Positions 1-64,000 of a stretch of 64,000 bases of DNA are shown piece after piece (position 1 is the stretch's first letter; each line of letters starts with the position of its first letter). The notes below the pieces were generated by a model. It did no database searches and was not told where the DNA came from. It worked only from the letters and a program-made list of their open reading frames with translations. A program made the position numbers and the translations under genes. Source of the stretch: Winogradskyella litoriviva. Its GTDB lineage: Bacteria > Bacteroidota > Bacteroidia > Flavobacteriales > Flavobacteriaceae. The stretch lies in assembly GCF_013249065.1 (NCBI RefSeq), contig NZ_JABRWQ010000005.1:186001-250000 (forward strand), written 5' to 3'.

Positions 1-1
1 A

Positions 2-880
2 TCAGTTGTAGAAAACAACGTTTTCAATGCGGTAAATTCTAGAGCATTAGGAGATACTGCTCAAAGTATTACATTTAATGGAGACTTGGCCTATATTGTT
101 TTAAATGTATCTAATTCTATTGAGGTAGTAAACAGATATACTTTACAATCTGTTGCAACTATTAATACAGTATTAAATAACCCAAGACATATTGCCTTTG
201 CAAATGGGAAAGGTTATGTTACAAATTGGGGAGATGGCGGTGTTGCTACTGATGATTTTTTAGCGATAATAGATGCATCTACTAATACAATTGAAACACA
301 AACAATTTCCGTTGATGAAGGTCCAGAAAAAGTTATAGCAAATGGAAATACAGTTTACGTAGCGCATCAAGGTGGTTATGGTCAAAATAATATTGTTTCA
401 GTAATTAATGCTGCTACGGATGCTGTCTCTACAACGGTAACGGTAGGAGATGTGCCAAACTCTTTAAGATTAGATTCTAATGGAGATTTATGGGTTTTAG
501 CTGGTGGAACACCATCTTGGACAGGTAATGAAACTGGCGGAAAATTATCTAAAATAGATGGTAGTGATTATAGCGTAACTTCTATTGACTTTGCAGGTAC
601 TGAACATCCAAGCTTTTTAGCACTAGAGAACGGAACACTTTATTACTACTTATCTGGTAGCGTTTATAAAATGGATGCGGATGATACAGCATTACCGACA
701 ACGGCAGAACTTAATGGATTAAATTTCTACGGAATGGAAGTTAAAGACAATGTTTTATATGGTGTTGATGCTATAGATTATACAAGTAATGGTATGATTT
801 TATCATATAGCTTATCTTCTAATGAAGAAACAAATTTTGCGACTACAGGTATTATTCCAGGAGGTGTGTATTTTAATTAA
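2..880 (+). CDS. YncE/YVTN-type beta-propeller protein, 3' part
   Basis: The reading frame is open from the first bases of the window, so the gene starts upstream and only its last ~293 residues are seen. The protein is a chain of four-stranded repeats of the form 'GK-x-YV.N', with blade-like motifs such as YVTNWGDGG and VYVAHQGGYG and repeated 'xVxVG' strands. This is typical of the YncE/YVTN (cytochrome-cd1-like) beta-propellers that Flavobacteriaceae export as surface or periplasmic lipoproteins. No catalytic residues are visible. The signal peptide would lie outside the window. In relatives such proteins often accompany TonB-dependent receptors, but no neighbour here tests that. The family is fairly sure; the ligand is unknown. 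Confidence 0.75.
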   Translation, partial: SVVENNVFNAVNSRALGDTAQSITFNGDLAYIVLNVSNSIEVVNRYTLQSVATINTVLNNPRHIAFANGKGYVTNWGDGGVATDDFLAIIDASTNTIETQTISVDEGPEKVIANGNTVYVAHQGGYGQNNIVSVINAATDAVSTTVTVGDVPNSLRLDSNGDLWVLAGGTPSWTGNETGGKLSKIDGSDYSVTSIDFAGTEHPSFLALENGTLYYYLSGSVYKMDADDTALPTTAELNGLNFYGMEVKDNVLYGVDAIDYTSNGMILSYSLSSNEETNFATTGIIPGGVYFN

Positions 881-897
881 AAATATAACTTTTAATC

Positions 898-940
898 AAA
901 AAGACCGCTTTTACATTTGTAAGAGCGGTCTTTTTATTTT
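898..940. terminator. Bidirectional intrinsic terminator
   Basis: A perfect 12-bp stem (898-909 with 924-935, AAAAAGACCGCT / AGCGGTCTTTTT) continues into an inner TTACA/TGTAA stem and is followed by a T-run. It lies between the convergent propeller gene and S41 peptidase gene and has A/T tails on both sides, so it can serve both. Confidence 0.85.
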
Positions 941-2458
941 TTATTGATTAAACAGTTTAAATTTTGAAGCACGATTATCAACCATGTCAAACACTAAAGG
1001 ATTATTAGAATTTTGATTTCCTATATGTTTAAGAGGTTGTTGGCTGTTAGTTTCTGCTCTACTTAGACCAGTAATGTCCGCAATAGCCATAGCTAATAAA
1101 GGTTCGTCTATATCACTTAATTGTCCTAGGTTTTCAAATAATTCACCAATTTCAAATCCATTAGTTGGTGAAATTCCGTCGTAATATTGTGAGAAACCAT
1201 CAGCGTTTTCAGACTCATAAATTAATGGCTGTAATGCGTAATTATGGTTAATGTTTACATTAGAGCGTGTAAAGTCTGGAGAATCATATATAGTAATTGA
1301 TGCTTGTGGTTTACCTCTAGTTGTTGTTCCTATTTGTACAATATCAATATAAGGAGTAAGGCAATTTATAACAAGTTCACTGGCAGAAGCACTACTAGCA
1401 GAAGTAATAATATAAACTTTATTTAGGTTTAAACTATTAATAGACTGCTGATAAATAATATCATTATCCGTATTTCGTTTAATCATGGTATCTACAAATG
1501 TATTTGTGATGGCATCAAGATTATTTGCTTCAAAATTAGATTGAATTTCATTATTCCATTTTTCTTTAAAAAACAACTCACCAGTATATTGACCTGTAAT
1601 CATTGAAGACAACCAAATTGCTGTGCTTACACTTCCTCCGCCATTATAACGTAAATCTAAAACCAAATCTGAAATGCCTTCAGCATCAAATTCACCAAAA
1701 ACGGTATTAAGTTCGTCTAAGTTTGCGTCTGCAATTCTAAAATTATTATACATTAAATAACCAATTTTATGGCTTTCAACATTAAGTACGTTATGTGTTA
1801 AAATAGGATTTTCAGTATATGCAGATTTGGTAAGTGTTATTGCTTCATTATTAGTTGAAATGATATCATCATTAAATACGCCTGGTGTACCATTATTATC
1901 GTAATCGGCTAGATTAATGGTATATGTAGTTGCAGAGGTTAAATTAATATAGTTGTCTGCTGTTAAAACCGTACCATCAATGCTATTAAAAATCATGCCT
2001 CTTGTTACACCTTTTGTTTCGGCATCTGTATTTGGCATAACGTACCTCACATAGCCAATTATATCTTCATTCGCATTAGGTATTCTTACCAAACCATAAG
2101 CCATACCATTGTTTAATGATGTGCCTTGTAATAATTGTTCTAATTCAAAATAATTAGAATAAATTCTGCTAAATTCATCAACTGTATCAGGCTCATAGAG
2201 TAAAGATTCAAATAAATTTTCTGGAGAATCAAATCCATTTAAATAATTTTGATATTGCTCAGTGGTTTCAAAATTATCATTTCCTAATTCTGTAATTAAA
2301 TCTTTATAGACATACACGGCATTCATCCCTTTCCAAACAAAATCATTAAGCTCTAATGTGCTGGAAGGAATAATATTATCATCTAAATCATCAAAGCAAC
2401 TTGTTACCGAAAAAAGCACAATACAATTGAGTAGTAACATCTTAAATTTTCTCATCAT
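941..2458 (-). CDS. S41 family (C-terminal processing) peptidase, lipoprotein
   Basis: Exported serine peptidase of the S41/tail-specific protease family. The N-terminus MMRKFKMLLLN...VTSC is a lipoprotein signal with the lipobox Cys after VTS. A PDZ-like segment follows (VMPNTDAETKGVTRGMIFNSIDG). The protease domain has VLDLRYNGGGS, the nucleophile region TSASSASASELV and the downstream lysine region TTTRGKPQ, matching the family Ser/Lys dyad. At about 505 residues it resembles the Bacteroidota periplasmic S41 lipoproteins rather than cytoplasmic Tsp. A start eight codons upstream (2482) is possible but sits in a poly-A tract; 2458 or 2455 fits the signal peptide better. The substrate is unknown. 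It is divergent from the sigma factor operon, so a link to that envelope-response cluster is possible but unproven. Confidence 0.85.
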   Translation of the reverse strand: MMRKFKMLLLNCIVLFSVTSCFDDLDDNIIPSSTLELNDFVWKGMNAVYVYKDLITELGNDNFETTEQYQNYLNGFDSPENLFESLLYEPDTVDEFSRIYSNYFELEQLLQGTSLNNGMAYGLVRIPNANEDIIGYVRYVMPNTDAETKGVTRGMIFNSIDGTVLTADNYINLTSATTYTINLADYDNNGTPGVFNDDIISTNNEAITLTKSAYTENPILTHNVLNVESHKIGYLMYNNFRIADANLDELNTVFGEFDAEGISDLVLDLRYNGGGSVSTAIWLSSMITGQYTGELFFKEKWNNEIQSNFEANNLDAITNTFVDTMIKRNTDNDIIYQQSINSLNLNKVYIITSASSASASELVINCLTPYIDIVQIGTTTRGKPQASITIYDSPDFTRSNVNINHNYALQPLIYESENADGFSQYYDGISPTNGFEIGELFENLGQLSDIDEPLLAMAIADITGLSRAETNSQQPLKHIGNQNSNNPLVFDMVDNRASKFKLFNQ

Positions 2459-2622
2459 TTTTTTTCTTTTTTTTAATAGCAATTCTTTACATATACCTGT
2501 AAAACTCTAAATTTACTTACAATATTATAAAAATCATAAAATCTTTGTAACAAAAGATAAAGTGACTCGTCGTAATATTGAAAGCGAGTAAAAAGGCTTT
2601 TACCAACCAACCAAAAAAAGTA

Positions 2623-3132
2623 ATGAAGCAGGCAGATTTTGTAAATATCGTTATGCCTTTTAAGGATAAAGTATTTCGTTTAGCAAAGCGACTACTAGTT
2701 TCTAGGGAAGAAGCTGAGGATGCTACGCAAGAAATACTGTTGAAATTGTGGAAGAATAATAAAAAAATTGAAGACTATAAAAATGTAGAAGCGTTTTCAA
2801 TGACCATGACAAAGAATTTTTGTTTAGATCGACTAAAATCGAAACAAGCGCAGAATTTAAAAATTGTTCACAGTAATTATACGGATGGTAATACATCTTT
2901 ACAAAAGCAAGTAGAAGCAAAAGATAGTGTGGATTGGGTTTCTAAAATAATGGAAGACCTACCAGAACAACAAAAAATAATAGTGCAACTAAGAGATATT
3001 GAAGAATACGATTTTGCAGAAATAGCTAAAATGCTAGACATGAATGAGACTGCAATACGCGTCAACTTATCTAGAGCACGAAAAACAATAAGAGAAAAAT
3101 TAACTAATACACATGGATATGGTATTAAATAA
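2623..3132 (+). CDS. ECF-type RNA polymerase sigma factor
   Basis: Small sigma-70 family protein with region 2 (VFRLAKRLLVSREEAEDATQEILLKLWKN) and region 4 (LPEQQKIIVQLRDIEEYDFAEIAKMLDMNETAIRVNLSRARKTIREKL, a helix-turn-helix) and no region 1 or 3, so it is of ECF type. The start is placed at ATG 2623 (169 residues), where the family normally begins. A TTG at 2578 would add 15 basic residues. It directs RNA polymerase to a private promoter set. The next gene overlaps its 3' end and encodes a single-pass membrane protein, the usual place for an anti-sigma factor; two DUF4252 proteins follow. This order recurs in Flavobacteriaceae as far as I recall, which supports one envelope-responsive operon. 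Confidence 0.9.
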   Translation: MKQADFVNIVMPFKDKVFRLAKRLLVSREEAEDATQEILLKLWKNNKKIEDYKNVEAFSMTMTKNFCLDRLKSKQAQNLKIVHSNYTDGNTSLQKQVEAKDSVDWVSKIMEDLPEQQKIIVQLRDIEEYDFAEIAKMLDMNETAIRVNLSRARKTIREKLTNTHGYGIK

Positions 3133-3604
3133 TATAGAAAAACTAATAGAAAAGTATAACAATGCGGAAACTACGCTTACAGAAGAAGCGCAATTAAAAG
3201 CGTACTTCTTAAGTGATGATGTAGCACCACATTTAGAACATTACAAACCAATGTTTCAATACTTTTTAGAATCAAAAAAAGAGCAGTACACCAAAGACGT
3301 TCCATTAAACTCTAAGAAAACAAAATTGTATCAATGGATTTCTGTCGCAGCTGTGGCTGTTTTAATGCTTGGTTTGGTTGTGCCAACCTTTATTGGTCCG
3401 TCTGAACAAGAGAAACGAGAAGCTCTTATGGCTTATAACCAAACGATGGAAGCTTTAAGTTTAGTTTCGATTGGTATGAATGAAGGCAAACAACAACTTA
3501 ATTCACTGGTTTTGGTTTCTAATAATTTTAATCATGGAATTGAAGAAGCTGGGAAATTAAGTGAATTTACAAAAACAACAAATAGAATTTTTAAAAACAA
3601 GTAA
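3113..3604 (+). CDS. Single-pass membrane protein, putative anti-sigma factor
   Basis: 163 residues. The soluble N-terminal part (about 1-70, LIEKYNNAETTLTEEAQLKAYF) resembles the short acidic N-domain seen in Bacteroidota anti-sigma proteins. One membrane helix follows (WISVAAVAVLMLGLVVPTF, about 75-95), then a C-terminal helical region predicted outside the cytoplasm. The start overlaps the sigma factor end by 20 bases, implying translational coupling. A second in-frame ATG lies two codons in. There is no zinc-binding HxxxCxxC motif, so it is not a ZAS-type anti-sigma. The role is inferred from position and topology, not from a recognised catalytic or binding motif. Confidence 0.65.
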   Translation: MDMVLNNIEKLIEKYNNAETTLTEEAQLKAYFLSDDVAPHLEHYKPMFQYFLESKKEQYTKDVPLNSKKTKLYQWISVAAVAVLMLGLVVPTFIGPSEQEKREALMAYNQTMEALSLVSIGMNEGKQQLNSLVLVSNNFNHGIEEAGKLSEFTKTTNRIFKNK

Positions 3605-3674
3605 CACACACAAAAATTAAGAAATTATGAAAAATTTGAAAAATTTTCACGAATACAAAAAAAATAAAAGTACC

Positions 3675-4250
3675 ATGAGTAAAAAATTAATTGTAATACT
3701 CGCAATCATAGTTGCACCTTTTACGTCTAGTGCACAAAGTATCTTTGATAAATACGAAGATATGTCAGAGGTTGTATCAGTAATTGTTAATGAGAAAATG
3801 TTTAGTATGATTGCAAGTATTGATGTAGATATGGACGATCCTGAAGCTCAACAATACATGGATATGGTTAAAAAAATTACTGGGCTCAAAGTGTTTACAA
3901 CTGGTGATGCTAAAGTTTCGGCAGATATGAAAGCTACGGTAGAGAAATATTTAAAATCATCTGATTTAGAAGAATTAATGCGCATTAAAGATGGTGAACA
4001 AACGGTTAAGTTTTATGTAAAAGAAGGTAAAGATGAAAACCATGTTAAAGAGCTTTTAATGTTTGTTAGTGGACTTAAAGATTTAACCAAAGATCAGAAT
4101 ATAGAAATTAATGGTAAAAAGCGCGAATTTGAAACTGTTTTATTGTCTTTAACAGGTGAAATAGATTTAAGACAAATCTCAAAAATTACGAATCAAATGG
4201 ATATTCCAGGAGGTGAGCAGTTAAAAAAAGCTGGTGAAAATAAAGAATAA
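3675..4250 (+). CDS. DUF4252 domain-containing exported protein
   Basis: Signal peptide MSKKLIVILAIIVAPFTSSAQS, cleaved after SAQ, then a compact domain with VVSVIVNEKMFSMIASID and a central DLEELMRIKDGEQTVKFYVKEGKDENHVKELLMFVSG segment typical of DUF4252. The start at 3675 gives a normal signal sequence. An in-frame ATG at 3627 would add 16 polar residues ahead of it and is less likely. It sits 70 bases after the putative anti-sigma gene and just before a second DUF4252 gene with which it shares the DLEELMR / DYEELMR motif, so the two look like diverged duplicates. Biochemical function is unknown; a periplasmic location is inferred. Confidence 0.8.
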   Translation: MSKKLIVILAIIVAPFTSSAQSIFDKYEDMSEVVSVIVNEKMFSMIASIDVDMDDPEAQQYMDMVKKITGLKVFTTGDAKVSADMKATVEKYLKSSDLEELMRIKDGEQTVKFYVKEGKDENHVKELLMFVSGLKDLTKDQNIEINGKKREFETVLLSLTGEIDLRQISKITNQMDIPGGEQLKKAGENKE

Positions 4251-4254
4251 TATT

Positions 4255-4800
4255 ATGATACAATCAATCAAAAAATCAATAGTAGTGTTGCTTCTTGTTA
4301 CAGCTTTTACAAGCTGTAATCAAGGACCAACATTGCAAACTTACTACGTAGATAATGAGCAAAAACCAGGTTTTGTGTCGTTTGATATACCAACAAGTTT
4401 GCTTAATCTAGAAAATGCCGAATTGACCGACGAGCAAAAAGAAGCTTATGAATCTGTAGATAAGTTAAATGTATTAACCTATATGGAAGCTGATACTGAA
4501 GCGGCCGACTATAAACTTGAGTTAGAAAAGGTAAAAACCATATTAAAGAATCCGGATTATGAAGAATTAATGCGTGGAGGGAATTCTACAGATGGTAAGT
4601 TTGTAATTAAATATTTAGGTGATGTTGAGAATATAGACGAACTCGTCATTTTTGGAAGTGCTAATGACAAAGGGTTTTTAATAGCAAGAATTTTAGGCGA
4701 TAATATGAATGCAGGACAACTAATGTCGCTATCATCTGTTTTAGAAAAGGCAAATTATGATGATGCACAACTTGGTAAACTCAAAGAATTTTTTAAATAA
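4255..4800 (+). CDS. DUF4252 domain-containing lipoprotein
   Basis: Lipoprotein signal MIQSIKKSIVVLLLVTAFTSC with the lipobox Cys at about residue 21, followed by a DUF4252 domain that parallels the upstream gene (LLNLENAEL, DYEELMRGG, FVIKYLGDVENIDELVIFGS). The ATG at 4255 lies five bases after the preceding stop. An alternative ATG at 4234 overlaps that gene and would bury the signal peptide. It is the last gene of the sigma operon; a strong hairpin terminator follows at 4842. Function is unknown. A soluble and a lipid-anchored copy of one domain beside an ECF sigma factor suggests envelope sensing, which is inference. Confidence 0.8.
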   Translation: MIQSIKKSIVVLLLVTAFTSCNQGPTLQTYYVDNEQKPGFVSFDIPTSLLNLENAELTDEQKEAYESVDKLNVLTYMEADTEAADYKLELEKVKTILKNPDYEELMRGGNSTDGKFVIKYLGDVENIDELVIFGSANDKGFLIARILGDNMNAGQLMSLSSVLEKANYDDAQLGKLKEFFK

Positions 4801-4833
4801 AGAAATTTAAATAAACTGACTTTTATTTAAATG

Positions 4834-5061
4834 TTAATGTGAATCGTCTTGAAGCTTGTCTTCAGGACGATTTTTTTTTCGTTCATTCTTTATCGCAAAG
4901 TATATCGCAACAGCTAATAAGCTACCAAAACAAATAAATGTTAGTATTTGTATAATAACGTAATTAAGGACATTAAACGTACCAGCTATAAAAAAGCCAA
5001 CGGCAAGCAGCCCTACAAAAGTTAATGAAATACTATCTTTAGTTTCAGGTATATACTTCAC
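4834..5061 (-). CDS. Small two-helix membrane protein
   Basis: 75 residues: a short charged N-terminus (MKYIPETKD), two hydrophobic helices (about 10-32, LTFVGLLAVGFFIAGTF, and 36-58, IIQILTFICFGSLLAVAIYF), then a polar charged tail (KNERKKNRPEDKLQDDSH). No family is recognised. It lies 15 bases downstream of purB on the same strand and may be co-transcribed with it. Its last codons double as a plus-strand terminator hairpin, which constrains the tail sequence. It is probably a real inner-membrane protein because the composition is strongly membrane-like and the spacing is tight. Confidence 0.6.
   Translation of the reverse strand: MKYIPETKDSISLTFVGLLAVGFFIAGTFNVLNYVIIQILTFICFGSLLAVAIYFAIKNERKKNRPEDKLQDDSH
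4842..4879 (+). terminator. Intrinsic terminator built into the 3' end of the opposite gene
   Basis: A 13-bp stem AATCGTCTTGAAG (4842-4854) pairs with CTTCAGGACGATT (4860-4872) with one G-U, followed by seven more T. It ends the sigma-factor operon on the plus strand, yet the whole hairpin lies inside the last codons of the minus-strand gene 4834-5061, where it encodes part of KNRPEDKLQDDSH. Confidence 0.8.
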
Positions 5062-5076
5062 AGCGTATTATTATTA

Positions 5077-6420
5077 TTAAATGCCTGTATAATTACTAGG
5101 TGTAATTGCCTTTAGTTCAGCTTTAATAGCCTCTGAAACCTCTAAGGTATCAATAAAATTTGAAATAGAACTTTGTGTAATCGCTTCGTTTGTTCTTGTT
5201 AAACCTTTTAAAGCTTCATAAGGGTTTGGGTAACTTTCGCGTCTTAAAATCGTCTGAATTGCTTCTGCAACAACAGCCCAATTGTTTTCTAAGTCTTGCG
5301 CAAATTTTGGTTCATTTAGTAATAACTTACCTAAACCTTTAATTGTAGATTTAAATCCAATTATTGTATGTCCAAACGGAACACCAACATTTCTCAATAC
5401 TGTACTATCCGTTAAATCACGTTGCAATCTAGATATTGGTAATTTTGCAGAAAGATGCTCAAAAATAGCGTTTGCTATACCTAAGTTTCCTTCACTGTTT
5501 TCAAAATCAATAGGATTTACCTTATGTGGCATTGCAGAACTGCCTACTTCACCAGCTTTAATTTTCTGTTTAAAATAATCCATAGAAACATATGTCCATA
5601 TATCTCTATCTAAATCTATTATAATAGTATTAATGCGTTTTAAGCCATCAAATAAGGCAGCAGCATGATCGTAATGTTCTATTTGAGTTGTCGGAAAAGA
5701 ATGCTGTAAGCCTAGTTTTTCTTGAACAAATTTTGTCCCAAATGCCTTCCAGTCTATATTAGGATAAGCAACTTTGTGAGCGTTAAAATTTCCTGTTGCA
5801 CCACCAAATTTTGCAGCACTTGGTACATCATTTAGTAAATTAAATTGTTCCCTCATTCTCACCGCAAAAACACTAATTTCTTTACCTAAACGTGTAGGTG
5901 AAGCTGGCTGACCATGTGTTCTTGCTAGCATTGGTATTGCTTCCCAATCTTTAGCTAAGCCTTCAATTTTTTCTAAAAGCTCAAAATACTCAGGCACATA
6001 AACATCATTCATAGCATCCTTAATACTTAAAGGAATGGCTGTGTTATTAATGTCTTGAGATGTTAATCCAAAGTGAATAAACTCTTTATAAGCAGACAAT
6101 TCTAAAGCGTCAAATTTCTCTTTAATAAAGTATTCAACAGCCTTTACATCATGGTTTGTTACTTTTTCAATCTCTTTAATAGCAGTAGCATCTTCAGCTG
6201 TAAAGTTTTTATAGATGTTTCTTAATGCTTCAAATAGTGAATGGTCAACAGACTCTAGTTGAGGTAATGGTATTTCACAAAGTGCAATAAAATATTCTAT
6301 TTCTACTAAAACACGGTATTTAATCAGTGCTTCTTCAGAAAAATAGTCTTTTAATTTTTCTACTTTAGATCTATATCTTCCATCGATTGGAGAAATTGCA
6401 TTAAGAGGTGAAAGTGCCAT
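5077..6420 (-). CDS. purB: Adenylosuccinate lyase
   Basis: Catalyses two steps of purine synthesis: SAICAR to AICAR plus fumarate, and adenylosuccinate to AMP plus fumarate, in the cytoplasm as a homotetramer. The fumarase/aspartase superfamily signature GSSAMPHKVNPIDFENSEGN is intact near residue 290, and conserved TSQDINNTA, ARTHGQPASPT and the N-terminal LNAISPIDGRY are present. The start is set at ATG 6420 (447 residues, the usual length), since the nine extra codons to 6447 are not family-like. Upstream on the minus strand TATATTTG (6445-6452) matches the Bacteroidota -7 element TAnnTTTG, giving a short leader. A HEAT-like protein gene follows the same direction upstream. Confidence 0.97.
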   Translation of the reverse strand: MALSPLNAISPIDGRYRSKVEKLKDYFSEEALIKYRVLVEIEYFIALCEIPLPQLESVDHSLFEALRNIYKNFTAEDATAIKEIEKVTNHDVKAVEYFIKEKFDALELSAYKEFIHFGLTSQDINNTAIPLSIKDAMNDVYVPEYFELLEKIEGLAKDWEAIPMLARTHGQPASPTRLGKEISVFAVRMREQFNLLNDVPSAAKFGGATGNFNAHKVAYPNIDWKAFGTKFVQEKLGLQHSFPTTQIEHYDHAAALFDGLKRINTIIIDLDRDIWTYVSMDYFKQKIKAGEVGSSAMPHKVNPIDFENSEGNLGIANAIFEHLSAKLPISRLQRDLTDSTVLRNVGVPFGHTIIGFKSTIKGLGKLLLNEPKFAQDLENNWAVVAEAIQTILRRESYPNPYEALKGLTRTNEAITQSSISNFIDTLEVSEAIKAELKAITPSNYTGI

Positions 6421-6444
6421 TTTTAGTTGATTTTTTAGAAGCAT

Positions 6445-6452
6445 CAAATATA
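6445..6452 (-). promoter_or_regulatory. Putative -7 promoter element of purB
   Basis: Read on the minus strand this is TATATTTG, an exact TAnnTTTG match about 25 bases before the purB ATG at 6420. No clear TTG sits at the expected -33 spacing, so the call rests on one half of the consensus. Confidence 0.4.
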
Positions 6453-6538
6453 ATAAAGTTAGTTGGAAGAATGAATTATTCTTTGACCTTTAGCGCTTAG
6501 CTTTTTGCTTCAAATTCTATAATTCTAGAAAGTAGAAA

Positions 6539-7102
6539 CTATTTTTTAATTTTCTTCAAAATTTGTCTGGCTCTAGCTTTAAATGCTGCACTTTGAAACT
6601 GAAAATCGCGTTCTAAAATGAGCGTTAATTCGGGATATATCCAATCGTATTCTTGCCCTATTAAATAAAGACTTACCATACTATAAGCTTTTGCAGCTAC
6701 TTTTTCATCATTAATCATCCAATCAAAACAAGCTTCTATAATTTTTTCTTTGTGTTTTTCGGTAAGATGAGTTTTTAATAAATGGTCTTCTTTACCGTAG
6801 TATGCTTTGGTAATATATTCGCACACTTTAGAAACTGGTCTTACGGCAGAATCTAAATAAACGCTATGCATATGTTCTGTAAATGTATCTAAAAACGGTA
6901 TTATTGCTTCTAGTTTTTCGCCACACATAAACTCAAAAACCCAAGCTGCTCTGCAAGAAATTTTATCATCAATATCAAAAAGAATTTCTAGAAGTGGCGT
7001 AACTAATTCCGGATTGTCAATAACCATATTCGCGTATTTCAATCGATTCTCTCGCGAATGGTTTACATAGTTTAATTCTTTGTAGAGTTCTGCTTTGGTC
7101 AA
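6539..7102 (-). CDS. HEAT-like helical repeat protein
   Basis: 187 residues made of paired amphipathic helices (VTPLLEILFDIDDKISCRAAWVFEFMC, IIPFLDTFTEHMHSVYLDSAVRPVSKV, IIEACFDWMINDEKVAAKAYSMVSLYLIG, IYPELTLILERDF), the spacing expected of HEAT/ARM repeats. No signal peptide, so cytoplasmic. Relatives in Flavobacteriaceae are, as I recall, often labelled 'adenylosuccinate lyase' because they sit beside purB; none of the lyase signature residues is present here, so that label would be wrong. It is divergent from the haem-binding gene at 7142. Its function is probably protein-protein interaction; specifics are unknown. Confidence 0.7.
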   Translation of the reverse strand: MTKAELYKELNYVNHSRENRLKYANMVIDNPELVTPLLEILFDIDDKISCRAAWVFEFMCGEKLEAIIPFLDTFTEHMHSVYLDSAVRPVSKVCEYITKAYYGKEDHLLKTHLTEKHKEKIIEACFDWMINDEKVAAKAYSMVSLYLIGQEYDWIYPELTLILERDFQFQSAAFKARARQILKKIKK

Positions 7103-7141
7103 AAGAAAATGATTATTTTAGAGCTCTAAAATTAATAAAAA

Positions 7142-7615
7142 ATGAAGATTATAAAGAAAATAGCACTCTTACTTTTAGTTGTATTTATAATTGCTCAGTT
7201 TTTTGGACCTGACAAAAATGAAGGTGATATTGCGTCTGTAGAAGCATTTTATACAGATACTAATCCGCCAGAAGAGGTAAAAATAATTCTTGAAAACGCA
7301 TGTAATGATTGCCACAGTGATAATACGCGTTATCCTTGGTACAATAATATTACGCCTGTTAATTATTGGTTAGCAGACCATGTTAAGCATGGAAAAAAGC
7401 ATTTTAATATTTCTAAATGGAATGACTATAGCGATAAGAAAAAAGACCATAAACTCGATGAGTTAATTGAAATGGTAGAAGAAAAGGAAATGCCATTAGA
7501 TAGTTATACATGGACGCATGGTGAAGCAGAATTATCGCAAGATCAAATTGATGCTGTGATTGCTTGGGCAAAAAATGTGCGTTTAAAATATGCGTTTTTA
7601 GAGGAAGCTCAATAA
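7142..7615 (+). CDS. Haem-binding domain-containing exported protein
   Basis: An N-terminal hydrophobic segment (IIKKIALLLLVVFIIAQFF) serves as signal anchor. The single c-type haem motif CNDCH, at about residue 54, is followed by SDNTRYPWYNNITPVNYWLADHVKHGKKHFN, the hallmark of the Bacteroidota haem-binding domain family (PF14376-like). A conserved EKEMPLDSYTWTH segment follows, in which a Met may be the distal ligand. It likely acts in the periplasm as a small electron carrier or haem sensor. Spacing to the divergent HEAT-like gene is only 39 bases. A hairpin terminator follows at 7635. The family is confident; the physiological role is unknown. Confidence 0.85.
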   Translation: MKIIKKIALLLLVVFIIAQFFGPDKNEGDIASVEAFYTDTNPPEEVKIILENACNDCHSDNTRYPWYNNITPVNYWLADHVKHGKKHFNISKWNDYSDKKKDHKLDELIEMVEEKEMPLDSYTWTHGEAELSQDQIDAVIAWAKNVRLKYAFLEEAQ

Positions 7616-7634
7616 ACACATTGCCTCAGTTTAT

Positions 7635-7681
7635 AAATCCCAAATTCCAAAATCAGTCTTATTGGAGTTTGGGATTTTAGT
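7635..7681 (+). terminator. Intrinsic terminator
   Basis: AATCCCAAA (7636-7644) pairs with TTTGGGATT (7668-7676), with an inner TCCAA/TTGGA stem, followed by a short T-rich stretch. It lies directly after the haem-binding protein gene. Confidence 0.7.
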
Positions 7682-7701
7682 TTTATCAATTATAATTTGT
7701 T

Positions 7702-8934
7702 ATGAAAAAGAAGTTACTCGTTATTGGTTTTGTTTGGCCAGAGCCTAAAAGTTCTGCAGCTGGTAGCAGAATGTTGCAGTTAGTTGCGCAATTTCAAAAT
7801 CAAGGTTATGCGGTGACGTTTGCTTCGGCAGCAAAGACGTCTAATAATACGTTTGATTTAAGCAGTATTAATGTTGCAACACAACCTATACTTTTAAACG
7901 ATTCTTCTTTTGATGTATTTATAAAAGACCTCAATCCAGATGCTGTGTTGTTTGATCGCTTTATGACCGAAGAACAATATGGATGGCGTGTTGCAGAGCA
8001 ATGTTCTGATGCATTAAGGTTATTAGATACTGAAGATTTTCACGGCTTAAGAAAGGCTAGGGAAGTAGCTTTAAAACAAAATGAATCTGTTTCTATCTCA
8101 CATTTGCAAAATGAGATTACCAAACGCGAAATTGCAAGTATTTACCGTTGCGATTTAAGTCTAATGATTTCTGAAGCTGAAATTGAAATTTTAACTAAAC
8201 AATTTAAAATAGATAGAGGCTTATTGTATTATCTGCCATTTTTGTTAGAACCAATGCAACAAAAAACTATTAATCAATTACCAACTTTTGAAGCAAGACA
8301 ACACTTTGTAACCATCGGTAATTTTTTGCATGCACCAAATTACGATGCTGTTTTGTACCTAAAGAAATCCATTTGGCCATTGATAAGAAAACAATTGCCC
8401 AAAGCCGAATTACATATTTATGGTGCTTACGAATCTCAGAAAGTAACCCAACTCAACAATAAAAAAGAAGGCTTTTTAATTAAGGGATTTGCAGAAGATG
8501 TTAATGAAGTGATGCAAAACGCAAAAGTATGTTTGGCATCGTTGCGTTTTGGTGCAGGACTAAAAGGTAAACTTGCAGATGCCATTGAAAATGGAACTCC
8601 ATGTGTAATGACAACAATTGCAGCAGAAGGCCTATTTGGTGATTTAGAAACAAATGGTTTTATAGAAGACCAACCAGAGGTTTTTGCTGAAAAAGCGGTT
8701 TTACTTTATAATGCTACTAACATCTGGAAACAAAAGCAACAAAACGGTTTTAATATTTTGAAACAACGGTTTAATCGATTAGATTTTGAAACTGAGTTTG
8801 CTATTCATATAAATGGACTTTCTACAAACCTAAAATCTCATCGCGAACAGAATTTTATTGGTCAATTGTTGATGCATCAAACAATGCAGAGTACAAAGTA
8901 TATGAGTAAGTGGATTGCCGCTAAGAATGGATGA
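7702..8934 (+). CDS. Glycosyltransferase, GT4-like (GT-B fold)
   Basis: 410 residues, no signal peptide. The N-terminal Rossmann half begins LLVIGFVWPEPKSSAAGSRMLQLVAQFQNQGY, as in GT-B glycosyltransferases. The C-terminal half has FVTIGNFLHAPNYDAVLYL, AELHIYGAYES and the donor-site region CLASLRFGAGLKGKLADAIENGTPCVMT, equivalent to the GT4 'G-x-K...E-x2-x-G-x-P' motif. It would transfer a nucleotide-activated sugar at the inner face of the membrane. No other cell-wall or polysaccharide genes are adjacent, so acceptor and sugar cannot be assigned. It is monocistronic, with a terminator upstream and a non-coding repeat downstream. Confidence 0.85.
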   Translation: MKKKLLVIGFVWPEPKSSAAGSRMLQLVAQFQNQGYAVTFASAAKTSNNTFDLSSINVATQPILLNDSSFDVFIKDLNPDAVLFDRFMTEEQYGWRVAEQCSDALRLLDTEDFHGLRKAREVALKQNESVSISHLQNEITKREIASIYRCDLSLMISEAEIEILTKQFKIDRGLLYYLPFLLEPMQQKTINQLPTFEARQHFVTIGNFLHAPNYDAVLYLKKSIWPLIRKQLPKAELHIYGAYESQKVTQLNNKKEGFLIKGFAEDVNEVMQNAKVCLASLRFGAGLKGKLADAIENGTPCVMTTIAAEGLFGDLETNGFIEDQPEVFAEKAVLLYNATNIWKQKQQNGFNILKQRFNRLDFETEFAIHINGLSTNLKSHREQNFIGQLLMHQTMQSTKYMSKWIAAKNG

Positions 8935-8949
8935 TTTTTTTGGACTTTT

Positions 8950-9085
8950 GTTTAACGGTTTTGTGTATGGTTTGTTGTGTTGTTTTAGCAACTAATTTGG
9001 TAAACAATCACCTAATAAAAAATCCGCGAGGATTTTCGTAAGTAGGCTAGAACTAGCAATAAATTATATACGGTGTTGGCAATAG
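8950..9085. repeat. Structured intergenic repeat element (recalled as recurrent in Flavobacteriaceae)
   Basis: Begins near GTTTAACGGTTTTGTGTATGG and ends near TTATATACGGTGTTGGC; the two ends are imperfect direct copies (TGTATGGTTTGTTG / TATACGGTGTTGG). At the centre a perfect hairpin AAAATCC-GCGA-GGATTTT (9019-9036) is enclosed by CCTA (9011-9014) and TAGG (9042-9045). No reading frame crosses it. I recall very similar segments between genes in other flavobacterial genomes, but copy number cannot be tested here. It lies at the left edge of the cupin/AraC/acyl-CoA dehydrogenase module. Confidence 0.5.
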
Positions 9086-9166
9086 TTTTTGTTTTAAAAC
9101 CTGAATAGTGTGCAGTTTTCTTTAGTCGAAACGGTTATTTAGCAAGTTATTAAATAAATATTATCC

Positions 9167-9188
9167 TGTCAAAATCATTATTTTGACA
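9167..9188. promoter_or_regulatory. Palindromic putative operator upstream of cupin gene
   Basis: Perfect 9-bp inverted repeat TGTCAAAAT-CATT-ATTTTGACA about 95 bases before the chosen start. Further TCAGTCAATT and TAGTCAGTT half-site-like words lie at 9194-9225. The TGTCA/TGACA half-sites look like a dimeric regulator site; there is no T-tract, so a terminator is unlikely. Confidence 0.4.
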
Positions 9189-9282
9189 CGTTCAGTCAAT
9201 TTATTGAAAGCCCTAGTCAGTTAAAATACTTATATTTTTTCTAGTTTTGATTCGTACAATAATAATCATAAATATTTCAACC

Positions 9283-9978
9283 ATGCTTAAAAACAAAAAG
9301 AACATTAAAGTAATGAAATTAGCAGCCATAACCATGTTATTTATCAACGTTCAAGGTTGTGGTGAAAATGTGAATAAATCTGATGAAAAAGATGGCTCAG
9401 TAACAGCACTTTCTCTTAACGGCAAAGAAGAATCCCACATTCACGATAATTCCACGCATTCACACACTAGTAAAAGAATAGTAAAACCAGAAGATGCTCA
9501 ACAATTGTGGATATTTCCAGAGAGCAAAGACAAGCTTGGGTCTGGAGGATTACTTAAAATTTATATGGATCCTGAAAGCCACCCTGATGCCTCTTCAGGT
9601 TTTTCAAAATACGAGTTAGGTGTAGGTGGAGCCTTACCAGAGCACAAGCATAATAAAACGGAAGAGATTGCTTATTTTATTTCAGGAACAGGTATCGTTA
9701 TAAATTATGAGAACGATGAGCGTAAAGAAACAATTGTTAAAGAAGGCTATGTATGGTATACGGCACCTGGAGAATGGCATTCTTTCCAGAATACTGGTAA
9801 TGAACCTTTAAAACTGGTTTTTGCTACTGTTCCAAATGCTAAACATGGTTTGTTGAATTTTTTCAAAAAAGTAGGAGTAGAACCGGGAATGGAATCATCT
9901 AATACCTTAAGCGCAGAGGAATTCGCTAAATTAGCATCTGACAACGACCTTATTTTAAAACCTATAAAAATCGATTAG
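9283..9978 (+). CDS. Cupin-domain lipoprotein
   Basis: The signal MLKNKKNIKVMKLAAITMLFINVQGC ends in a lipobox-like VQGC. Starting at the internal ATG 9313 would give a shorter, cleaner signal; a TTG at 9247 is unlikely. A His-rich linker (SHIHDNSTHSHT) follows, then one cupin_2 barrel. Motif 1 is GALPEHKHNKTEEIAYFISGTG, whose two His and the Glu would bind metal; motif 2 is PGEWHSFQNTGNEPLKL, which supplies the last His. A complete metal site implies dioxygenase, isomerase or sugar-binding activity, but the substrate is unknown. It probably shares a metabolic role with the AraC regulator and the acyl-CoA dehydrogenase downstream, a context inference. Confidence 0.8.
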   Translation: MLKNKKNIKVMKLAAITMLFINVQGCGENVNKSDEKDGSVTALSLNGKEESHIHDNSTHSHTSKRIVKPEDAQQLWIFPESKDKLGSGGLLKIYMDPESHPDASSGFSKYELGVGGALPEHKHNKTEEIAYFISGTGIVINYENDERKETIVKEGYVWYTAPGEWHSFQNTGNEPLKLVFATVPNAKHGLLNFFKKVGVEPGMESSNTLSAEEFAKLASDNDLILKPIKID

Positions 9979-10091
9979 AAAGTTGATATTTATCTAGTTA
10001 AAAAACAGTTTAATATAGTCTAAGATGTTTCTAATAAGTTGATTTCTTAAAAAAAGTGTATTTTACAAAATAAAAAATTGACTTAAAAATA

Positions 10092-10958
10092 ATGGGTAAC
10101 GGTTACGACATAGCAAAAAACACGCCTACGTTCAAAAAAATTGAAGTGTCGTCACTTATGTTTTCGGAGTATAGATGTACGGAGGAAAAATCCATATTCA
10201 CGACTTGGAACCATCTAAATTATTTTATTTATGTACTAGAGGGTAAAAAGAAATGGCGAACGCTGGAACATAGTTATATGGTTCATGTAAATGAGGTACT
10301 TTTTGTTAAAAAGGGAGCAAATATTATTGAGAAGTATTTTGACTCGGATTTTTGCGCCATAGTAATCTTTATTCCCGATTCTTATGTCAAGGATTTTATG
10401 TCACAAAAACCTGAAATAGGTGCCAGTCATAAAAGTAATCTTCAAAGTGATAGTGCAATTCCGCTGAAAATGGATAGAACGTTAAGTACTTATTTTACTT
10501 CAATGTTAGATTATTTTTTTAATGAAGAAAAGCCTTCAAAATATTTGATGGAAATTAAATTTCAGGAGTTGTTGGTCAATATTTTGTCACTGCCTTATAA
10601 CCCTGAAATAGGGAGCTATTTTAAACAGATAGCCCAAGAAGTTAAACTATCGGTTAAAAACATAATGGAATCCAATTTTGTTTATAATTTATCATTAGAA
10701 GAATTTGCAAGACTATCGCACAGAAGTTTAAGTACTTTTAATCGCGACTTTTATAGTGCTTATGGAACATCACCAGGAAAATGGCTTACTAAAAAAAGAC
10801 TCCTTCATGCGAAACGATTATTGGAGAATACCAATCAAAAAGTATACGAGGTGGCTTTTGATAGTGGTTTTGAGAGTCCTGCCCATTTTGCAAGAGTATT
10901 CAAGAACGAGAATGGAATTACTCCTTTAAAATATCAAAAAGCACAACTGTCTGTTTAA
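10092..10958 (+). CDS. AraC family transcriptional regulator
   Basis: 288 residues. The N-terminal half is a degenerate cupin-like sensing domain (TWNHLNYFIYVLEGKKKW...VHVNEVLFVKKGANIIEKYF). The C-terminal ~100 residues hold two helix-turn-helix motifs (NLSLEEFARLSHRSLSTFNRDFYSAYGTSPGKWLTKKRLLHAKRLL and KVYEVAFDSGFESPAHFARVFKNENGITPLKYQ), classic AraC/XylS. It lies between the cupin lipoprotein and the acyl-CoA dehydrogenase on the same strand, 30 bases ahead of the latter, so the simplest reading is that it controls this small module. The effector is unknown. Confidence 0.92.
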   Translation: MGNGYDIAKNTPTFKKIEVSSLMFSEYRCTEEKSIFTTWNHLNYFIYVLEGKKKWRTLEHSYMVHVNEVLFVKKGANIIEKYFDSDFCAIVIFIPDSYVKDFMSQKPEIGASHKSNLQSDSAIPLKMDRTLSTYFTSMLDYFFNEEKPSKYLMEIKFQELLVNILSLPYNPEIGSYFKQIAQEVKLSVKNIMESNFVYNLSLEEFARLSHRSLSTFNRDFYSAYGTSPGKWLTKKRLLHAKRLLENTNQKVYEVAFDSGFESPAHFARVFKNENGITPLKYQKAQLSV

Positions 10959-10988
10959 GCGATATCATAGATAAAAATTAACTGTATT

Positions 10989-12125
10989 ATGAATATTCAT
11001 GAAAACAAGGTAACTAAAACTCCTTCAAAGCACTGGTTAAATATTAAAGACCAGCTTGGGGACCAATTAGCTGCAAATGGAATTGCCCACGATAAGGCCG
11101 ATACCTTTGTAGCCGATAATTATAAGTTATTGAAAAAGCAAGGATATTTAACAGCCATGATACCAAAAGCATTGGGAGGTGCCGAAGTTTCCTTTACTGA
11201 TATGTGCGCTATATTGGTTAAAATAGCGCAGTATTGCCCTTCTACGTCATTGGCATTGTCTATGCACCAACACCTTCTTGCGGCAAATATCTGGAAATAT
11301 AAACACCAAGGCACAGGCGAAGAACTTTTAAGGAAAGTAGTTGACGAAAACTTGGTGTTGGTCAGTACAGGAGCACGTGACTGGCTAGATTCTAATGGAA
11401 CCATGACAAGAACTGACAATGGTTATTTGGTTTCAGCAAAAAAACAATTTGCAAGCCAATCTGCAATTGGCGACCTCTTGGTGACCAGCATACCCTTTAA
11501 TGACCCAGAAGACGGATGGCAAGTATTCCATTTTACAGTATCTATGAAATCTGATGGGATACAACTATTAGATGATTGGCACACTTTGGGAATGCGCGGA
11601 ACAGGTTCACAGACCGTGACGCTTAATAATGTGTTTATTCCAGAAGACTCCATTGTTATGAAAAGAGCAAAAGGGGAGTTCCCTCTGTTTTGGAATGTTG
11701 TTCTAACTGTGGCATTACCCTTAATCATGGCACCATATATAGGAATTGCAGAAAAAGCGATGAAGATTACTTTAGAAAAATCAAAAGCAAAACAGAGTAG
11801 ACCACTTCATACTACTTTCTTGCTAGGAGAAATTTACAACAGCCTTACATTGGCTCAAGTGCTTCATAAAGATATGATTGAAATAGCCAATAATTTGGAT
11901 TTTGAAGCTGACGAAAGAATAGGTGTTGAAATATTGACTAGAAAGACCTTGGTTGCTAATGCATGTAAGGAAACGGTCAGTAAAGCCATGGAAACAGTAG
12001 GAGGACAAAGTTTTTACAGAATATTTGAATTGGAACGACTCTTTAGGGATGTGCAAGCGGTAAGTTTTCACACATTGACTGAAAAACATCAGCATTATTT
12101 TACAGGAAAATTTTTATTGGAATAG
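10989..12125 (+). CDS. Acyl-CoA dehydrogenase family flavoprotein
   Basis: 378 residues with the three-part ACAD layout: N-terminal helices (QGYLTAMIPKALGGAEVSFTDMCAILVKIAQYCPSTSLALSMHQHL), a middle beta domain (KKQFASQSAIGDLLVTSIPF...LDDWHTLGMRGTGSQTVTLNNVFIP) and a C-terminal helical bundle (VSKAMETVGGQSFYRIFELERLFRDVQAVSFH). WHTLGMRGTGSQTVTLNNVFIP is typical of the DszC/hydroxylase-like branch that includes flavin-dependent monooxygenases, so it may be an oxygenase rather than a beta-oxidation enzyme. I do not see the usual catalytic Glu context clearly. It ends the accessory module; a hairpin follows. Confidence 0.85.
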   Translation: MNIHENKVTKTPSKHWLNIKDQLGDQLAANGIAHDKADTFVADNYKLLKKQGYLTAMIPKALGGAEVSFTDMCAILVKIAQYCPSTSLALSMHQHLLAANIWKYKHQGTGEELLRKVVDENLVLVSTGARDWLDSNGTMTRTDNGYLVSAKKQFASQSAIGDLLVTSIPFNDPEDGWQVFHFTVSMKSDGIQLLDDWHTLGMRGTGSQTVTLNNVFIPEDSIVMKRAKGEFPLFWNVVLTVALPLIMAPYIGIAEKAMKITLEKSKAKQSRPLHTTFLLGEIYNSLTLAQVLHKDMIEIANNLDFEADERIGVEILTRKTLVANACKETVSKAMETVGGQSFYRIFELERLFRDVQAVSFHTLTEKHQHYFTGKFLLE

Positions 12126-12147
12126 CATAATTATTGCCAATGGTTTG

Positions 12148-12180
12148 ATGATATAAAAGCGTTTCAATGTTTTATATCAT
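12148..12180. terminator. Long AT-rich hairpin between convergent genes
   Basis: Perfect 11-bp stem ATGATATAAAA (12148-12158) / TTTTATATCAT (12170-12180) with an 11-base loop. It lies between the convergent acyl-CoA dehydrogenase and pseudouridine synthase genes. There is no clear T-run, so it is either a weak terminator or part of the module boundary. Confidence 0.5.
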
Positions 12181-12245
12181 ACGTTAAACGAAGTTAGGCT
12201 TTTAAATTTACAAAGTCAAGCGTTAACTTTATTACTAATGGTAAA

Positions 12246-13061
12246 TTAAATGGAGCTAAATATCTTCTTAAACCTTTCTGGTAATTCACTTTTTAAATAA
12301 ATACTTTTATTTGTAAATGGATGAGTAAACTCTATTGAATACGCATGTAAATACATGCCTTTTCCATTCAATATTAAGTCTTTTATGCCATAATCTTTAT
12401 CGCCTAAAATTGGGTTTCCCATTTCAGATAGATGAATTCTCAATTGGTGTCGTCGTCCTGTTAATGGTTCTAGATGCACTAAGTTGAGTTTGCCAAAGAG
12501 ATGAGATAAAACGGTTCCTTCAACTATATATTTAGATTGTGAGGACTTATTATCCACATTAGAAGTGATAATACCTTCTGTAGGAGTCATATCTCCAATA
12601 GTTATGGCAATGTATGTTTTCTTAATGGTTTTGTTTTCAAATTGCTTGTTTAAAGCTCTTATGCTGCTGCTCGTTTTACCAACTAATAAAAGACCTGTGG
12701 TTGCAAAATCTAAACGATGAACAGGTTGTGGTTTAGTAGCATCTTGTAAGCTACTTGGTGTTATGTTCTGAACCAATGCATTGGCAACGGTTTTAAAATG
12801 ATTACCACTCACTAAAATACCTGCAGGTTTATGGATTGCAGCCAAATAGTCATCTTCATAAATCACCTTAAGTTTAAAGATTAATCTTTTCTTAGGTGTA
12901 ACATGTTCTGGGATAGATAATGTAATGGTTTCGCCTCCTTTTATAAATGTCGCAGAGGTTGCTATTTCTCCATTAACTGTAATGAAGTTTTTCTTTAAAG
13001 CTTTTTTTAGTGCAGATTTTGTAGCACAAGCATCAAATAGTCCCACACCATAATCTTGCAT
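12246..13061 (-). CDS. RluA-family RNA pseudouridine synthase
   Basis: Converts uridine to pseudouridine in rRNA or tRNA. An N-terminal S4-like RNA-binding segment (ALKKALKKNFITVNGEIATSATFIKGGETITL) precedes the catalytic domain. The key motif PVHRLDFATTGLLLVGKT carries the catalytic Asp of HRLD, and the C-terminal signature LEPLTGRRHQLRIHLSEMGNPILGDKDYG is complete. At 271 residues it is slightly shorter than RluD/RluC. The target position cannot be told from sequence. Whether the start is at 13061 or a little downstream is uncertain. Confidence 0.93.
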   Translation of the reverse strand: MQDYGVGLFDACATKSALKKALKKNFITVNGEIATSATFIKGGETITLSIPEHVTPKKRLIFKLKVIYEDDYLAAIHKPAGILVSGNHFKTVANALVQNITPSSLQDATKPQPVHRLDFATTGLLLVGKTSSSIRALNKQFENKTIKKTYIAITIGDMTPTEGIITSNVDNKSSQSKYIVEGTVLSHLFGKLNLVHLEPLTGRRHQLRIHLSEMGNPILGDKDYGIKDLILNGKGMYLHAYSIEFTHPFTNKSIYLKSELPERFKKIFSSI

Positions 13062-13389
13062 TCTTATTGGAGTAGACCGTTTAGGTACAATATGTGATAC
13101 TATATGTATTATTGGTTTGCGTTATAAATGTTACAGGACGAATTTAGTTTAAACTTTTGTGAGTTTGAAAATAAAAAAAGCCATTAAATATTTAATGGCT
13201 TTTTAGGTAAACAAAAACAAACTATTAAAAAACAATTCTTTTAGATACTACTTTTAAATTTTAACGGGTTAGTTAAGTTGCTAAAAGTTGTATCTGGCAT
13301 GCGCATTCTAATTTTCCTTTTTCAAATATTGTAGATATGTTTAGCACGGAACGTTATAGTTCTTGGTGTTTATGTTTTTTGTGTTTTTT
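13062..13389. other. Non-coding gap with terminator and a compound hairpin
   Basis: This 328-base interval has no credible gene. It carries the terminator at 13179-13205 and an outer 14-bp inverted repeat with one mismatch, AGATACTACTTTTA (13243-13256) / TAAAAGTTGTATCT (13282-13295), enclosing an inner TTAAC/GTTAA hairpin (13261-13276). The remaining stretch, 13300-13389, shows no recognisable signal. Confidence 0.5.
13179..13205. terminator. Intrinsic terminator
   Basis: Perfect 10-bp stem AGCCATTAAA / TTTAATGGCT with a 2-base loop, A-run on the left and T-run on the right. In the minus direction it can terminate the DUF6503 / SDR / HAD transcript. Confidence 0.8.
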
Positions 13390-14217
13390 TTAAGCTTTAA
13401 AATCTTCTGGCTTCAGTCCATTATTAAATTTTATATCTGTCCAGTTTACATTAATCCATGGCTGATCTGTAACTTCGGCTTCCCAATTAGAGGGTTTATA
13501 TTTTCTTTTGGTCGGTATTAAAATTCCATCAATATTTTCGTATTCCATCTGCATTAAAAATGGAATTTCCATTTTACCAAAATCTGCTACAGTAAATAAA
13601 AACTGATCAACTAAATTTGTTTCTTTATTGATGTAGAGTTGGTAGATGTCTGTTGGTTTATCGGTCTCTGAAATAAAAGATATTTTTACAATCTCATAAT
13701 CTTTTCCGTTAATTGTTTTTTCTCCTAAATACTCATAAGTTAGTCCTGGGTCTAAGAGTTTTTGAAACATGGCAAACCAATAAAAATTTGTAGGTCTATT
13801 AAAAGCGACTCTTTTTAAATACGCTTCGTTATTTAAAACGTTGCCATTGTGTTTAAGCCAGTATTGGTTACCGTCCCAACCTTGTTCTAATACACCTTTG
13901 AGATTTGGTAGTGTTCTTTCGTGTTGGTTATAAGCACCATACGATAGTTCACCATTAAAAATGTATTTTTCTGTAGAACTATCTGTTTTTCCATCTGGTG
14001 TTTTGTAAGTGTAGGTATAAACAACATCTTTCTTATTAAGAAGTGTTTGATAATTTCCAGTTTTTTTTGTGAGGTTGTAAACTAATTCATGTCCTTTATT
14101 ATCAAATGACATGGTTTCTGTTTTAACGATTTCTGGCGCTGTTGAAGTTGGCTTTTTAGTATCGTTGCAAGATGCTAAAACAACACAAAGAATAAGTGTA
14201 AAAATGTTGGCTTTCAT
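13390..14217 (-). CDS. DUF6503-like lipoprotein
   Basis: The signal MKANIFTLILCVVLASC is a clear lipobox (LASC). The mature part begins with a Thr/Pro linker and then a ~230-residue beta-rich domain: VYTYTYKTPDGKTDSSTEKYIF, LKGVLEQGWDGNQYWLKHNG, FYWFAMFQKLLDPGLTYEYLGEK, TDIYQLYINKETNLVDQFLFTVADF. This pattern matches DUF6503 family lipoproteins of Bacteroidota, possibly related to LolA/LolB-like lipid-binding folds (inference). It lies 45 bases after the SDR gene on the same strand, so it is probably in the same TetR-controlled transcript. Function is unknown. Confidence 0.7.
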   Translation of the reverse strand: MKANIFTLILCVVLASCNDTKKPTSTAPEIVKTETMSFDNKGHELVYNLTKKTGNYQTLLNKKDVVYTYTYKTPDGKTDSSTEKYIFNGELSYGAYNQHERTLPNLKGVLEQGWDGNQYWLKHNGNVLNNEAYLKRVAFNRPTNFYWFAMFQKLLDPGLTYEYLGEKTINGKDYEIVKISFISETDKPTDIYQLYINKETNLVDQFLFTVADFGKMEIPFLMQMEYENIDGILIPTKRKYKPSNWEAEVTDQPWINVNWTDIKFNNGLKPEDFKA

Positions 14218-14262
14218 ATATTATTTTAAAAATTGAATTTTTATTTTTTTATAGCTACTGTT

Positions 14263-15000
14263 CTAAACTAATGCACCATTTGCTCCTATTACTTGGCCAG
14301 AAATCCATTTAGAGTCATCACTTGCTAAAAAGACCGCAATTTTAGCTATATCTATAGGTTTGGCTAATCGGTTAAAAGCATTCATGCTGCTCAGTTTATC
14401 AATGAAATCTTGTGATTTTCCGTTTAAAAATAATTCTGTTTCTGTAGCGCCAGGTGCTAATGCATTTACCGAAATACCTCGTCCTATTTCTTTAGAAAAT
14501 ACACGTGTCATTTGTTCTACAGCAGCTTTAGAAGCAGAGTAGAGTGCATACGTTGGAAACATTAATTTTACAGTACTTGATGATATATTAATAATGTTTC
14601 CGTTGTCGGCTAATTTATCATAGGCTTCTTGTAAGGTGTAAAAAATGCCTTTAACGTTAATATCAAATTGTTTGGTGAAATCTTCTTCTGTATTATCTTT
14701 AATAGTTTTAGAAATCATAATGCCTGCGTTATTGATTAAAACATCTACTTTACCATAAGTAGTAATGGTTTTATCGAATAAGTTTGTTACATCTTTTTTG
14801 TCACTAACATCTGCTTTTATTGCTAATGCGTTCCCGCCTTCACTTATAATTGTATTAATGGTTTCTTCTGCTTCTTCAGCACTGTTAGAATAGTTAACAA
14901 TAACTGTTGCACCATTTTTTGCTAATTGAATGGCTATTTCTTTACCAATACCTCTGGAGGATCCAGTAACTATAATGACTTTGTTTTCTAATTTTTCCAT
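14263..15000 (-). CDS. Short-chain dehydrogenase/reductase (SDR)
   Basis: 245 residues, classical SDR. The NAD(P)-binding TGSSRGIGKEIA lies near residue 12, NNAGIMIS near 88, the catalytic Ser in INISSS, and YSASK supplies the catalytic Tyr and Lys. It most resembles 3-oxoacyl-ACP reductase-like enzymes of unknown substrate. The start codon is five bases after the HAD stop, so the pair is translationally adjacent. Both are downstream of a TetR gene with matching operators, suggesting inducible reduction or detoxification of a small molecule. Exact specificity cannot be inferred. Confidence 0.92.
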   Translation of the reverse strand: MEKLENKVIIVTGSSRGIGKEIAIQLAKNGATVIVNYSNSAEEAEETINTIISEGGNALAIKADVSDKKDVTNLFDKTITTYGKVDVLINNAGIMISKTIKDNTEEDFTKQFDINVKGIFYTLQEAYDKLADNGNIINISSSTVKLMFPTYALYSASKAAVEQMTRVFSKEIGRGISVNALAPGATETELFLNGKSQDFIDKLSSMNAFNRLAKPIDIAKIAVFLASDDSKWISGQVIGANGALV

Positions 15001-15005
15001 GAGAA

Positions 15006-15806
15006 TTATTTCAGAGCTGTTAGTTTTTCGGCTATTAGTTTTAAATTAGGTTCGGCAATTTCTGGAGAAGGTGCTAATGGGTATTGTTGTGCACCAGGTC
15101 GACTGACAAAAGCACCTCTCCAGTTTGCCCATAATGCACCAGCTATATCCCAACCGTGTGCTGCTACTAATAAACATTCGTTGGGCTTTATGCCCATTTT
15201 TCTGGCTGCCCAATCGTAGGCATCTGTGTGTGGTTTAAATTTTCCGATGTCTTCAATGCTTAGGCGTTCATCAAAATAATCTAATAAGCCTGCATTTTTA
15301 AATTGTGTTTCTACACCTATATTAGATGAATTTGTAAATGAAACTAACTTGTAACCAGACTTTTTTAAATCCGATAAAGCCTGTTTAACTTCAGGATGTG
15401 CAGGTATTGAGCGTAAGGGTTTTAAAATAGCCTCTTTAGCTTCGTCTTCTGTTAAGGTGATACCATGATTTGCAGCAACCATTTGTAGTGCTGCAGAACC
15501 AATTATTCCGAAATCATTATACTGTCTACCAACAGTTGAAACCAGTGAATATTGCAGCATTGTAGTAAACCATAATGGTAATAAATCGCTTCGGTTGCCT
15601 AATACTTTGCCAACGCTTTCTTTCATAGCTGTTAAGTCTAACAATGTTTCATTGACATCAAAAAATATAACTTTAGGTCTAATCTGTGTTTTCTCCATAT
15701 ATTTTTCGTTTTTATTGTTAGTTGCAAATCCAAATTGAGGTATTGTAGCGCCAGCTAATCCTAAGATTGCAGATTTCTTTATAAAACTTCTCCTATTGTT
15801 GTTCAT
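15006..15806 (-). CDS. HAD-type haloacid dehalogenase-like hydrolase, Tat-exported
   Basis: The N-terminal signal MNNNRRSFIKKSAILGLAGATIP has the twin-arginine motif RRSFIKK, predicting Tat export of a folded enzyme. The HAD core follows: FFDVNETLLDL (nucleophile Asp, with the Asn-Glu-Thr form typical of type II 2-haloacid dehalogenases), SFTNSS (motif II), GKFKPHTDAYDWAARKM (Lys motif) and AAHGWDIAGALWANWRGAF (acidic motif and dehalogenase-like tail). It probably hydrolyses halogenated or related carboxylic acids in the periplasm, though activity is unproven. A palindromic TetR site lies immediately upstream (15818-15840). Confidence 0.88.
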   Translation of the reverse strand: MNNNRRSFIKKSAILGLAGATIPQFGFATNNKNEKYMEKTQIRPKVIFFDVNETLLDLTAMKESVGKVLGNRSDLLPLWFTTMLQYSLVSTVGRQYNDFGIIGSAALQMVAANHGITLTEDEAKEAILKPLRSIPAHPEVKQALSDLKKSGYKLVSFTNSSNIGVETQFKNAGLLDYFDERLSIEDIGKFKPHTDAYDWAARKMGIKPNECLLVAAHGWDIAGALWANWRGAFVSRPGAQQYPLAPSPEIAEPNLKLIAEKLTALK

Positions 15807-15817
15807 ATTTACTTTTA

Positions 15818-15840
15818 AAACATACTAAATGGTATGTTTT
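15818..15840. promoter_or_regulatory. TetR operator site 1 (upstream of HAD gene)
   Basis: Inverted repeat AAACATAC-(7)-GTATGTTTT. Read on the minus strand it gives AAAACATACCATTTAGTAT, the same as the site before the TetR gene apart from the 3-base centre. It lies 12 bases upstream of the HAD start codon, overlapping the likely -7 region (TATGTTTT). Confidence 0.65.
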
Positions 15841-15852
15841 TGTTTAAAAAAA

Positions 15853-16455
15853 TTATGCTTCTAATTGATTAATATATATAGAAAACCCATTAATATAATC
15901 ATCTAAAATCTGATCATCGTTATATAATTTTCTAATACCTCTAACACCTTCAAAAGCACTGATTAAATAAGTGGCAATAGCATTACTAGAAAGTGATTTT
16001 TTTATAGTGTTTTCTTTTTTTCCACGTTCTATTATATAAACTAAAGCAGCTTTCCATTCTTCAATGATTCGTTTTAATGCGATTTGGTAAGCTTCTTCTT
16101 TATCAGCAATTTCATTAATTAAATTATTCATGGGACAACCATGTTTCTTGTCAAATAGAGAAAATGATTTTAGTCGATTAGAAAAGGTATGTTCTAAAAT
16201 AGATAATGCATTTCCATCTTCATATAATGGCGTAATCATGCCATCATAAACACGTTTTTGTAATTTTAAACTTATAATTTCTAAGCCAAGATCTTTTTTA
16301 CTTTTGTAGTGATGATAAAAAGCACCTTTGGTTAGATTAGTCGCCTTCATAATTTTATCTACACTTGTAGTTTTAAACCCGTTTTTATAGAACAATTTAA
16401 AAGACTCGTCGAGTATTAACTGTCTTGTGAGTTCGGATTTTTGTTTTTGCTCCAT
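15853..16455 (-). CDS. TetR/AcrR family transcriptional repressor
   Basis: 200 residues. The N-terminal HTH LTRQLILDESFKLFYKNGFKTTSVDKIMKATNLTKGAFYHHYKSKKDLGLEII is classic TetR. The C-terminal helical ligand domain contains CPMNNLINEIADKEEAYQ, the Cys-Pro-Met-Asn pattern of the TetR_C YxaF/AcrR-like group. The ATG at 16455 is preferred over an in-frame TTG at 16461. Its own promoter carries the palindrome at 16473-16496, nearly identical to the one upstream of the HAD gene, so it probably represses both itself and the HAD/SDR/DUF6503 cluster. Confidence 0.92.
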   Translation of the reverse strand: MEQKQKSELTRQLILDESFKLFYKNGFKTTSVDKIMKATNLTKGAFYHHYKSKKDLGLEIISLKLQKRVYDGMITPLYEDGNALSILEHTFSNRLKSFSLFDKKHGCPMNNLINEIADKEEAYQIALKRIIEEWKAALVYIIERGKKENTIKKSLSSNAIATYLISAFEGVRGIRKLYNDDQILDDYINGFSIYINQLEA

Positions 16456-16458
16456 ACA

Positions 16459-16466
16459 CAAATATA
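16459..16466 (-). promoter_or_regulatory. Putative -7 element of tetR, next to operator
   Basis: On the minus strand TATATTTG matches TAnnTTTG. It sits so close to the ATG at 16455 that transcription would start essentially at the start codon (leaderless or nearly so). The operator at 16473-16496 occupies the spacer toward -33. Confidence 0.35.
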
Positions 16467-16472
16467 ATATAA

Positions 16473-16496
16473 AAAATACTAGTCGGTATGTTTTTA
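16473..16496. promoter_or_regulatory. TetR operator site 2 (upstream of tetR)
   Basis: On the minus strand AAAACATACCGACTAGTAT, sharing AAAACATACC-N3-TAGTAT with site 1 at 15818-15840. Its location inside the tetR promoter predicts autorepression. Confidence 0.65.
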
Positions 16497-16552
16497 AAAT
16501 TTTTAACTATTATTTAAGATTACGAATTCATGCAAAGCTTAATGGATAAGTG

Positions 16553-17809
16553 TTATTTCATCTCATAAATAGGAACTGATGCTTTAGAATCTGAAATTAA
16601 AATAGCATAATCTAGAAAATCTAATGTCGACATGCCTTTTACAGCCTCACTATTAGAAGCTTCATCTTGCATTATAATTTCTATTAAGTCTGGCTCATTT
16701 GTAAAGTAAGGTGAATCTGATTGGTTTAATCTAAACAATGTTTTATCTGATAGTTTTGTATTCTTTAAATTTTGAATTCCTCTGAAGTATTCTTTTTCAT
16801 AATCTCCAATACCAAATCCAGCTTCAATTGAATAACCAGAATAATCACCGTTTTTGTCATACTGTTCTGACCAAAAAACTTTGCTGTCAGTAAAATATCC
16901 AATTACAGAGATGATTTTTTGTTTTGGATAAATTTTGTTTTCTACTAATCTTGCAAATAGGGAAGGATAACCATCTTTGCCTTCTCTAGATTTTTCTAGA
17001 TGAAAAAAACCAACACGCATAAACTGAGGGTTATTGCTAAAATTGTATTCAGATTTAAGGGTTAAATAATTATGGTAAATGATTTGTTCGCGTTCTGGTT
17101 GCTCTTCAAAGGAGTGTTTAATATTCTTAAGAATCATTTCAAACACTTCTACATTTTCAATTTTTGAAGTGTAGCGTTTTTTATCGTTTTCGTAATCAGT
17201 TATTAAATCTTTTAAATTTTGCTTGACTAAGCTTGGTTTATCAATGCTGTAGTTTGTTGTATCTGCTGCAATTGTTTGTTTTAAGCGTCTAATAGGTTGT
17301 AGTTGGTTATTTTGGTCTTTTATTAGTTCAACGATATGTTTAGTAACATATTTATAGTTTCTTATCCATTCAATTCCTAGAATTTTTAGTTTTTTGTTTT
17401 CAGGAAGCCTATCATTTAAATGTTTGATTTGTTTCCATTTATCGTAAACTTCAATGGTTCTTTCTTGTGTAATGTGATAACCGTTATAAATAATTAACTC
17501 CTTTAATAGTGCAGTGTCACCTGTTTCTAAAAATTCATTATAGTAATAGGCTGTGCTGTAATCTACTTCAGGTAAATAATACTTTATGGTTCCGTTTTTA
17601 GTTAGCGCATGAAGTAGTTTTATTTCTACATCTTCAGTTTTGGCACTTCCATGATAAGCACCAAACCCTAATATATTAAAATCTTTTTCAGGAAAATCAA
17701 AGTCTTGTGATGTCAGATCAAATCTGTTTTGCTCTAAATATGATATTTTAGTTTCTTTACAAGATTGTAAAATAAGAATGGAAAACAAAAGGATAATAAA
17801 TTTGCACAT
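16553..17809 (-). CDS. EreA/ChaN-like superfamily lipoprotein
   Basis: 418 residues with lipoprotein signal MCKFIILLFSILILQSC. The mature protein starts a domain with FNILGFGAYHGSAKTEDVEIKLLHAL and IKYYLPEVDYSTAYYYNEFLETGD, resembling the G-x-x-x-H-G plus downstream Glu of erythromycin esterase / ChaN / TIKI-type proteins. KILGIEWIRNY and a late VGFFHLEKSREGKDGYPSLFARLVE, with a second His, fit the same fold. Antibiotic esterase activity should not be assumed. It lies downstream of nothing obvious and is preceded by the divergent membrane-protein/XRE pair. Family assignment is moderate; substrate unknown. Confidence 0.55.
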   Translation of the reverse strand: MCKFIILLFSILILQSCKETKISYLEQNRFDLTSQDFDFPEKDFNILGFGAYHGSAKTEDVEIKLLHALTKNGTIKYYLPEVDYSTAYYYNEFLETGDTALLKELIIYNGYHITQERTIEVYDKWKQIKHLNDRLPENKKLKILGIEWIRNYKYVTKHIVELIKDQNNQLQPIRRLKQTIAADTTNYSIDKPSLVKQNLKDLITDYENDKKRYTSKIENVEVFEMILKNIKHSFEEQPEREQIIYHNYLTLKSEYNFSNNPQFMRVGFFHLEKSREGKDGYPSLFARLVENKIYPKQKIISVIGYFTDSKVFWSEQYDKNGDYSGYSIEAGFGIGDYEKEYFRGIQNLKNTKLSDKTLFRLNQSDSPYFTNEPDLIEIIMQDEASNSEAVKGMSTLDFLDYAILISDSKASVPIYEMK

Positions 17810-17930
17810 AGTTGTATTTTGTTATTAAGATAGTTTTCTTTTAGTAATGTTACAGTGATTTTTATTTATAAACTGTTTCTGTTACGTCGTGATTAAACAA
17901 AATAATCCCAAAGAATATTTTAATTAATAA

Positions 17931-17962
17931 TTTGGTTTATGTTTAAATGTAAAGTATATTTG
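17931..17962 (+). promoter_or_regulatory. Bacteroidota-type promoter of the membrane protein/XRE operon
   Basis: TTTG at 17931-17934, a 20-base spacer, and TATATTTG at 17955-17962, an exact TAnnTTTG. The predicted transcription start is near 17968, about 43 bases before the ATG at 18011. Confidence 0.6.
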
Positions 17963-17968
17963 ACATAT

Positions 17969-17986
17969 AGGAAAATATGTTTTCCT
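17969..17986. promoter_or_regulatory. Palindrome at the predicted transcription start (putative XRE operator)
   Basis: Perfect 7-bp inverted repeat AGGAAAA-TATG-TTTTCCT immediately after the -7 element. The position suits a dimeric repressor such as the XRE protein encoded by the second gene of the operon. Confidence 0.5.
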
Positions 17987-18010
17987 TAATATAAAGAAAA
18001 TTTGTCAATT

Positions 18011-18460
18011 ATGAATACGGAAAGAATTATTAACTGTGAGCGTAAACGCTTTCAAAAATTAATTAAATTTAGGTTGTCTCATCGTTTTATGACTATTGGT
18101 GTTGCTATTGTAATAGTATCTATTGTTGGTATGTTTGTGCGTGCTTTTGCATTGGATAACGAGGTTGAATGGTTGAAACAACTCTTACAAAAAACACTTT
18201 TAGTTGGCATGCTTATTATGTCCATGTCTAAGGATAAAGTAGAGGATGAGATGACTATTGCGTTGCGAGCACAATCTTATGCTATTGCTTTTGTCGTAGG
18301 TGTAATTTATGCTTTGATAATGCCTTATGTAGAATATGGTGTGTCTAATTTAGTGCATTCTGGTGGTGAAGCCTTTAAAGATTTAGGAGATTTTCAAGTA
18401 TTATTATTTATGTTAATGATTCAGCTTATGTTTTATCATAATTTAAAACGGTTTAGATAA
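18011..18460 (+). CDS. Four-helix membrane protein paired with XRE regulator
   Basis: 149 residues: a basic N-terminus (RIINCERKRFQKLIKFRLSHR), then four hydrophobic helices (FMTIGVAIVIVSIVGMFVRAFAL; LLVGMLIMSMS; SYAIAFVVGVIYALIMPYV; FQVLLFMLMIQLMFYHNL) with DEMTIALRAQSYAIAF between helices two and three. This layout is common for the membrane partner encoded with small XRE regulators in Bacteroidota. The ATG at 18011 is preferred over a TTG at 18002. Its stop overlaps the next start by one base (TAATG), implying coupling. Function is unknown; it may tether or antagonise the regulator. Confidence 0.7.
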   Translation: MNTERIINCERKRFQKLIKFRLSHRFMTIGVAIVIVSIVGMFVRAFALDNEVEWLKQLLQKTLLVGMLIMSMSKDKVEDEMTIALRAQSYAIAFVVGVIYALIMPYVEYGVSNLVHSGGEAFKDLGDFQVLLFMLMIQLMFYHNLKRFR

Positions 18461-18660
18461 TGGAAAACACCATAAAGGTAGAACGTGCTATTTTAAATCT
18501 AACACAAGATGATTTGGCAAAAAAAATAGGTGTATCTCGGCAGACTATAAACTCTATAGAAGCTAATCGTTATGTGCCTTCTACAGTATTAGCGTTAAAA
18601 TTATCTGCATTATTTGGCAAACCAGTTAATGACTTTTTTAAGTTAACTAAAGATGATTAG
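18460..18660 (+). CDS. Small XRE-family HTH regulator
   Basis: 66 residues, essentially one Cro/C1-type helix-turn-helix: IKVERAILNLTQDDLAKKIGVSRQTINSIEANRYVPSTVLALKLSALFGKPVNDFFKL. It closely follows the YozG/YgzD-like small regulators that dimerise on palindromes. It is translationally coupled to the membrane protein before it. The perfect palindrome at the operon's predicted start site is the obvious candidate operator. Confidence 0.92.
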   Translation: MENTIKVERAILNLTQDDLAKKIGVSRQTINSIEANRYVPSTVLALKLSALFGKPVNDFFKLTKDD

Positions 18661-18682
18661 TTAGGTGTTTATGGCATACGTT

Positions 18683-19360
18683 TTATTTTAAAATGTCCAT
18701 CAACTCCTTCAAACCTTCGGTAGCAGATTTTGGTATTACAGTTATCTTTCCGCCACTTTTAATTGCAGGTTTTGGGTCTATATAAAAAATAGAAGTATCT
18801 GGTTGTACATAATTAATTAAACTAGCTGCAGGATATACTTGCATACTTGTGCCTATGATTATTAAGATATCTGCTGCATAGCAAATTTTAACTGCTGTTT
18901 CTATTTCTGGAACATCTTCTCCAAACCACACAATATGAGGACGTAATTGATAGCCGTTATCGCATAAATCACCAAGGTTTAAATCTTCGGTCCAAGTTTT
19001 TATATCATTATAATTTTTTGTGCTTCTTATTTTTAGTAATTCACCATGAAGATGCACCACATCGCTGCTACCAGCGCGTTCATGTAAATCATCTACATTT
19101 TGGGTGACAATGGTTACTTTAAAATGATTTTCAAGCTTAGCCAAATCTTTGTGTGCTTGGTTAGGTTGCACCTCTTTAAGTTGTTTTCGTCTTTGATTAT
19201 AAAAATCTAAAACCAATTTAGGGTTTCTGGCAAAGCCTTGAGGAGATGCTACTTCCATAACATCATGGCCTTCCCATAATCCATCGTGATCTCTAAAGGT
19301 TTTTACACCACTCTCGGCACTCATGCCAGCTCCAGTTAGTACAACAATGTGTTTTTTCAT
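18683..19360 (-). CDS. Sir2-family NAD-dependent protein deacylase, zinc-cysteine poor
   Basis: 225 residues of the CobB/SIRT5 (class III) type. The NAD-binding motif VVLTGAGMSAESGVKTFRDHDGLW is intact, as are TQNVDDLHERAGS and the catalytic His in HLHGELL. The FYNQRRKQ segment preserves the Tyr-x-x-Arg pair that lets CobB and SIRT5 bind succinyl/malonyl-lysine. The usual zinc-ribbon region (after HGELLKIR) reads STKNYNDIKTWTEDLNLGDLCDNGYQLRPH, with only one Cys instead of four, so structural zinc binding is probably lost. Length and remaining motifs are normal. It is convergent with the XRE gene and divergent from trmH. Confidence 0.92.
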   Translation of the reverse strand: MKKHIVVLTGAGMSAESGVKTFRDHDGLWEGHDVMEVASPQGFARNPKLVLDFYNQRRKQLKEVQPNQAHKDLAKLENHFKVTIVTQNVDDLHERAGSSDVVHLHGELLKIRSTKNYNDIKTWTEDLNLGDLCDNGYQLRPHIVWFGEDVPEIETAVKICYAADILIIIGTSMQVYPAASLINYVQPDTSIFYIDPKPAIKSGGKITVIPKSATEGLKELMDILK

Positions 19361-19472
19361 AGATTAAAAATACTATATTTTGAATTATTTTGAAGTAAAT
19401 ATGTTGATTTCAAAATCTATATGTAATAAAAATCTTCGCTACGCATTGAATGACATTTTGTATTTTTGAATT

Positions 19473-20129
19473 ATGCAAGACTTAAAACTATTAGAATATT
19501 TAGAAACATTTTTAACAGGAAATAGGAGAGAGCGTTTTAAAAAGGTACTGCCATTAAGAACAAAACATTTTACAGTAGCAACAGAAGATGTGTATCAATT
19601 GCATAATACTAGTGCCGTAATGCGCTCTTGTGATGTGTTCGGAATTCAAGAATTAAACATTGTAGAAGAAGTAAACTCTAAAAGTATTGATAGAGAAATT
19701 GCAATGGGAGCGCAGAAATGGGTAGACTTAAATAGATATCATTCTACTAAAGATTGCATTAGTGACCTAAGAACTAAAGGTTACCAAATAGTAGCAACTA
19801 CACCTCATAGAGATGATTGTGAATTGATTGATTTTGATATAACTAAAAAGTCTTGTTTTTTCTTTGGAAGAGAAACAGAAGGTTTATCGCAACACGTATT
19901 AGAGGAAGCCGATTGTTACTTAAAAATTCCGATGGTTGGTTTTACAGAAAGCTTAAATATCTCTGTGTCTGCCGCGATTATTCTACAGCATGTAACGGCT
20001 CAATTAAGAAAATCTGAAATAGATTGGAAATTAACAGAAGAAGAGATTATTGAGAAACGATTTGATTGGATAAAAAAAACTCTAAAGGATTACGATGCCA
20101 TTGTAGAAAGGTTTCAAACCTTACAATAA
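19473..20129 (+). CDS. trmH: TrmH-type tRNA/rRNA 2'-O-methyltransferase
   Basis: 218 residues of the SPOUT superfamily. The N-terminus (YLETFLTGNRRERFKKVLPLRTKHFTVATEDVYQLHNTSAVMRSCDVFGI) matches TrmH, which methylates G18 in tRNA. Motif 2 FFGRETEGLS and motif 3 IPMVGFTESLNISVSAAI form the knotted SAM site; the catalytic Arg of motif 1 is probably in HNTSAVMRSC. The C-terminal helix extension (RFDWIKKTLKDYDAIVERF) is as in TrmH. There is no long N-terminal L30-like domain as in RlmB. The exact tRNA target is inferred from similarity. Confidence 0.85.
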   Translation: MQDLKLLEYLETFLTGNRRERFKKVLPLRTKHFTVATEDVYQLHNTSAVMRSCDVFGIQELNIVEEVNSKSIDREIAMGAQKWVDLNRYHSTKDCISDLRTKGYQIVATTPHRDDCELIDFDITKKSCFFFGRETEGLSQHVLEEADCYLKIPMVGFTESLNISVSAAIILQHVTAQLRKSEIDWKLTEEEIIEKRFDWIKKTLKDYDAIVERFQTLQ

Positions 20130-20147
20130 TGGTTTTTAAATTTCAAT

Positions 20148-20945
20148 TTAGTTTTTTTTGTTTTTTCGCTCTTTACTGCGTTTAATTACTTTATATTCTT
20201 CGTAACATTCACTAATAGCATCTAAAATTTGAAGATCGTTAGCCGTGTTTATAAAGTCTTTAGAATAGTCACATTGATTCACTATTTCGTCTAAATCGTA
20301 TTTTGTAACTTGCAGTAATACCAATAACATTTCTCTATCAAAACGTTTTGCTAATTGGTTTCTAATTTCATCATCCTCCTTCATTTTCTTTAACTTATGC
20401 ATTTCGTTGGGCTTTTTGCCAAACATATTGTATAAGAAATCTGCAGGATTAAAAATGGCACCTAAAACTTTTGTTGCTATATTTGGTTTGCCGGCTTCAT
20501 AACCTTGGCCAGGTAAGCCAGAAATACGATAACGATTATTTGATGTTACCGGAATTTGTTCCATGTCTACCTCTAAGTAACCAGTTAATTCTAATTGTTT
20601 CACGGTAACTTCTTCTAATGCTAAGGCTAATTCTGTCATTTGAATTTCTGTACCTCCAAATTTCAACCAGTCATTAGTTACACGCACTTTAATAGATTTG
20701 TAACCTATATACGATAAATGTAGTGTGTCGTTAACTTTAGCTTTAATTTCAAATTCACCAGCATCATTAGATGCTGTACCTATAACCTGATTAATGTTTA
20801 CAATATTGGCTTCACTTAATGGAAGTGATGTAGATGCACTAACCAACGTTCCTTTTACTGTAGTTGGTGTCTTTGTAGATGTAGTGTCTTGACTATAGCT
20901 TTGAACTGTAGTTAAACATAAAAATAGAATTAATAAATGTCGCAT
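20148..20945 (-). CDS. Carboxypeptidase-regulatory-like domain exported protein
   Basis: 265 residues. Signal peptide MRHLLILFLCLTTVQSYSQ, then an Ig-like CarboxypepD_reg-like domain: TTVKGTLVSASTSLPLSEANIVNINQVIGTASNDAGEFEIKAKVNDTLHLSYIGYKSIKV, the fold seen at the N-terminus of SusC receptors. This is followed by a TELALALEEVTVKQLELTGYLEVDME link and a charged C-terminal half (GKKPNEMHKLKKMKEDDEIRNQLAKRFDREML). No outer-membrane barrel follows, so it is not a receptor; it is a free periplasmic protein of the kind common in Flavobacteriia. Function unknown. Confidence 0.8.
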   Translation of the reverse strand: MRHLLILFLCLTTVQSYSQDTTSTKTPTTVKGTLVSASTSLPLSEANIVNINQVIGTASNDAGEFEIKAKVNDTLHLSYIGYKSIKVRVTNDWLKFGGTEIQMTELALALEEVTVKQLELTGYLEVDMEQIPVTSNNRYRISGLPGQGYEAGKPNIATKVLGAIFNPADFLYNMFGKKPNEMHKLKKMKEDDEIRNQLAKRFDREMLLVLLQVTKYDLDEIVNQCDYSKDFINTANDLQILDAISECYEEYKVIKRSKERKNKKN

Positions 20946-21055
20946 GTACGTGTGTTACTCGGTAAAGGTAATAAACAAAACGGATTTAACATATTGCACC
21001 TTTATTTTTGACTTAAAATTAACAATCTTTAGTTTCAGAGTACGAGAAAAATAAA

Positions 21056-21094
21056 AATCCAAAACCTAAAGTAATTCTTCAAGTTTTGGATTTT
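21056..21094 (-). terminator. Intrinsic terminator after DEAD-box helicase gene
   Basis: Stem AATCCAAAAC (21056-21065) / GTTTTGGATT (21083-21092), 17-base loop. Read on the minus strand the stem is followed by a T-rich tail. It lies about 50 bases beyond the helicase stop. Confidence 0.7.
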
Positions 21095-21145
21095 GTATGG
21101 GTCTTTATAATTTTATAGGAATAAAATTATTATATAAGCGACATT

Positions 21146-23032
21146 TTAATCTCTTCTTCTAGAACGTCTTGGTCTGTCTGAACCAGTACTGCTAGACTCG
21201 GGACGTCTATCACCTCTAGAGTCATTAAATTTTCTATCACTTCTGTCACTAGTTCTTGAGTCGTCTGAGCGTCTACCGCGTCTATCACTTCGGTTACCAG
21301 AACCTCCTGAAGAACGTCTGTCATTAGAACGTCTTTCTCGTTTATCATCTCTTCTTCGGTTTCCGCTTGCACCAGAACGTCTGTCATTACGTCCACGGCT
21401 TCTGCCGCCACTTCTGCCACCACCTCTGTTTTCGCTCACTTCTACGTTTACAAATCGACCTTCGTATTTAAAGTCTGTAAAGAATGCTAACACTTTTTCT
21501 TGTAATGCTTTTTCTGTATTAAAGAAAGAGAAACTTTCTTTTACATCAACTTTAAAGACATCATCGCGTCCTAATTCTAATTGTTCTTTTAAGAAATCTT
21601 TCAACTTCATCCAATCAAAACCGTCTTTGCTACCTACATTTATAAAGTAACGTGTGTCGTTAGATTGTTTTCCGTAATCGCGTCCACCATCTCTATCTCC
21701 ACGAGATTCTACAACACTTAAATCTTTTGATTTTTGATAATAATTAAAGAAGCGGTTAAACTCTACTGAGAAGAATTTTTTAATTAATTCATCTTTATCT
21801 GTATCGGCAAATAGCTCGTTAATACTATCTAAATGCTTATCTATTTCGTGATTAGTTTCTGTAGTATGAATTTTGTTAGCTAAAGACATTAATTGTACTT
21901 CTACAATATCAGTACCAGAAGGAATGTCTTTTTTCTCAAACTGTTTTTTAATGATACGTTCAATACTTTTTATCTTTCTAACTTCACTTTTAGAAACGAT
22001 TACCATAGAAACACCTGTTTTACCAGCACGTCCTGTTCTACCAGATCGGTGTGTGTAGGTTTCAATTTCATCTGGTAATTGGTAATTAATGACGTGTGTA
22101 ATATCATCTACATCAATACCACGCGCAGCAACATCTGTTGCAACTAGCATTTGTATTTGGTTGTTTCTAAAGGATTTCATTACCAAATCTCGTTGATTTT
22201 GGCTTAAATCACCATGTAGCGCTCCAGCAGAATAACCATCTTCAATTAAGTTTTCTGCAACCTTTTGAGTATCTCTTTTAGTTCTACAGAAAATTACAGA
22301 AAAAATATCTGGGTTTGCGTCTGCTAAACGTTTTAAGGCTTGGTAACGGTCTCTGGCATTAACTAAATAATACTCGTGAGATACATTACTTGTACTTTCA
22401 TTTTTATTACCAACAGTAATTTCAGTTGGGTCGTACATAAATTTCTTAGCAATTGTAGACACCTCTTTTGGCATCGTTGCTGAGAACAACCATGTACTTT
22501 TATCTTCTGGTGTGTGCGATAAAATGTCGGTGATATCTTCATAGAATCCCATGTTTAACATTTCATCAGCTTCATCTAAAACACTGTATTGAATTTTAGA
22601 AATATCAACCATTCTACGGCTAATCATATCTTTCATACGACCAGGAGTTGCTACAATAATTTGTGCTCCACGTTTTACAGCTCTTGCTTGGTCAGAAATA
22701 CTAGAACCACCATAAATGGCAACTACATTTAAACCTTTACAATACTTTCCGTAGTTTTTTAATTCGTTTGTAATTTGCAAACAAAGCTCGCGAGTAGGTG
22801 ATAAGATTAAACCTTGCGTGGTTCTACTATCAATATCTATTTTTTGTAACATTGGGAAACCAAAGGCTGCTGTTTTACCAGTACCAGTTTGTGCCAAAGC
22901 TACTAAGTCTTTGTCTTCTTCTAATAAAAGTGGAATTGCTTTTTCTTGTACTTCACTAGGTTTTACAAAACCTAAATCCGTAATTGCGTTAAGTAGGTCT
23001 TCATTAAGACCTAATTCTTGGAATGTGCTCAT
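21146..23032 (-). CDS. DEAD-box RNA helicase with RGG/RS-rich tail (DeaD/CsdA-like)
   Basis: 628 residues. Q-motif FQELGLNEDLLNAITDLGFVKPSEVQ, Walker A AQTGTGKT (47-54), PTRELCLQ, DEAD in VLDEADEMLNMGF, SAT, and HRSGRTGRAGKTG make a complete helicase core (about 1-370). A middle helical dimerisation-like region follows, then a DbpA-type RNA-binding domain (INVGSKDGFDWMKLKDFLKEQLELGRDDVFKVDVKESFSFFN, about 455-535). The last ~90 residues are almost only Arg, Gly, Ser and Asp (RSGGRSRGRNDRR), a disordered RNA-binding tail. Such proteins unwind structured RNA in ribosome assembly and mRNA decay, especially in the cold. A promoter with ~137 bases of untranslated leader precedes it. Confidence 0.95.
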   Translation of the reverse strand: MSTFQELGLNEDLLNAITDLGFVKPSEVQEKAIPLLLEEDKDLVALAQTGTGKTAAFGFPMLQKIDIDSRTTQGLILSPTRELCLQITNELKNYGKYCKGLNVVAIYGGSSISDQARAVKRGAQIIVATPGRMKDMISRRMVDISKIQYSVLDEADEMLNMGFYEDITDILSHTPEDKSTWLFSATMPKEVSTIAKKFMYDPTEITVGNKNESTSNVSHEYYLVNARDRYQALKRLADANPDIFSVIFCRTKRDTQKVAENLIEDGYSAGALHGDLSQNQRDLVMKSFRNNQIQMLVATDVAARGIDVDDITHVINYQLPDEIETYTHRSGRTGRAGKTGVSMVIVSKSEVRKIKSIERIIKKQFEKKDIPSGTDIVEVQLMSLANKIHTTETNHEIDKHLDSINELFADTDKDELIKKFFSVEFNRFFNYYQKSKDLSVVESRGDRDGGRDYGKQSNDTRYFINVGSKDGFDWMKLKDFLKEQLELGRDDVFKVDVKESFSFFNTEKALQEKVLAFFTDFKYEGRFVNVEVSENRGGGRSGGRSRGRNDRRSGASGNRRRDDKRERRSNDRRSSGGSGNRSDRRGRRSDDSRTSDRSDRKFNDSRGDRRPESSSTGSDRPRRSRRRD

Positions 23033-23169
23033 TCTTGAGTTTTTATGTATTCGATTATGTTCTGTTGGTGTTACAAGAGAAGCGAATCGACATACTAAAC
23101 ACTAAAACTTCTAGGTAACACATCCTCACTCTGAGGAATATAAAAATCCTAACAATGGATTTTTTTTGC
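23033..23169 (-). promoter_or_regulatory. Long 5' leader of the DEAD-box helicase mRNA
   Basis: From the predicted start (about 23169) to the ATG there are about 137 untranslated bases. They contain an imperfect hairpin AATCC...GGATT (23145-23162) and a CTCACTCTGAGGA palindrome-like word (23124-23137). Cold-shock helicase mRNAs often have such long leaders; a thermosensor role here is inference. Confidence 0.4.
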
Positions 23170-23175
23170 AAGGTG

Positions 23176-23205
23176 CAAAGGTAGGTTAATTTATTTAATA
23201 AACAA
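23176..23205 (-). promoter_or_regulatory. Promoter of the DEAD-box helicase gene
   Basis: On the minus strand TTG (23203-23205), exactly 19 bases, then TACCTTTG (23176-23183): a full match to the Bacteroidota TTG-N19-TAnnTTTG promoter. Confidence 0.7.
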
Positions 23206-23285
23206 TTTTTGTTTTATTTGAAGAATTTGAGTGTATTTATCTCATCGTTTTATATTGAAATAGATTCTTTTTTTTTAATTATAAC

Positions 23286-23320
23286 TCGCGGAAAATTTAT
23301 GTATTTATGGGATTCCGCGA
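23286..23320. terminator. Hairpin after the 208-residue lipoprotein gene
   Basis: 8-bp stem TCGCGGAA (23286-23293) / TTCCGCGA (23313-23320), immediately beyond the stop at 23324 on the minus strand. It has no clear T-tract, so termination strength is uncertain. Confidence 0.45.
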
Positions 23321-23323
23321 TTT

Positions 23324-23950
23324 CTATTTTACGTGAATGAATTTTTCAGATGCTTTTATTAAGCTATCATATTTTTTAATAATATTTTCTAATCTTTTAA
23401 TATCGGGTTTCTCGTTATTTTGATAATTTCTAATCATCGACTCAGTTACGTATAGTTTCATTAAAATTAATTGGTCGTCTAAGGCTTTTGATTTTTCTGT
23501 GATTATTTTTTGTTTTTCTGCTAAAGCTTCAATTTTCTTTTTGTAATTGGTTTCTATAGTATTAAATGCGGCTATTGTTGATTCTTTAAGAGTAGAATCT
23601 TTAATTCTATTAGCATAAGTTTTGGCATTTGCAAAATATCTGGCATTAACGCTTACATATTGAGAGTACTCAGAAATACTATCATTTTCTATTTCACCCA
23701 TTTTAATGATTTCTTTGTGAAGTTTTTCTAGATTAGCGTTCTTGTCCATAGCTTCTTTATATAACTGAGAGATTATATCAGAATCATATCTTTTAGAGAA
23801 TGAAACACTCTTATAGTTTGATTCATCATCAAGTACTTCTGGTGTTTCATTTTGTATTTCTTGTATTGTAGGAGTTTTGGTTGCCGATTCATTAATACAG
23901 CTAGTTATTAATACTTGTAAGAGAAGTAATTGAAATATTTTTCTTTTCAT
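23324..23950 (-). CDS. Helical lipoprotein of unknown function
   Basis: 208 residues. Signal MKRKIFQLLLLQVLITSC with lipobox ITSC. The mature chain is highly charged and helical (NLEKLHKEIIKMGEIENDSISEYSQYV, NYKKKIEALAEKQKIITEKSKALDDQLILMKLYVTE, KRLENIIKKYDSLIKASEKF), consistent with coiled coils in the periplasm. No known domain recognised. It follows the VCBS-repeat gene on the same strand with a 128-base gap. Real gene by composition and signal sequence; role unknown. Confidence 0.65.
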   Translation of the reverse strand: MKRKIFQLLLLQVLITSCINESATKTPTIQEIQNETPEVLDDESNYKSVSFSKRYDSDIISQLYKEAMDKNANLEKLHKEIIKMGEIENDSISEYSQYVSVNARYFANAKTYANRIKDSTLKESTIAAFNTIETNYKKKIEALAEKQKIITEKSKALDDQLILMKLYVTESMIRNYQNNEKPDIKRLENIIKKYDSLIKASEKFIHVK

Positions 23951-24078
23951 ATTATTTTATAGTTTCTTAGTTCTTTGATTGGCTTGGTATTGTTTTATTT
24001 TAAATAGTAAATAAATCTGCCTGTTGTCTTTTGGTTATTTTTTTGAAGTATTTGATTATTGCTCTGTGAATGGTAGTA

Positions 24079-25434
24079 TTATATTTTATAAAATTTTATA
24101 GTTTTATAAAGATTCTTTTTTGATTGTATCTGCATAAAATACATACCTGCTTCAAGATTACTTACATCTACTGTATTTTGGTTAGCACTAGTAATTATTT
24201 GTCCAACGGTATTAAAGATAGTTATTTCTATGACATCAGTATTTACAGAAATACTATTAGATGTTGGATTTGGATAAATGTTTATTTCATTTTCATTATT
24301 ATAAGTTTCAACACTTAAAGGACTTTCATTAGTTATGTATCCTAAGTTAAACAAATTAGTTGTAGAGTTTAATCCGAGCCAAATAATATCATTATCTCCA
24401 TCATTGTCTAAATCATCTGAATAAACAATTTTATAAACAAAGGAATCATCTATTAATATTGAATTGCCAAATACACCAGATTGGTTATTCGCTTTCCAAT
24501 ATAGGTTAGCGTCGTTATTATCAATATAAAGTATATCATAAAAAGCGTCTGTATTTAATTTAGAATGATGAAATTGTGATAACGGTACATCCACATTATT
24601 AATTTGAGAAACTGTAAATATCTTATTAAATGTATTTAAATTATTATTAAAAAAGTCTATACCTTGGTTAGCTAAAGGGTTACCAGATATAACATCGATG
24701 TCTCCATCATTGTCAATATCAAAAGAGCTTAGAAATAAACGAATACCATCATTAATAAGAACTGTTGGTGAATTAAAAGATCCTGATGTATTGTTGGTGA
24801 ATAATTCCATACCAAACGTACCAGTATTAAGAATTAAATCCTTAAAACCATTTCCGTTAAAGTCAGCAACAGTCATAGAATAATACTCGGTAGCACTTTC
24901 AATTAGAATTGGTGCTGTAAAAACGCCAGCACCATCATTTTTACACATAGTGATTTTAGTATCACTATTGGTAACAATGTCTAGATCTCCATCATTTTCT
25001 ACATCTATAAGGAAAGATTTGAAGGCTCCAAGTGGTAAATTGCTATTTAGTACAATTTCGGACCAAGTTAAACCTCCGTTATTATTAATAAAAACACTTA
25101 CACTACTATTGTTATCATTATTATTAGTTGCAAGTAAATCTATATATCCATCTCCATTTACATCTCCAAAATCTAAATGGTAAGGTGTTGTAAATGTTGA
25201 TGTAATACTTTGTGAAGCAGAAAAACTAGTTCCTAAATTTTTGTACCAAACTATATTGTTAGAAAAACTACTTAATATAATATCTTTTTTGCCATCATTA
25301 TCTACATCAAAGGTTACAATATTTCTTTTGTTAATTGAAAAACTATCATCAATTATGATTGGAGAACCAAACTGAGCATTTAAATTAAAGTTTATAAAGA
25401 ATACAAAAATGCTTAGTAATTTTATGATTTTCAT
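24079..25434 (-). CDS. VCBS/FG-GAP repeat protein with T9SS type A sorting domain
   Basis: About 451 residues from the ATG at 25434, which gives the signal MKIIKLLSIFVFFINFNLNAQ; 34 in-frame codons upstream lack sense as a signal. Six or so FG-GAP/VCBS repeats carry Ca-binding DxDxDG loops: DVDNDGKKD, DVNGDGYID, DVENDGDLD, DFNGNGFKD, DIDNDGDID, DLDNDGDND. The C-terminal ~75 residues (IYPNPTSNSISV...IFNTVGQIITS...LEAGMYFMQIQ...KTIKFYKI) form a type A sorting domain that targets the protein to the type IX secretion system. Expected at the cell surface or released; ligand unknown. Confidence 0.9.
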   Translation of the reverse strand: MKIIKLLSIFVFFINFNLNAQFGSPIIIDDSFSINKRNIVTFDVDNDGKKDIILSSFSNNIVWYKNLGTSFSASQSITSTFTTPYHLDFGDVNGDGYIDLLATNNNDNNSSVSVFINNNGGLTWSEIVLNSNLPLGAFKSFLIDVENDGDLDIVTNSDTKITMCKNDGAGVFTAPILIESATEYYSMTVADFNGNGFKDLILNTGTFGMELFTNNTSGSFNSPTVLINDGIRLFLSSFDIDNDGDIDVISGNPLANQGIDFFNNNLNTFNKIFTVSQINNVDVPLSQFHHSKLNTDAFYDILYIDNNDANLYWKANNQSGVFGNSILIDDSFVYKIVYSDDLDNDGDNDIIWLGLNSTTNLFNLGYITNESPLSVETYNNENEINIYPNPTSNSISVNTDVIEITIFNTVGQIITSANQNTVDVSNLEAGMYFMQIQSKKNLYKTIKFYKI

Positions 25435-25647
25435 TCGGTGTGTTTTTAAGATGGCTGACTTTTGCTGATAAAAGTCGGTTTCCATAATGAACTTAAGACA
25501 AAAAGCGAAGTTAGTTTTTTGAAAGCATATTGTCAAATAGTACAGAATTAAACGGTAATTTGTTTTTAAACAAAGCTTTAGGGTTGTTATAACTAAAAAT
25601 TTTATATACGGTAATGTAAAATGACATCTTAAAAGGAGTAAAAATAA

Positions 25648-25673
25648 AAACCTTCCATATAAATGGAAGGTTT
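25648..25673 (-). terminator. Intrinsic terminator after the AhpD-like gene
   Basis: Perfect 11-bp stem AAACCTTCCAT / ATGGAAGGTTT with an ATAA loop; on the minus strand it is followed by TTTATTTTTA. It ends the TetR/AhpD-like transcript. Confidence 0.8.
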
Positions 25674-25708
25674 AAAGCAATCAATCAAAATGTGATTCTT
25701 ACTAGTAA

Positions 25709-26272
25709 CTAAGAATTCACAGTTTCTTTAGACCATGCAAATTTTTTAAATGCATCATCTACAGGTGTGTTTGCAATATGATTTGTGTAATTACTAATTG
25801 TTTTTTGAGATAAGCCTAATATGATATCTAATACGTGCTTTTCTTCATAACCAGCTGCATAGAAGGTGTCTAAATCTGTTTTAGAAACATTACCACGATT
25901 TCTAACAATAGTTAATGTCATTGTACGTAAGGCTTCTAGTTTAGAATCTGCTAAAGGTGTTTCATTACGTAATGCTTCAGTAATACTATCATCAACTTTC
26001 ATCATTTTGGCAATGCCTGTATGGGCTGGCACACAGTAATGACATGCGTGCTCTACATTAATAGCTTGCCATACAACAGTTAATTCTTCTTCGTTGAATG
26101 AAGATTGAGTGAATAACTCATGTAATGTCTGATATGCTTGTAAAAGTTGTGGTGAACCTGCTAAAACGCCATGTAAGCCAGGAATCATTCCGTAAGCTTT
26201 TTGAGAGTTTTCTAGTAAAGGTTTTGCTTCTGATGGAGCCGATTCAATGTTGTGAATTTTTAATGTAGTCAT
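25709..26272 (-). CDS. Carboxymuconolactone decarboxylase / AhpD-like protein
   Basis: 187 residues, cytoplasmic. The key site VEHACHYCVPAHTGIAKMM has the E-x-x-CxxC-x3-H pattern of AhpD-like peroxidase reductants, and the surrounding helices (LLQAYQTLHELFTQSSFNEEELTVVWQAI, LEALRTMTLTIVRNRGN) match the CMD family. It likely reduces peroxides or supports a peroxiredoxin rather than acting in aromatic degradation, since no such pathway is nearby. Located 69 bases downstream of a TetR gene on the same strand, with a shared palindrome in front of both, so it is probably the repressor's target. Confidence 0.88.
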   Translation of the reverse strand: MTTLKIHNIESAPSEAKPLLENSQKAYGMIPGLHGVLAGSPQLLQAYQTLHELFTQSSFNEEELTVVWQAINVEHACHYCVPAHTGIAKMMKVDDSITEALRNETPLADSKLEALRTMTLTIVRNRGNVSKTDLDTFYAAGYEEKHVLDIILGLSQKTISNYTNHIANTPVDDAFKKFAWSKETVNS

Positions 26273-26305
26273 AATTTTTCTTTTTAATTTATTTGTTAAT
26301 TATTT

Positions 26306-26321
26306 CTAAACGTTCGTTTAG
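26306..26321. promoter_or_regulatory. TetR operator site (upstream of AhpD-like gene)
   Basis: Perfect 6-bp palindrome CTAAAC-GTTC-GTTTAG between the TetR gene and the AhpD-like gene, 34 bases before the latter's start. The same arrangement, CTAAAC-AATC-GGTTAG, lies before the TetR gene. Confidence 0.6.
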
Positions 26322-26341
26322 TTATTGTGTAAAAAAAATGG

Positions 26342-26905
26342 TTAAAGGTTTTTAAAGGTTAGTTCAATATAGTCTTCAATTTCTTGTTTTGTATTTACTC
26401 TCGATGCCGCAGCTAAACCATGTTTTGCTAATAACAAATAGTTAGCTTGCCTTAAAATAGTTTCTTCATTTTTAGAGGTATCCATTTTTAATTTTTCTAT
26501 GATAATTTGCTTTAAATTAGTCATAAAAATGTTCATTTGTTCCTTTATTAATTCGTCTTCTGTTTCAGAAAACTCATTATATGTATTGGTTACAAAGCAC
26601 CCTTTTAAATTGTCGTCATTAAAATTAGAACTTACAGAATCGTAGAAAAATTGTTTAATATCTTCAATACCATTAGTGCCTTTTTTAAATTTTTCAAAAG
26701 TTGAATTTACTCTAGATTTATATTGCTTTAAACTTTCTAAAAATAAACTGTGCTTATTGCCAAAACTAGAATATATAGAAAACTTATTAATGCCCATTTC
26801 TTTTTCGAGCATTTGCATAGAGGTAGCTTCATAGCCATTTTTCCAAAAAAGGTGCATAGCTTTTTCTAATACTTCGTCTTCGTTATACTGTTTTTTGCGT
26901 GCCAT
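26342..26905 (-). CDS. TetR/AcrR family transcriptional regulator
   Basis: 187 residues. HTH: YNEDEVLEKAMHLFWKNGYEATSMQMLEKEMGINKFSIYSSFGNKHSLFLESL. The ligand domain includes LKGCFVTNTYNEFSETEDELIKEQMNIFMTNLKQIIIEKL, whose Gly-Cys-Phe resembles the CxxxN feature of the redox- or thiol-responsive TetR_C subgroup. The start at 26905 follows a TAGTTTTG -7 element that overlaps the palindrome at 26927-26942, predicting autorepression. It probably also controls the AhpD-like gene downstream. Confidence 0.92.
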   Translation of the reverse strand: MARKKQYNEDEVLEKAMHLFWKNGYEATSMQMLEKEMGINKFSIYSSFGNKHSLFLESLKQYKSRVNSTFEKFKKGTNGIEDIKQFFYDSVSSNFNDDNLKGCFVTNTYNEFSETEDELIKEQMNIFMTNLKQIIIEKLKMDTSKNEETILRQANYLLLAKHGLAAASRVNTKQEIEDYIELTFKNL

Positions 26906-26921
26906 TATTTCTAGTTACCCA

Positions 26922-26929
26922 CAAAACTA
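26922..26929 (-). promoter_or_regulatory. Putative -7 element of the second tetR gene
   Basis: On the minus strand TAGTTTTG, an exact TAnnTTTG, about 17 bases before the start codon. It overlaps the operator by three bases. No good -33 TTG is seen. Confidence 0.45.
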
Positions 26930-26942
26930 AACAATCGGTTAG
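26927..26942. promoter_or_regulatory. TetR operator site (upstream of the second tetR)
   Basis: CTAAAC-AATC-GGTTAG, an inverted repeat with one mismatch, same half-sites and 4-base spacing as 26306-26321. Confidence 0.55.
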
Positions 26943-26981
26943 TAATAAAAAAAGTTTTAACAATATATTCTGAAATATCCA

Positions 26982-27554
26982 CTATTTATTAAGGAATTCT
27001 ATAAGTTGAGCAACGGCTTTTCCGCGATGTCCAATTTTATTTTTTTCTTTAAGTGTTATTTCTGCGAATGTTTTTTTGTAGCCTTCTGCTTTAAAAACAG
27101 GATCGTATCCAAAACCACCTTCACCATGTTTTTCTTGAGTAATTTCTCCTTTACAAATACCTGTAAATGTGTGTAGTTCTCCATTGAGATATAAAGCAAT
27201 TACCGTTTTAAATTGTGCGTTTCGGTTGGATTTATCTTTTAACTGATTAAGAAGTTTATTCGTATTATCTTCTGCATTGCGCTGAGGTCCAGCATAACGA
27301 GCAGAGTAAACACCAGGTTCGCCATTAAGTGCTTCTACTTCCAAGCCTGTATCATCTGCAAAACAGTCATAGTTATAATGTTTTTTGAGATATTCTGCTT
27401 TTTGTATTGCATTACCTTTTATAGTTGGTTGCGTCTCAGGAATATCCTCAATGCATCCAATATCTTTTAAGCTTAATAGCTTAATATGAGAAGGTACAAT
27501 TGCTTGTACTTCTTTTAGTTTATTTAAATTATTTGTAGCGAATACGAGTTGCAT
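26982..27554 (-). CDS. rdgB: RdgB/HAM1 non-canonical purine NTP pyrophosphatase
   Basis: 190 residues. Hydrolyses ITP, dITP and XTP to monophosphates, cleaning the nucleotide pool. The family start FATNNLNKLKEVQAI, the metal/substrate motif FADDTGLEVEALNGEPGVYSARYAG, GEGGFGYDPVF and the terminal KNKIGHRGKA are all present, so it looks fully active. It is divergent from the S9 peptidase gene with about 63 bases between starts. Confidence 0.95.
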   Translation of the reverse strand: MQLVFATNNLNKLKEVQAIVPSHIKLLSLKDIGCIEDIPETQPTIKGNAIQKAEYLKKHYNYDCFADDTGLEVEALNGEPGVYSARYAGPQRNAEDNTNKLLNQLKDKSNRNAQFKTVIALYLNGELHTFTGICKGEITQEKHGEGGFGYDPVFKAEGYKKTFAEITLKEKNKIGHRGKAVAQLIEFLNK

Positions 27555-27617
27555 AAATTAAGTTTTAAAGAGTCAAAAATAGAGTTATATTTAACAATCA
27601 AATTTAATAAATTAGAA

Positions 27618-29777
27618 ATGAAGTTTTTTTTATCCTGTGCACTCATATTTTTATTTTCATTTTATAGTTTTTCTCAAAAAACATACAAATATCCTGAAGT
27701 TTCAAAAGGTTCATTTGTAGATACTTATTTTGGTGAAAGTATAGAAGACCCTTACCAATGGATGGAAAATCCTGCCGACCCAAGATTAGAAGAATGGTTA
27801 GCAGAAGAACAAAGATTAACTAACAAACAAGGAAATAAATATCTGCATAGATGGACTTTGAGAAGTCAGTTGGGTTCTATGTATTATGATACTAGAGTTT
27901 CTGAAAAAGAAACTTACCAAAAACAAGCAGATAGTTTAAAAACAAAATATCAATATAAATATAGAAGAAGTTCATCAAAACGTTCAGCGGATTTATTATA
28001 CCGTTTAAGGGGACAAAAGAATTATAAAAGTTTAATTAATATAAAGGACTTTAGAAAAAATAAAGATGATAATGTAAGTATTGTAGATGAATATCTTAAT
28101 GAAGATTTTGATCTAATTGCAGTTGAAATTTCACATAATGGAAGTGATTGGCACGAAATATATTTTTTCGATTTATTAACAGGAAAATTATTCGATGAAA
28201 AATTAGAAAATTTTAGAGCTACGAGTAATTTAATTTGGAAAGAAAGGGATGTAATTTATGATGCTTATGAAAAAGCTATTGAAGGTAGAGAATTATTGGA
28301 CAAAGCAAAAGGACAAAAATTATTTTATCATAAACTAGGTACTAAACAATCTGAGGATACAATGATATATGAAAACCCAGATTTAACGGGTACCAATCTG
28401 TTTTCATATTTTGAATTAAATGATAAAGTGTTTTTTAGACATTTTTATAATGTTAGAGGTAAGTCTTACAAAGCTTTATCAGTAGCATATATAAATCCTG
28501 AATCAATTTTTTTATCTAAGTTTTTGTTATATCCAGACTCTAAAAAGATTTACGTAAAGGTTGAATTACTAGAAGGTGATAACGTCATTTTGAGTACAAA
28601 TTGGGATTCTGGAAATGGAAGAGTTTTGCAAGCTGATATTACACAGTTAAATAAAGTTATAGAGTTAATACCAGAATATGATTCTCGACTAACCAACGTT
28701 AATAAATTAGGAAAAGGGAAAATTGCATGTATCTATTCGGATAATGGAAAAAATATGGTTTTAATTTTTGACATGGAAGGCAAATTATTAAGAACAATAG
28801 ATTTTCCGGAAGGGAAAGAGGTAAAAAACTTTTACGAAAATAATGATAGTGCTACACATACAGATTTTAGTTTATCCTCTTTTTTTCACCCGAAAATTTG
28901 GTATCAGTTATCGCTGTCAGATTTAACGTTTAAGCCAGCTCAAGTGATTAGTGTGCCTTATGATGCAGAAAAATTAGAAACGAGATATGTAAAATATAAA
29001 TCTAAGGATGGTACAGAAATACCAATGTATATTACGTGTGCTAAAGAAACTGTTTTAGATGGTAATAACCCAACTTTAATCTATGGTTATGGTGGCTACG
29101 GAACTACTATTGTGCCTTCTTTTAATGAGTCTTTAACGCTTTGGTTATTGCATGGTGGAGTTTATGCAGTACCAAATATTAGAGGAGGAGGAGCTAATGG
29201 TAGTGAGTGGAGTTTAGCAGGTAGACGATTAAATAAACAAAATACAATAGATGATTTTATTGCAGCAGCAGAATATCTTGTTGAAGAAAAATATACCAAT
29301 AGTAATAAACTGGCAATTAGTGGAGGTTCTCATGGTGCATTAATTGTAGGTGCTGCTATTACGCAAAGACCAGAACTATTTAAAGCTGCTATAGCAGAAG
29401 CAGGTCCTTATGATATGTTGAGAATGGAGAATTTTACAGTTGGTTCTGTAAATACAAATATTTCTGAATATGGCGTAACCAGTAATGAACTAGATTATAA
29501 AAATTTAAAGTCTTATTCGCCTTTACATAATATAAAAGAAGGTGTAAAATATCCTAATCTTTTACTGATTACTGGTGCAGCAGATGATAGAGTACCACCT
29601 CTGCATTCTTACAAGTTTTTAGCAACATTACAAGAGAAAGCAAGTAAAGAATCTTTGTTTCTTATGCATGTTATTGAAGGTTCTGGCCATGGTGGTGCTT
29701 TAAACTCAAAAGATTTTACGGAAAAACTTATTCATAAATATTCGTTTTTATTTGACCAATTAGACGTAGATATGTAG
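27618..29777 (+). CDS. Prolyl oligopeptidase family serine peptidase (S9A)
   Basis: About 719 residues. The ATG at 27618 gives the signal peptide MKFFLSCALIFLFSFYSFSQ; the in-frame upstream codons overlap the rdgB start and are not used. N-terminal YPEVSKGSFVDTYFGESIEDPYQWMENPADPRLEEWLAEEQ is typical of S9A, followed by a beta-propeller. The C-terminal alpha/beta hydrolase has the nucleophile elbow LAISGGSHGALIVGA (family usually GGSNGG), the Asp in GAADDRVPPLHSYKF and the His in GSGHGG. It cleaves Pro-containing peptides in the periplasm or outside. The His in place of Asn after the nucleophile is a small departure. Confidence 0.93.
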   Translation: MKFFLSCALIFLFSFYSFSQKTYKYPEVSKGSFVDTYFGESIEDPYQWMENPADPRLEEWLAEEQRLTNKQGNKYLHRWTLRSQLGSMYYDTRVSEKETYQKQADSLKTKYQYKYRRSSSKRSADLLYRLRGQKNYKSLINIKDFRKNKDDNVSIVDEYLNEDFDLIAVEISHNGSDWHEIYFFDLLTGKLFDEKLENFRATSNLIWKERDVIYDAYEKAIEGRELLDKAKGQKLFYHKLGTKQSEDTMIYENPDLTGTNLFSYFELNDKVFFRHFYNVRGKSYKALSVAYINPESIFLSKFLLYPDSKKIYVKVELLEGDNVILSTNWDSGNGRVLQADITQLNKVIELIPEYDSRLTNVNKLGKGKIACIYSDNGKNMVLIFDMEGKLLRTIDFPEGKEVKNFYENNDSATHTDFSLSSFFHPKIWYQLSLSDLTFKPAQVISVPYDAEKLETRYVKYKSKDGTEIPMYITCAKETVLDGNNPTLIYGYGGYGTTIVPSFNESLTLWLLHGGVYAVPNIRGGGANGSEWSLAGRRLNKQNTIDDFIAAAEYLVEEKYTNSNKLAISGGSHGALIVGAAITQRPELFKAAIAEAGPYDMLRMENFTVGSVNTNISEYGVTSNELDYKNLKSYSPLHNIKEGVKYPNLLLITGAADDRVPPLHSYKFLATLQEKASKESLFLMHVIEGSGHGGALNSKDFTEKLIHKYSFLFDQLDVDM

Positions 29778-29826
29778 TGTTTTTTAAGCTTATAACATTA
29801 CGCCTTTTTATTTAGTTATAATATCA

Positions 29827-30840
29827 ATGAATTTTAAATTGTCAATATATTTTTTTTTAAATAGGACTTCAGTTTTAAAATGGTTTGTGCTTCTGGTACT
29901 TAGTTTTACCAGTTTGGCAACAGCTGCTCAAGATTTAGAAGATTTAGATTCTTTATTGGTGGATAGAGATTTAGATAATTATTCATTTCGTTTATTTACC
30001 AATTATAAGTCTAATAAGTTTAGCATTCAAAATAGTGAATCTAAAGCAAGGTTTGTGCCTAATAATAGACATGGTTTAGGTTTAGGTATTGCTAACAAAA
30101 AAATTATAGTAGATATTGCTTTTAACCCTAAAAATGCTAATAAAGAGGCGACCAAAAAGTTTGATTTACAAGGAACAACAATTATAAAGAATAGGCATTA
30201 TTCTAATATTTATGTACAAACTTATAAAGGTTTTACAGCTAAAAATAATTTTGATGAAGATGCTGAGTTTATAAGCGATTTACGCTCTATTAGTTTTGGT
30301 CTTAATTATTTATACACCTTTGATGATATAGAGTTTTCTTATGCCTTGTTAAAAGCCGGATTGGCAGAAAAAAGAAATGACAACATTTTTATGACAGGAG
30401 GTATTGGGTTGTTCTCAGGTTTCGATTATTTTTCTTCAGACTCTAGTATTTTAACAGAAGACACAAGTCCTTATTTTAACGAAGAAGGTAGTATTAAACG
30501 ATTTCAAGGTGTAACCATTGGGGTTTTAGCTGGTTTTATATCTTATTTTAAACTACCAGAAAATATAACAGCCACTGTTAATATTATGCCAGGAATGGGT
30601 TTAATGTACAAAAAACTTACCGTAGAAGGTAAAAGTTATACGCCAAGTAATCCTATGCTATATAAATTAGATTTCTTAATAGGATTAGGTTACAATTTTG
30701 ATAGATATTATGTAAGCCTCACGTACAGTAACGGTTTGTATACTACAGATTTTGATTACGATAATAGATATCGTTTAAATCTTACTAATGCAAAATTAGC
30801 AATTGGTTACCGCTTTAAGAGTAAACGAAAAACATACTAA
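29827..30840 (+). CDS. DUF4421 family outer-membrane-type protein
   Basis: 337 residues. A hydrophobic signal (VLKWFVLLVLSFTSLATAAQ) follows a longer N-terminal extension. The rest is rich in alternating beta strands ending in aromatic residues: FRLFTNYKSNKFSIQN, RFVPNNRHGLGLGIANKKIIVDIAFNP, NIYVQTYKGF, ISFGLNYLYTF, FLIGLGYNFDRYYVSLTYSNGLYTTDFDYDNRYRLNLTNAKLAIGYRFK, matching DUF4421 (a small barrel-like outer-membrane protein). Function unknown. It follows the S9 peptidase gene by 50 bases on the same strand and may be co-transcribed. Confidence 0.8.
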   Translation: MNFKLSIYFFLNRTSVLKWFVLLVLSFTSLATAAQDLEDLDSLLVDRDLDNYSFRLFTNYKSNKFSIQNSESKARFVPNNRHGLGLGIANKKIIVDIAFNPKNANKEATKKFDLQGTTIIKNRHYSNIYVQTYKGFTAKNNFDEDAEFISDLRSISFGLNYLYTFDDIEFSYALLKAGLAEKRNDNIFMTGGIGLFSGFDYFSSDSSILTEDTSPYFNEEGSIKRFQGVTIGVLAGFISYFKLPENITATVNIMPGMGLMYKKLTVEGKSYTPSNPMLYKLDFLIGLGYNFDRYYVSLTYSNGLYTTDFDYDNRYRLNLTNAKLAIGYRFKSKRKTY

Positions 30841-30910
30841 TTCACAGAAATTATAAGTAAGATTTTAGTCCCTTAATTAGGAGTGATTTATAAATTTTAT
30901 CAATTATTTA

Positions 30911-30922
30911 TGATAATTATCA
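30911..30922. promoter_or_regulatory. Palindrome upstream of HPF gene
   Basis: Perfect 12-base palindrome TGATAATTATCA, 64 bases before the HPF start codon. It might be an operator, but such AT-rich palindromes also arise by chance here. Confidence 0.25.
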
Positions 30923-30985
30923 GCAATAAAATTCACTAAAATCGTTAACTTAGACAAAAGAATTATAACTTAAACTATATAGAAT

Positions 30986-31285
30986 ATGACTGTAAATTTT
31001 CAATACGTAAACATAGATACAAGCGAAACGCTTTCAGCATTAACGGAAGAAAAATTAAAAAAATTAGCCAACAAATTTGAGTTTCTTATTTCTGCTCAAG
31101 TATATTTTAAGCATGACGAGAAAGACCGCGAAACAGGTAAAATTTGTAATATAGAATTAAGTTTACCAGGACCACGTCTTTTTGCAACATCAAATAAAAA
31201 GAATTACGAAATGGCAATGACAGAAACCATTAAAGATTTAGAGCGTCAACTAAAAAAAAGAAAAGAAGTTTTTAGTACACATTAA
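30986..31285 (+). CDS. hpf: Short HPF/RaiA-type ribosome hibernation factor
   Basis: 99 residues, single S30AE domain: VNIDTSETLSALTEEKLKKLANKF, AQVYFKHDEKDRETGKICNIELSLPGPRLFATSNKKNYEMAMTETIKDLERQLKKRKEVF. Without the C-terminal dimerisation domain it is a short HPF/RaiA form that binds the 30S decoding region and inactivates ribosomes in stationary phase. It is monocistronic and convergent with rlmH. Naming as HPF versus RaiA is not resolvable from this sequence. Confidence 0.9.
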   Translation: MTVNFQYVNIDTSETLSALTEEKLKKLANKFEFLISAQVYFKHDEKDRETGKICNIELSLPGPRLFATSNKKNYEMAMTETIKDLERQLKKRKEVFSTH

Positions 31286-31322
31286 TAGATTAAGACGTTT
31301 ATTTTAAGAGGGTTTATAGTTC

Positions 31323-31796
31323 TTAGCGATGATGATAAGGTTCATTTCTAAGAATTGTAAACCCTCTGTATAATTGTTCTATAAAGAATAAGCGTACCAT
31401 TTGATGGGAAAACGTCATTTTAGATAAACCTAATTTTCCGTTGGCTCTTTTATATACAGCATCCGAAAATCCATAAGGTCCGCCAATTACAAAGATTAAC
31501 GTTTTTATACCAGAATTCATATGTTTTTGCAAATAGGAAGAAAATGCAACAGAATCTAGTTGCTTACCATTTTCATCAAGGAGAATTAAAACATCCGAAG
31601 TCTGTGTCTTGGCTAAAATAAGTTCACCTTCTTTTTCTTTTTGCTGAGCTTCAGATAAATTTTTGACCTTTTTTAAATCAGGAATGACTTCAAATTCAAA
31701 CTTTATATAAAAACCTAGACGTTTGGTATAATCCGTAATGAGTGCTTGTAGATTTTTATTGTCGGTTTTGCCTATGGCTATAAGTTTTATGTTCAT
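31323..31796 (-). CDS. rlmH: 23S rRNA (pseudouridine1915-N3)-methyltransferase
   Basis: 157 residues, the usual RlmH length. N-terminal MNIKLIAIGKTDNKNLQALITDY and the C-terminal SPOUT knot IFVIGGPYGFSDAVYKRANGKLGLSKMTFSHQMVRLFFIEQLYRGFTILRNEPYHH are conserved, including the terminal YHH that touches the substrate. It methylates pseudouridine 1915 in helix 69 of 70S ribosomes. Convergent with the HPF gene 38 bases away and divergent from nadC. Confidence 0.97.
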   Translation of the reverse strand: MNIKLIAIGKTDNKNLQALITDYTKRLGFYIKFEFEVIPDLKKVKNLSEAQQKEKEGELILAKTQTSDVLILLDENGKQLDSVAFSSYLQKHMNSGIKTLIFVIGGPYGFSDAVYKRANGKLGLSKMTFSHQMVRLFFIEQLYRGFTILRNEPYHHR

Positions 31797-31971
31797 TTTA
31801 TGTTTACTTCTGGTGATTCCGATTTTTTTCTAAATCGTATTGAGAAGTCTATAATTAGAAGGTTCTCTATGCAAATTTATTCGTTTTACTTATAAATTCA
31901 CTCCAACTGAGGATAGATTTATTCAAATTTTCAAATTTCAATTCCTATTTTTACAACAAATATGTATTCAA

Positions 31972-32829
31972 ATGATTTCAAAAGCACAATTCGATAAAGA
32001 AATAGAATTAATAATCTCTAATGCTATCCGAGAAGATGTTGGAGATGGCGACCATAGCTCATTAGCATGTATTCCTGCTACTGCTCAAGGAAAAGCAAAA
32101 CTATTAGTTAAAGACAAAGGTGTTATTGCAGGTGTGGAGTTTGCAAAGCAAGTATTTGCTTACGTAGATGCAGATATGAAAGTAGAAACACTTATTGAAG
32201 ACGGAAGTAGAGTAAAACATGGTGATATTGTGTTTTATGTAGAAGGAGCATCACAATCGATACTAAAAGCAGAACGCTTAGTATTAAATGCTATGCAACG
32301 TATGAGTGCTATTGCTACTAAAACAAGAGAATTTGTAGATATTTTAGAAGGTACAGGAACCAAAATTTTAGATACACGTAAAACAACACCAGGGATTAGA
32401 GCGCTAGAAAAATGGGCTGTAAAGATTGGTGGAGGTGAAAATCACAGGTTTGCGCTCTATGATATGATTATGCTTAAGGATAATCATATTGATTTTGCAG
32501 GAGGTGTCTCAAAAGCGATAAATCTTACCAAACAATATTTAAAAGATACTAATAGAGATTTAAAAATTATTGTAGAAGCAAGAAATCTAGAAGAAATAAA
32601 AGAAATTTTAGATTGTGGTGGAGTTTATAGAATTTTAATAGATAATTTTAATTACGAAGATACGCGTAAGGCTGTAAAATTAATAGGAGACCAATGCTTA
32701 ACTGAATCTTCTGGTGGTATTAATGAAAACACACTTAGAAAATATGCAGAATGTGGTGTAGATTTTATCTCATCTGGTGCATTAACGCATTCTGTTTACA
32801 ATAAGGATTTAAGCTTAAAAGCGGTTTAA
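31972..32829 (+). CDS. nadC: Nicotinate-nucleotide diphosphorylase (carboxylating)
   Basis: 285 residues. Converts quinolinate and PRPP to nicotinate mononucleotide, CO2 and PPi in de novo NAD synthesis. EDVGDGDHSS near the start, LNAMQRMSAIATKTREFVD, the active-site block DTRKTTPGIRALEKWAVKIGGGENHRFALYDMIMLKDNHI, and the C-terminal SSGGINENTLRKYAECGVDFISSGALTHS are all intact. Monocistronic or leading into the YihY gene 82 bases on. Confidence 0.97.
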   Translation: MISKAQFDKEIELIISNAIREDVGDGDHSSLACIPATAQGKAKLLVKDKGVIAGVEFAKQVFAYVDADMKVETLIEDGSRVKHGDIVFYVEGASQSILKAERLVLNAMQRMSAIATKTREFVDILEGTGTKILDTRKTTPGIRALEKWAVKIGGGENHRFALYDMIMLKDNHIDFAGGVSKAINLTKQYLKDTNRDLKIIVEARNLEEIKEILDCGGVYRILIDNFNYEDTRKAVKLIGDQCLTESSGGINENTLRKYAECGVDFISSGALTHSVYNKDLSLKAV

Positions 32830-32911
32830 ATAACGTTGTAATATTCTGTTTTACTGATATAGATAAATAGTGATAAGCTAAAGGCGAAAGCCAACAGCTA
32901 AAAGCCAAACC

Positions 32912-33901
32912 ATGACCAAACCCATTGAAGATAAATTAGAAAAAATTCCGGTTATAAAAATAATTGTGCGTTTTTTTAAGCAGATTAGGTTACCAGGATT
33001 TGAAGGGTTATCTATTTATGATTTGTTGGAGTTATACATTATGGGAATTGTTAAAGGCGCACTAACCACTAGAGCAAGTGCCATAGCTTTTAGTTTTTTT
33101 ACAGCTATATTTCCGTTTTTACTGTTTGTGATTATCTTAATTCCGTATATACCAATAGATAATTTTCAGGCAGAATTCTTAGATTTTTTAAATTCATTTT
33201 TACCGCCTCAAACTTCAGATTTTTTCTTTACAAATATATTTGAAAACATTAGTGGTAATGGAGGAGGAGGTTTGTTATCTTCAGTATTTTTATTGTCTAT
33301 GCTTTTAATGGCAAATGGTGTTAATGCTGTTTTTTCTGGCTTTGAAAACTCTTATCATCAGCAACTTACGCGTAATGTTTTTAAGCAGTATATATTTGCC
33401 TTAGGTATTGCCCTAATTTTAGCGATTTTGGTAATGCTAACGGTTGCTTTTTTAGGGTATTTTCAGATTTATGTTATTGAGCCGTTATATGAAAGCATCA
33501 ATAAAGAAATGGTATCCGAAGACAATTCTGGTGTCGGTTGGGTGATTTTTGCAAAGTATATGTTTTTTGTTGTAATGACTTATTTGGCAACGGCTACACT
33601 TTATTATTTTGGTACTAGAGAAGGACGTAAATCGAGATTCTTTTCCGTTGGTGCTTTACTAACGACCCTTCTTATAATTTTAACGTCATTTCTCTTTGGA
33701 ATTTACATCAATAATTTCTCGCAATACAATGAACTTTATGGCTCAATTGGAGGTTTGTTAATTCTATTACTTTATTTATGGCTCAACTCTAATATTTTAC
33801 TTTTAGGTTATGAGTTAAATGCTTCACTTCAGTTTTTAAGAAAACATCCCAAGGCTAAAAAACCATTTAAATTAAAAGATTTAGAAGATTTAATTAAATA
33901 A
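32912..33901 (+). CDS. YihY/BrkB-family inner membrane protein
   Basis: 329 residues with six or so membrane helices, including FSFFTAIFPFLLFVIILIPYI, LLSSVFLLSMLLMANGVNAVFSGFENSY, YIFALGIALILAILVMLTVAFLGYF, YMFFVVMTYLATATLYYFG, SVGALLTTLLIILTSFLFGIYINNF, and YGSIGGLLILLLYLWLNSNILLLGYELNASL, the last being the YihY signature. These proteins were once called ribonuclease BN in error and have no established activity. The stop overlaps the convergent LytTR regulator's stop by eight bases. Confidence 0.92.
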   Translation: MTKPIEDKLEKIPVIKIIVRFFKQIRLPGFEGLSIYDLLELYIMGIVKGALTTRASAIAFSFFTAIFPFLLFVIILIPYIPIDNFQAEFLDFLNSFLPPQTSDFFFTNIFENISGNGGGGLLSSVFLLSMLLMANGVNAVFSGFENSYHQQLTRNVFKQYIFALGIALILAILVMLTVAFLGYFQIYVIEPLYESINKEMVSEDNSGVGWVIFAKYMFFVVMTYLATATLYYFGTREGRKSRFFSVGALLTTLLIILTSFLFGIYINNFSQYNELYGSIGGLLILLLYLWLNSNILLLGYELNASLQFLRKHPKAKKPFKLKDLEDLIK

Positions 33902-34628
33902 AATGTTTTAAAAACGCTTCTCTTTTTCTCACTGAAATTGGGACTTGGGCATCGTTAGACATTAATACATAACTTTGTTTTCCTTTAAAGTATTTCTTTA
34001 CATGTTCTAAATTAATTAAATGCGATTTATGCGTTTTAAAAAAAATAGTGTCATCTAGTAAATCCTCATAAAACTTAATAGGTTTAGAAACCATTGTTTT
34101 TCCATCTTTTGTAAAAATATGAGTGTAGTTTGTATCTGCCTCTAAATGAATAATTTCTTCAATTTTTAATGTTTCAAATCCTGTTAATGATGGAATTGTA
34201 ATAATTTTTTTTTGATTTGATTTGAGATTTTTAAACAAATTCTGAAGTTGTTGCTCCATATTTTGATGTGCTATGTTTTCTTTTAAACGTAAAATTGAAG
34301 CATTAAAATCATCTGAATCAATTGGTTTTAATAAGTAGTCAATGGCACTATATTTAAAGGCTTTAATAGCAAAATTGTCAAAGGCAGTTGTAAAAATCAC
34401 TTTGAAATTTATAGTCTCTATTTGTTGTAAAAAATCAAATCCGGTTTTATCATGAATTTTAATATCTAGAAAAACTAAATCTGGTTGTTGTTGAGGTACT
34501 AAGTCTAAAGCATCAGAAACGTTATCAATAACTTTGAGAACATTAAACGTGTTTGGATGTTGCTCAATAAGGCTTAAAATGCGGTCTGAACAATGCTTTT
34601 CATCATCTATAATAATAGTGTTTATCAT
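33894..34628 (-). CDS. LytTR family response regulator
   Basis: 244 residues. Receiver domain: TIIIDDEKHCSDRILSLI (acidic pocket), phospho-Asp in LVFLDIKIHDKTGFDF, FTTAFDNFAIKAFKYSAIDYLLKPI (T and K). LytTR DNA-binding domain from about 145: ITIPSLTGFETLKIEEIIHLEADTNYTHIFTKDGKTMV...FKTHKSHLINLEHVKKY. It starts one base before the upstream kinase's stop (HK stop 34630, RR start 34628), so the two form a tight pair. The regulated genes are unknown; the adjacent exported-protein cluster at 36.6-39 kb is a candidate. Confidence 0.95.
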   Translation of the reverse strand: MINTIIIDDEKHCSDRILSLIEQHPNTFNVLKVIDNVSDALDLVPQQQPDLVFLDIKIHDKTGFDFLQQIETINFKVIFTTAFDNFAIKAFKYSAIDYLLKPIDSDDFNASILRLKENIAHQNMEQQLQNLFKNLKSNQKKIITIPSLTGFETLKIEEIIHLEADTNYTHIFTKDGKTMVSKPIKFYEDLLDDTIFFKTHKSHLINLEHVKKYFKGKQSYVLMSNDAQVPISVRKREAFLKHFI

Positions 34629-34629
34629 T

Positions 34630-36417
34630 TTAAAAAGCGAGTTGTATTGGTAGTGAAACGTTTATTCTTGTACCTTCAGTTTTGTCTATTATTTCAATAT
34701 TTCCGTTGGTGTTTTTTAATTTATTTATAATTTCAATTCTACTTTTAGTAATTGACATTCCCATAGATTTATTATCTTCATTAGTTTTATTTGTTGCCGA
34801 TTTTTTTCTGCCAATTCCATTATCATCAACACTACAAATAAGCATGTTGTTTTCCGTTTTATAAACGATTTTTAATTGGCCCAAATTATCCTTTTGTGAC
34901 AATCCATGTATGATGCTGTTTTCAATAAAAGGCTGTAAAATCATTGGAGGAACCAAAATGTTATCTTCATCTAAGTCAGAATCTATTTTTATAGTATAAT
35001 TAAATTTATTGTTGAAGCGTTTACGCTCAATATCCATATAGGTTCTTAGTAGTGAAATATCTTCACTTAGCAGTATTTCCTTTTTTTCTGAATTCTCTAA
35101 AGTCAGTCGCATTAGTTTAGCAAATTTGCTCAAATAATCACTAGCAGACAGCGTATCGTTTTTAAGAATATAATCACCAATAGAGTTTAAGGAGTTAAAA
35201 ATAAAATGTGGATTCATTTGAGAGCGTAACGCTTTTAATTCGGTATCCGAAACCTTAGCATTAAACTCAGCTTCTTTAGATTTTGAAACGGCTTCTTGTT
35301 TTCTTCGGTATAAAATAAAACCAATTATTGAGGCTAATACAAGTCCAGAACCTCCAATGATAGATGTGTTTTTTATGGATTTTTGTCTTTCAATTTCTAT
35401 TTGAGCAATGGCTCTATCTTTATCAGCTTGGTATTGAATTTCTTTTCTTGAAATTTCAAGCTTTTGGTCAGCATTGATTAAGCTATCTCTTAATATTATA
35501 TGCTCTTTATATGTAATTAATGCGTTTTTATAATCTCCTTTTTCATTATATACGTTTGCTAATGTTGCCAACGCACTGTTTTTTGTAGATAAAGTTTGGA
35601 GACCTTTATTTAGTTTTAAGCTATTGGTTGCATAGTATTCTGCTTTTTCAATATCGTTATTTTTTAAATAGACTTCTGCTGCATTTGTATAGGCTGTAAC
35701 GCGTAGACCTTCAATGTTATGGGTTTCAATTAAATCTAAACTCTCGTTCATTGTTGTTAAGCCATCTTTTAAAAAACCAGCATTAGTTTGTATTAAACCT
35801 AGATTGGTTTTAATATTTGCAATGTATAACGGACGATTAATCTGTTCTGCACCTACAAGAGCTTTTTTATAATAATATATAGCTGAATCTAATTTTTTTT
35901 CTTCACCAAAAACGTTAGCAATATAAAATTCTGTATTGAATTTACTTTTGTTTTCTGGGTTATGCAATAAGGCTTTAAAACTTTTTAGAGCTTTGCTGTA
36001 TTCTTGTTGTTCTAAATATATAAGCCCAATATTAGTAAGTACGCCAACTACATATTTTTGAAATTTTGGTTCATTTTCAAATACGGCATAACTCTTTTGG
36101 TAGTAAGCTAAACCTTCTACTGGTTTAGATTGAAAGTAGTGTTTAATTATCCCTAAATTATTATAAGATATCCCAATACCTTTAGGATAATTAAGTTGCT
36201 CAGAAATCTTTAAGGTTTTAAGATTGTATGCTCGCCAGGTACTATCTGTTGGAGTTAAAAACATTTTTCTTGCAACATACTTAATTCTAAGGTTTACATA
36301 ATTAGTGTCTTGTGTTTTGTAATTATCGATAACATTTTCTAACGAGTCTAGCATCTTATTCTGAGAAATACAAAATAGTGAAGTCATTAAAAAGAGGATG
36401 GTTAGGAGTCTTCTCAT
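34630..36417 (-). CDS. TPR-containing LytS-type sensor histidine kinase
   Basis: 595 residues. Signal MRRLLTILFLMTSLFCISQ, then about six TPR units (about 25-310) such as GISYNNLGIIKHYFQSKPVEGLAYYQKSYAV and GDYKNALITYKEHIILRDSL in the periplasm, a coiled coil, one membrane helix (IIGGSGLVLASIIGFILYRR, about 350) and a cytoplasmic His_kinase domain with LKALRSQMNPHFIFNSLNSI (phospho-His in NPHF) plus an ATPase with DNGIGRKK. Typical Bacteroidota TPR kinase feeding a LytTR regulator; the TPRs probably sense a peptide or protein. The 9-bp inverted repeat at 36498 lies upstream. Confidence 0.93.
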   Translation of the reverse strand: MRRLLTILFLMTSLFCISQNKMLDSLENVIDNYKTQDTNYVNLRIKYVARKMFLTPTDSTWRAYNLKTLKISEQLNYPKGIGISYNNLGIIKHYFQSKPVEGLAYYQKSYAVFENEPKFQKYVVGVLTNIGLIYLEQQEYSKALKSFKALLHNPENKSKFNTEFYIANVFGEEKKLDSAIYYYKKALVGAEQINRPLYIANIKTNLGLIQTNAGFLKDGLTTMNESLDLIETHNIEGLRVTAYTNAAEVYLKNNDIEKAEYYATNSLKLNKGLQTLSTKNSALATLANVYNEKGDYKNALITYKEHIILRDSLINADQKLEISRKEIQYQADKDRAIAQIEIERQKSIKNTSIIGGSGLVLASIIGFILYRRKQEAVSKSKEAEFNAKVSDTELKALRSQMNPHFIFNSLNSIGDYILKNDTLSASDYLSKFAKLMRLTLENSEKKEILLSEDISLLRTYMDIERKRFNNKFNYTIKIDSDLDEDNILVPPMILQPFIENSIIHGLSQKDNLGQLKIVYKTENNMLICSVDDNGIGRKKSATNKTNEDNKSMGMSITKSRIEIINKLKNTNGNIEIIDKTEGTRINVSLPIQLAF

Positions 36418-36497
36418 TTATAATTTTGGTTAATAGCTAGGTTAAAAATAGTAATTATAAGTCAAAAAAACGCTACAAGTTAAACGTTAATATATTC

Positions 36498-36530
36498 AGA
36501 ACCAACGATAATAGGTTGTCTGTTGGTTCT
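36498..36530. promoter_or_regulatory. Inverted repeat in the divergent kinase / lipoprotein intergenic region
   Basis: Perfect 9-bp repeat AGAACCAAC (36498-36506) / GTTGGTTCT (36522-36530) with a 15-base spacer, 66 bases before the lipoprotein start at 36596. There is no T-run, so it is more likely a regulator site or leader structure than a terminator. Confidence 0.4.
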
Positions 36531-36595
36531 AAACGAGATATGAAGTTACTTTAAATTATTAAACAAATAGTTAATCAGTAAAACCAATTAGAATT

Positions 36596-37129
36596 ATGAA
36601 AATAAATAGCTTAGGCAATTTTTTTATGCTCGCTTTATTTGTATTACTCTCCATTAATTGTTCAAGTAGTGATGATTCAGATTCTGATGTTTTTGGGTCA
36701 ATTCAATTATCAGGAACAGATACTTCGTTAATCGGAACCGCTTTAGTTGTTGGCAATATTGATTCTGACGCTTTAGATACAACAGGTACATCTAGTTCAG
36801 TAGTACTTTTAGATAAAAATACAACGATTGAAAACGGAGAATTAGAATCTTCAGATTATGCAAATGCCTTTATTATTGTTGCCGCACAGTTTGATGCTGA
36901 TGACAATGCTTCAGCAGAAAAAACAATTTCAATGACCATTTTAAAAAATGGAGTTGAGTATAGATATGTCTGTGCTACACCAGCAATTAGCGCTGCAAAT
37001 AATACAGATTGCGGTTCTGGTTTTAGCGTAGATAAAGTAAACAAACAGGTGATATTTAGTAATACAACGGTAATAAATGTAGACAATGAAACCATTTTAA
37101 CTATGGATGGTATTATAAATTATGATTAA
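36596..37129 (+). CDS. Hypothetical Ser/Asp-rich lipoprotein
   Basis: 177 residues. Signal MKINSLGNFFMLALFVLLSINC, lipobox SINC, followed by the acidic linker SSSDDSDSDV typical of Bacteroidota surface-exposed lipoproteins. The remainder is a small beta-rich domain (GTALVVGNIDSDALDTTGTSSSVVLLDKN, TISMTILKNGVEYRYVCATPA, KVNKQVIFSNTTVINVDNETILTMDGIINYD) with two Cys that may form a disulphide. No known family recognised. First of four or five exported proteins in the same direction; the next gene start overlaps its stop or lies just after. Confidence 0.7.
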   Translation: MKINSLGNFFMLALFVLLSINCSSSDDSDSDVFGSIQLSGTDTSLIGTALVVGNIDSDALDTTGTSSSVVLLDKNTTIENGELESSDYANAFIIVAAQFDADDNASAEKTISMTILKNGVEYRYVCATPAISAANNTDCGSGFSVDKVNKQVIFSNTTVINVDNETILTMDGIINYD

Positions 37130-37148
37130 AGTATTAAAATCTCTCAAT

Positions 37149-37583
37149 ATGAAAACAATTAATTCAAAATCGTATAATCTAATCGCCTTTTTTTTAATGG
37201 TTATGTTTCTTTCTGTGAGTACCGTTTGGTCGCAAGAAAATAGGCTAAAACCACCAAAACGAAGCTCTAAGATTAAAAGCGTAGATAATTTTGTAAATCA
37301 TTCTTTTGAACTTTATCATAAGGTGTTTGTATACGATAGTTTAACAAAAGCAGGCGTAGAAGTACCAGCAGAAATTGAAGATGAATTGATAGAACGTGCA
37401 GAACGAAATGTTGATAGTCTATGGCAAGAAGTCCCAGATATTGTAGATGATATTAGCGATGCTTCTTTTATGAAACAAGCTAAGGCTACGCTAAATTTAA
37501 ATCGTTCAAAAAAAGCATTAAGGTTTTGTATGACAGCTGTTAAGACCTATTTTGTAGGTACAAAAGATGAAGAGGAAGACTAA
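37149..37583 (+). CDS. Small exported helical protein, unknown
   Basis: 144 residues from ATG 37149, which begins a good signal sequence (YNLIAFFLMVMFLSVSTVWSQ); an ATG at 37122 overlaps the previous gene by eight bases and is the alternative. The mature chain is basic then helical (NRLKPPKRSSKIKSVDNFVNHSFELYHKVFVYDSL, VPAEIEDELIERAERNVDSLWQEVPDIVDDI). No domain recognised. Tight linkage to its neighbours suggests one operon with the lipoprotein before and the TPR protein after. Confidence 0.6.
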   Translation: MKTINSKSYNLIAFFLMVMFLSVSTVWSQENRLKPPKRSSKIKSVDNFVNHSFELYHKVFVYDSLTKAGVEVPAEIEDELIERAERNVDSLWQEVPDIVDDISDASFMKQAKATLNLNRSKKALRFCMTAVKTYFVGTKDEEED

Positions 37584-37600
37584 TTTTAATTAAAAATTTA

Positions 37601-38443
37601 ATGAAAACTAACATCATTTATATTCTTTTAGTATTGAATTTATCGTTTGTTAATGCGCAAAATTATAAAAGCGCTTTTAGGTCAGATGTATGTAATTGTT
37701 TAGAAGAAGAAAGTCTAAAACGCGTACTTACAGAAAATGCATTTAAAAGGTGTTTACGAGAAACATTGCCTAAATATGCTGCACAAATTGATGCATCTAT
37801 TATAGAAGAAGATACACAGCAAAAATTTTTAAAAGGGCAATTAGCGCGTAAAGATTTATTATCAGCCATGCCTTCAGAATTAATATATAGCTGCGATGTT
37901 TATTTCAAGCATATTAATTTTTTAAGAACCAGTAGCTTACTCATTATGCGCGAAAATGCTAAAGAAGATGAAATAGAAAAATACGACCAAATGGTAGCAT
38001 TAACACCAAGTGCAACCGCTTATTTTATGAGAGCAAAAGTACATTTTAAGTTAGGAAACATTAAAGAAACAGAAGCAGATATAGCTAAAAGTTTAGAATT
38101 AAATCCAAATAGCGAAAATACTATTTCAACCAGACATGAACTGATGTTATTGGCATGGGTATTAGAAGAGCAAGAACGCTACAAGGAAGCCATTGAAATT
38201 TACGATAAAGTTTATTTTGGAGCATTAGATTCTGAGGTCGCAAAATTAAGGGCTTTAGCAGATAAAAAATCTGGTGGGACAATAGCTAATATTCCAGTCA
38301 ATGTCACTGTAGAAGACAAAGAAAATTCAAATGTAAATTCTAGGATAAAAACTGTAAAAGTTAATAGAACAGACAATAAATCAAAGCCAAGTACTAAAGT
38401 TAAAAAAGACTCGACTTCGCTTAAAAAATTATTTAAATTATAA
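37601..38443 (+). CDS. Exported TPR-domain protein
   Basis: 280 residues. Signal MKTNIIYILLVLNLSFVNAQ; then a Cys-containing helical region (FRSDVCNCLEEESLKRVLTENAFKRCLRETLPKYAAQI), and two or three TPR units (TPSATAYFMRAKVHFKLGNIKETEADIAKSLELNPNSE, LLAWVLEEQERYKEAIEIYDKVYFG). The C-terminal ~60 residues are basic and low in complexity (NRTDNKSKPSTKVKKDSTSLKKLFKL). Likely a periplasmic scaffold. Position between two small exported proteins suggests a shared complex (inference). Confidence 0.75.
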   Translation: MKTNIIYILLVLNLSFVNAQNYKSAFRSDVCNCLEEESLKRVLTENAFKRCLRETLPKYAAQIDASIIEEDTQQKFLKGQLARKDLLSAMPSELIYSCDVYFKHINFLRTSSLLIMRENAKEDEIEKYDQMVALTPSATAYFMRAKVHFKLGNIKETEADIAKSLELNPNSENTISTRHELMLLAWVLEEQERYKEAIEIYDKVYFGALDSEVAKLRALADKKSGGTIANIPVNVTVEDKENSNVNSRIKTVKVNRTDNKSKPSTKVKKDSTSLKKLFKL

Positions 38444-38461
38444 ATTCAAACATTTTGCATT

Positions 38462-39001
38462 ATGAAAAAAATAGTACTGTTCTTATTGGCCATTACATTA
38501 ATTAGTTGTGATGTAGAAGATGCTGTTAACCAATTTATTGAAGATGCAGGTGAGGTTAAAGCAGATATTAATGGCGTAACAAAAACATGGGAGTTTGGAC
38601 CTAATTCTTTAGGTGCTTTACTAAGTACGGAATCTGTGGGTACAGAAACTATTTATGCCTTTAGTGTAGCAGCCTCTACAGATGGTGTTTCAGATAATTC
38701 AGAAACTACTGCTATTGGAGTAGTTGTTTTTATTGATAGTCCAGAGGATATTATATCTGGTGCAACATTTACTTCGTCTGCTGATTTAATAGTTGGCTCA
38801 TATGCATTTGAAAGTGATAATAGCACTACAAATATTGATGCCGATCAAACCGTAAGTGCAACATTGCATATTTCAGCAATTAATGCATCTTCAGAAACAA
38901 TTTCTGGAACATTTAGTTTTAAAACTACAGATGACGATACTAATATAACGTACAATATTACCAACGGAAGTTTTTCGGAAATTCCTTATTACAACGACTA
39001 A
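38462..39001 (+). CDS. Hypothetical lipoprotein (DUF6252-like)
   Basis: 179 residues. Signal MKKIVLFLLAITLISC with lipobox LISC. The mature domain begins AGEVKADINGVTKTWEFG and contains FSVAASTDGVSDNSETTAIGVVVFIDSPEDIISGATFTSS and SETISGTFSFKTTDDDTNITYNITNGSFSEIPY, which resembles the Bacteroidota families with an 'I-NG..w' start and an 'IsGTFsF' strand (DUF6252-like). Function unknown; likely surface or periplasmic. A clear terminator follows at 39042. Confidence 0.65.
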   Translation: MKKIVLFLLAITLISCDVEDAVNQFIEDAGEVKADINGVTKTWEFGPNSLGALLSTESVGTETIYAFSVAASTDGVSDNSETTAIGVVVFIDSPEDIISGATFTSSADLIVGSYAFESDNSTTNIDADQTVSATLHISAINASSETISGTFSFKTTDDDTNITYNITNGSFSEIPYYND

Positions 39002-39041
39002 TAAATATTAAACTTTGTAAGCCACATGCTTTTTTAAATCG

Positions 39042-39070
39042 AAAACCATCTCATAAAGGGATGGTTTTTT
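39042..39070 (+). terminator. Intrinsic terminator ending the exported-protein cluster
   Basis: Perfect 9-bp stem AAAACCATC (39042-39050) / GATGGTTTT (39060-39068) plus further T. Confidence 0.85.
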
Positions 39071-39116
39071 AATTAATCCTATTACTTTTGGTATATAAAG
39101 CTTTTAATTTTTAATT

Positions 39117-39542
39117 ATGAATAAAAATATTTTAGTACTTTTTTCAGTTTTCTTTATGTTTTCATGTCTTTCCGCGCAATCTGTTTTAGGGAAATGGAAA
39201 ACCATAGATGATAGTACAGGAAAAGCAAGGTCTATTATTGAAATTTATGAAAGCGATGGAAAAATATATGGAAAAATTATAGAATTAATAAATCCAAAAT
39301 CTAATAACCCGCTTTGCAAGCAATGTAAAGGTGATAAAAAAAATCAACCTATAATTGGATTAATTATTATTGATGGTTTGTCTAAGAATGATGACGTTTA
39401 CGAAGATGGTACCATTTTAAATCCTGAAAACGGAAAAACATACGACTGTCGTTTAAAATTTGAAGATGATGAAGACACTTTGCAGGTAAGAGGTTATTTA
39501 GCTTTTTTCTATAAAACTCAATATTGGAAACGTATTAAATAA
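39117..39542 (+). CDS. DUF2147 domain exported protein
   Basis: 141 residues. Signal MNKNILVLFSVFFMFSCLSAQ; the FSC could be a lipobox, but SAQ cleavage looks better. The DUF2147 domain is complete: GKWKTIDDSTGKARSIIEIYESDGKIYGKIIELINPKSNNPLCKQCKGDKKNQPIIGLIIIDGL, YEDGTILNPENGKTYDCRLKF, LQVRGYLAFFYKTQYWKR. The CxxC in LCKQCKG is family-typical. Function of the family is not established. The stop codon overlaps the priA start by one base. Confidence 0.88.
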   Translation: MNKNILVLFSVFFMFSCLSAQSVLGKWKTIDDSTGKARSIIEIYESDGKIYGKIIELINPKSNNPLCKQCKGDKKNQPIIGLIIIDGLSKNDDVYEDGTILNPENGKTYDCRLKFEDDEDTLQVRGYLAFFYKTQYWKRIK

Positions 39543-41995
39543 TGCTACATTTTATAGACGTCATTTTACCAATTCCGCTTCAAAAGGCATTTACATATCA
39601 TATTACCGAAGCAGAATCCCAATTCCTAAAACCTGGAATGCGTGTGGCTGTTCCATTTGGTAAAAGTAAAATTTATACGGCTATAGTTTATACTATTCAT
39701 CAAAATCCACCAACGGCTTATGATGCTAAAACCATTCATCAAATTCTAGATGATTCGCCTTTGATTACAGAAAATCAGCTGAGGCATTGGGATTGGATAG
39801 CAAATTATTATATGTGTAGTATTGGTGAGGTTTTAAGAGCTGCCATGCCTAGTGCATTTTTGCTAGAAAGTGAAACAATAATTTCTAAAAATGAAAAGGT
39901 ACCTATTGATGAGTCTGAATTGAAAGATGAAGAATTTTTAATTTACGAGGCTTTACAACATCAATCATCTCTTAAAGTTAATGATGTTATTTCAATTTTA
40001 GATAAAAAACGTGTTTTACCTGTAATTAATGGCTTAGTAGAAAAAGGTGTTTTAAACCTACAAGAAGAACTCTACGAAAAATACACGCCAAAGTTGGTGC
40101 GCTATGTTAAGTTACATCACAATCATAAATCACAAGAGAAACTTCAAGAATTATTAGAAGAGTTAAGCAGAGCGGCAAAACAAAGAGAAGTAGTATTAAC
40201 GCTATTTACTATGGAGGCTTCCTTAAAACAGCCTATAAAAGTTTCAGAATTATCAGAGCGTAGTGGAGCGTCAACAAGTATAATTAAAGCACTAATAGAT
40301 AAACAAATTTTAGAAGAGTACCATATACAAGTAGACCGCGTTCAGTTTGAAGGTGAAGGTGATGCAGATGCCAAACGATTAAGTGAAGCACAGCAAAAGG
40401 CGTATGATGAGGTTGAATCTATTTTTGAAGAAAAGTCAGTAGCCTTATTACATGGTGTAACGTCTTCAGGTAAAACTGAAATTTATGTTCAACTCATTCA
40501 AAAACAACTAGAAATAGAAAAACAAGTGTTGTACTTGTTGCCAGAAATAGCATTAACTACGCAATTAGTAAATAGACTTCAAGATTATTTTGGAGAAAAA
40601 GTCGCTGTTTTTCATTCAAGATATTCAGGAAACGAAAGGGTAGAGGTTTGGCAAAATATGCTTTCAAATTCTGAGAAAGCTCAAGTTATCATTGGTGCGC
40701 GCTCGTCTTTATTATTGCCATTTCATAATTTAGGATTAATCATTGTAGATGAAGAGCACGAGCAATCTTACAAACAATTTGATCCTGCGCCACGTTATCA
40801 TGCCAGAGATGCTGCTGTTGTTTTAGCAAATATATTTAAAGCAAAAACGCTATTAGGTTCGGCAACACCAAGTTTAGAAAGTTATTTTAATGCTAGCCAA
40901 GGAAAATATGGTTTGGTAGAATTAAATACACGTTATAATAATGTATTAATGCCAGATATTGAATTGGTAGATTTAGCAGATAAATATAAACGTAAACGTA
41001 TGAAAGGTCATTTTAGTGACCGACTTATAGAAGAAATGACTGAAACTTTAGAAGAAGGGTTTCAGATTATATTATTTCAAAATAGAAGAGGGTATTCGCC
41101 AATTATTGAGTGTACAACTTGCGGTACCTCACCACAATGCCCAAATTGCGATGTCAGTTTAACCTATCATCAATATAGAGATCAATTGCGTTGTCATTAT
41201 TGTGGTTATAATTCGGCAATGCTAAAAACGTGTCAAGGTTGTGGAAATGCTACATTAGATACCAAAGGGTTTGGGACCGAACAAATTGAACAAGAAGTAA
41301 AAGTGTTATTTCCTGATAAAAAAATAGCACGAATGGACTTAGATACCACAAGAGGAAAGTACGGTTTTGAAAAGATTATAAATAGTTTTGAGCAACGCGA
41401 CATTGATATTTTGGTCGGCACACAAATGCTAACCAAAGGGTTAGATTTTAGATTTGTAAAATTAGTTGGTATTATGAATGCTGATAATTTGCTCAACTTT
41501 CCAGATTTTAGAGCACATGAGCGTAGCTATCAATTAATGGCACAAGTTTCTGGTAGAGCAGGACGAACCGATTTGCGAGGAAAAGTGCTTATTCAAACAT
41601 ATAATCCACATCATAACATATTGCAGCAAGTTTCTACAAACGCATATAAAGAAATGTTTGCAGAACAAATGAACGAGCGTTATAATTTTAAATATCCACC
41701 AATATATCGATTGATAAAAATTACGTTTAAGCATAAAGATTATAATCGTGTAAATATGGCAGCAGATTGGTTTGCAAAATCGTTAAAGCACTATTTTAAG
41801 TCTAATGTTTTAGGTCCAGAATTTCCTCCAGTATCTCGAATCCGTAATTTATATCATAAAAATGTTTTAATAAAGATTCCACATCAACAATCCTTAGTAA
41901 AAACAAAAGAAGCAATTAGTAAAATAGATAATAGTTTTAATGCGGTAAAAGAATTTAGACCCGTACGTGTTATTATTAATGTAGATAATTACTAA
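39542..41995 (+). CDS. priA: Primosomal protein N' (PriA helicase)
   Basis: 817 residues. Replication restart helicase that recognises stalled forks. The N-terminal DNA-binding part (FIDVILPIPLQKAFTYHITEAESQFLKPGMRVAVPFGKSKIYTAIV) leads to the helicase: Walker A LLHGVTSSGKTEIY, DEEHEQSYKQFDPAPRYHARDAAV, GSATPSLES. Four CxxC pairs (CTTC, CPNC, CHYC, CQGC) make the zinc-binding insertion at about residues 520-565; then VGTQMLTKGLDF and QVSGRAGR. All motifs intact. Starts within the stop codon of the DUF2147 gene (TAATG), so the two are translationally coupled. Confidence 0.97.
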   Translation: MLHFIDVILPIPLQKAFTYHITEAESQFLKPGMRVAVPFGKSKIYTAIVYTIHQNPPTAYDAKTIHQILDDSPLITENQLRHWDWIANYYMCSIGEVLRAAMPSAFLLESETIISKNEKVPIDESELKDEEFLIYEALQHQSSLKVNDVISILDKKRVLPVINGLVEKGVLNLQEELYEKYTPKLVRYVKLHHNHKSQEKLQELLEELSRAAKQREVVLTLFTMEASLKQPIKVSELSERSGASTSIIKALIDKQILEEYHIQVDRVQFEGEGDADAKRLSEAQQKAYDEVESIFEEKSVALLHGVTSSGKTEIYVQLIQKQLEIEKQVLYLLPEIALTTQLVNRLQDYFGEKVAVFHSRYSGNERVEVWQNMLSNSEKAQVIIGARSSLLLPFHNLGLIIVDEEHEQSYKQFDPAPRYHARDAAVVLANIFKAKTLLGSATPSLESYFNASQGKYGLVELNTRYNNVLMPDIELVDLADKYKRKRMKGHFSDRLIEEMTETLEEGFQIILFQNRRGYSPIIECTTCGTSPQCPNCDVSLTYHQYRDQLRCHYCGYNSAMLKTCQGCGNATLDTKGFGTEQIEQEVKVLFPDKKIARMDLDTTRGKYGFEKIINSFEQRDIDILVGTQMLTKGLDFRFVKLVGIMNADNLLNFPDFRAHERSYQLMAQVSGRAGRTDLRGKVLIQTYNPHHNILQQVSTNAYKEMFAEQMNERYNFKYPPIYRLIKITFKHKDYNRVNMAADWFAKSLKHYFKSNVLGPEFPPVSRIRNLYHKNVLIKIPHQQSLVKTKEAISKIDNSFNAVKEFRPVRVIINVDNY

Positions 41996-42124
41996 AAGCA
42001 CATAGAACTAGCAGATTAAAAACTTTTGATAATAAAATTAATTAAAGATTATCTAATTCTACTAATATGCTGAAGAAACCAAAACTAATAGTCTCCTAAA
42101 GGCAACTTTTGAGGTGTAAAAACC

Positions 42125-42156
42125 AAAAAATCCTAAGCCATGGCTTAGGATTTTTT
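42125..42156. terminator. Perfect palindromic bidirectional terminator
   Basis: A gap-free 32-base palindrome: AAAAAATCCTAAGCCA followed by its exact complement TGGCTTAGGATTTTTT. It sits between the convergent priA and LytTR genes and has T-runs in both directions. Confidence 0.9.
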
Positions 42157-42196
42157 AAAATTATAATGTAATGCTTAAATCATAAATGTAAATGTT

Positions 42197-42892
42197 CTAC
42201 ATGTTATTTAAAGCATCAACTAATTGAGTCTTTTTGTTTCGACTCAATGGAATTTCGTAAGCGCCAACTTCAACATTTTTACTGTTAAATCGGTCAATTT
42301 TATCGAGATTCACAATATAAGATTTGTGTATTCTTAAAAATTTTCCTTCTGGTAGTTCGCTTTCAAAAGCTTTCATTGTTGATAGAACCACAAGACTGTT
42401 TTCTTCAGTAACTACTTTTACATAATCACCAAGAGCTTCAATCCATTTAATGTCCTTAATATAAACTTTACGTTTTTTAAGGTTACTTTTCACAAAAATA
42501 TGTTCGCCATCCGTTTCATTAAAGTCCAGTTTTAATTTGTGCTGCTCAATAGCTTTTTCTACGGCAGTATTAAAACGTTCTTTAGTAATTGGTTTTTGAA
42601 GGTAATCTGTGGCATCATAATTAAATGCTTTAAAAGCATATTCGGTTTTACCGGTAACAAAAATAATTTGGGGTTTGTTGTTGAGTACATCTAGCAACTC
42701 AAAACCGTTTAATACAGGCATCTCTATATCTAAGAAGATAAGATCTACTTTATGTGTATTAAGACCGTTTTTTGTTTCTAACGCACTGCTGTACTCTGCA
42801 ATAAGATTAAGTGAGGAATGATTCTCAATTAACTTTACTATAGAGAGGCGCTGAATCGCAGAATCATCAACAACTACACAGTTTAAAGTCAT
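42197..42892 (-). CDS. LytTR family response regulator
   Basis: 231 residues. Receiver: CVVVDDSAIQRLSIVKLIENH, phospho-Asp in LIFLDIEMPVLNGFELL, FVTGKTEYAFKAFNYDATDYLQKPITKERF. LytTR domain: IFVKSNLKKRKVYIKDIKWIEALGDYVKVVTEENSLVVLSTMKAFESELPEGKFLRIHKSYIVNLDKIDRF. No kinase gene is adjacent, so it is an orphan regulator in this window. Divergent from the ribosomal protein operon with 214 bases between. Confidence 0.95.
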   Translation of the reverse strand: MTLNCVVVDDSAIQRLSIVKLIENHSSLNLIAEYSSALETKNGLNTHKVDLIFLDIEMPVLNGFELLDVLNNKPQIIFVTGKTEYAFKAFNYDATDYLQKPITKERFNTAVEKAIEQHKLKLDFNETDGEHIFVKSNLKKRKVYIKDIKWIEALGDYVKVVTEENSLVVLSTMKAFESELPEGKFLRIHKSYIVNLDKIDRFNSKNVEVGAYEIPLSRNKKTQLVDALNNM

Positions 42893-43042
42893 AACATTAT
42901 TAATTTTAGGTTAAGATATCGACAATAGTACGATAAATTCGGTTAAAAAACAAATTTTACCGACAAACCGTATTAATTAACATAATTTTTTTTTGATTTT
43001 TAGTCTATTAATTAATTGGTCTAAAAGTACTTGCAAAACATG

Positions 43043-43073
43043 TTGCCAGTTATAGAATAAATGTGTATTTTTG
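43043..43073 (+). promoter_or_regulatory. Promoter of the rpsF-rpsR-rplI operon
   Basis: TTG (43043-43045), 20 bases, TATTTTTG (43066-43073), exact TAnnTTTG. The predicted start near 43080 gives a 27-base leader to rpsF. Confidence 0.75.
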
Positions 43074-43106
43074 CACCCGTTTTAACAATAAACAAAATTA
43101 TTTATT

Positions 43107-43451
43107 ATGAATCATTATGAAACTGTTTTCATCTTAAATCCCGTTTTATCTGAAGATCAGATAAAGGAGACAGTAAAGAAATATGAGGATTTCCTCGTTT
43201 CTAAAGGTGCTAAGATGATATCCAAAGAAGATTGGGGCTTAAAAAAATTAGCTTACCCAATTCAAAACAAAAAAAGTGGTTTTTACCATTTATTTGAGTA
43301 CCAAGTTGCTGGTGAAGCAATTGAGCCTTTAGAAGTAGAATTTAGACGTGATGAGCGTTTTATGCGTTACTTAACTGTGAAATTAGACAAGCATGCTGTT
43401 TCATGGGCTGAGAGAAGAAGAGAAAAACTTAAAGTAAAAGCAAAAGCATAA
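43107..43451 (+). CDS. rpsF: 30S ribosomal protein S6
   Basis: 114 residues. Characteristic start [29 protein letters not shown] followed by [28 protein letters not shown] and [19 protein letters not shown], with the usual basic tail. S6 binds S18 on the central domain of 16S rRNA. First gene of the S6-S18-L9 operon, driven by a consensus promoter. Confidence 0.98.
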
Positions 43452-43453
43452 TT

Positions 43454-43750
43454 ATGTCATCTATAGAACAACAAGCAAAAGGAAAAAAAGACGGAGAAAT
43501 TAGATATTTAACACCGTTAAATATTGAGACGTCTAAAACTAAAAAATATTGTCGTTTTCAGAAATCTGGAATCAAGTATGTAGATTATAAAGATGCAGAT
43601 TGGTTATTAGGTTTTGTAAACGAACAAGGTAAGTTATTACCAAGACGTTTAACAGGTACTTCTTTAAAGTATCAAAGAAAAGTATCTGTGGCAGTAAAAA
43701 GAGCTAGACACTTAGCCTTAATGCCATACGTAGCTGATTTATTAAAATAA
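43454..43750 (+). CDS. rpsR: 30S ribosomal protein S18
   Basis: 98 residues; the N-terminal ~20 residues are a lineage-type extension. Core: [79 protein letters not shown], the full S18 signature. The single Cys in KYCRF lies where zinc-type S18 proteins have more Cys, so this is the Cys-poor form. Follows rpsF by two bases. Confidence 0.98.
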
Positions 43751-43762
43751 AATATCATAACA

Positions 43763-44224
43763 ATGGAACTTATATTAAAACAAGACGTTGAAAATTTAGG
43801 ATTTAAAGACGATATTGTATCTGTTAAGAACGGTTATGGTAGAAATTTTTTAATTCCTCAAGGGCATGCCATTATGGCTACATCTTCTGCTAAAAAAGTA
43901 TTAGCAGAAACCTTAAAGCAAAGAGCTTACAAAGAAAAAGCAATTATTGCTGAAGCAGAAAAAACGGCTGATGCTCTAAAAGCATTAGAGATTAAAATTA
44001 CAGCTAAAGCTGGTACAGGTGCTACTGCTGGAGATAAATTATTTGGTTCTATTACCACTATAGATTTAGCTGCTGCACTTAAAAATGCTGGTCACGATGT
44101 TGATAAGAAATTTATTTCTATCAATGGTGGTAACATTAAGCGTTTAGGTCAGTACGAAGCTGCAATTAGATTACACAGATCAGTAACAGTAGATTTAACT
44201 TTCGATGTTATTGCTGACGCTTAA
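43763..44224 (+). CDS. rplI: 50S ribosomal protein L9
   Basis: 153 residues. N-terminal 23S-binding domain MELILKQDVENLGFKDDIVSVKNGYGRNFLIPQGHAI, long helix (TLKQRAYKEKAIIAEAEKTADALKALEIKI) and C-terminal domain (GDKLFGSITTIDLAAALKNAGHDVDKKFISI). Two-domain, full-length L9. Last gene of the operon, with a strong terminator following. Confidence 0.98.
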   Translation: MELILKQDVENLGFKDDIVSVKNGYGRNFLIPQGHAIMATSSAKKVLAETLKQRAYKEKAIIAEAEKTADALKALEIKITAKAGTGATAGDKLFGSITTIDLAAALKNAGHDVDKKFISINGGNIKRLGQYEAAIRLHRSVTVDLTFDVIADA

Positions 44225-44243
44225 TCTTTTATAATACATTATT

Positions 44244-44273
44244 AAAAACCGTTTAGTTTTCTAAGCGGTTTTT
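44244..44273 (+). terminator. Intrinsic terminator of the ribosomal protein operon
   Basis: Stem AAAAACCGTTTAG / CTAAGCGGTTTTT (one G-U) with a TTTT loop and trailing T-run at 44273-44275. Confidence 0.9.
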
Positions 44274-44344
44274 TTATAACTTTTTTTTAGACATAATTAG
44301 ACTTCTCATTTTTTTGCCTTTTAAGTCTTTATTATTACTTTATT

Positions 44345-45211
44345 ATGAAAAATTTTCTCCTAATATTTATACTTTGTGCTTTTATAGGTTGTAAATCTTC
44401 AACAGATAAAAAAGAAACTATTGAAGTTTCTAAATTGATTGAATTGTTTAAGCCCTCTCGCTCAGATTATCCAAATATTAGTGTACATCGTGGTGGTAAA
44501 GGATTATTAAATTATCCTGAAAACTGTTTAGAAACGCTTAAATATATTAACGAAAATATATATGCTATATACGAAGTAGATGTTGCACAAACAAAAGATG
44601 GAATGCTTGTATTAATGCACGATAATTCTATAGATAGAACAACAACCGGAACAGGTAAAGTAAGTAGCTTAACTTATAATGAGCTAAAAGAATTTTATTT
44701 GGTTGATGATTATGGTAATGAAACTCAATTTAAAATTCCATTATTTACAGAAATTCTTTCTTGGTGCAAAAATAATAATGTGATTTTAACAATTGATATT
44801 AAAAGAAGTGTAAAGCAAGAAAATGTTATTAAAACTATTCGTAACGAAAATGCTCAAGACAATAGTATTATAATTACTTATGATGTGGAGCAAGCAAAAA
44901 CAGCATATCAGTTAGCACCAGAATTACTGTTATCTGTTTCAGCAAGAAATAATGAAGAATTTAATAGACTTTTAGAAGCAAAAATACCTACAGAAAATAT
45001 GTTAGCTTTTACCGGAACGCGTTTATCTCACGAATCACTTTTTAAACGTTTGCATGATAATAATATCGTTTGTATGCTTGGTACTTTAGGGAATTTAGAT
45101 AAAAGTGCACAAACCAAAGGAGACGATTTATATATTAAATGGAAGATAACAGGAGCTGATATTATGGCAACAGATAGGCCTTTTGCCGCTTTTAAAGCCA
45201 TTAATAATTAA
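44345..45211 (+). CDS. Glycerophosphodiester phosphodiesterase family lipoprotein
   Basis: 288 residues. Signal MKNFLLIFILCAFIGC (lipobox FIGC). GDPD core: ISVHRGGKGLLNYPENCLETL (catalytic His, with HRG), YAIYEVDVAQTKDGMLVLMHDNSIDRTTTGTGKV (the metal-binding Glu-x-Asp and catalytic His-Asp), ILTIDIKRSV, MLGTLGNLDKSAQTKGDDLYIKWKITGADIMATDRP. It hydrolyses glycerophosphodiesters in the periplasm, supplying glycerol-3-phosphate or phosphate. All catalytic residues are present. Confidence 0.93.
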   Translation: MKNFLLIFILCAFIGCKSSTDKKETIEVSKLIELFKPSRSDYPNISVHRGGKGLLNYPENCLETLKYINENIYAIYEVDVAQTKDGMLVLMHDNSIDRTTTGTGKVSSLTYNELKEFYLVDDYGNETQFKIPLFTEILSWCKNNNVILTIDIKRSVKQENVIKTIRNENAQDNSIIITYDVEQAKTAYQLAPELLLSVSARNNEEFNRLLEAKIPTENMLAFTGTRLSHESLFKRLHDNNIVCMLGTLGNLDKSAQTKGDDLYIKWKITGADIMATDRPFAAFKAINN

Positions 45212-45258
45212 ATTCTGAAACAATTTTAAAATAACAATCATCTAATAATCTTAACCAG

Positions 45259-45732
45259 ATGAAATATTCAAGATTAACAAAAGAACAATTTGAAGAATTA
45301 CACCTAGAATTCATCAATTTTTTAGCTACTCAATCCATTACAGGTGATGAGTGGGAAGATATTAAGAAGAATAAACCCGAAACTGCCGAACAAGAATTAG
45401 ATGTGTTCAGTGATTTAGTTTGGTTAGGTGTACTACAAAAAGTGGAGTTTTTAGAGCATATTTCTCCAAATCAAATTCATTTATTTCAATGTAATGAAAA
45501 AAGCATGCGTTTAATTGCTTTAAGAATTGACAATAAACGAGTAGATTTTACAACCAAAGAAGGTTTTAATTGGTTGCGCGATAATCTATTGTCAGATTCT
45601 GTTGAGTTTTTCAATGCTAAAAAAGACTACTCTGACGATAAGTATTTAGATATTTTTAAAATGATTCAGTCTGGTGCTAATATCACAAAAGGTGAGTTGT
45701 TTAATTACTTTGCTAATTTGGTGAAAGGATAA
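45259..45732 (+). CDS. DUF6495 family cytoplasmic protein
   Basis: 157 residues with no signal peptide: MKYSRLTKEQFEELHLEFINFLATQSITGDEWEDIKKNKPETAEQELDVFSDLVWLGVLQKVEFLEHISPNQIHLFQC...GANITKGELFNYFANLVKG. Matches the DUF6495 family of Bacteroidota by the 'ITGDEW..IK...PE.A...LD.FSD.VW' pattern. Function unknown. Follows the GDPD gene at a distance of 47 bases, possibly co-transcribed. Confidence 0.85.
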   Translation: MKYSRLTKEQFEELHLEFINFLATQSITGDEWEDIKKNKPETAEQELDVFSDLVWLGVLQKVEFLEHISPNQIHLFQCNEKSMRLIALRIDNKRVDFTTKEGFNWLRDNLLSDSVEFFNAKKDYSDDKYLDIFKMIQSGANITKGELFNYFANLVKG

Positions 45733-45752
45733 ATTCCTGTGTAGGCAGGAAT
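45733..45752. repeat. ATTCCTGC-type short palindromic repeat, copy 1
   Basis: ATTCCTG-TGTAGG-CAGGAAT directly after the DUF6495 stop codon. One of three related copies within 1.6 kb. Confidence 0.6.
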
Positions 45753-45860
45753 CTCGTGTTAAATGTGAATTTATTTGTTTTTTAGAACGCTCTATCTATA
45801 TTGGTTCTTTTCTCCAACGATTTTGAATTATTAAAGTCTAGTAAATTGGAGTATTTTAAG

Positions 45861-45880
45861 ATTCCTGCCTTCGCAGGAAT
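45861..45880. repeat. ATTCCTGC-type short palindromic repeat, copy 2
   Basis: ATTCCTGC-CTTC-GCAGGAAT, a perfect 8-bp hairpin just before the permease stop codon on the opposite strand; it may also act as its terminator. Confidence 0.65.
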
Positions 45881-45881
45881 T

Positions 45882-47123
45882 TTACTCATAACGCAAACTC
45901 TCAATAGGGTCTAGTCTTGCCGCTTTAGTTGCAGGATATAAACCAGAAACAATAGCGACTATAAAAGCAATACTAGTAGCCCAAATCATGGCAACCCAAG
46001 GTGTGGAGAATTCTAAATCAAAAGCATGAGCTACAGCCAAGCCTATTAAAACACCGAGTATAATTCCTAAAATACCACCAAGTTGACCAATGATTATGGT
46101 TTCCATAAAAAATTGAAATGCAATTGTTTTACTTTTTGCTCCAAGTGCTTTTCTAACACCAATTTCTCTAGTACGTTCACTAACAGAAACGAGCATTATA
46201 TTCATTAATGCTATGGTAGATCCAAAAATGGTAATGATGCTAATAATCCAGGCAGCAAAATAAAGTGCAGCAGTATTTTCTGCAACTCGGTTTAATAAAT
46301 CATCGCTACGTTCAATGCCAAAATCATTTTCTTCAACTGGGTTAAGACCTCTAATATTTCTGAAAGTTAAAATAGCATCTTCTTGTGCAGCATCTAGCAT
46401 ATCAGTCTTTTCAACTTTTACACTTAAGCTATAATTAATATTAGCATTGGTAAATATAGAACGTGCTTTTTGAATAGGCATTATCACTCTTAAATCTTGA
46501 TTATTGCCAAACGTAGAACCTTTTTCTTTTAAAACGCCTATAACTTTAAACTTAGATCCTCTAATGCTTATGGTTTTATTAATTGGGTTTGTTTCAGGAA
46601 ATAAGGCTTTTTGTAAATCACTTCCAATAACACAAACCGCATTACTATTTTCTACATCAAAAACATTGAGTGAACGACCATTTTCTATTTCTAATCCCGA
46701 ATTTTCAATGTAAAATTCGTTAGCACCTAAAACAGCCACTTCAGGATCTGTTTTTTCGTTATCATATTTAACCTCTGCGGTATTTGTACCAAAAAAAGAA
46801 ACACCAACTTTAGTGAATGGAAAGTTGTAATTATCTTCAAAATCCTTTACGTTTCTATAATTGATAACCGGATTTATTTTTTGTCGTTCTCTACTACTTT
46901 GGCGTTGGTTAGTGAATTCGTAACGCTGAAAATTAAACGTATTAGAACCCATTGAAGTAAAATTACTTGTAATTGTATTTTCTAATGCAGATACTCCACT
47001 TAAAATTCCAACTAAAGCCATAATACCAATTGCGATAATTAAAACCGTTAAAATAGTACGTAATAACTGCCCTTTAATAGAGTCGAAGGCAATTCTAATA
47101 TTCTCTCTAGCTAATGAAAACAT
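45882..47123 (-). CDS. ABC transporter permease, MacB/FtsX type
   Basis: About 413 residues from ATG 47123 (MFSLARENIRIAFDSIKGQLLRTILTVLIIAIGIMALVGILSG); in-frame codons to 47198 lack permease character. Four membrane helices: one N-terminal, then a large MacB_PCD periplasmic domain (about 45-280), then three helices ending in SVSERTREIGVRKALGAKSKTIAFQFFMETIIIGQLGGILGIILGVLIG and SGLYPATKAARLDPIESLRYE. Works with an ATPase and often an adaptor in lipoprotein or antimicrobial export; neither is next to it here, so it is an orphan in this window. Confidence 0.93.
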   Translation of the reverse strand: MFSLARENIRIAFDSIKGQLLRTILTVLIIAIGIMALVGILSGVSALENTITSNFTSMGSNTFNFQRYEFTNQRQSSRERQKINPVINYRNVKDFEDNYNFPFTKVGVSFFGTNTAEVKYDNEKTDPEVAVLGANEFYIENSGLEIENGRSLNVFDVENSNAVCVIGSDLQKALFPETNPINKTISIRGSKFKVIGVLKEKGSTFGNNQDLRVIMPIQKARSIFTNANINYSLSVKVEKTDMLDAAQEDAILTFRNIRGLNPVEENDFGIERSDDLLNRVAENTAALYFAAWIISIITIFGSTIALMNIMLVSVSERTREIGVRKALGAKSKTIAFQFFMETIIIGQLGGILGIILGVLIGLAVAHAFDLEFSTPWVAMIWATSIAFIVAIVSGLYPATKAARLDPIESLRYE

Positions 47124-47274
47124 AGTTTTTTGTCGCGTTAGTTGGGTTGTTTTAAGTATAAGACTACTTAATCCGTATAAAGTTACTATAAAATCCAATT
47201 ATCTTAGTCAGACCTCTGAAAAATATAATATTTTTGTGACGAATCTAGAGTTTAAAATAAGTTTCACTAAAAGA

Positions 47275-47296
47275 GATTCCTGTTTTTGCAGGACAG
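47275..47296. repeat. ATTCCTGC-type short palindromic repeat, diverged copy 3
   Basis: GATTCCTG-TTTTTG-CAGGACAG: the left arm is intact, the right arm reads CAGGAC rather than CAGGAAT. It lies in the hisS 5' region, four bases before the start codon. Confidence 0.45.
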
Positions 47297-47299
47297 ATT

Positions 47300-48682
47300 A
47301 TGGCACAAAAACCAAGCATCCCAAAAGGTACAAGAGATTTTAATGCAGCAGAAGTTGCAAAACGTTCTTATATAATGGAAACTATAAAAGAACAGTTTCA
47401 AATTTTTGGATTTCAACCTATTGAAACCCCAAGTTTTGAAAACTCAGAAACCTTAATGGGAAAATATGGAGATGAAGGTGATCGCTTGATTTTTAAGATT
47501 TTAAATAGTGGTGAATATTTGAAGAAGATTTCTGACGAAGATTATAATGCTAAGTCTGAGAGTACAATAACGCCTAAGATTTCAGAAAAAGCACTACGTT
47601 ACGATCTTACAGTCCCTTTTGCACGTTACGTAGTACAACATCAAAACGAAATAGAATTTCCTTTCAAAAGATATCAAATTCAACCAGTTTGGCGTGCAGA
47701 CCGTCCACAAAAAGGACGTTTTAGAGAATTCTATCAATGTGATGCAGATGTGGTAGGTTCTAAATCTTTGTTTCAAGAAGTAGAATTTGTGCAGCTATAT
47801 GATGCGGTTTTTTCAGCTTTAAAATTAGAAGGTGTTACCATAAAAATAAATAACCGAAAAATCTTATCTGGTATTGCAGAAGTGATTGGTGCACAAGATA
47901 AACTCATCGATTTTACAGTGGCTTTAGATAAGTTAGATAAAATAGGAGAGGAGAAAGTAAAAGAAGAAATGCGAGGTAAAGGTATTTCTGAAGATGGTAT
48001 TACTAAGCTTCAGCCGTTATTTACATTAAAAGGTGATTTTGGCAATCAAATAGAAAGTTTAAAGTCAATTTTAAGTACTTCGGAAATTGGATTAAAAGGG
48101 ATTGAAGAATTAGAGTTTATAAACACGGCAATTTCAAACTTAAAACTAAAAACAGCTCAACTTCAATTGGATGTTACTTTAGCGAGAGGACTAAATTATT
48201 ATACAGGTGCTATTTTTGAAGTGTCCGCACCAGAAGGTGTAAAAATGGGATCCATTGGTGGTGGAGGTCGTTACGATGACCTTACGGGAATTTTTGGGCT
48301 TAAGGATATGAGTGGTGTTGGTATAAGCTTTGGTTTAGACCGTATTTATTTAGTGTTGGAAGAATTAAACTTATTTCCAGATACCATTACAGATGCCACT
48401 AAAGTATTATTTATCAATTTTGGTGATAAAGAAGCGATGTACAGTTTAGGTGCTGTAACCAAGTTAAGAGCAGAAGGTATAAAAGCAGAGTTGTTTCCAG
48501 ATGCTGCAATATCGGGCAAGCAAAAGAAAAAGCAAATGAACTATGCTAATCGTCGTAATATTCCTTATGTAGTTTTAGTTGGTGATCAAGAATTAAATTC
48601 TGAGGTGTTTACATTTAAAAATATGACTACTGGTGAGCAACATGAAGTAAGTTTTGAAGCCTTATTAAAGTTATTAAAATAA
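47300..48682 (+). CDS. hisS: Histidine-tRNA ligase
   Basis: 460 residues. Class II aminoacyl-tRNA synthetase: [22 protein letters not shown], motif 2 region [28 protein letters not shown], the HisRS-specific [14 protein letters not shown], motif 3 [17 protein letters not shown]...[17 protein letters not shown], then a C-terminal anticodon-binding domain ([32 protein letters not shown]). Complete and unremarkable. The diverged palindromic repeat overlaps its ribosome-binding region. Confidence 0.98.
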
Positions 48683-48684
48683 AA

Positions 48685-48716
48685 AAAGCCTCAATCGTAT
48701 TAAGATTGAGACTTTC
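48685..48716. terminator. Bidirectional terminator between hisS and the 1403-residue protein gene
   Basis: CTCAATC (48690-48696) / GATTGAG (48704-48710), extended by AAAG/CTTT, directly after the hisS stop. A-run on the left and T-rich on the right allow termination both ways. Confidence 0.8.
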
Positions 48717-48736
48717 TTATTACTAACTAAAAACAA

Positions 48737-51700
48737 TTAACTATTTATTAATATTTTTTTGGTTACCACGACTCCTGTTTCTGTTTGGAGCTTAATAATA
48801 TAGGTACCTAAACTTAAATTCTTTATTTCATATTCTGAGTATGCATGTTGTGTAATTTTATCAGTACTATAAACCGATTGTCCTAACATATTGTACAAAG
48901 TTATTGACTTTATAGATGTGTTATTAGGGTTTACAATGACGATTTTTTCTAAAGTATTAGAATATAATACATCTAGATGAGTGGCAATTTGGTCATCAAC
49001 ACCTAAGGCATCTGTTGTGGTACCAAAGGTGATTTCAAAGCGGTTTAAATATTCGCCAGCATTTATAAAGATTTCGTAAGCACTAGTTCTTAAGTCATGG
49101 TAAATATCTAAATCAATATCATGTAAATACACATTAAAACTGTCAGCTACATGTTCTAAAGCGTCAATACTTATAGTGTTTATGCCATCGGTACTGGTTT
49201 TAATACCTAAAGGATATGTAGTAGAAATTGCTGCTTCATTACTTCCTTGTATAATGTAAGCTTGATTATTAATTATCCAATACATATCATCTATTTGGTC
49301 TTCGTTGAGTAGACCATCATAAGCCCAATCAGCACCAATTGTTGCATTATCATCAATGGTTAATAATAACTGACGTTTTATAGTGTTTACAGAATTAAAA
49401 CCTATTCTTATTTTCATTCTAAGGTCTTCTTCTTCAATTTCACCATCTGTTTCGTTAGTACTTGTTGAAGTATTAGAAAATGTACTTCTCATAAATACGG
49501 AAGCATCACTTTCCTTTTTAAATACACGTTGGCTATTTTTAAATTGTATAGTTCCTGAATTTTCACCGAGTACAAAAAAGCCTTGACCTATTGGAATATA
49601 GCGTCCTGGTTTTTTAGTAGGCGATTCATCTAAAGTTAAATCTGGATGATTACTTTGTTTGTAAGCCGCTTTAACACCTCCTGAATAGTTATACGTCGCA
49701 TAACCACCTTGGTATTCTTGAAAAATATGTGAGCCTCCTCCCCAATGTTCCCAGAAATATAGTGTACCATTAATTAATGGTGTAGCATTTGTTGCTAATG
49801 GATCGTCATTTTGAACTATTGGGCCATTATCTTTAATAAATTTATTAGCATCTATTGCAGAAGGATATGGGTTACCAACTAGATAATCATTGTCTACGGC
49901 TAAAGTAAGGTTAATGTCTCCGTTATTTGGTAAACCTGAAAAAACGTAATTTTGAGGTGTTGAGATAGAACCCGTTCCTGGACCTTTCATGGTGAAACCT
50001 TCTCCAGGATAAATTTTACCTGTACGTCTTATGTGTTGCCAAGATGAGTTAGAATTGTTTGTATGGTTGGCGTATTTCCAAATCCAATAATCCGCAATGC
50101 TAATAGGGCTTGTAGCTGCACCATCATAGCCTGAGGATAGGAAATTTATAGTTGAAGGATTATTAATATCTGTGCCATCTTGCATAACATCTATAATTCT
50201 AAAATTAAGTGATTCTGAATTTTGACGTTTAACAGGTGATGACCAATAATTATAAGTATAAGTGTCTGCAGTCCCTTGTTGGTCGCGTTCAATTTTACCA
50301 ATACTTTCAGAATCAATTATACTTCCTTCGCCTTGCACAAGTTGAGATTCGCCTTCTAAATCAATAAAACCATCTAATTTTAAATACCATGAAATATTTA
50401 ATTCTGAATCTTCTGTTACAACATATTTTATGGGATTATTATCAGTATCTGTTTCATTAATAAATAAACCTAAATGTTGTTGTTTATTATTAAAAGTTAC
50501 ATTATTATGAATAACCTTAACTATAGACCAATCGTACAATACAGCATCTTCGCCATTAATACCTTCTGAGGTTTTGTTAAGAGCTGTAACTAGATGCCCA
50601 CTTTGTTGTGTAATAAATGGCATTGGTGCAGATTGTTGCTTAAATTGTTTAAAGTTGAATAATTCTGCTCCAGAATCAGTATCTATAATAGGTGTTGTTA
50701 AATTATCGGTTATACTACCATTGAAATGGTCTAAACGATAATATTTTATGAGATTAGACCAAGAAAGGTCGTCAATATCTAATGGGATTTCTGTACCTCG
50801 AATATTGCCGTTGTTCTCAATTTCTTGGTATACCATTTTTTGAATTTCTTTATTAGAAAGTGCTTTGTCAAAAAGTCTTACTTCATCCATTTCACCTTTA
50901 TAAAACCATTTGTCGGTGCCATCATGTCTTCGTCCAAAATAAAATGGTGTGTCGTCATTTTGCAGTACTCCGTTTACAGTTGTGCTATTTACTTCTTTTC
51001 CATTAATAAAAAGTTTTAGACTGTTTTCAGTACTACTGTAGGTGGCTGAGACATGAACCCATTGATTTGTAGGTAAAGAATTTTCTGAAGTTAAGCTGTA
51101 ATTATTAGCGTTTACATAAAGGTTGTTGCCAGAAAGAACTTTTAAGTAAAATACATTTTGGCCAAAAATAAATCTATTACCAATGCCAGATGAATCAAGT
51201 TTAATCCAGCCCATTAAAGTGATATCTGACCATTGATTAATTATAGATTCATCTTGTATATAGTCATTTCTACCATCAAAGTAAAGTTGAAGTTTTCCTT
51301 CTAATTTTCTAGGTGAGCCAAATGTAGTATTATCTGTATCAAAATTATCTAAAATACCGTCGCCATCAGAATCATAATCACCATCAATAATTCCGTTATT
51401 ATCCAAGTCTAAGTGCTTGTATAAAGTGGTATCAATGTTAAAAACTCCTGTAAGATTATTGTAAATATCTATATAATCAGGAATATTGTCATTGTCCAAA
51501 TCTATTACTAAATTAGTATGGTTTAGTCCTTGATTACTATTCCCATATCCAGACAATATATTTTCGCCATTATAAAAATCATACACATCTAAAATTCCGT
51601 CAGCAAAGTATTCTATTATGCCATCAAAATTAGTGTCTTTTTCTCTAGTAGTATCGGAATCTAGTCCGTCGCCAACACCATCACCATCACTATCTCCATC

Positions 51701-52948
51701 TCCATTTTGAAAATTTGAGTCATTAGAGTTTTGTGCTCCAGATTCATCAACATCAAAGATGCCATCATTATCACTATCTAAATCTATGTAGTTTGGAATA
51801 CCATCGTTATCAGAATCTAAAGGTATTTGTGTTTCGGTTGCATCTTGCATACCGTTATTATTAGAGTCTATTAGGTTGCTTATAAAACCTTTACCATTAG
51901 TATAGGCACCAAAACCAGCTTCAACCGCATCCGGAATGCCATCATTATCACTATCCAAGTCAAAAATATTTGCGACACCATCATTATCTGTGTCGCATAA
52001 GGTTTGGATAATTTCTATATCATCTATAGCTAAATCGTTTCCTGTCCCTCCCAATTGATTGTTGTAAAAGAAGACATTAAATTCAGTAACAGAAAAAGTA
52101 AGGTTGGCCGTGAAATTGTGCCAGCTAGCAATGGGATTTCCATTAATTGAAGGTGGTATGTCTCCAGTGCTTATTGCTGCCAGTAAGTTATTATTTATAT
52201 CTCTAAATTCAACTTTAATTTTTGGCCTCAGGCGATTTTCAATGCCAGGCGCAGTGTTTGTGTCTAAATTAAGGGCCCAAAAACTATAGGTTATTGGTAT
52301 ATTTGGTAGTGCACCTTTAATATTTGCAGAATAAAAAATACCAGGTTCTATTGAGGCATTAAACATAGCCATTCTGCCATTAGTGTCATTTGGTGTGTGG
52401 TCTTCACCAGTATACCAATAGTCATCAGCCCAAGCAGCTACTTCTTCATGAGGTGTATTGTTAGTGCCATCGCCATTTGCCGCTTTATCATATACGGTAT
52501 ATTTGCCATCTCCAAGGTTAATATTTCCATCACAATTTCCTAATCCATCTTCATAGCAATACGTTGTAATAGCGTTATAAGTTGTGTTAATTTCGGTACG
52601 ATTGCCTTGTCCAAAGGTTTCGTTTAAATATTTATAATTAGTGGAAACAGAAATATTAGAATTTTTACACAATTGCTCTTCAATAGAATCTTCAATACCA
52701 TCATTATCATCATCGCTATCAATATGGTCTAAAATGCCATCACCATCGCTATCAAAAAATCCAGATGCTGAAACGTTGTTAGTATCAGAGTTTATAGAGA
52801 AAGAGCTCAATTCTGATTGTAAATAGTGAAGTTGAGAATCAATATTTATAGTAGCACGAGTCTCTGTCGTTTGTGCAGAAACGAAAAAACTATAAAATAA
52901 AAGCATGCCAATAGAGCTACGCTTCAATATATTGATCACAGTGATCAT
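48737..52948 (-). CDS. Large T9SS-secreted LamG / thrombospondin type 3 repeat protein
   Basis: 1403 residues. Signal about 1-26 (ending FFVSAQ). TSP3-type Ca-binding loops follow: FDSDGDGILDHIDSDDDNDG (about 65-85) and a longer block at about 316-475 (DTDNDGVANIFDLDSDNDG, DSDNDGIPNYIDLDSDNDG). A LamG/concanavalin-like domain covers about 546-726 (LQLYFDGRNDYIQDE, MGWIKLD, WVHVSATY, LFINGKEV, GEMDEVRLFDKALSNKEI). A large central region lacks recognised domains. The last ~75 residues (LEKIVIVNPNNTSIKSITLYNMLGQSVYST...SLGTYIIKLQTETGVVVTKKILIN) are a type A sorting domain for type IX secretion. Likely a surface glycan-binding or adhesive protein. A consensus promoter lies at 52985-53016. Confidence 0.9.
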   Translation of the reverse strand: MITVINILKRSSIGMLLFYSFFVSAQTTETRATINIDSQLHYLQSELSSFSINSDTNNVSASGFFDSDGDGILDHIDSDDDNDGIEDSIEEQLCKNSNISVSTNYKYLNETFGQGNRTEINTTYNAITTYCYEDGLGNCDGNINLGDGKYTVYDKAANGDGTNNTPHEEVAAWADDYWYTGEDHTPNDTNGRMAMFNASIEPGIFYSANIKGALPNIPITYSFWALNLDTNTAPGIENRLRPKIKVEFRDINNNLLAAISTGDIPPSINGNPIASWHNFTANLTFSVTEFNVFFYNNQLGGTGNDLAIDDIEIIQTLCDTDNDGVANIFDLDSDNDGIPDAVEAGFGAYTNGKGFISNLIDSNNNGMQDATETQIPLDSDNDGIPNYIDLDSDNDGIFDVDESGAQNSNDSNFQNGDGDSDGDGVGDGLDSDTTREKDTNFDGIIEYFADGILDVYDFYNGENILSGYGNSNQGLNHTNLVIDLDNDNIPDYIDIYNNLTGVFNIDTTLYKHLDLDNNGIIDGDYDSDGDGILDNFDTDNTTFGSPRKLEGKLQLYFDGRNDYIQDESIINQWSDITLMGWIKLDSSGIGNRFIFGQNVFYLKVLSGNNLYVNANNYSLTSENSLPTNQWVHVSATYSSTENSLKLFINGKEVNSTTVNGVLQNDDTPFYFGRRHDGTDKWFYKGEMDEVRLFDKALSNKEIQKMVYQEIENNGNIRGTEIPLDIDDLSWSNLIKYYRLDHFNGSITDNLTTPIIDTDSGAELFNFKQFKQQSAPMPFITQQSGHLVTALNKTSEGINGEDAVLYDWSIVKVIHNNVTFNNKQQHLGLFINETDTDNNPIKYVVTEDSELNISWYLKLDGFIDLEGESQLVQGEGSIIDSESIGKIERDQQGTADTYTYNYWSSPVKRQNSESLNFRIIDVMQDGTDINNPSTINFLSSGYDGAATSPISIADYWIWKYANHTNNSNSSWQHIRRTGKIYPGEGFTMKGPGTGSISTPQNYVFSGLPNNGDINLTLAVDNDYLVGNPYPSAIDANKFIKDNGPIVQNDDPLATNATPLINGTLYFWEHWGGGSHIFQEYQGGYATYNYSGGVKAAYKQSNHPDLTLDESPTKKPGRYIPIGQGFFVLGENSGTIQFKNSQRVFKKESDASVFMRSTFSNTSTSTNETDGEIEEEDLRMKIRIGFNSVNTIKRQLLLTIDDNATIGADWAYDGLLNEDQIDDMYWIINNQAYIIQGSNEAAISTTYPLGIKTSTDGINTISIDALEHVADSFNVYLHDIDLDIYHDLRTSAYEIFINAGEYLNRFEITFGTTTDALGVDDQIATHLDVLYSNTLEKIVIVNPNNTSIKSITLYNMLGQSVYSTDKITQHAYSEYEIKNLSLGTYIIKLQTETGVVVTKKILINS
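52933..52947. promoter_or_regulatory. Palindrome overlapping the start codon
   Basis: TGATCAC-A-GTGATCA (7-bp arms, 1-base centre) spans the start codon of the 1403-residue protein and encodes its first residues (MITVIN). It could be an operator or an mRNA hairpin that hides the start; chance is also possible. Confidence 0.35.
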
Positions 52949-52984
52949 AAGTTGGTTAAATTTAGTTTGGGACTAATTTCTCGA

Positions 52985-53016
52985 CAAACGTACTATTATT
53001 ATCTGTGAAATGCAAA
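52985..53016 (-). promoter_or_regulatory. Promoter of the 1403-residue surface protein gene
   Basis: On the minus strand TTTG (53013-53016), 20 bases, TACGTTTG (52985-52992), an exact TAnnTTTG. It predicts a ~30-base leader. The intergenic region 52949-53273 (325 bases) contains nothing else recognised; no exact match was found for the divergent plus-strand gene. Confidence 0.65.
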
Positions 53017-53273
53017 TAAATTGGATGAAATGTAAGTTATTGTAAATATTTACACGATAATTTTAACATGATGTTCTTTAAATTTGAAATCAATTAAAAC
53101 AGATAATATTTTACTTTGAATAAAATTTTATTGCGAAATGTGGTTAATAGACTTTTTAGAATGTATTTGGTAGATGATTCATTACACTCGTCGAAGTTTA
53201 TACTTAATTAATATTGATTTTTAACTTTTTAACTATATTCAATTCTTATTAAGTAATTAGCTATCATATATTT

Positions 53274-56200
53274 ATGGGGAAAATAAAATATAGCTTATTA
53301 TTGATCACAAGTCTTGTTTTTGGTCTAATAAGCGCAATTAATTTTGCAAAGGAGCTAGATAAAAGCGCTAATCCTTATCATTCAAATCTTACTAATAATT
53401 CATTGGTGCCGCCAAATGCCACTATTTCTGGAGGTGGTGTTACAGTTTGCCAAAATGAAGAACCAGTTCCGCAAATTATATTTACAGGTTCATCTGGCGT
53501 ACAGCCATATACTTTTAGTTATAGAATAAATACAGGGCCAATACAGACTATTACAACAGAAGGGACAGATAATTCAGTAACGATTAATGCAGATATTAGT
53601 ACAGTAGGTACACTAAATTATACATTGTTAAGTGTTGAGGATGATAGCGAAGATATAACGCCTATCAATGAAAGCGTTCAAATTATTGTTATTCAATCTC
53701 CAGATGCTACCTTAGGTGGTACAGGATCTGGTACAACATTTAATGGCTTACCAGTTTTTAGACAATGTATTAATTCTGGTTCTCAGTTTACATTTACAAA
53801 TCTTTCAACTACATCAGCCCTTAATACAAGTTATACTATTAATTGGGGAGACGGTTCGCCCGATTTTAATGCAACGACTTGGTCAAGTATTACACATAGT
53901 TTTAATGTAGGTATTTATAGCTTAACTTATACAATTACAGGAAGTAATGGTTGCGATACGGTTGCCGAATATACTGTTTTTGTTGGCTCTAATCCTGCCG
54001 TTTCTCTTGGTAATCCAGGGAATACAGATATTTGTAATGTTAATCCATTAACTTTTCCCATAACTGGTACCGAGAATAATCCTCCTGGCACTATTTATAC
54101 GGTTACGTTTAATGACGGATCTCCTCCAGAGGTTTTTAATCATCCACCTCCTGCAAGCGTATCGCATACGTTTAGTATGTCGTCTTGTAATACTACGAGT
54201 TCAGATGGTACTAATACATACGAAAACTCATTTTCTGCAATTATAGTGGCTTCCAACCCTTGCAGTACATCGTCCGTAGGTGTTGTTCCAATTTATGTGT
54301 CAATAGCGCCGGAAGCAAGTTTTAGTAGTGAAGATAACACTTGTGTTAATACGCCAATTTGTTTTCAAAATACATCCATAGGTGATGAAAATAATGGCTT
54401 AGGAAATTCTTGTGATACTAGTCCTAATATTATTTGGGAGGTTACACCTGCAACTGGGTTTACAGTTTCTTCTGGTTCATTAGGAAATGATTTTGGTAGT
54501 AATGATCCAAGTGTATGGCTAGCAGGTTCTGATAATATATGTCTTAATTTTACTCAAGTTGGATCATTTCAAGTTAGACTAAGAACAGGAAATCGTTGTG
54601 GTATGGACGATGTGGTAAGAACTATTTGTGTTGAAGACGATTTAGTTCCTGTATTTGCAACTAATTTGGTGGAAGGCTGTGAAGTATTGCAAATATCCAC
54701 CTCAAATACAACAGATGAATCCAACAGTTGTGAGACGCCTACGTATTTATGGGAAGTAAATTATACGGCAGAGTTTTGTGGCACAAATTCCGAATGGAGT
54801 TTTATTAATGGAACTGATGAAAATTCTGCAAGTCCTTCATTTCAATTTGATACAGCAGGCACTTATGAACTTGTAATGACGGCAACTAACTCTTGTGGTG
54901 ACTTTGAAACATCTCAATTAATAGAGGTAAAACAGCCGCCAGAGGTAACAATTAGCACTGTTATGGATGCTTGTGGTACAGCATCTATTAGTCCTGTTGC
55001 AACAGTCGAGACGTGCACCGATTCTTCTGATAATATTACGTATAGTTGGTCATTTCCTGGTGGTTCACCTTCAACATCAAATCAATTAAATCCAGGAGTC
55101 ATTGATTATAATGCTACAGGTGATTATACAATTGAATTAAGTGTTATTAATTCTTGTGGAACAACAACAGTAACGGAAGATTTTTCAGTAAATGATTCAC
55201 CAACAATAACAAACACTGATGTTTCTCAAAGTATTTGTTCTGGAGCCTCAACTACGGAAATTACGCTAACTTCAGATAATACATCAACAACTTATAATTG
55301 GGTGTCTAATAATCCTGCTGGATTAACAGGTTTTATTTCCAATGGAAATTCAAATACAATTCCACAACAATTCATTGTTAATTCTACAACAGCACCTGTC
55401 GTTTTAGAATATACTGTTACTCCAGAAATTAATGGTTGTACAGGTGAAGCCGTAGTATTTCAAATTACGGTAATTCCTGCACCATTAATTACGCTGCAAC
55501 CGCAGTCAGACGCTGTCTGTCAAAACGGAATAGTGAATGATTTATCAGTTGCTTTTGAGGGTTCCGGAACTCCAGTTTATCAATGGTATCAAAATACATC
55601 TAATAACACAGCAACAGGAACAGCTATAGCTGGAGCAACCTCAGATACATATACACCTTCATCGACAACTGTTGGGACTTTATATTACTATGTTATCATT
55701 TCGTTTTCTACTGGTGGTTGTAGTGAGGTGGTTTCAGACATAGCTGAAATTGAAGTTACAAACCTTACTCAAATAGATACACAACCACAGAACACTCAAT
55801 CTATTTGTGTAGGTGGTATTTCAGAAACACTCCAAATTGTTGTTTCAGGTGGTTCGCAAGCACCAACATTTCAATGGTTTTCTAATACAACAAATAGTAA
55901 TACAGGAGGAACACCAATTCCTGGCGAGACAAGTGCAACATATACACCTCCTGTTTTTAATACAACAGGCACATTTTATTTTTATGTGGAAGCAAATTAC
56001 AGCGAAAACGGTTGTGCTAATCTAACGAGTACAGTTTCAGAAATTGTTGTTGTTGATGACCCAGAAATAACATCGCAACCTTTGTCAACACAAAATCTTT
56101 GTCAGAATACTATAGCTCAAGATTTAGAGGTAATGGTATCTGATGGATTAGGTACTAGTTCTTATCAATGGTATGTGAATTCAATAAATAATACAACATC

Positions 56201-59141
56201 TGGTTCGCCAATATCTGGTGCGACTGCAAATGTGTTTACACCACTTACAAATACAGTTGGTACATTCTATTATTACTGTATAGTTACACAAGATGTTTCT
56301 GGTTGTGAAGTAACTAGTGCTAGTGCTACAGTAGAGGTAAGCGAAGGTGCTCAATTTACGCTACAGCCGGTTTTAGATGAATTGTGTTTAGGTGAAACTA
56401 CTGCAGATTTAACAGTGTCATATACAAATGGCGCAGGTATTGCAACTTATCAATGGTACCAAAACGGAGAGGATAATCCTTTAACTGGCACTGCAATTGC
56501 AGGAGCAACATCATCAACGTATAGTCCTGATGTCAGCAGTATTGGCTCAACGTACTACTATGTGATTATTAATTTTAGTTCTGGTGGATGTTCAGAAATT
56601 GTTTCAGAAACGGCTGAAATTATTGTTAATGAAACACCTTTTATTAATGATTCTACTGCATTAATTTGTAGTGGAAATTCTTTTGAGTTTACTCCAAACA
56701 CAACAAATACAGGTGATATAATTCCTTTAAATACCTTATATACGTGGACAATGCCTACAGTTAGTCCAGCTGGCAGTATTATTGGCGCTACAGAACAGTC
56801 AACTGGGATTTCAACTATTTCTCAAACTTTAGAAAATACAACCACAAATCCATCTACAGTGACTTATACAGTTACACCAGTTTCTGGTAATTGTATAGGC
56901 GAAACTTTTGATGTTGTAGTAACCGTGAATCCTTCAATTTCAATTTCTTCAACTGTGATTCAAAACTTATGTTACCAAGCTAATACGGCTTCCATTGAAA
57001 TAGATATTGCTGGTGGTATTCCTTTTGCAACGGGAAATCCATATTCTATTTCATGGACAGGTCCAGGTGGTTTTGTAAGCTCAAACGAAGATATTTATAA
57101 TTTAGCCATAGGAACTTATTCATTAAACATTGAAGATGATGGTGGATGTCCGTTTACAGAAACTTTTCAAATTACAGAACCAGACCAATTGGTTTTTAGT
57201 GGTGTGAATTTTGATCCAGAAACAATATCTTGTTATAATGCTAATGATGGTGAAATATCTATTGATGTTTCAGGTGGTGTTTTACCTTATGCTTATGCTT
57301 GGACATTAAATACAGCGCCTTTTTCGTCCGAAGAAGATTTAATTAATCTTGGGCCTGGTGATTATGTTATTACGGTTACAGATGCTAACAATTGTAGTCC
57401 TATTATCTTAAATTTTATAATTGAAGAGCCAGACGAATTAGAGGTTATATTAAATACTAAGACAGATGTACTATGTTTTGGTGATGCTACTGGCAATATT
57501 TCTGTTGACGTTATTGGTGGCAGAGTAGATTATACATTTGCTTGGACAGGCCCAAATGGTTTTACAAGCGCTAATGAAGATATTGATAATTTAGCAGCAG
57601 GTATTTATAATTTAACGGTGACTGATAATTCGGGTTGTACAGATACCTTAGAGGTTGAAATTCTTCAGAATACAGAAATACAAATAGACCTAACCGTTTC
57701 ACAAATGCTGTGTTATGGTGATAATGACGCGTCCATAGTAATTAATTCAATTTCTGGAGGAATTTCACCATATGAGGTGGCTTGGAGTAATTTAGGATTA
57801 GGAATGAGCCAATATAATTTATCAGGAGGCACATATACAATTACCATTACTGATGCCGAAAATTGTGAGAAAGAATTTCCTGTAATTATCGATCAACCTC
57901 CTGTATTCGATATAAATCCTGTGGTAACGCAAATGACATGTGCTGGTGAGAATGATGCTAGTATTGTATTAAATTTTGTTGGAGGTATTGATCCTGTATC
58001 ACTGGTTTGGGATGATGATCCTGTAGCTGGTACAGAACGAAATAATTTAGCGCCTGGTATTTATACGGTTACTATCATTGATGGTACACCTTGCGAGATA
58101 CAAGAGAGTTTTACCGTTTTTAATATTGAACCATTAAGTCTTAGTGCTAACGTCACTCATGCTTTAGATTGTAATGACACCAATAGTGGAGGTATTAATT
58201 TGCTAATAGAAGGCGGAACACCTCCTTTTGATGTTTTATGGTCTAATAATGAAACTACGGAAGATTTAAATAATGTGCCACCAAACACATATGTTGCCAC
58301 TGTAACCGATGCTAATGGTTGTAGTATTGAAGGCAGTTGGGATGTTAATAGATTTGAGCCATTAATAGTGGAGGTTATCGACCAAGTTGATGTAGATTGC
58401 GAAACAGCAAGTGTTGACCAAACCTTTTTAGCTATAGCCAGTGGAGGCGTTCCTCCGTTTCAATTTAATTGGTCCGATGGAACAGTGAGTGGACCTAATA
58501 ATGAATTTATGTCTACAACCACTAATGGTTTAGTAGTTTTAGAGGTTATAGATAGTTTAGGCTGTTCTGCAAATTATACTTTTAATGTAGAAATTGCCAT
58601 TTTGGGACAACCTGGATTCACAACATCTTCTTTTGGTTATTTAAACTATGGCGTTTATGCGATTCAGGATCCTATAGATTTTACAAATACGGCAACAGGA
58701 AATTATGAAACTGTTTTGTGGGACTTTGGTGATGGTAGTTTTTCTTCCGAAGAAAATCCAGTGCATACCTACTATACACCAGGTAGTTATGTGGTAACAC
58801 AAACAGTAACCTATGCTTTTGGTTGTGTGTTTGAGAACGTTTTGACCTTAATTATTGAAGAAGGCTATAAATTGGTTATGCCAGATGCCTTTACTCCAAA
58901 TGAAGATGGTATTAATGATTTTTTTGCACCTGTATTTATAGGGTTAAGTAATTTAGACCTTAGTGTATATGATACTTGGGGAAGTTTAATTTATAATGAA
59001 ACGGGTGATTCTATTAGAGGTTGGGACGGAAAAGTAAAAGAAGAAGCGGCAGAAAATGGCAATTATTATTACACTTTTTCTGCTAAGACTTTTTACGGGA
59101 ATGAAGTTAAAAAACAAGGCGCTTTTGTATTTATCAAATAA
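53274..59141 (+). CDS. Giant SprB-like adhesin with T9SS type B sorting domain
   Basis: 1955 residues. N-terminal signal (YSLLLITSLVFGLISA). PKD-like domains occupy about 150-720 (YTINWGDGSPDFN, SLTYTITGSNGCDTV; YTVTFNDGSPPEVFNH). Four tandem Ig-like repeats of ~96 residues begin near 739, 835, 931 and 1027 (each with QP..., YQWYQN/FQWFSN, GATSDTYTP-like and YYYV). Seven SprB-type repeats of ~78 residues run from about 1222 to 1790 (LCYQANTASIEIDIAGG, SCYNANDGEISIDVSGG, LCFGDATGNISVDVIGG). A final PKD domain (VLWDFGDGSFSSEENPVHTYYTPGSYVV) precedes the CHU_C type B domain (MPDAFTPNEDGINDFFAPV...GAFVFIK). Secreted by T9SS as a surface adhesin, possibly for gliding; followed at once by PorP/SprF. 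Confidence 0.93.
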   Translation: MGKIKYSLLLITSLVFGLISAINFAKELDKSANPYHSNLTNNSLVPPNATISGGGVTVCQNEEPVPQIIFTGSSGVQPYTFSYRINTGPIQTITTEGTDNSVTINADISTVGTLNYTLLSVEDDSEDITPINESVQIIVIQSPDATLGGTGSGTTFNGLPVFRQCINSGSQFTFTNLSTTSALNTSYTINWGDGSPDFNATTWSSITHSFNVGIYSLTYTITGSNGCDTVAEYTVFVGSNPAVSLGNPGNTDICNVNPLTFPITGTENNPPGTIYTVTFNDGSPPEVFNHPPPASVSHTFSMSSCNTTSSDGTNTYENSFSAIIVASNPCSTSSVGVVPIYVSIAPEASFSSEDNTCVNTPICFQNTSIGDENNGLGNSCDTSPNIIWEVTPATGFTVSSGSLGNDFGSNDPSVWLAGSDNICLNFTQVGSFQVRLRTGNRCGMDDVVRTICVEDDLVPVFATNLVEGCEVLQISTSNTTDESNSCETPTYLWEVNYTAEFCGTNSEWSFINGTDENSASPSFQFDTAGTYELVMTATNSCGDFETSQLIEVKQPPEVTISTVMDACGTASISPVATVETCTDSSDNITYSWSFPGGSPSTSNQLNPGVIDYNATGDYTIELSVINSCGTTTVTEDFSVNDSPTITNTDVSQSICSGASTTEITLTSDNTSTTYNWVSNNPAGLTGFISNGNSNTIPQQFIVNSTTAPVVLEYTVTPEINGCTGEAVVFQITVIPAPLITLQPQSDAVCQNGIVNDLSVAFEGSGTPVYQWYQNTSNNTATGTAIAGATSDTYTPSSTTVGTLYYYVIISFSTGGCSEVVSDIAEIEVTNLTQIDTQPQNTQSICVGGISETLQIVVSGGSQAPTFQWFSNTTNSNTGGTPIPGETSATYTPPVFNTTGTFYFYVEANYSENGCANLTSTVSEIVVVDDPEITSQPLSTQNLCQNTIAQDLEVMVSDGLGTSSYQWYVNSINNTTSGSPISGATANVFTPLTNTVGTFYYYCIVTQDVSGCEVTSASATVEVSEGAQFTLQPVLDELCLGETTADLTVSYTNGAGIATYQWYQNGEDNPLTGTAIAGATSSTYSPDVSSIGSTYYYVIINFSSGGCSEIVSETAEIIVNETPFINDSTALICSGNSFEFTPNTTNTGDIIPLNTLYTWTMPTVSPAGSIIGATEQSTGISTISQTLENTTTNPSTVTYTVTPVSGNCIGETFDVVVTVNPSISISSTVIQNLCYQANTASIEIDIAGGIPFATGNPYSISWTGPGGFVSSNEDIYNLAIGTYSLNIEDDGGCPFTETFQITEPDQLVFSGVNFDPETISCYNANDGEISIDVSGGVLPYAYAWTLNTAPFSSEEDLINLGPGDYVITVTDANNCSPIILNFIIEEPDELEVILNTKTDVLCFGDATGNISVDVIGGRVDYTFAWTGPNGFTSANEDIDNLAAGIYNLTVTDNSGCTDTLEVEILQNTEIQIDLTVSQMLCYGDNDASIVINSISGGISPYEVAWSNLGLGMSQYNLSGGTYTITITDAENCEKEFPVIIDQPPVFDINPVVTQMTCAGENDASIVLNFVGGIDPVSLVWDDDPVAGTERNNLAPGIYTVTIIDGTPCEIQESFTVFNIEPLSLSANVTHALDCNDTNSGGINLLIEGGTPPFDVLWSNNETTEDLNNVPPNTYVATVTDANGCSIEGSWDVNRFEPLIVEVIDQVDVDCETASVDQTFLAIASGGVPPFQFNWSDGTVSGPNNEFMSTTTNGLVVLEVIDSLGCSANYTFNVEIAILGQPGFTTSSFGYLNYGVYAIQDPIDFTNTATGNYETVLWDFGDGSFSSEENPVHTYYTPGSYVVTQTVTYAFGCVFENVLTLIIEEGYKLVMPDAFTPNEDGINDFFAPVFIGLSNLDLSVYDTWGSLIYNETGDSIRGWDGKVKEEAAENGNYYYTFSAKTFYGNEVKKQGAFVFIK

Positions 59142-59147
59142 AACCGA

Positions 59148-60152
59148 ATGACAATTAAAACAAAAATTACAATTTTATTAGCGGTTTTATGTGGCAGTTT
59201 TGGAAACGCCCAAGATCCTATATTCTCACAATCTAATTATATCCAAGAAACATTAAATCCTGGGTTTTCTGGCTTTGAAGATAATGATAGAATAAGTGCA
59301 GGTGTGTTAAGCAGAACGCAATGGCCAAATTTAAATCTTAAAGTGAGTACACAATATTTCTTTATCAATAAGTCGTATGAAAGTCGTTATAGTTCCGGAC
59401 ATGCACTTGGTTTTAATGCACTTTGGCAAAATGAATCGGCAACAAATTATAATTTCTACCAAGCCAACGTTAATTATATGCATCGTGTAAATTTAAATGG
59501 TGGTTGGTTTTTTAGACCAGCTATTGAGGTCGGTTTTGGATTAAAAGATTTACGTTTTAATAGTTTAACGCTTGCCGATCAAATTAATATTAATAACGGA
59601 ACTATAAATCCGGTTTCGGTAGATCCATTTAGTGGTAATACCGAGAATGTAGCATTTTTTGATGTCTCTTCAGGATTTGTATTTGAGAAAGCAGGATTAA
59701 ATAATAATACCTACTGGTTTGGTATTTCTGCCAAGCACTTAAACCGTCCTAATATTTCATTTTTAAGAGATCAAAATGTAGCTTTAGATATTTTTTATTC
59801 AATACATGGTAATTACCGCTTTCCATTTCTAAATGATTACAGAATAATGATGACGGCCAATTATATGCAACAAGGCGAATACAATAGGTTAGATATTGGG
59901 TCTTTGTTTCAAGTGAATCAGTTTTTAATGGGAATAACAGCAGTAACAAATCCGGCAAGAAATGATGATAATAGCCATTTGTTAACATCCATAAATGGCT
60001 TTTTAGGTTTAGAATACACCAATTTTAGGTTTGGATTGTCTTATGATGCTAATATTTCAAAAATTGGCAGAACTAATGGTGTTTACGAGTTTTCTGTGAC
60101 TTATATGTCTCGTTGTCGCAATTGTCCAACAAATCGAAGACGGAAACGTTAG
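59148..60152 (+). CDS. PorP/SprF family type IX secretion membrane protein
   Basis: 334 residues. Signal MTIKTKITILLAVLCGSFGNAQ; then the family opening DPIFSQSNYIQETLNPGFSGFEDNDRISAGVLSRTQWPNLN and beta-barrel strands (FFINKSYESRYSSGHALGFNALWQNES, WFGISAKHLNRPNISFL, FRFGLSYDANISKIGRTNGVYEFSVTYM), ending in a Cys/Arg-rich tail (CRNCPTNRRRKR). SprF-type proteins in the outer membrane are needed to display one partner adhesin. The start is seven bases after the giant adhesin's stop, so it is very likely that protein's dedicated partner. Confidence 0.95.
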   Translation: MTIKTKITILLAVLCGSFGNAQDPIFSQSNYIQETLNPGFSGFEDNDRISAGVLSRTQWPNLNLKVSTQYFFINKSYESRYSSGHALGFNALWQNESATNYNFYQANVNYMHRVNLNGGWFFRPAIEVGFGLKDLRFNSLTLADQININNGTINPVSVDPFSGNTENVAFFDVSSGFVFEKAGLNNNTYWFGISAKHLNRPNISFLRDQNVALDIFYSIHGNYRFPFLNDYRIMMTANYMQQGEYNRLDIGSLFQVNQFLMGITAVTNPARNDDNSHLLTSINGFLGLEYTNFRFGLSYDANISKIGRTNGVYEFSVTYMSRCRNCPTNRRRKR

Positions 60153-60548
<396 letters not shown>

Positions 60549-60883
60549 TTAAGTTTTTTTGAAGCTTTTCGTTATTTATAAAGAATTAAAGTTATAATGC
60601 TAATATATTCGACGTAAGGATTTTAGATTTAAAAATTAGTATTTATATTTGAGTTCCCTTTTAAATTCCCTTTTAACTAAAAAATTTTTAGCTCGCAAAA
60701 TTGCAGTTTAATTAGTATAATCTATGCTAATGTAGACGTGTTATACGGTGAATAAAGCATTCGTTGGTATAACAATTTATTTTTCAAACATTTTAAGTTC
60801 TTAGAAAGATGCTATCAATGTTCTGAATATAAAATAGATTAAGAGATGAAAATAAAAATTTTATTTAGATTAAATATATACAC
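60549..60883. other. Non-coding gap with tandem repeat and palindrome
   Basis: This 335-base gap has no gene. TATATTTG at 60644-60651 matches the -7 element but lacks a clear -33. Two tandem copies of TTCCCTTTTAA(A/C) lie at 60654-60665 and 60666-60677, followed by the near-palindrome CTAAAAA-A-TTTTTAG (60677-60691). These could form the regulatory region of the gene at 60884. The rest is featureless AT-rich sequence. Confidence 0.4.
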
Positions 60884-61273
60884 ATGCCAGTAAAAAAATT
60901 AGTCGAAAAAATCACAACCAAGCCAGAAGTAAAATCATATATTATAGAAGTGCTAGAGGCATTTCAAAATATGAACACCAATAAACTTAATACTTTATTG
61001 GATGATGGATTACGTTATGAAAATTTAGAAAAAAAGGAATTTATTTACCAACAGAAAAACATCTTTTCAATATTTAAAAACGCTGGAGATACACGTTTAG
61101 AATTATCTACTAATATTTGTACAGGTTGTTTATGCAGTGAGCCTGTTTTTGTTTTAACAGGTAACAAGTCGAATAAAAAATATGCTATTTATATGCAGTT
61201 TGCCAAAGGCGAAATAACTGATATTTTTAGATGTGCTGAGCAATCACAAGGCTTGGGTTTAATGCCATTTTAG
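60884..61273 (+). CDS. Hypothetical Cys-containing protein (NTF2-like size)
   Basis: 129 residues, no signal peptide: an N-terminal helical region (VKKLVEKITTKPEVKSYIIEVLEAFQNMNTNKLNTLLDDGLRYENLEKKEFIYQQKNIFSIFKN) then strands LELSTNICTGCLCSEPVFVLTGNKSNKKYAIYMQFAKGEITDIFRCAEQSQ. The helical start followed by a curved sheet fits an NTF2/SnoaL-like fold (inference). CxxCxC in ICTGCLCSE is unusual and might bind metal or be redox active. No neighbours indicate function; it is flanked by long non-coding DNA. Confidence 0.5.
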   Translation: MPVKKLVEKITTKPEVKSYIIEVLEAFQNMNTNKLNTLLDDGLRYENLEKKEFIYQQKNIFSIFKNAGDTRLELSTNICTGCLCSEPVFVLTGNKSNKKYAIYMQFAKGEITDIFRCAEQSQGLGLMPF

Positions 61274-61773
61274 TATTCATAAAATCCTAGAATTTCCCAG
61301 TTATTTAAACCAATTCGCGAGTCATCATTTTATATTCATCTTTTTGAATATGAAGTTGATTATAAGAAATATAAAGTGACTATCAAAAAAACAATCATAG
61401 TAGCGTAAAATCTGATTACATTATTGGTCAATCTAACAATGCGAAAAACGGAGTTGTTTTTTGAAGATTTAAAAAGTGAATTAAAAAAAACGATTGCAAA
61501 AAAATAATGGCAGATTAAATACCAGTTGGTAACATTGTGAGATACGAACATTCTTTCATAATAGTGCTGCACCTATTCGCTGCGCTTGGGGCTATCTCTA
61601 ATTTATTTATTAAATTAGATGCTTAACTTCACAACTAACCATAAAGGAAACTTGTAGGTGTAAATATAGTATATCCTAAGGAAATTTTTGAATTAACAAA
61701 TAATGTTAACCCTTTTTTAGTCAAAGGAATTTTAAAAAACCTTCTTTTAAAATCAAAATGTTGATTAAATCTT
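61274..61773. other. Non-coding 500-base gap with possible gene remnants
   Basis: No intact gene is seen. Short coding-like fragments interrupted by stops are present on the plus strand (for example MRKTELFFEDLKSELKKTIA at 61440-61507, preceded by FEYEVDYKKYKVTIKKTIIVA), which may be decayed coding DNA. A perfect 9-bp hairpin TCTAATTTA-TTTAT-TAAATTAGA lies at 61597-61619. The opposite-strand open stretch at 61360-61572 is hydrophobic but unconvincing as a gene. Confidence 0.4.
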
Positions 61774-62448
61774 TTAGTGGCAAATATATTTATCTATAAT
61801 ATATTTTGTTATTTGTTTCAGAGTTTTACCTGTTTCAGGATGTAAACCTAATGCCGTAAAATATTCTATTTTTTTATTATTATTCTTTCCGTACCAAATT
61901 CTAACACTTCCATCTTCGTTAAAGAATGAATAACTGCATGTTGGATTAATTTTTTTAAAGTTATTTATTCTTTCTTCTTTATATACTTTTAGTTGGTGTA
62001 AATCGTATTTTTCTGTATCGAAGTTGACTTCAATATAGTGATTTTCATTCCAAATCATCCAACGTTGTGTTGTTGCAGAATTATAAACTAATAGTCCAAT
62101 AATAAGTAATATAGAAACCATTATTGTAATTCTGTTTTTTCTTAAAAAGAGCTTTAAACTCTTATCTTCTTTTATTTTATAATCTTTATTCTTAGCTACA
62201 AATTCATTGTAATCTTTATAGTCTAGATAATGACTTAAAGCTTCTTCAGCATGTTTTTTTAAGCGAATATTTGTAGAAGTGCCGCTTTGTAACGCTTTAA
62301 ATTTTTCTCTCAAAATTCTTTCCCCATATGGTTCTTTGGTATCATTTATAATAAAATCAGAAAGGTGTTGAGATCTTGGTGAGACATGAAAAGTGTTAAT
62401 TTCTATTGCGGCTTTTTCGAAAGCATCGTTAAGTAGTTTTTTATGCAT
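61774..62448 (-). CDS. Hypothetical single-pass membrane protein
   Basis: 224 residues. A cytoplasmic N-terminal half of ~105 residues (HKKLLNDAFEKAAIEINTFHVSPRSQHLSDFIINDTKEPYGERILREKFKALQSG...EEALSHYLDYKDYNEFVAKN) has a compact helical motif ending 'YLxxKDYNEFV', seen in several uncharacterised Bacteroidota proteins. One membrane helix (RITIMVSILLIIGLLVYNS, about 108-126) is followed by an extracytoplasmic domain with Trp, Cys and mixed strands (QRWMIWNENHYIEVNFDTEKYDLHQLKVY, CSYSFFNEDGSVRIWYG). Function unknown; a sensor-like layout is inference. Divergent from the structured region and peptide gene at 62.6-63 kb. Confidence 0.55.
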   Translation of the reverse strand: MHKKLLNDAFEKAAIEINTFHVSPRSQHLSDFIINDTKEPYGERILREKFKALQSGTSTNIRLKKHAEEALSHYLDYKDYNEFVAKNKDYKIKEDKSLKLFLRKNRITIMVSILLIIGLLVYNSATTQRWMIWNENHYIEVNFDTEKYDLHQLKVYKEERINNFKKINPTCSYSFFNEDGSVRIWYGKNNNKKIEYFTALGLHPETGKTLKQITKYIIDKYICH

Positions 62449-62799
62449 TTTATTAGGGTTAATCGTGTTTTAAAGTTACTAATTTGTATTGGAAAAATAA
62501 TGGAAATTCTTGTCCAAAACCTTTCCGTATTATTTCCATTGTTTCCAAGGTATTCTTCATTCATTTGTTTAAGAATTAAATGTCGTCTTACTCGCAATAA
62601 GGCTTGCGAAGTTTAATTTTTTATTGGAACCGTGGTGTAATATCAACTTTATTGGGAAGGTAAATCACATTTACTTCACGGTTCCATACTTCCCAATGAA
62701 GAGAACTCTCTTCAAAACTTAATGGGTGTTGCTAAGCAACTAAGCTTCCGAGAAATTCTCGGACAGCAACACTATTGTCAAATTTTTAAATCAGATAAA
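62449..62799. other. Intergenic region between divergent genes, holding the structured element
   Basis: This 351-base interval between the membrane protein (minus) and the peptide gene (plus) contains a CGCAA/TTGCG hairpin (62593-62608) and the structured array at 62625-62772. No exact TAnnTTTG promoter was found for the plus-strand genes. The 62449-62590 part has A/T-rich imperfect repeats (GGAAAAATAATGGAA and TTCCATTGTTTCC) but no clear gene. Confidence 0.45.
62625..62772 (+). ncRNA. Dense array of inverted repeats, potential pseudoknotted RNA or mobile repeat
   Basis: Two long pairings interleave: TGGAACCGTG (62625-62634) with CACGGTTCCA (62677-62686), perfect 10 bp; and CTTTATTGGGAAG (62647-62659) with CTTCCCAATGAAG (62689-62701), 13 bp with one G-U. 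Order A-B-A'-B' is a pseudoknot. A GTAAAT/ATTTAC hairpin (62660-62674) nests inside. Next come GAAGAG/CTCTTC (62698-62713), an outer GTGTTGCT (62726-62733) / AGCAACAC (62765-62772) stem, and CCGAGAA/TTCTCGG (62748-62762). An alternative GTTGC/GCAAC hairpin (62728-62740) competes with the outer stem. It ends 27 bases before the small lipoprotein gene, so it may be its leader RNA; no known riboswitch is recognised. Confidence 0.5.
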
Positions 62800-62955
62800 A
62801 TGAAGAAAATATCTATAATTTTGTTTACGGTTTTCCTCAATGCTGCATTTGTGTCATGCAATCCAGAGAGTATTACGGATAATAATGTACCACAAGCGTG
62901 TTGTGGAGACGGAAGTGAAGTACCTCCACCTCCTCCAAAAGATGAAGGTGGATAA
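62800..62955 (+). CDS. Small lipoprotein-like peptide with Pro-rich C-terminus
   Basis: 51 residues starting at ATG 62800; 26 further in-frame codons upstream lie within the structured DNA and are unlikely to be used. MKKISIILFTVFLNAAFVSC is a clear lipoprotein signal (VSC). The mature part is only about 32 residues: acidic, then QACCGDG, then five consecutive Pro and an acidic tail (KDEGG). There is no room for a folded domain, so it looks like a precursor of a secreted or surface peptide. The next gene, 27 bases on, encodes an exported TPR protein, so a peptide-sensor pair is possible (inference from layout). Confidence 0.65.
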   Translation: MKKISIILFTVFLNAAFVSCNPESITDNNVPQACCGDGSEVPPPPPKDEGG

Positions 62956-62982
62956 TTTAATAATTGTTATTACTTTAGAGGA

Positions 62983-64000
62983 ATGAAATCATTGAAAACT
63001 TCATTCCTCTTTTTTGTATTAATTTTTATTAATAAACAGAATCTCTTTGCTCAACAAAGGCTTGATAGTTTAGCTTATTATTCAAACAAAGCACTACATC
63101 CCCAAAATTACAATGACCTTATTGATTCATATGATTTTTTTAATAAGGCTTACTCAGAAAGTATAGAAAACCAAAAGCCAAAGAAATCTGTCCATAATTT
63201 ATACTATATAGCCAGTGTAGAATATAAACTAGGTGACTATAATAAGAGTGAGAAATCAATTGTTAAAGCAATTAGCTTATTAGATAAATTACCTAATTCA
63301 GCATTCAAAACTCAAACAAGAAATAGTCTATATATCCTAATGGGATTAATTTATATAGAACAAAGAAATGAGTCAAAAGCAGTAGAATTTTATTCTAAAG
63401 CTTTAGAAAAAGCTGAAAACCCATTAGATAGTGCCAAAATATATAATAACATGTCATTAATATATGCTGAAATTAATGACTTCCAAAAAGTAAAACAAGA
63501 ATTAGAAAATGCATATAATTTATTACCTAGGATAGAAGATGCCTTAACTAAATCAAATATTTTAAACAATTTAGGAGCTGCTGAGAACGAACTGGATAGC
63601 ACAAAAGGGTTAGATTTATTGCTTAAAGCATTAGATATTAGAGAGTCTGTTGGCGATAACTCCACAATGTATTCCAGTTATGCACATTTATCAGATTACT
63701 ATTATAAAATCAATAATAAAGTAGAATCTAAAAAATATGCATTAAAAGCTTTTGAGCTAGCTGAGATTATTAATTCACCATCATACAAAGAGAATGCACT
63801 TAGCTTATTAATACGATTAAGCGATGATAATTATGCCAAAAAATATAAGATTTTAAATGATAGCCTTAGTAATGCCAAGCAGCAAACTAAAAATAAGTTT
63901 GCATTGATGAAATATGACGCTTCTGAAGCTAACAGAAAAGCATTAGTGGCACAATTAGAAAATGCAAGACTTAAAAATACGAGGTTAGTTTTTATCTTAT
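62983..64000 (+). CDS. Exported TPR protein, probably N-terminal part of a TPR sensor/regulator
   Basis: Open from ATG 62983 to the window edge (339 codons seen) with no stop. Signal peptide about 1-25 (FLFFVLIFINKQNLFAQ), then about six TPR units: SVHNLYYIASVEYKLGDYNKSEKSIVKAISLL, LYILMGLIYIEQRNESKAVEFYSKALEKA, IYNNMSLIYAEINDFQKVKQELENAYNLL, LNNLGAAENELDSTKGLDLLLKALDI, YAHLSDYYYKINNKVESKKYALKAFELAE. The visible end (KFALMKYDASEANRKALVAQLENARLKNTRLVFIL) is the coiled-coil/membrane transition typical of Bacteroidota TPR histidine kinases or TPR-LuxR regulators, so an output domain is expected beyond the window. Preceded closely by the small peptide gene. Confidence 0.8.
   Translation, partial: MKSLKTSFLFFVLIFINKQNLFAQQRLDSLAYYSNKALHPQNYNDLIDSYDFFNKAYSESIENQKPKKSVHNLYYIASVEYKLGDYNKSEKSIVKAISLLDKLPNSAFKTQTRNSLYILMGLIYIEQRNESKAVEFYSKALEKAENPLDSAKIYNNMSLIYAEINDFQKVKQELENAYNLLPRIEDALTKSNILNNLGAAENELDSTKGLDLLLKALDIRESVGDNSTMYSSYAHLSDYYYKINNKVESKKYALKAFELAEIINSPSYKENALSLLIRLSDDNYAKKYKILNDSLSNAKQQTKNKFALMKYDASEANRKALVAQLENARLKNTRLVFIL

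Follow-up and report, generated by a model that had tools for sequence, protein, structure and literature searches.

The agr/RNAIII system of Staphylococcus joins a peptide gene, a kinase, a response regulator and a structured RNA with a small ORF in one autoregulated unit. Promoters of the Bacteroidetes have the -7 consensus TAnnTTTG. Flavo-1 is one of the RNA families of Rfam 15. It is described, with reference to PMC2864571, as an RNA motif widespread in the Flavobacteriaceae, with matches that lie sense or antisense alike, many of them outside transcribed regions (PMC9723704). That study reports 64 structured 5' regions in F. psychrophilum, and its section on 5' cis-regulatory RNAs names pheA, hisG, ftsY, acsA, alaS and rimP as conserved examples (PMC9723704).

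Here we describe a leader RNA of about 230 nt (62570-62799) from the window, which is the whole 64,000-nucleotide stretch of Winogradskyella litoriviva DNA that was analysed. The leader's 5' end lies directly after a promoter-like TTCATTTG and its 3' end at the ATG of a 51-aa lipoprotein gene. A kinase gene comes after the peptide gene, and a response regulator gene follows the kinase, outside the window. The features around the leader are as follows.

61774-62448, minus strand: divergent gene MHKKLLNDAFEKA, with similar proteins beside many Winogradskyella leader copies
62511-62546, plus strand: TTTCC-type repeat array, with repeats starting at 62511, 62522, 62533 and 62542, the first being TGTCC
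62560-62567, plus strand: TTCATTTG, promoter -7-like box directly 5' of the leader
62800-62955, plus strand: gene for the 51-aa lipoprotein/peptide, MKKISIILFTVFLNAAFVSCNPES...CCGDGSEVPPPPP, with similar small peptides 3' of the RNA in relatives
62827-62841, plus strand: ACGGTTTTCCTCAAT, codons 10-14 of the peptide gene (ACG GTT TTC CTC AAT), with synonymous-site constraint
62977-63015, plus strand: terminator-like hairpin AGAGGAATGAA/TTCATTCCTCT with a T-run, overlapping the kinase start codon
62983-64000 and past the window end, plus strand: TPR sensor histidine kinase gene, followed by the response regulator gene; TPR_12 above cut-off, HATPase_c and Response_reg below

Rfam 15 gave no match at the gathering threshold in the window or in 20 divergent loci, consistent with the statement of the first-pass annotation that the region matches no riboswitch class it recognised. 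When six loci were searched up to E 10, there were 12 matches, all below gathering scores, and Flavo-1 was absent among them. Four of the 12 were SpF39_sRNA, and the three of these shown as alignments fall on the terminator-like hairpin after the peptide. A tRNA/tmRNA scan found none. Flavo-1 and the leader are alike in being widespread flavobacterial RNAs, and differ in that the published orientation of Flavo-1 is mixed (PMC9723704). The F. psychrophilum examples named in that study precede genes other than this peptide (PMC9723704), and one of the 64 structured 5' regions that it counts may be the present element. A literature search covering titles and abstract openings found no paper on this element.

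Helices of the leader

The first-pass annotation had described a cluster of perfect inverted repeats at 62625-62772, the first two of which cross each other. Stem A (TGGAACCGTG/CACGGTTCCA, 62625-62634/62677-62686, 10 bp) is present as described. Stem B (62647-62659/62689-62701) is also present and crosses stem A, but it reaches 13 bp only with one G-U wobble. A repeat search of the window found it 92% complementary over the 13 bp. Only a core of 8 bp is conserved, and the 3' end of the stem reaches into the next hairpin. Further stems were found at 62697-62703/62708-62714, 62726-62733/62765-62772 and 62747-62754/62756-62763, and both proposed partners of GTGTTGCT are there, GCAAC at 62736-62740 and AGCAACAC at 62765-62772. 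The density of stems is indeed beyond chance: positions 62618-62800 fold at -53.8 kcal/mol versus a shuffle mean of -31 (sd 3.5), a z of -6.5, and none of 200 dinucleotide shuffles was as good. The cluster is therefore real, but its limits were drawn too short, as the true start of the element lies about 55 nt further upstream. Inside P1 there is a second crossing pair that had escaped the earlier reading, GTCTTA/TAAGGC with CGCAA/TTGCG at 62585-62608. The dense stems belong to a larger folded leader and do not form an isolated cluster. The helices are listed below.

62571-62621, plus strand: P1 (62571-62581/62611-62621), enclosing the crossing helices P2 and P3
62585-62590/62598-62603, plus strand: P2, which crosses P3
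62593-62597/62604-62608, plus strand: P3, which crosses P2
62625-62686, plus strand: P4, which is stem A extended by 62637-62640/62671-62674, with an apical P5 on top in relatives
62652-62696, plus strand: helix B, TTGGGAAG (62652-62659) with CTTCCCAA (62689-62696), which crosses P4
62697-62714, plus strand: P6 hairpin TGAAGAG-AACT-CTCTTCA, from stem search, folding and relatives
62726-62772, plus strand: 3' domain, with P7 (62726-62733/62765-62772) enclosing P9 (62747-62754/62756-62763)
62762-62765/62776-62779, plus strand: P10 (tentative), GACA/TGTC, which overlaps P9 and crosses P7

P5 cannot be made out clearly in the sequence of the window itself. The 3' domain, made up of P7, P9 and perhaps P10, stops about 20-30 nt before the start codon. 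A simple terminator scan gave one terminator-like site, at 62592-62609 inside the P2/P3 unit (shuffle mean 0.4); we attribute it to part of P3 and an adjoining T-rich stretch and do not take it for a working terminator.

Comparative tests of the fold

Alignment A2 was made with MAFFT, which is blind to structure, from 32 of 42 leaders that precede a small lipoprotein gene; the ten left out were divergent. P8, a possible small stem of 4 pairs between P7 and P9, was rejected as unaligned, with 5 to 12 of 27 to 32 sequences paired per position, and was removed before the A2 counts, as were two outer pairs, in P1 and B, that formed poorly. The 62 remaining pairs, in 10 helices, were paired in 90.6% of 1965 cells, versus 83.8% in shuffles and 38-46% when one strand was slid. 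Pairing was 95.5% in P1, 96.8% in P2, 97.5% in P3, 92.6% in P7 and 98.7% in P9. Both sides had changed in 37 of the 62 pairs, versus 20.9 in shuffles.

Compensatory changes falling on the same branch were counted on a tree built without the helix under test, with four slid controls. There were 50 such changes in total, versus 2, 6, 1 and 4 in the controls. P1, P2 and P3 had 4, 8 and 5, and P7 and P9 had 3 and 4, with none in the slid controls for any of these helices. The counts for P4a, P4b and P5 were 6, 3 and 11, where the controls reached at most 0, 2 and 1, so that P4b shows little excess. Helix B had 4 and P6 had 2 among these 32 sequences, and P6 had no excess over its controls. In an all-pairs covariation test with tree-based nulls no pair of the 32-sequence alignment reached E < 0.05; the four best of its 27,495 column pairs fall in P5, P3, P2 and P5. 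These tests are not wholly independent of the model, because the helices were partly read from the same sequences.

A2 contains 96 G-U pairs versus 38 A-C pairs. This excess places the fold on the same strand as the peptide gene. Only P6 is reversed, with 14 A-C and 10 G-U.

Helices B and P3, which cross others, were left out when covariance model R1 was built, and helix B was then read in 82 R1 matches of the family. Five core positions were paired in 80-82 of 82 sequences and a sixth in 79 of 81; the two outermost positions pair less (63/82 and 32/69). The most variable core position was paired in 81 of 82 sequences, as G-C in 52 and A-U in 29, and all 12 of its five-prime changes share a branch with one of its 13 three-prime changes on a B-free tree. 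Two other positions had 5 and 3 joint same-branch changes, this test having covered three of the eight positions of B. Compensatory changes in stems A and B, which the first-pass annotation had proposed to look for, are therefore present in both (P4a 6, P4b 3; B up to 12 joint). P3 aligns poorly in distant members, where 27-42 of 44-51 sequences were paired. Taken together, the sequences indicate that both crossing pairs are conserved. The connectors between the crossing strands are short, 0-3 nt, so the sequence is compatible with crossing helices that either coexist or alternate.

It had been proposed that GTGTTGCT switches between its two partners. A local stem of length at least 5 can be formed in 23 of 32 sequences, yet shuffled loops form one at a mean fraction of 0.50, and a conserved local alternative to P7 was not above chance in the 32 sequences. 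The proposed switch is not borne out. Most sequences could also form P10, a GGACA/TGTCC helix in competition with P9 and across P7; in alignment A3 its pairing can be made, per position, in 60-75 of 78-79 sequences. These positions are mostly invariant, and with so little variation P10 stays unproven.

P6 is weak or absent in some lineages, and TTTT follows the P6-region hairpin in 26 of the 91 sequences having one. Palindromes recur after helix B in relatives, for example GGAGTACTCC, AGAGACGTCTCT and AAGAAGCGCTTCTT, and are more than a plain hairpin needs. Starting from 145 sequences and setting aside 13 in which no B pairing was found, a perfect palindrome of at least 10 nt was present in the P6 region of 58 of 132 relatives, versus 4.2% of shuffles, a comparison in which the loci are related and not independent. 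The window's own P6 copy has no such palindrome. These palindromes could reflect RNA dimers or a protein site.

Distribution and copy number

BLASTN found one copy in the genome of origin and matches in 29 of 149 genomes, that genome included; among the weakest matches, some are short and have ORFs of other kinds next to them. Within the family, R1 matched 76 of 397 genomes, representing 65 of 237 genera; it also matched 43 of 395 genomes of the order and 22 of 395 genomes of a phylum sample (5 of 170 genera). Of the 22, 21 belong to the same family and one to another family of the order. The family, order, genus and phylum samples overlap, and the genome of origin is in each. Carriers include Lacinutrix, Olleya, Subsaxibacter, Muriicola, Gilvibacter, Aequorivita and Flagellimonas. 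Among 68 genomes of the genus Winogradskyella, the lipoprotein was found in 23; of these, 22 also gave a match to the RNA, which was found in none of the 45 others. Lipoprotein matches lacking an RNA-model match are L036, a second copy in G067, and G032:C91:164258-164380, the only one in G032. Genomes of the same genus share identical leaders with W. marincola, W. luteola, W. eckloniae and W. thalassocola.

A matching genome carries a single copy or, in some cases, two. In genus g162, two leader-plus-peptide copies lie about 7.5-9.4 kb apart, within about 12 kb (L237/L238, L239/L240, L241/L242, L243/L244). Many dispersed copies per genome, the mark of a REP-like or mobile repeat, were not found. 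BLASTN and R1 each gave a single copy in the host, R1 gave one or two in other matching genomes, and the context before a peptide ORF was the same in the 114 loci examined. The suggestion that the cluster might be a multi-copy mobile or REP-like element is not supported. These data also bear on the broader idea that the repeats act as DNA, as an operator, a cruciform or a recombination site. The palindromes of the P6 region speak for it, with the relatedness of the loci noted above, while the excess of G-U over A-C pairs points to one strand as RNA, and the low copy number and constant position before the peptide gene stand against both a DNA element and a mobile repeat. We consider either to be highly improbable.

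The peptide gene and its cassette

The family and order samples gave 120 distinct R1 matches, and the context analysis covered 114 of them. ORFs were picked automatically, except that L148 was placed by hand and the peptide of L192, where the automatic pick was wrong, was read separately. A small peptide ORF of 28-90 aa follows all 114 matches. Most of these ORFs start at the end of the R1 model, which itself includes the ATG. An ORF of at least 200 aa starts within 320 nt after the peptide in 104 of 114 loci. A loose lipobox pattern was present in 103 of the 114 peptides; the eight peptides from the second carrier family lack the lipobox, though their start is still hydrophobic. Recurrent features are a GEDG- or GDDG-like segment and, towards the end, prolines. 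Export of the peptide is predicted because of these lipobox-like or hydrophobic starts, and the locus thus has a small, putatively exported peptide beside a kinase and a regulator. The 51-aa peptide of the window had no Pfam or NCBIfam match above cut-off.

In the four kinases scanned, TPR_12 was at or above cut-off and HATPase_c below it in 4/4, and in the three regulators scanned Response_reg was below cut-off in 3/3. Peptide types and kinase lengths were compared in L161-L246. CC-type peptides go with kinases of 488-557 aa (15 loci), and GEDG/TEGDDG-type peptides of the window's own family with kinases of 603-692 aa (25 loci). Six GEDG/TEGDDG-type loci of the second family have kinases of 547-562 aa, and GPGD-type peptides mostly go with 564-584 aa. 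The match of type and length hints at coupling of peptide and kinase; shared ancestry could also explain it.

Codons 10-14 of the peptide gene are constrained across genera. Of 23 TVFLN peptides, 17 have an identical ACGGTTTTCCTCAAT segment and 4 more differ only in CTC>CTT. Two of the codons are rare, ACG making up 10% of Thr codons and CTC 7% of Leu codons in the long downstream ORFs. Neither a partner nor a function was found for this segment.

Two observations concern neighbouring genes. The divergent gene at 61774-62448 was matched by nothing in Pfam or PADLOC, and in NCBIfam by nothing above cut-off. A gene with an HSDR_N domain, like the N terminus of a type I restriction R protein, lies after the regulator in L209 (4539-5546) and L232 (4247-5314), and a similar ORF was seen by eye in L161 from 5019 (all three in reverse-complement numbering).

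Promoter, repeats and terminator

In 93 of 114 matches a TTTG lies no more than about 22 nt upstream of the model start, versus 14% of shuffles, and a looser -7-like box occurs in 100 of 114 versus 35% of shuffles. The window's own box fits TAnnTTTG only in part. A simple promoter scan found sigma-70-type sites to be no commoner than in shuffles. Upstream of the box are repeats about 11 nt apart, most often TTTCC; at distances of exactly 59, 48 and 37 nt upstream of the leader, a TTTCC begins in 25, 18 and 23 of the 114 loci, respectively. The window's three-repeat pattern has one exact match in its own genome, at its own locus; with one mismatch allowed there were three more genome sites, and one control site. 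The TTTCC array may be where the regulator of the cassette binds. In other lineages TGTCAA-, GTCTAAAA- or GGAATT-like repeats stand in roughly this position. The types of upstream repeat may track the DNA-binding specificity of the regulator.

A strict terminator, a hairpin with five or more T, was found after the peptide in 87 of 113 loci, versus 8 of 1130 shuffles. A looser scan (109 of 114) is uninformative because 46% of shuffles also pass. The window's hairpin was unlisted by a simple scanner, which takes loops of 3-8 only. In many relatives the terminator's 3' arm and T-run encode an SFLFF motif near the N terminus of the kinase. Given the terminator-like hairpin after the peptide, the likely unit is a transcript of about 445 nt that runs from the promoter box to the hairpin, with read-through to kinase and regulator; we infer its transcription, and the position of its start, from the sequence.

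Such a unit would also fit a dual-function RNA like staphylococcal RNAIII, in which the short transcript is the main output of a regulator-driven promoter, the fold acts in trans and the ORF makes the peptide. The unit is self-contained, peptide, kinase, regulator and RNA occur together, and the only exact genome match of the operator array is at the window locus. However, the RNA was never found away from the peptide ORF in the 114 loci examined, as expected of a cis element, and constraint extends into the ORF in only part of the family, the 23 TVFLN peptides. We regard action in trans as unlikely, if far from negligible.

When the complete unit was folded by prediction, the start codon had its partner in the early coding region (62793-62801/62818-62826) and almost no pairing to the leader, so simple masking of the start by the leader is unsupported. 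This prediction, and the lack of a conserved alternative at P7 among the 32 sequences, would suit a constitutive 5' structure, one that does not switch and serves to protect the mRNA or to help its translation. The two crossing units, kept by compensatory change over many genera, exceed what a stabilising hairpin needs, and a purely constitutive role seems decidedly improbable.

Interpretation

The leader is probably a new cis-acting RNA that belongs to a peptide/TPR-kinase cassette and adjusts peptide output as well as read-through, with feedback from the regulator. The leader would be the 5' part of a short transcript that encodes an exported lipoprotein peptide of about 50 aa and then reaches a terminator; the TPR sensor kinase and response regulator would be made by read-through. 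Folding as it is transcribed, the RNA would form a 5' domain with two crossing units (P1 with P2 and P3, and P4/P5 with B), then P6 and the 3' domain. Refolding of the crossing helices, set off by a ligand, a protein or a ribosome event, would in cis set the level of peptide translation and how far transcription continues; both the trigger and the direction of this control are putative. By binding the TTTCC array, the regulator probably drives its own promoter, giving a feedback loop around the peptide, which the kinase may sense. No ligand pocket was identified in the leader, and this counts against the cis-leader reading. So do the pairing of the start codon with the coding region, the failure of the proposed local switch, the all-pairs test with nothing at E < 0.05, the weak showing of P6 and, to a degree, P4b, the poor alignment of P3 in distant members and the short connectors.

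Of the interpretations offered by the first-pass annotation, that of a structured leader RNA of the peptide gene is supported by the compensatory changes in both crossing pairs, the strand asymmetry and the context in 114 of 114 loci examined. The switch at GTGTTGCT and the mobile repeat are not supported.

The RNA is a large conserved family that has no Rfam 15 match at the gathering threshold in the loci searched, that has strong comparative support for its crossing helices, and that, across many genera of a single bacterial order, goes with a TPR kinase and a small, putatively exported peptide. Should the cassette prove to be a peptide-signalling circuit, it would be a concrete, testable candidate for peptide communication in the Bacteroidota with an RNA built into the loop.

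Comparison with known systems

The leader resembles structured 5' leaders and riboswitches in having a promoter-proximal fold directly before a gene, crossing helices and compensatory change. As in a riboswitch, a conserved structured region lies in the 5' leader, and a receptor role is putative. Unlike riboswitches, this leader has no Rfam match at the gathering threshold and is linked to a signalling cassette and not to a metabolic gene. With agr/RNAIII the locus shares a small peptide, a sensor kinase, a response regulator and a structured RNA with a small ORF in one unit. It differs in that it is found in another phylum, the kinase is of the TPR type, and the RNA lies 5' of the peptide gene in the same operon. 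By analogy, the locus might be a Gram-negative counterpart of agr/RNAIII, a flavobacterial peptide-signalling circuit in which a promoter driven by the regulator yields a short double-pseudoknot RNA that both encodes the signal peptide and regulates, and in which transcription reads through a conserved terminator, one that overlaps the kinase start codon, to give kinase and regulator; we put this forward as a speculation that is quite unlikely to hold in full.
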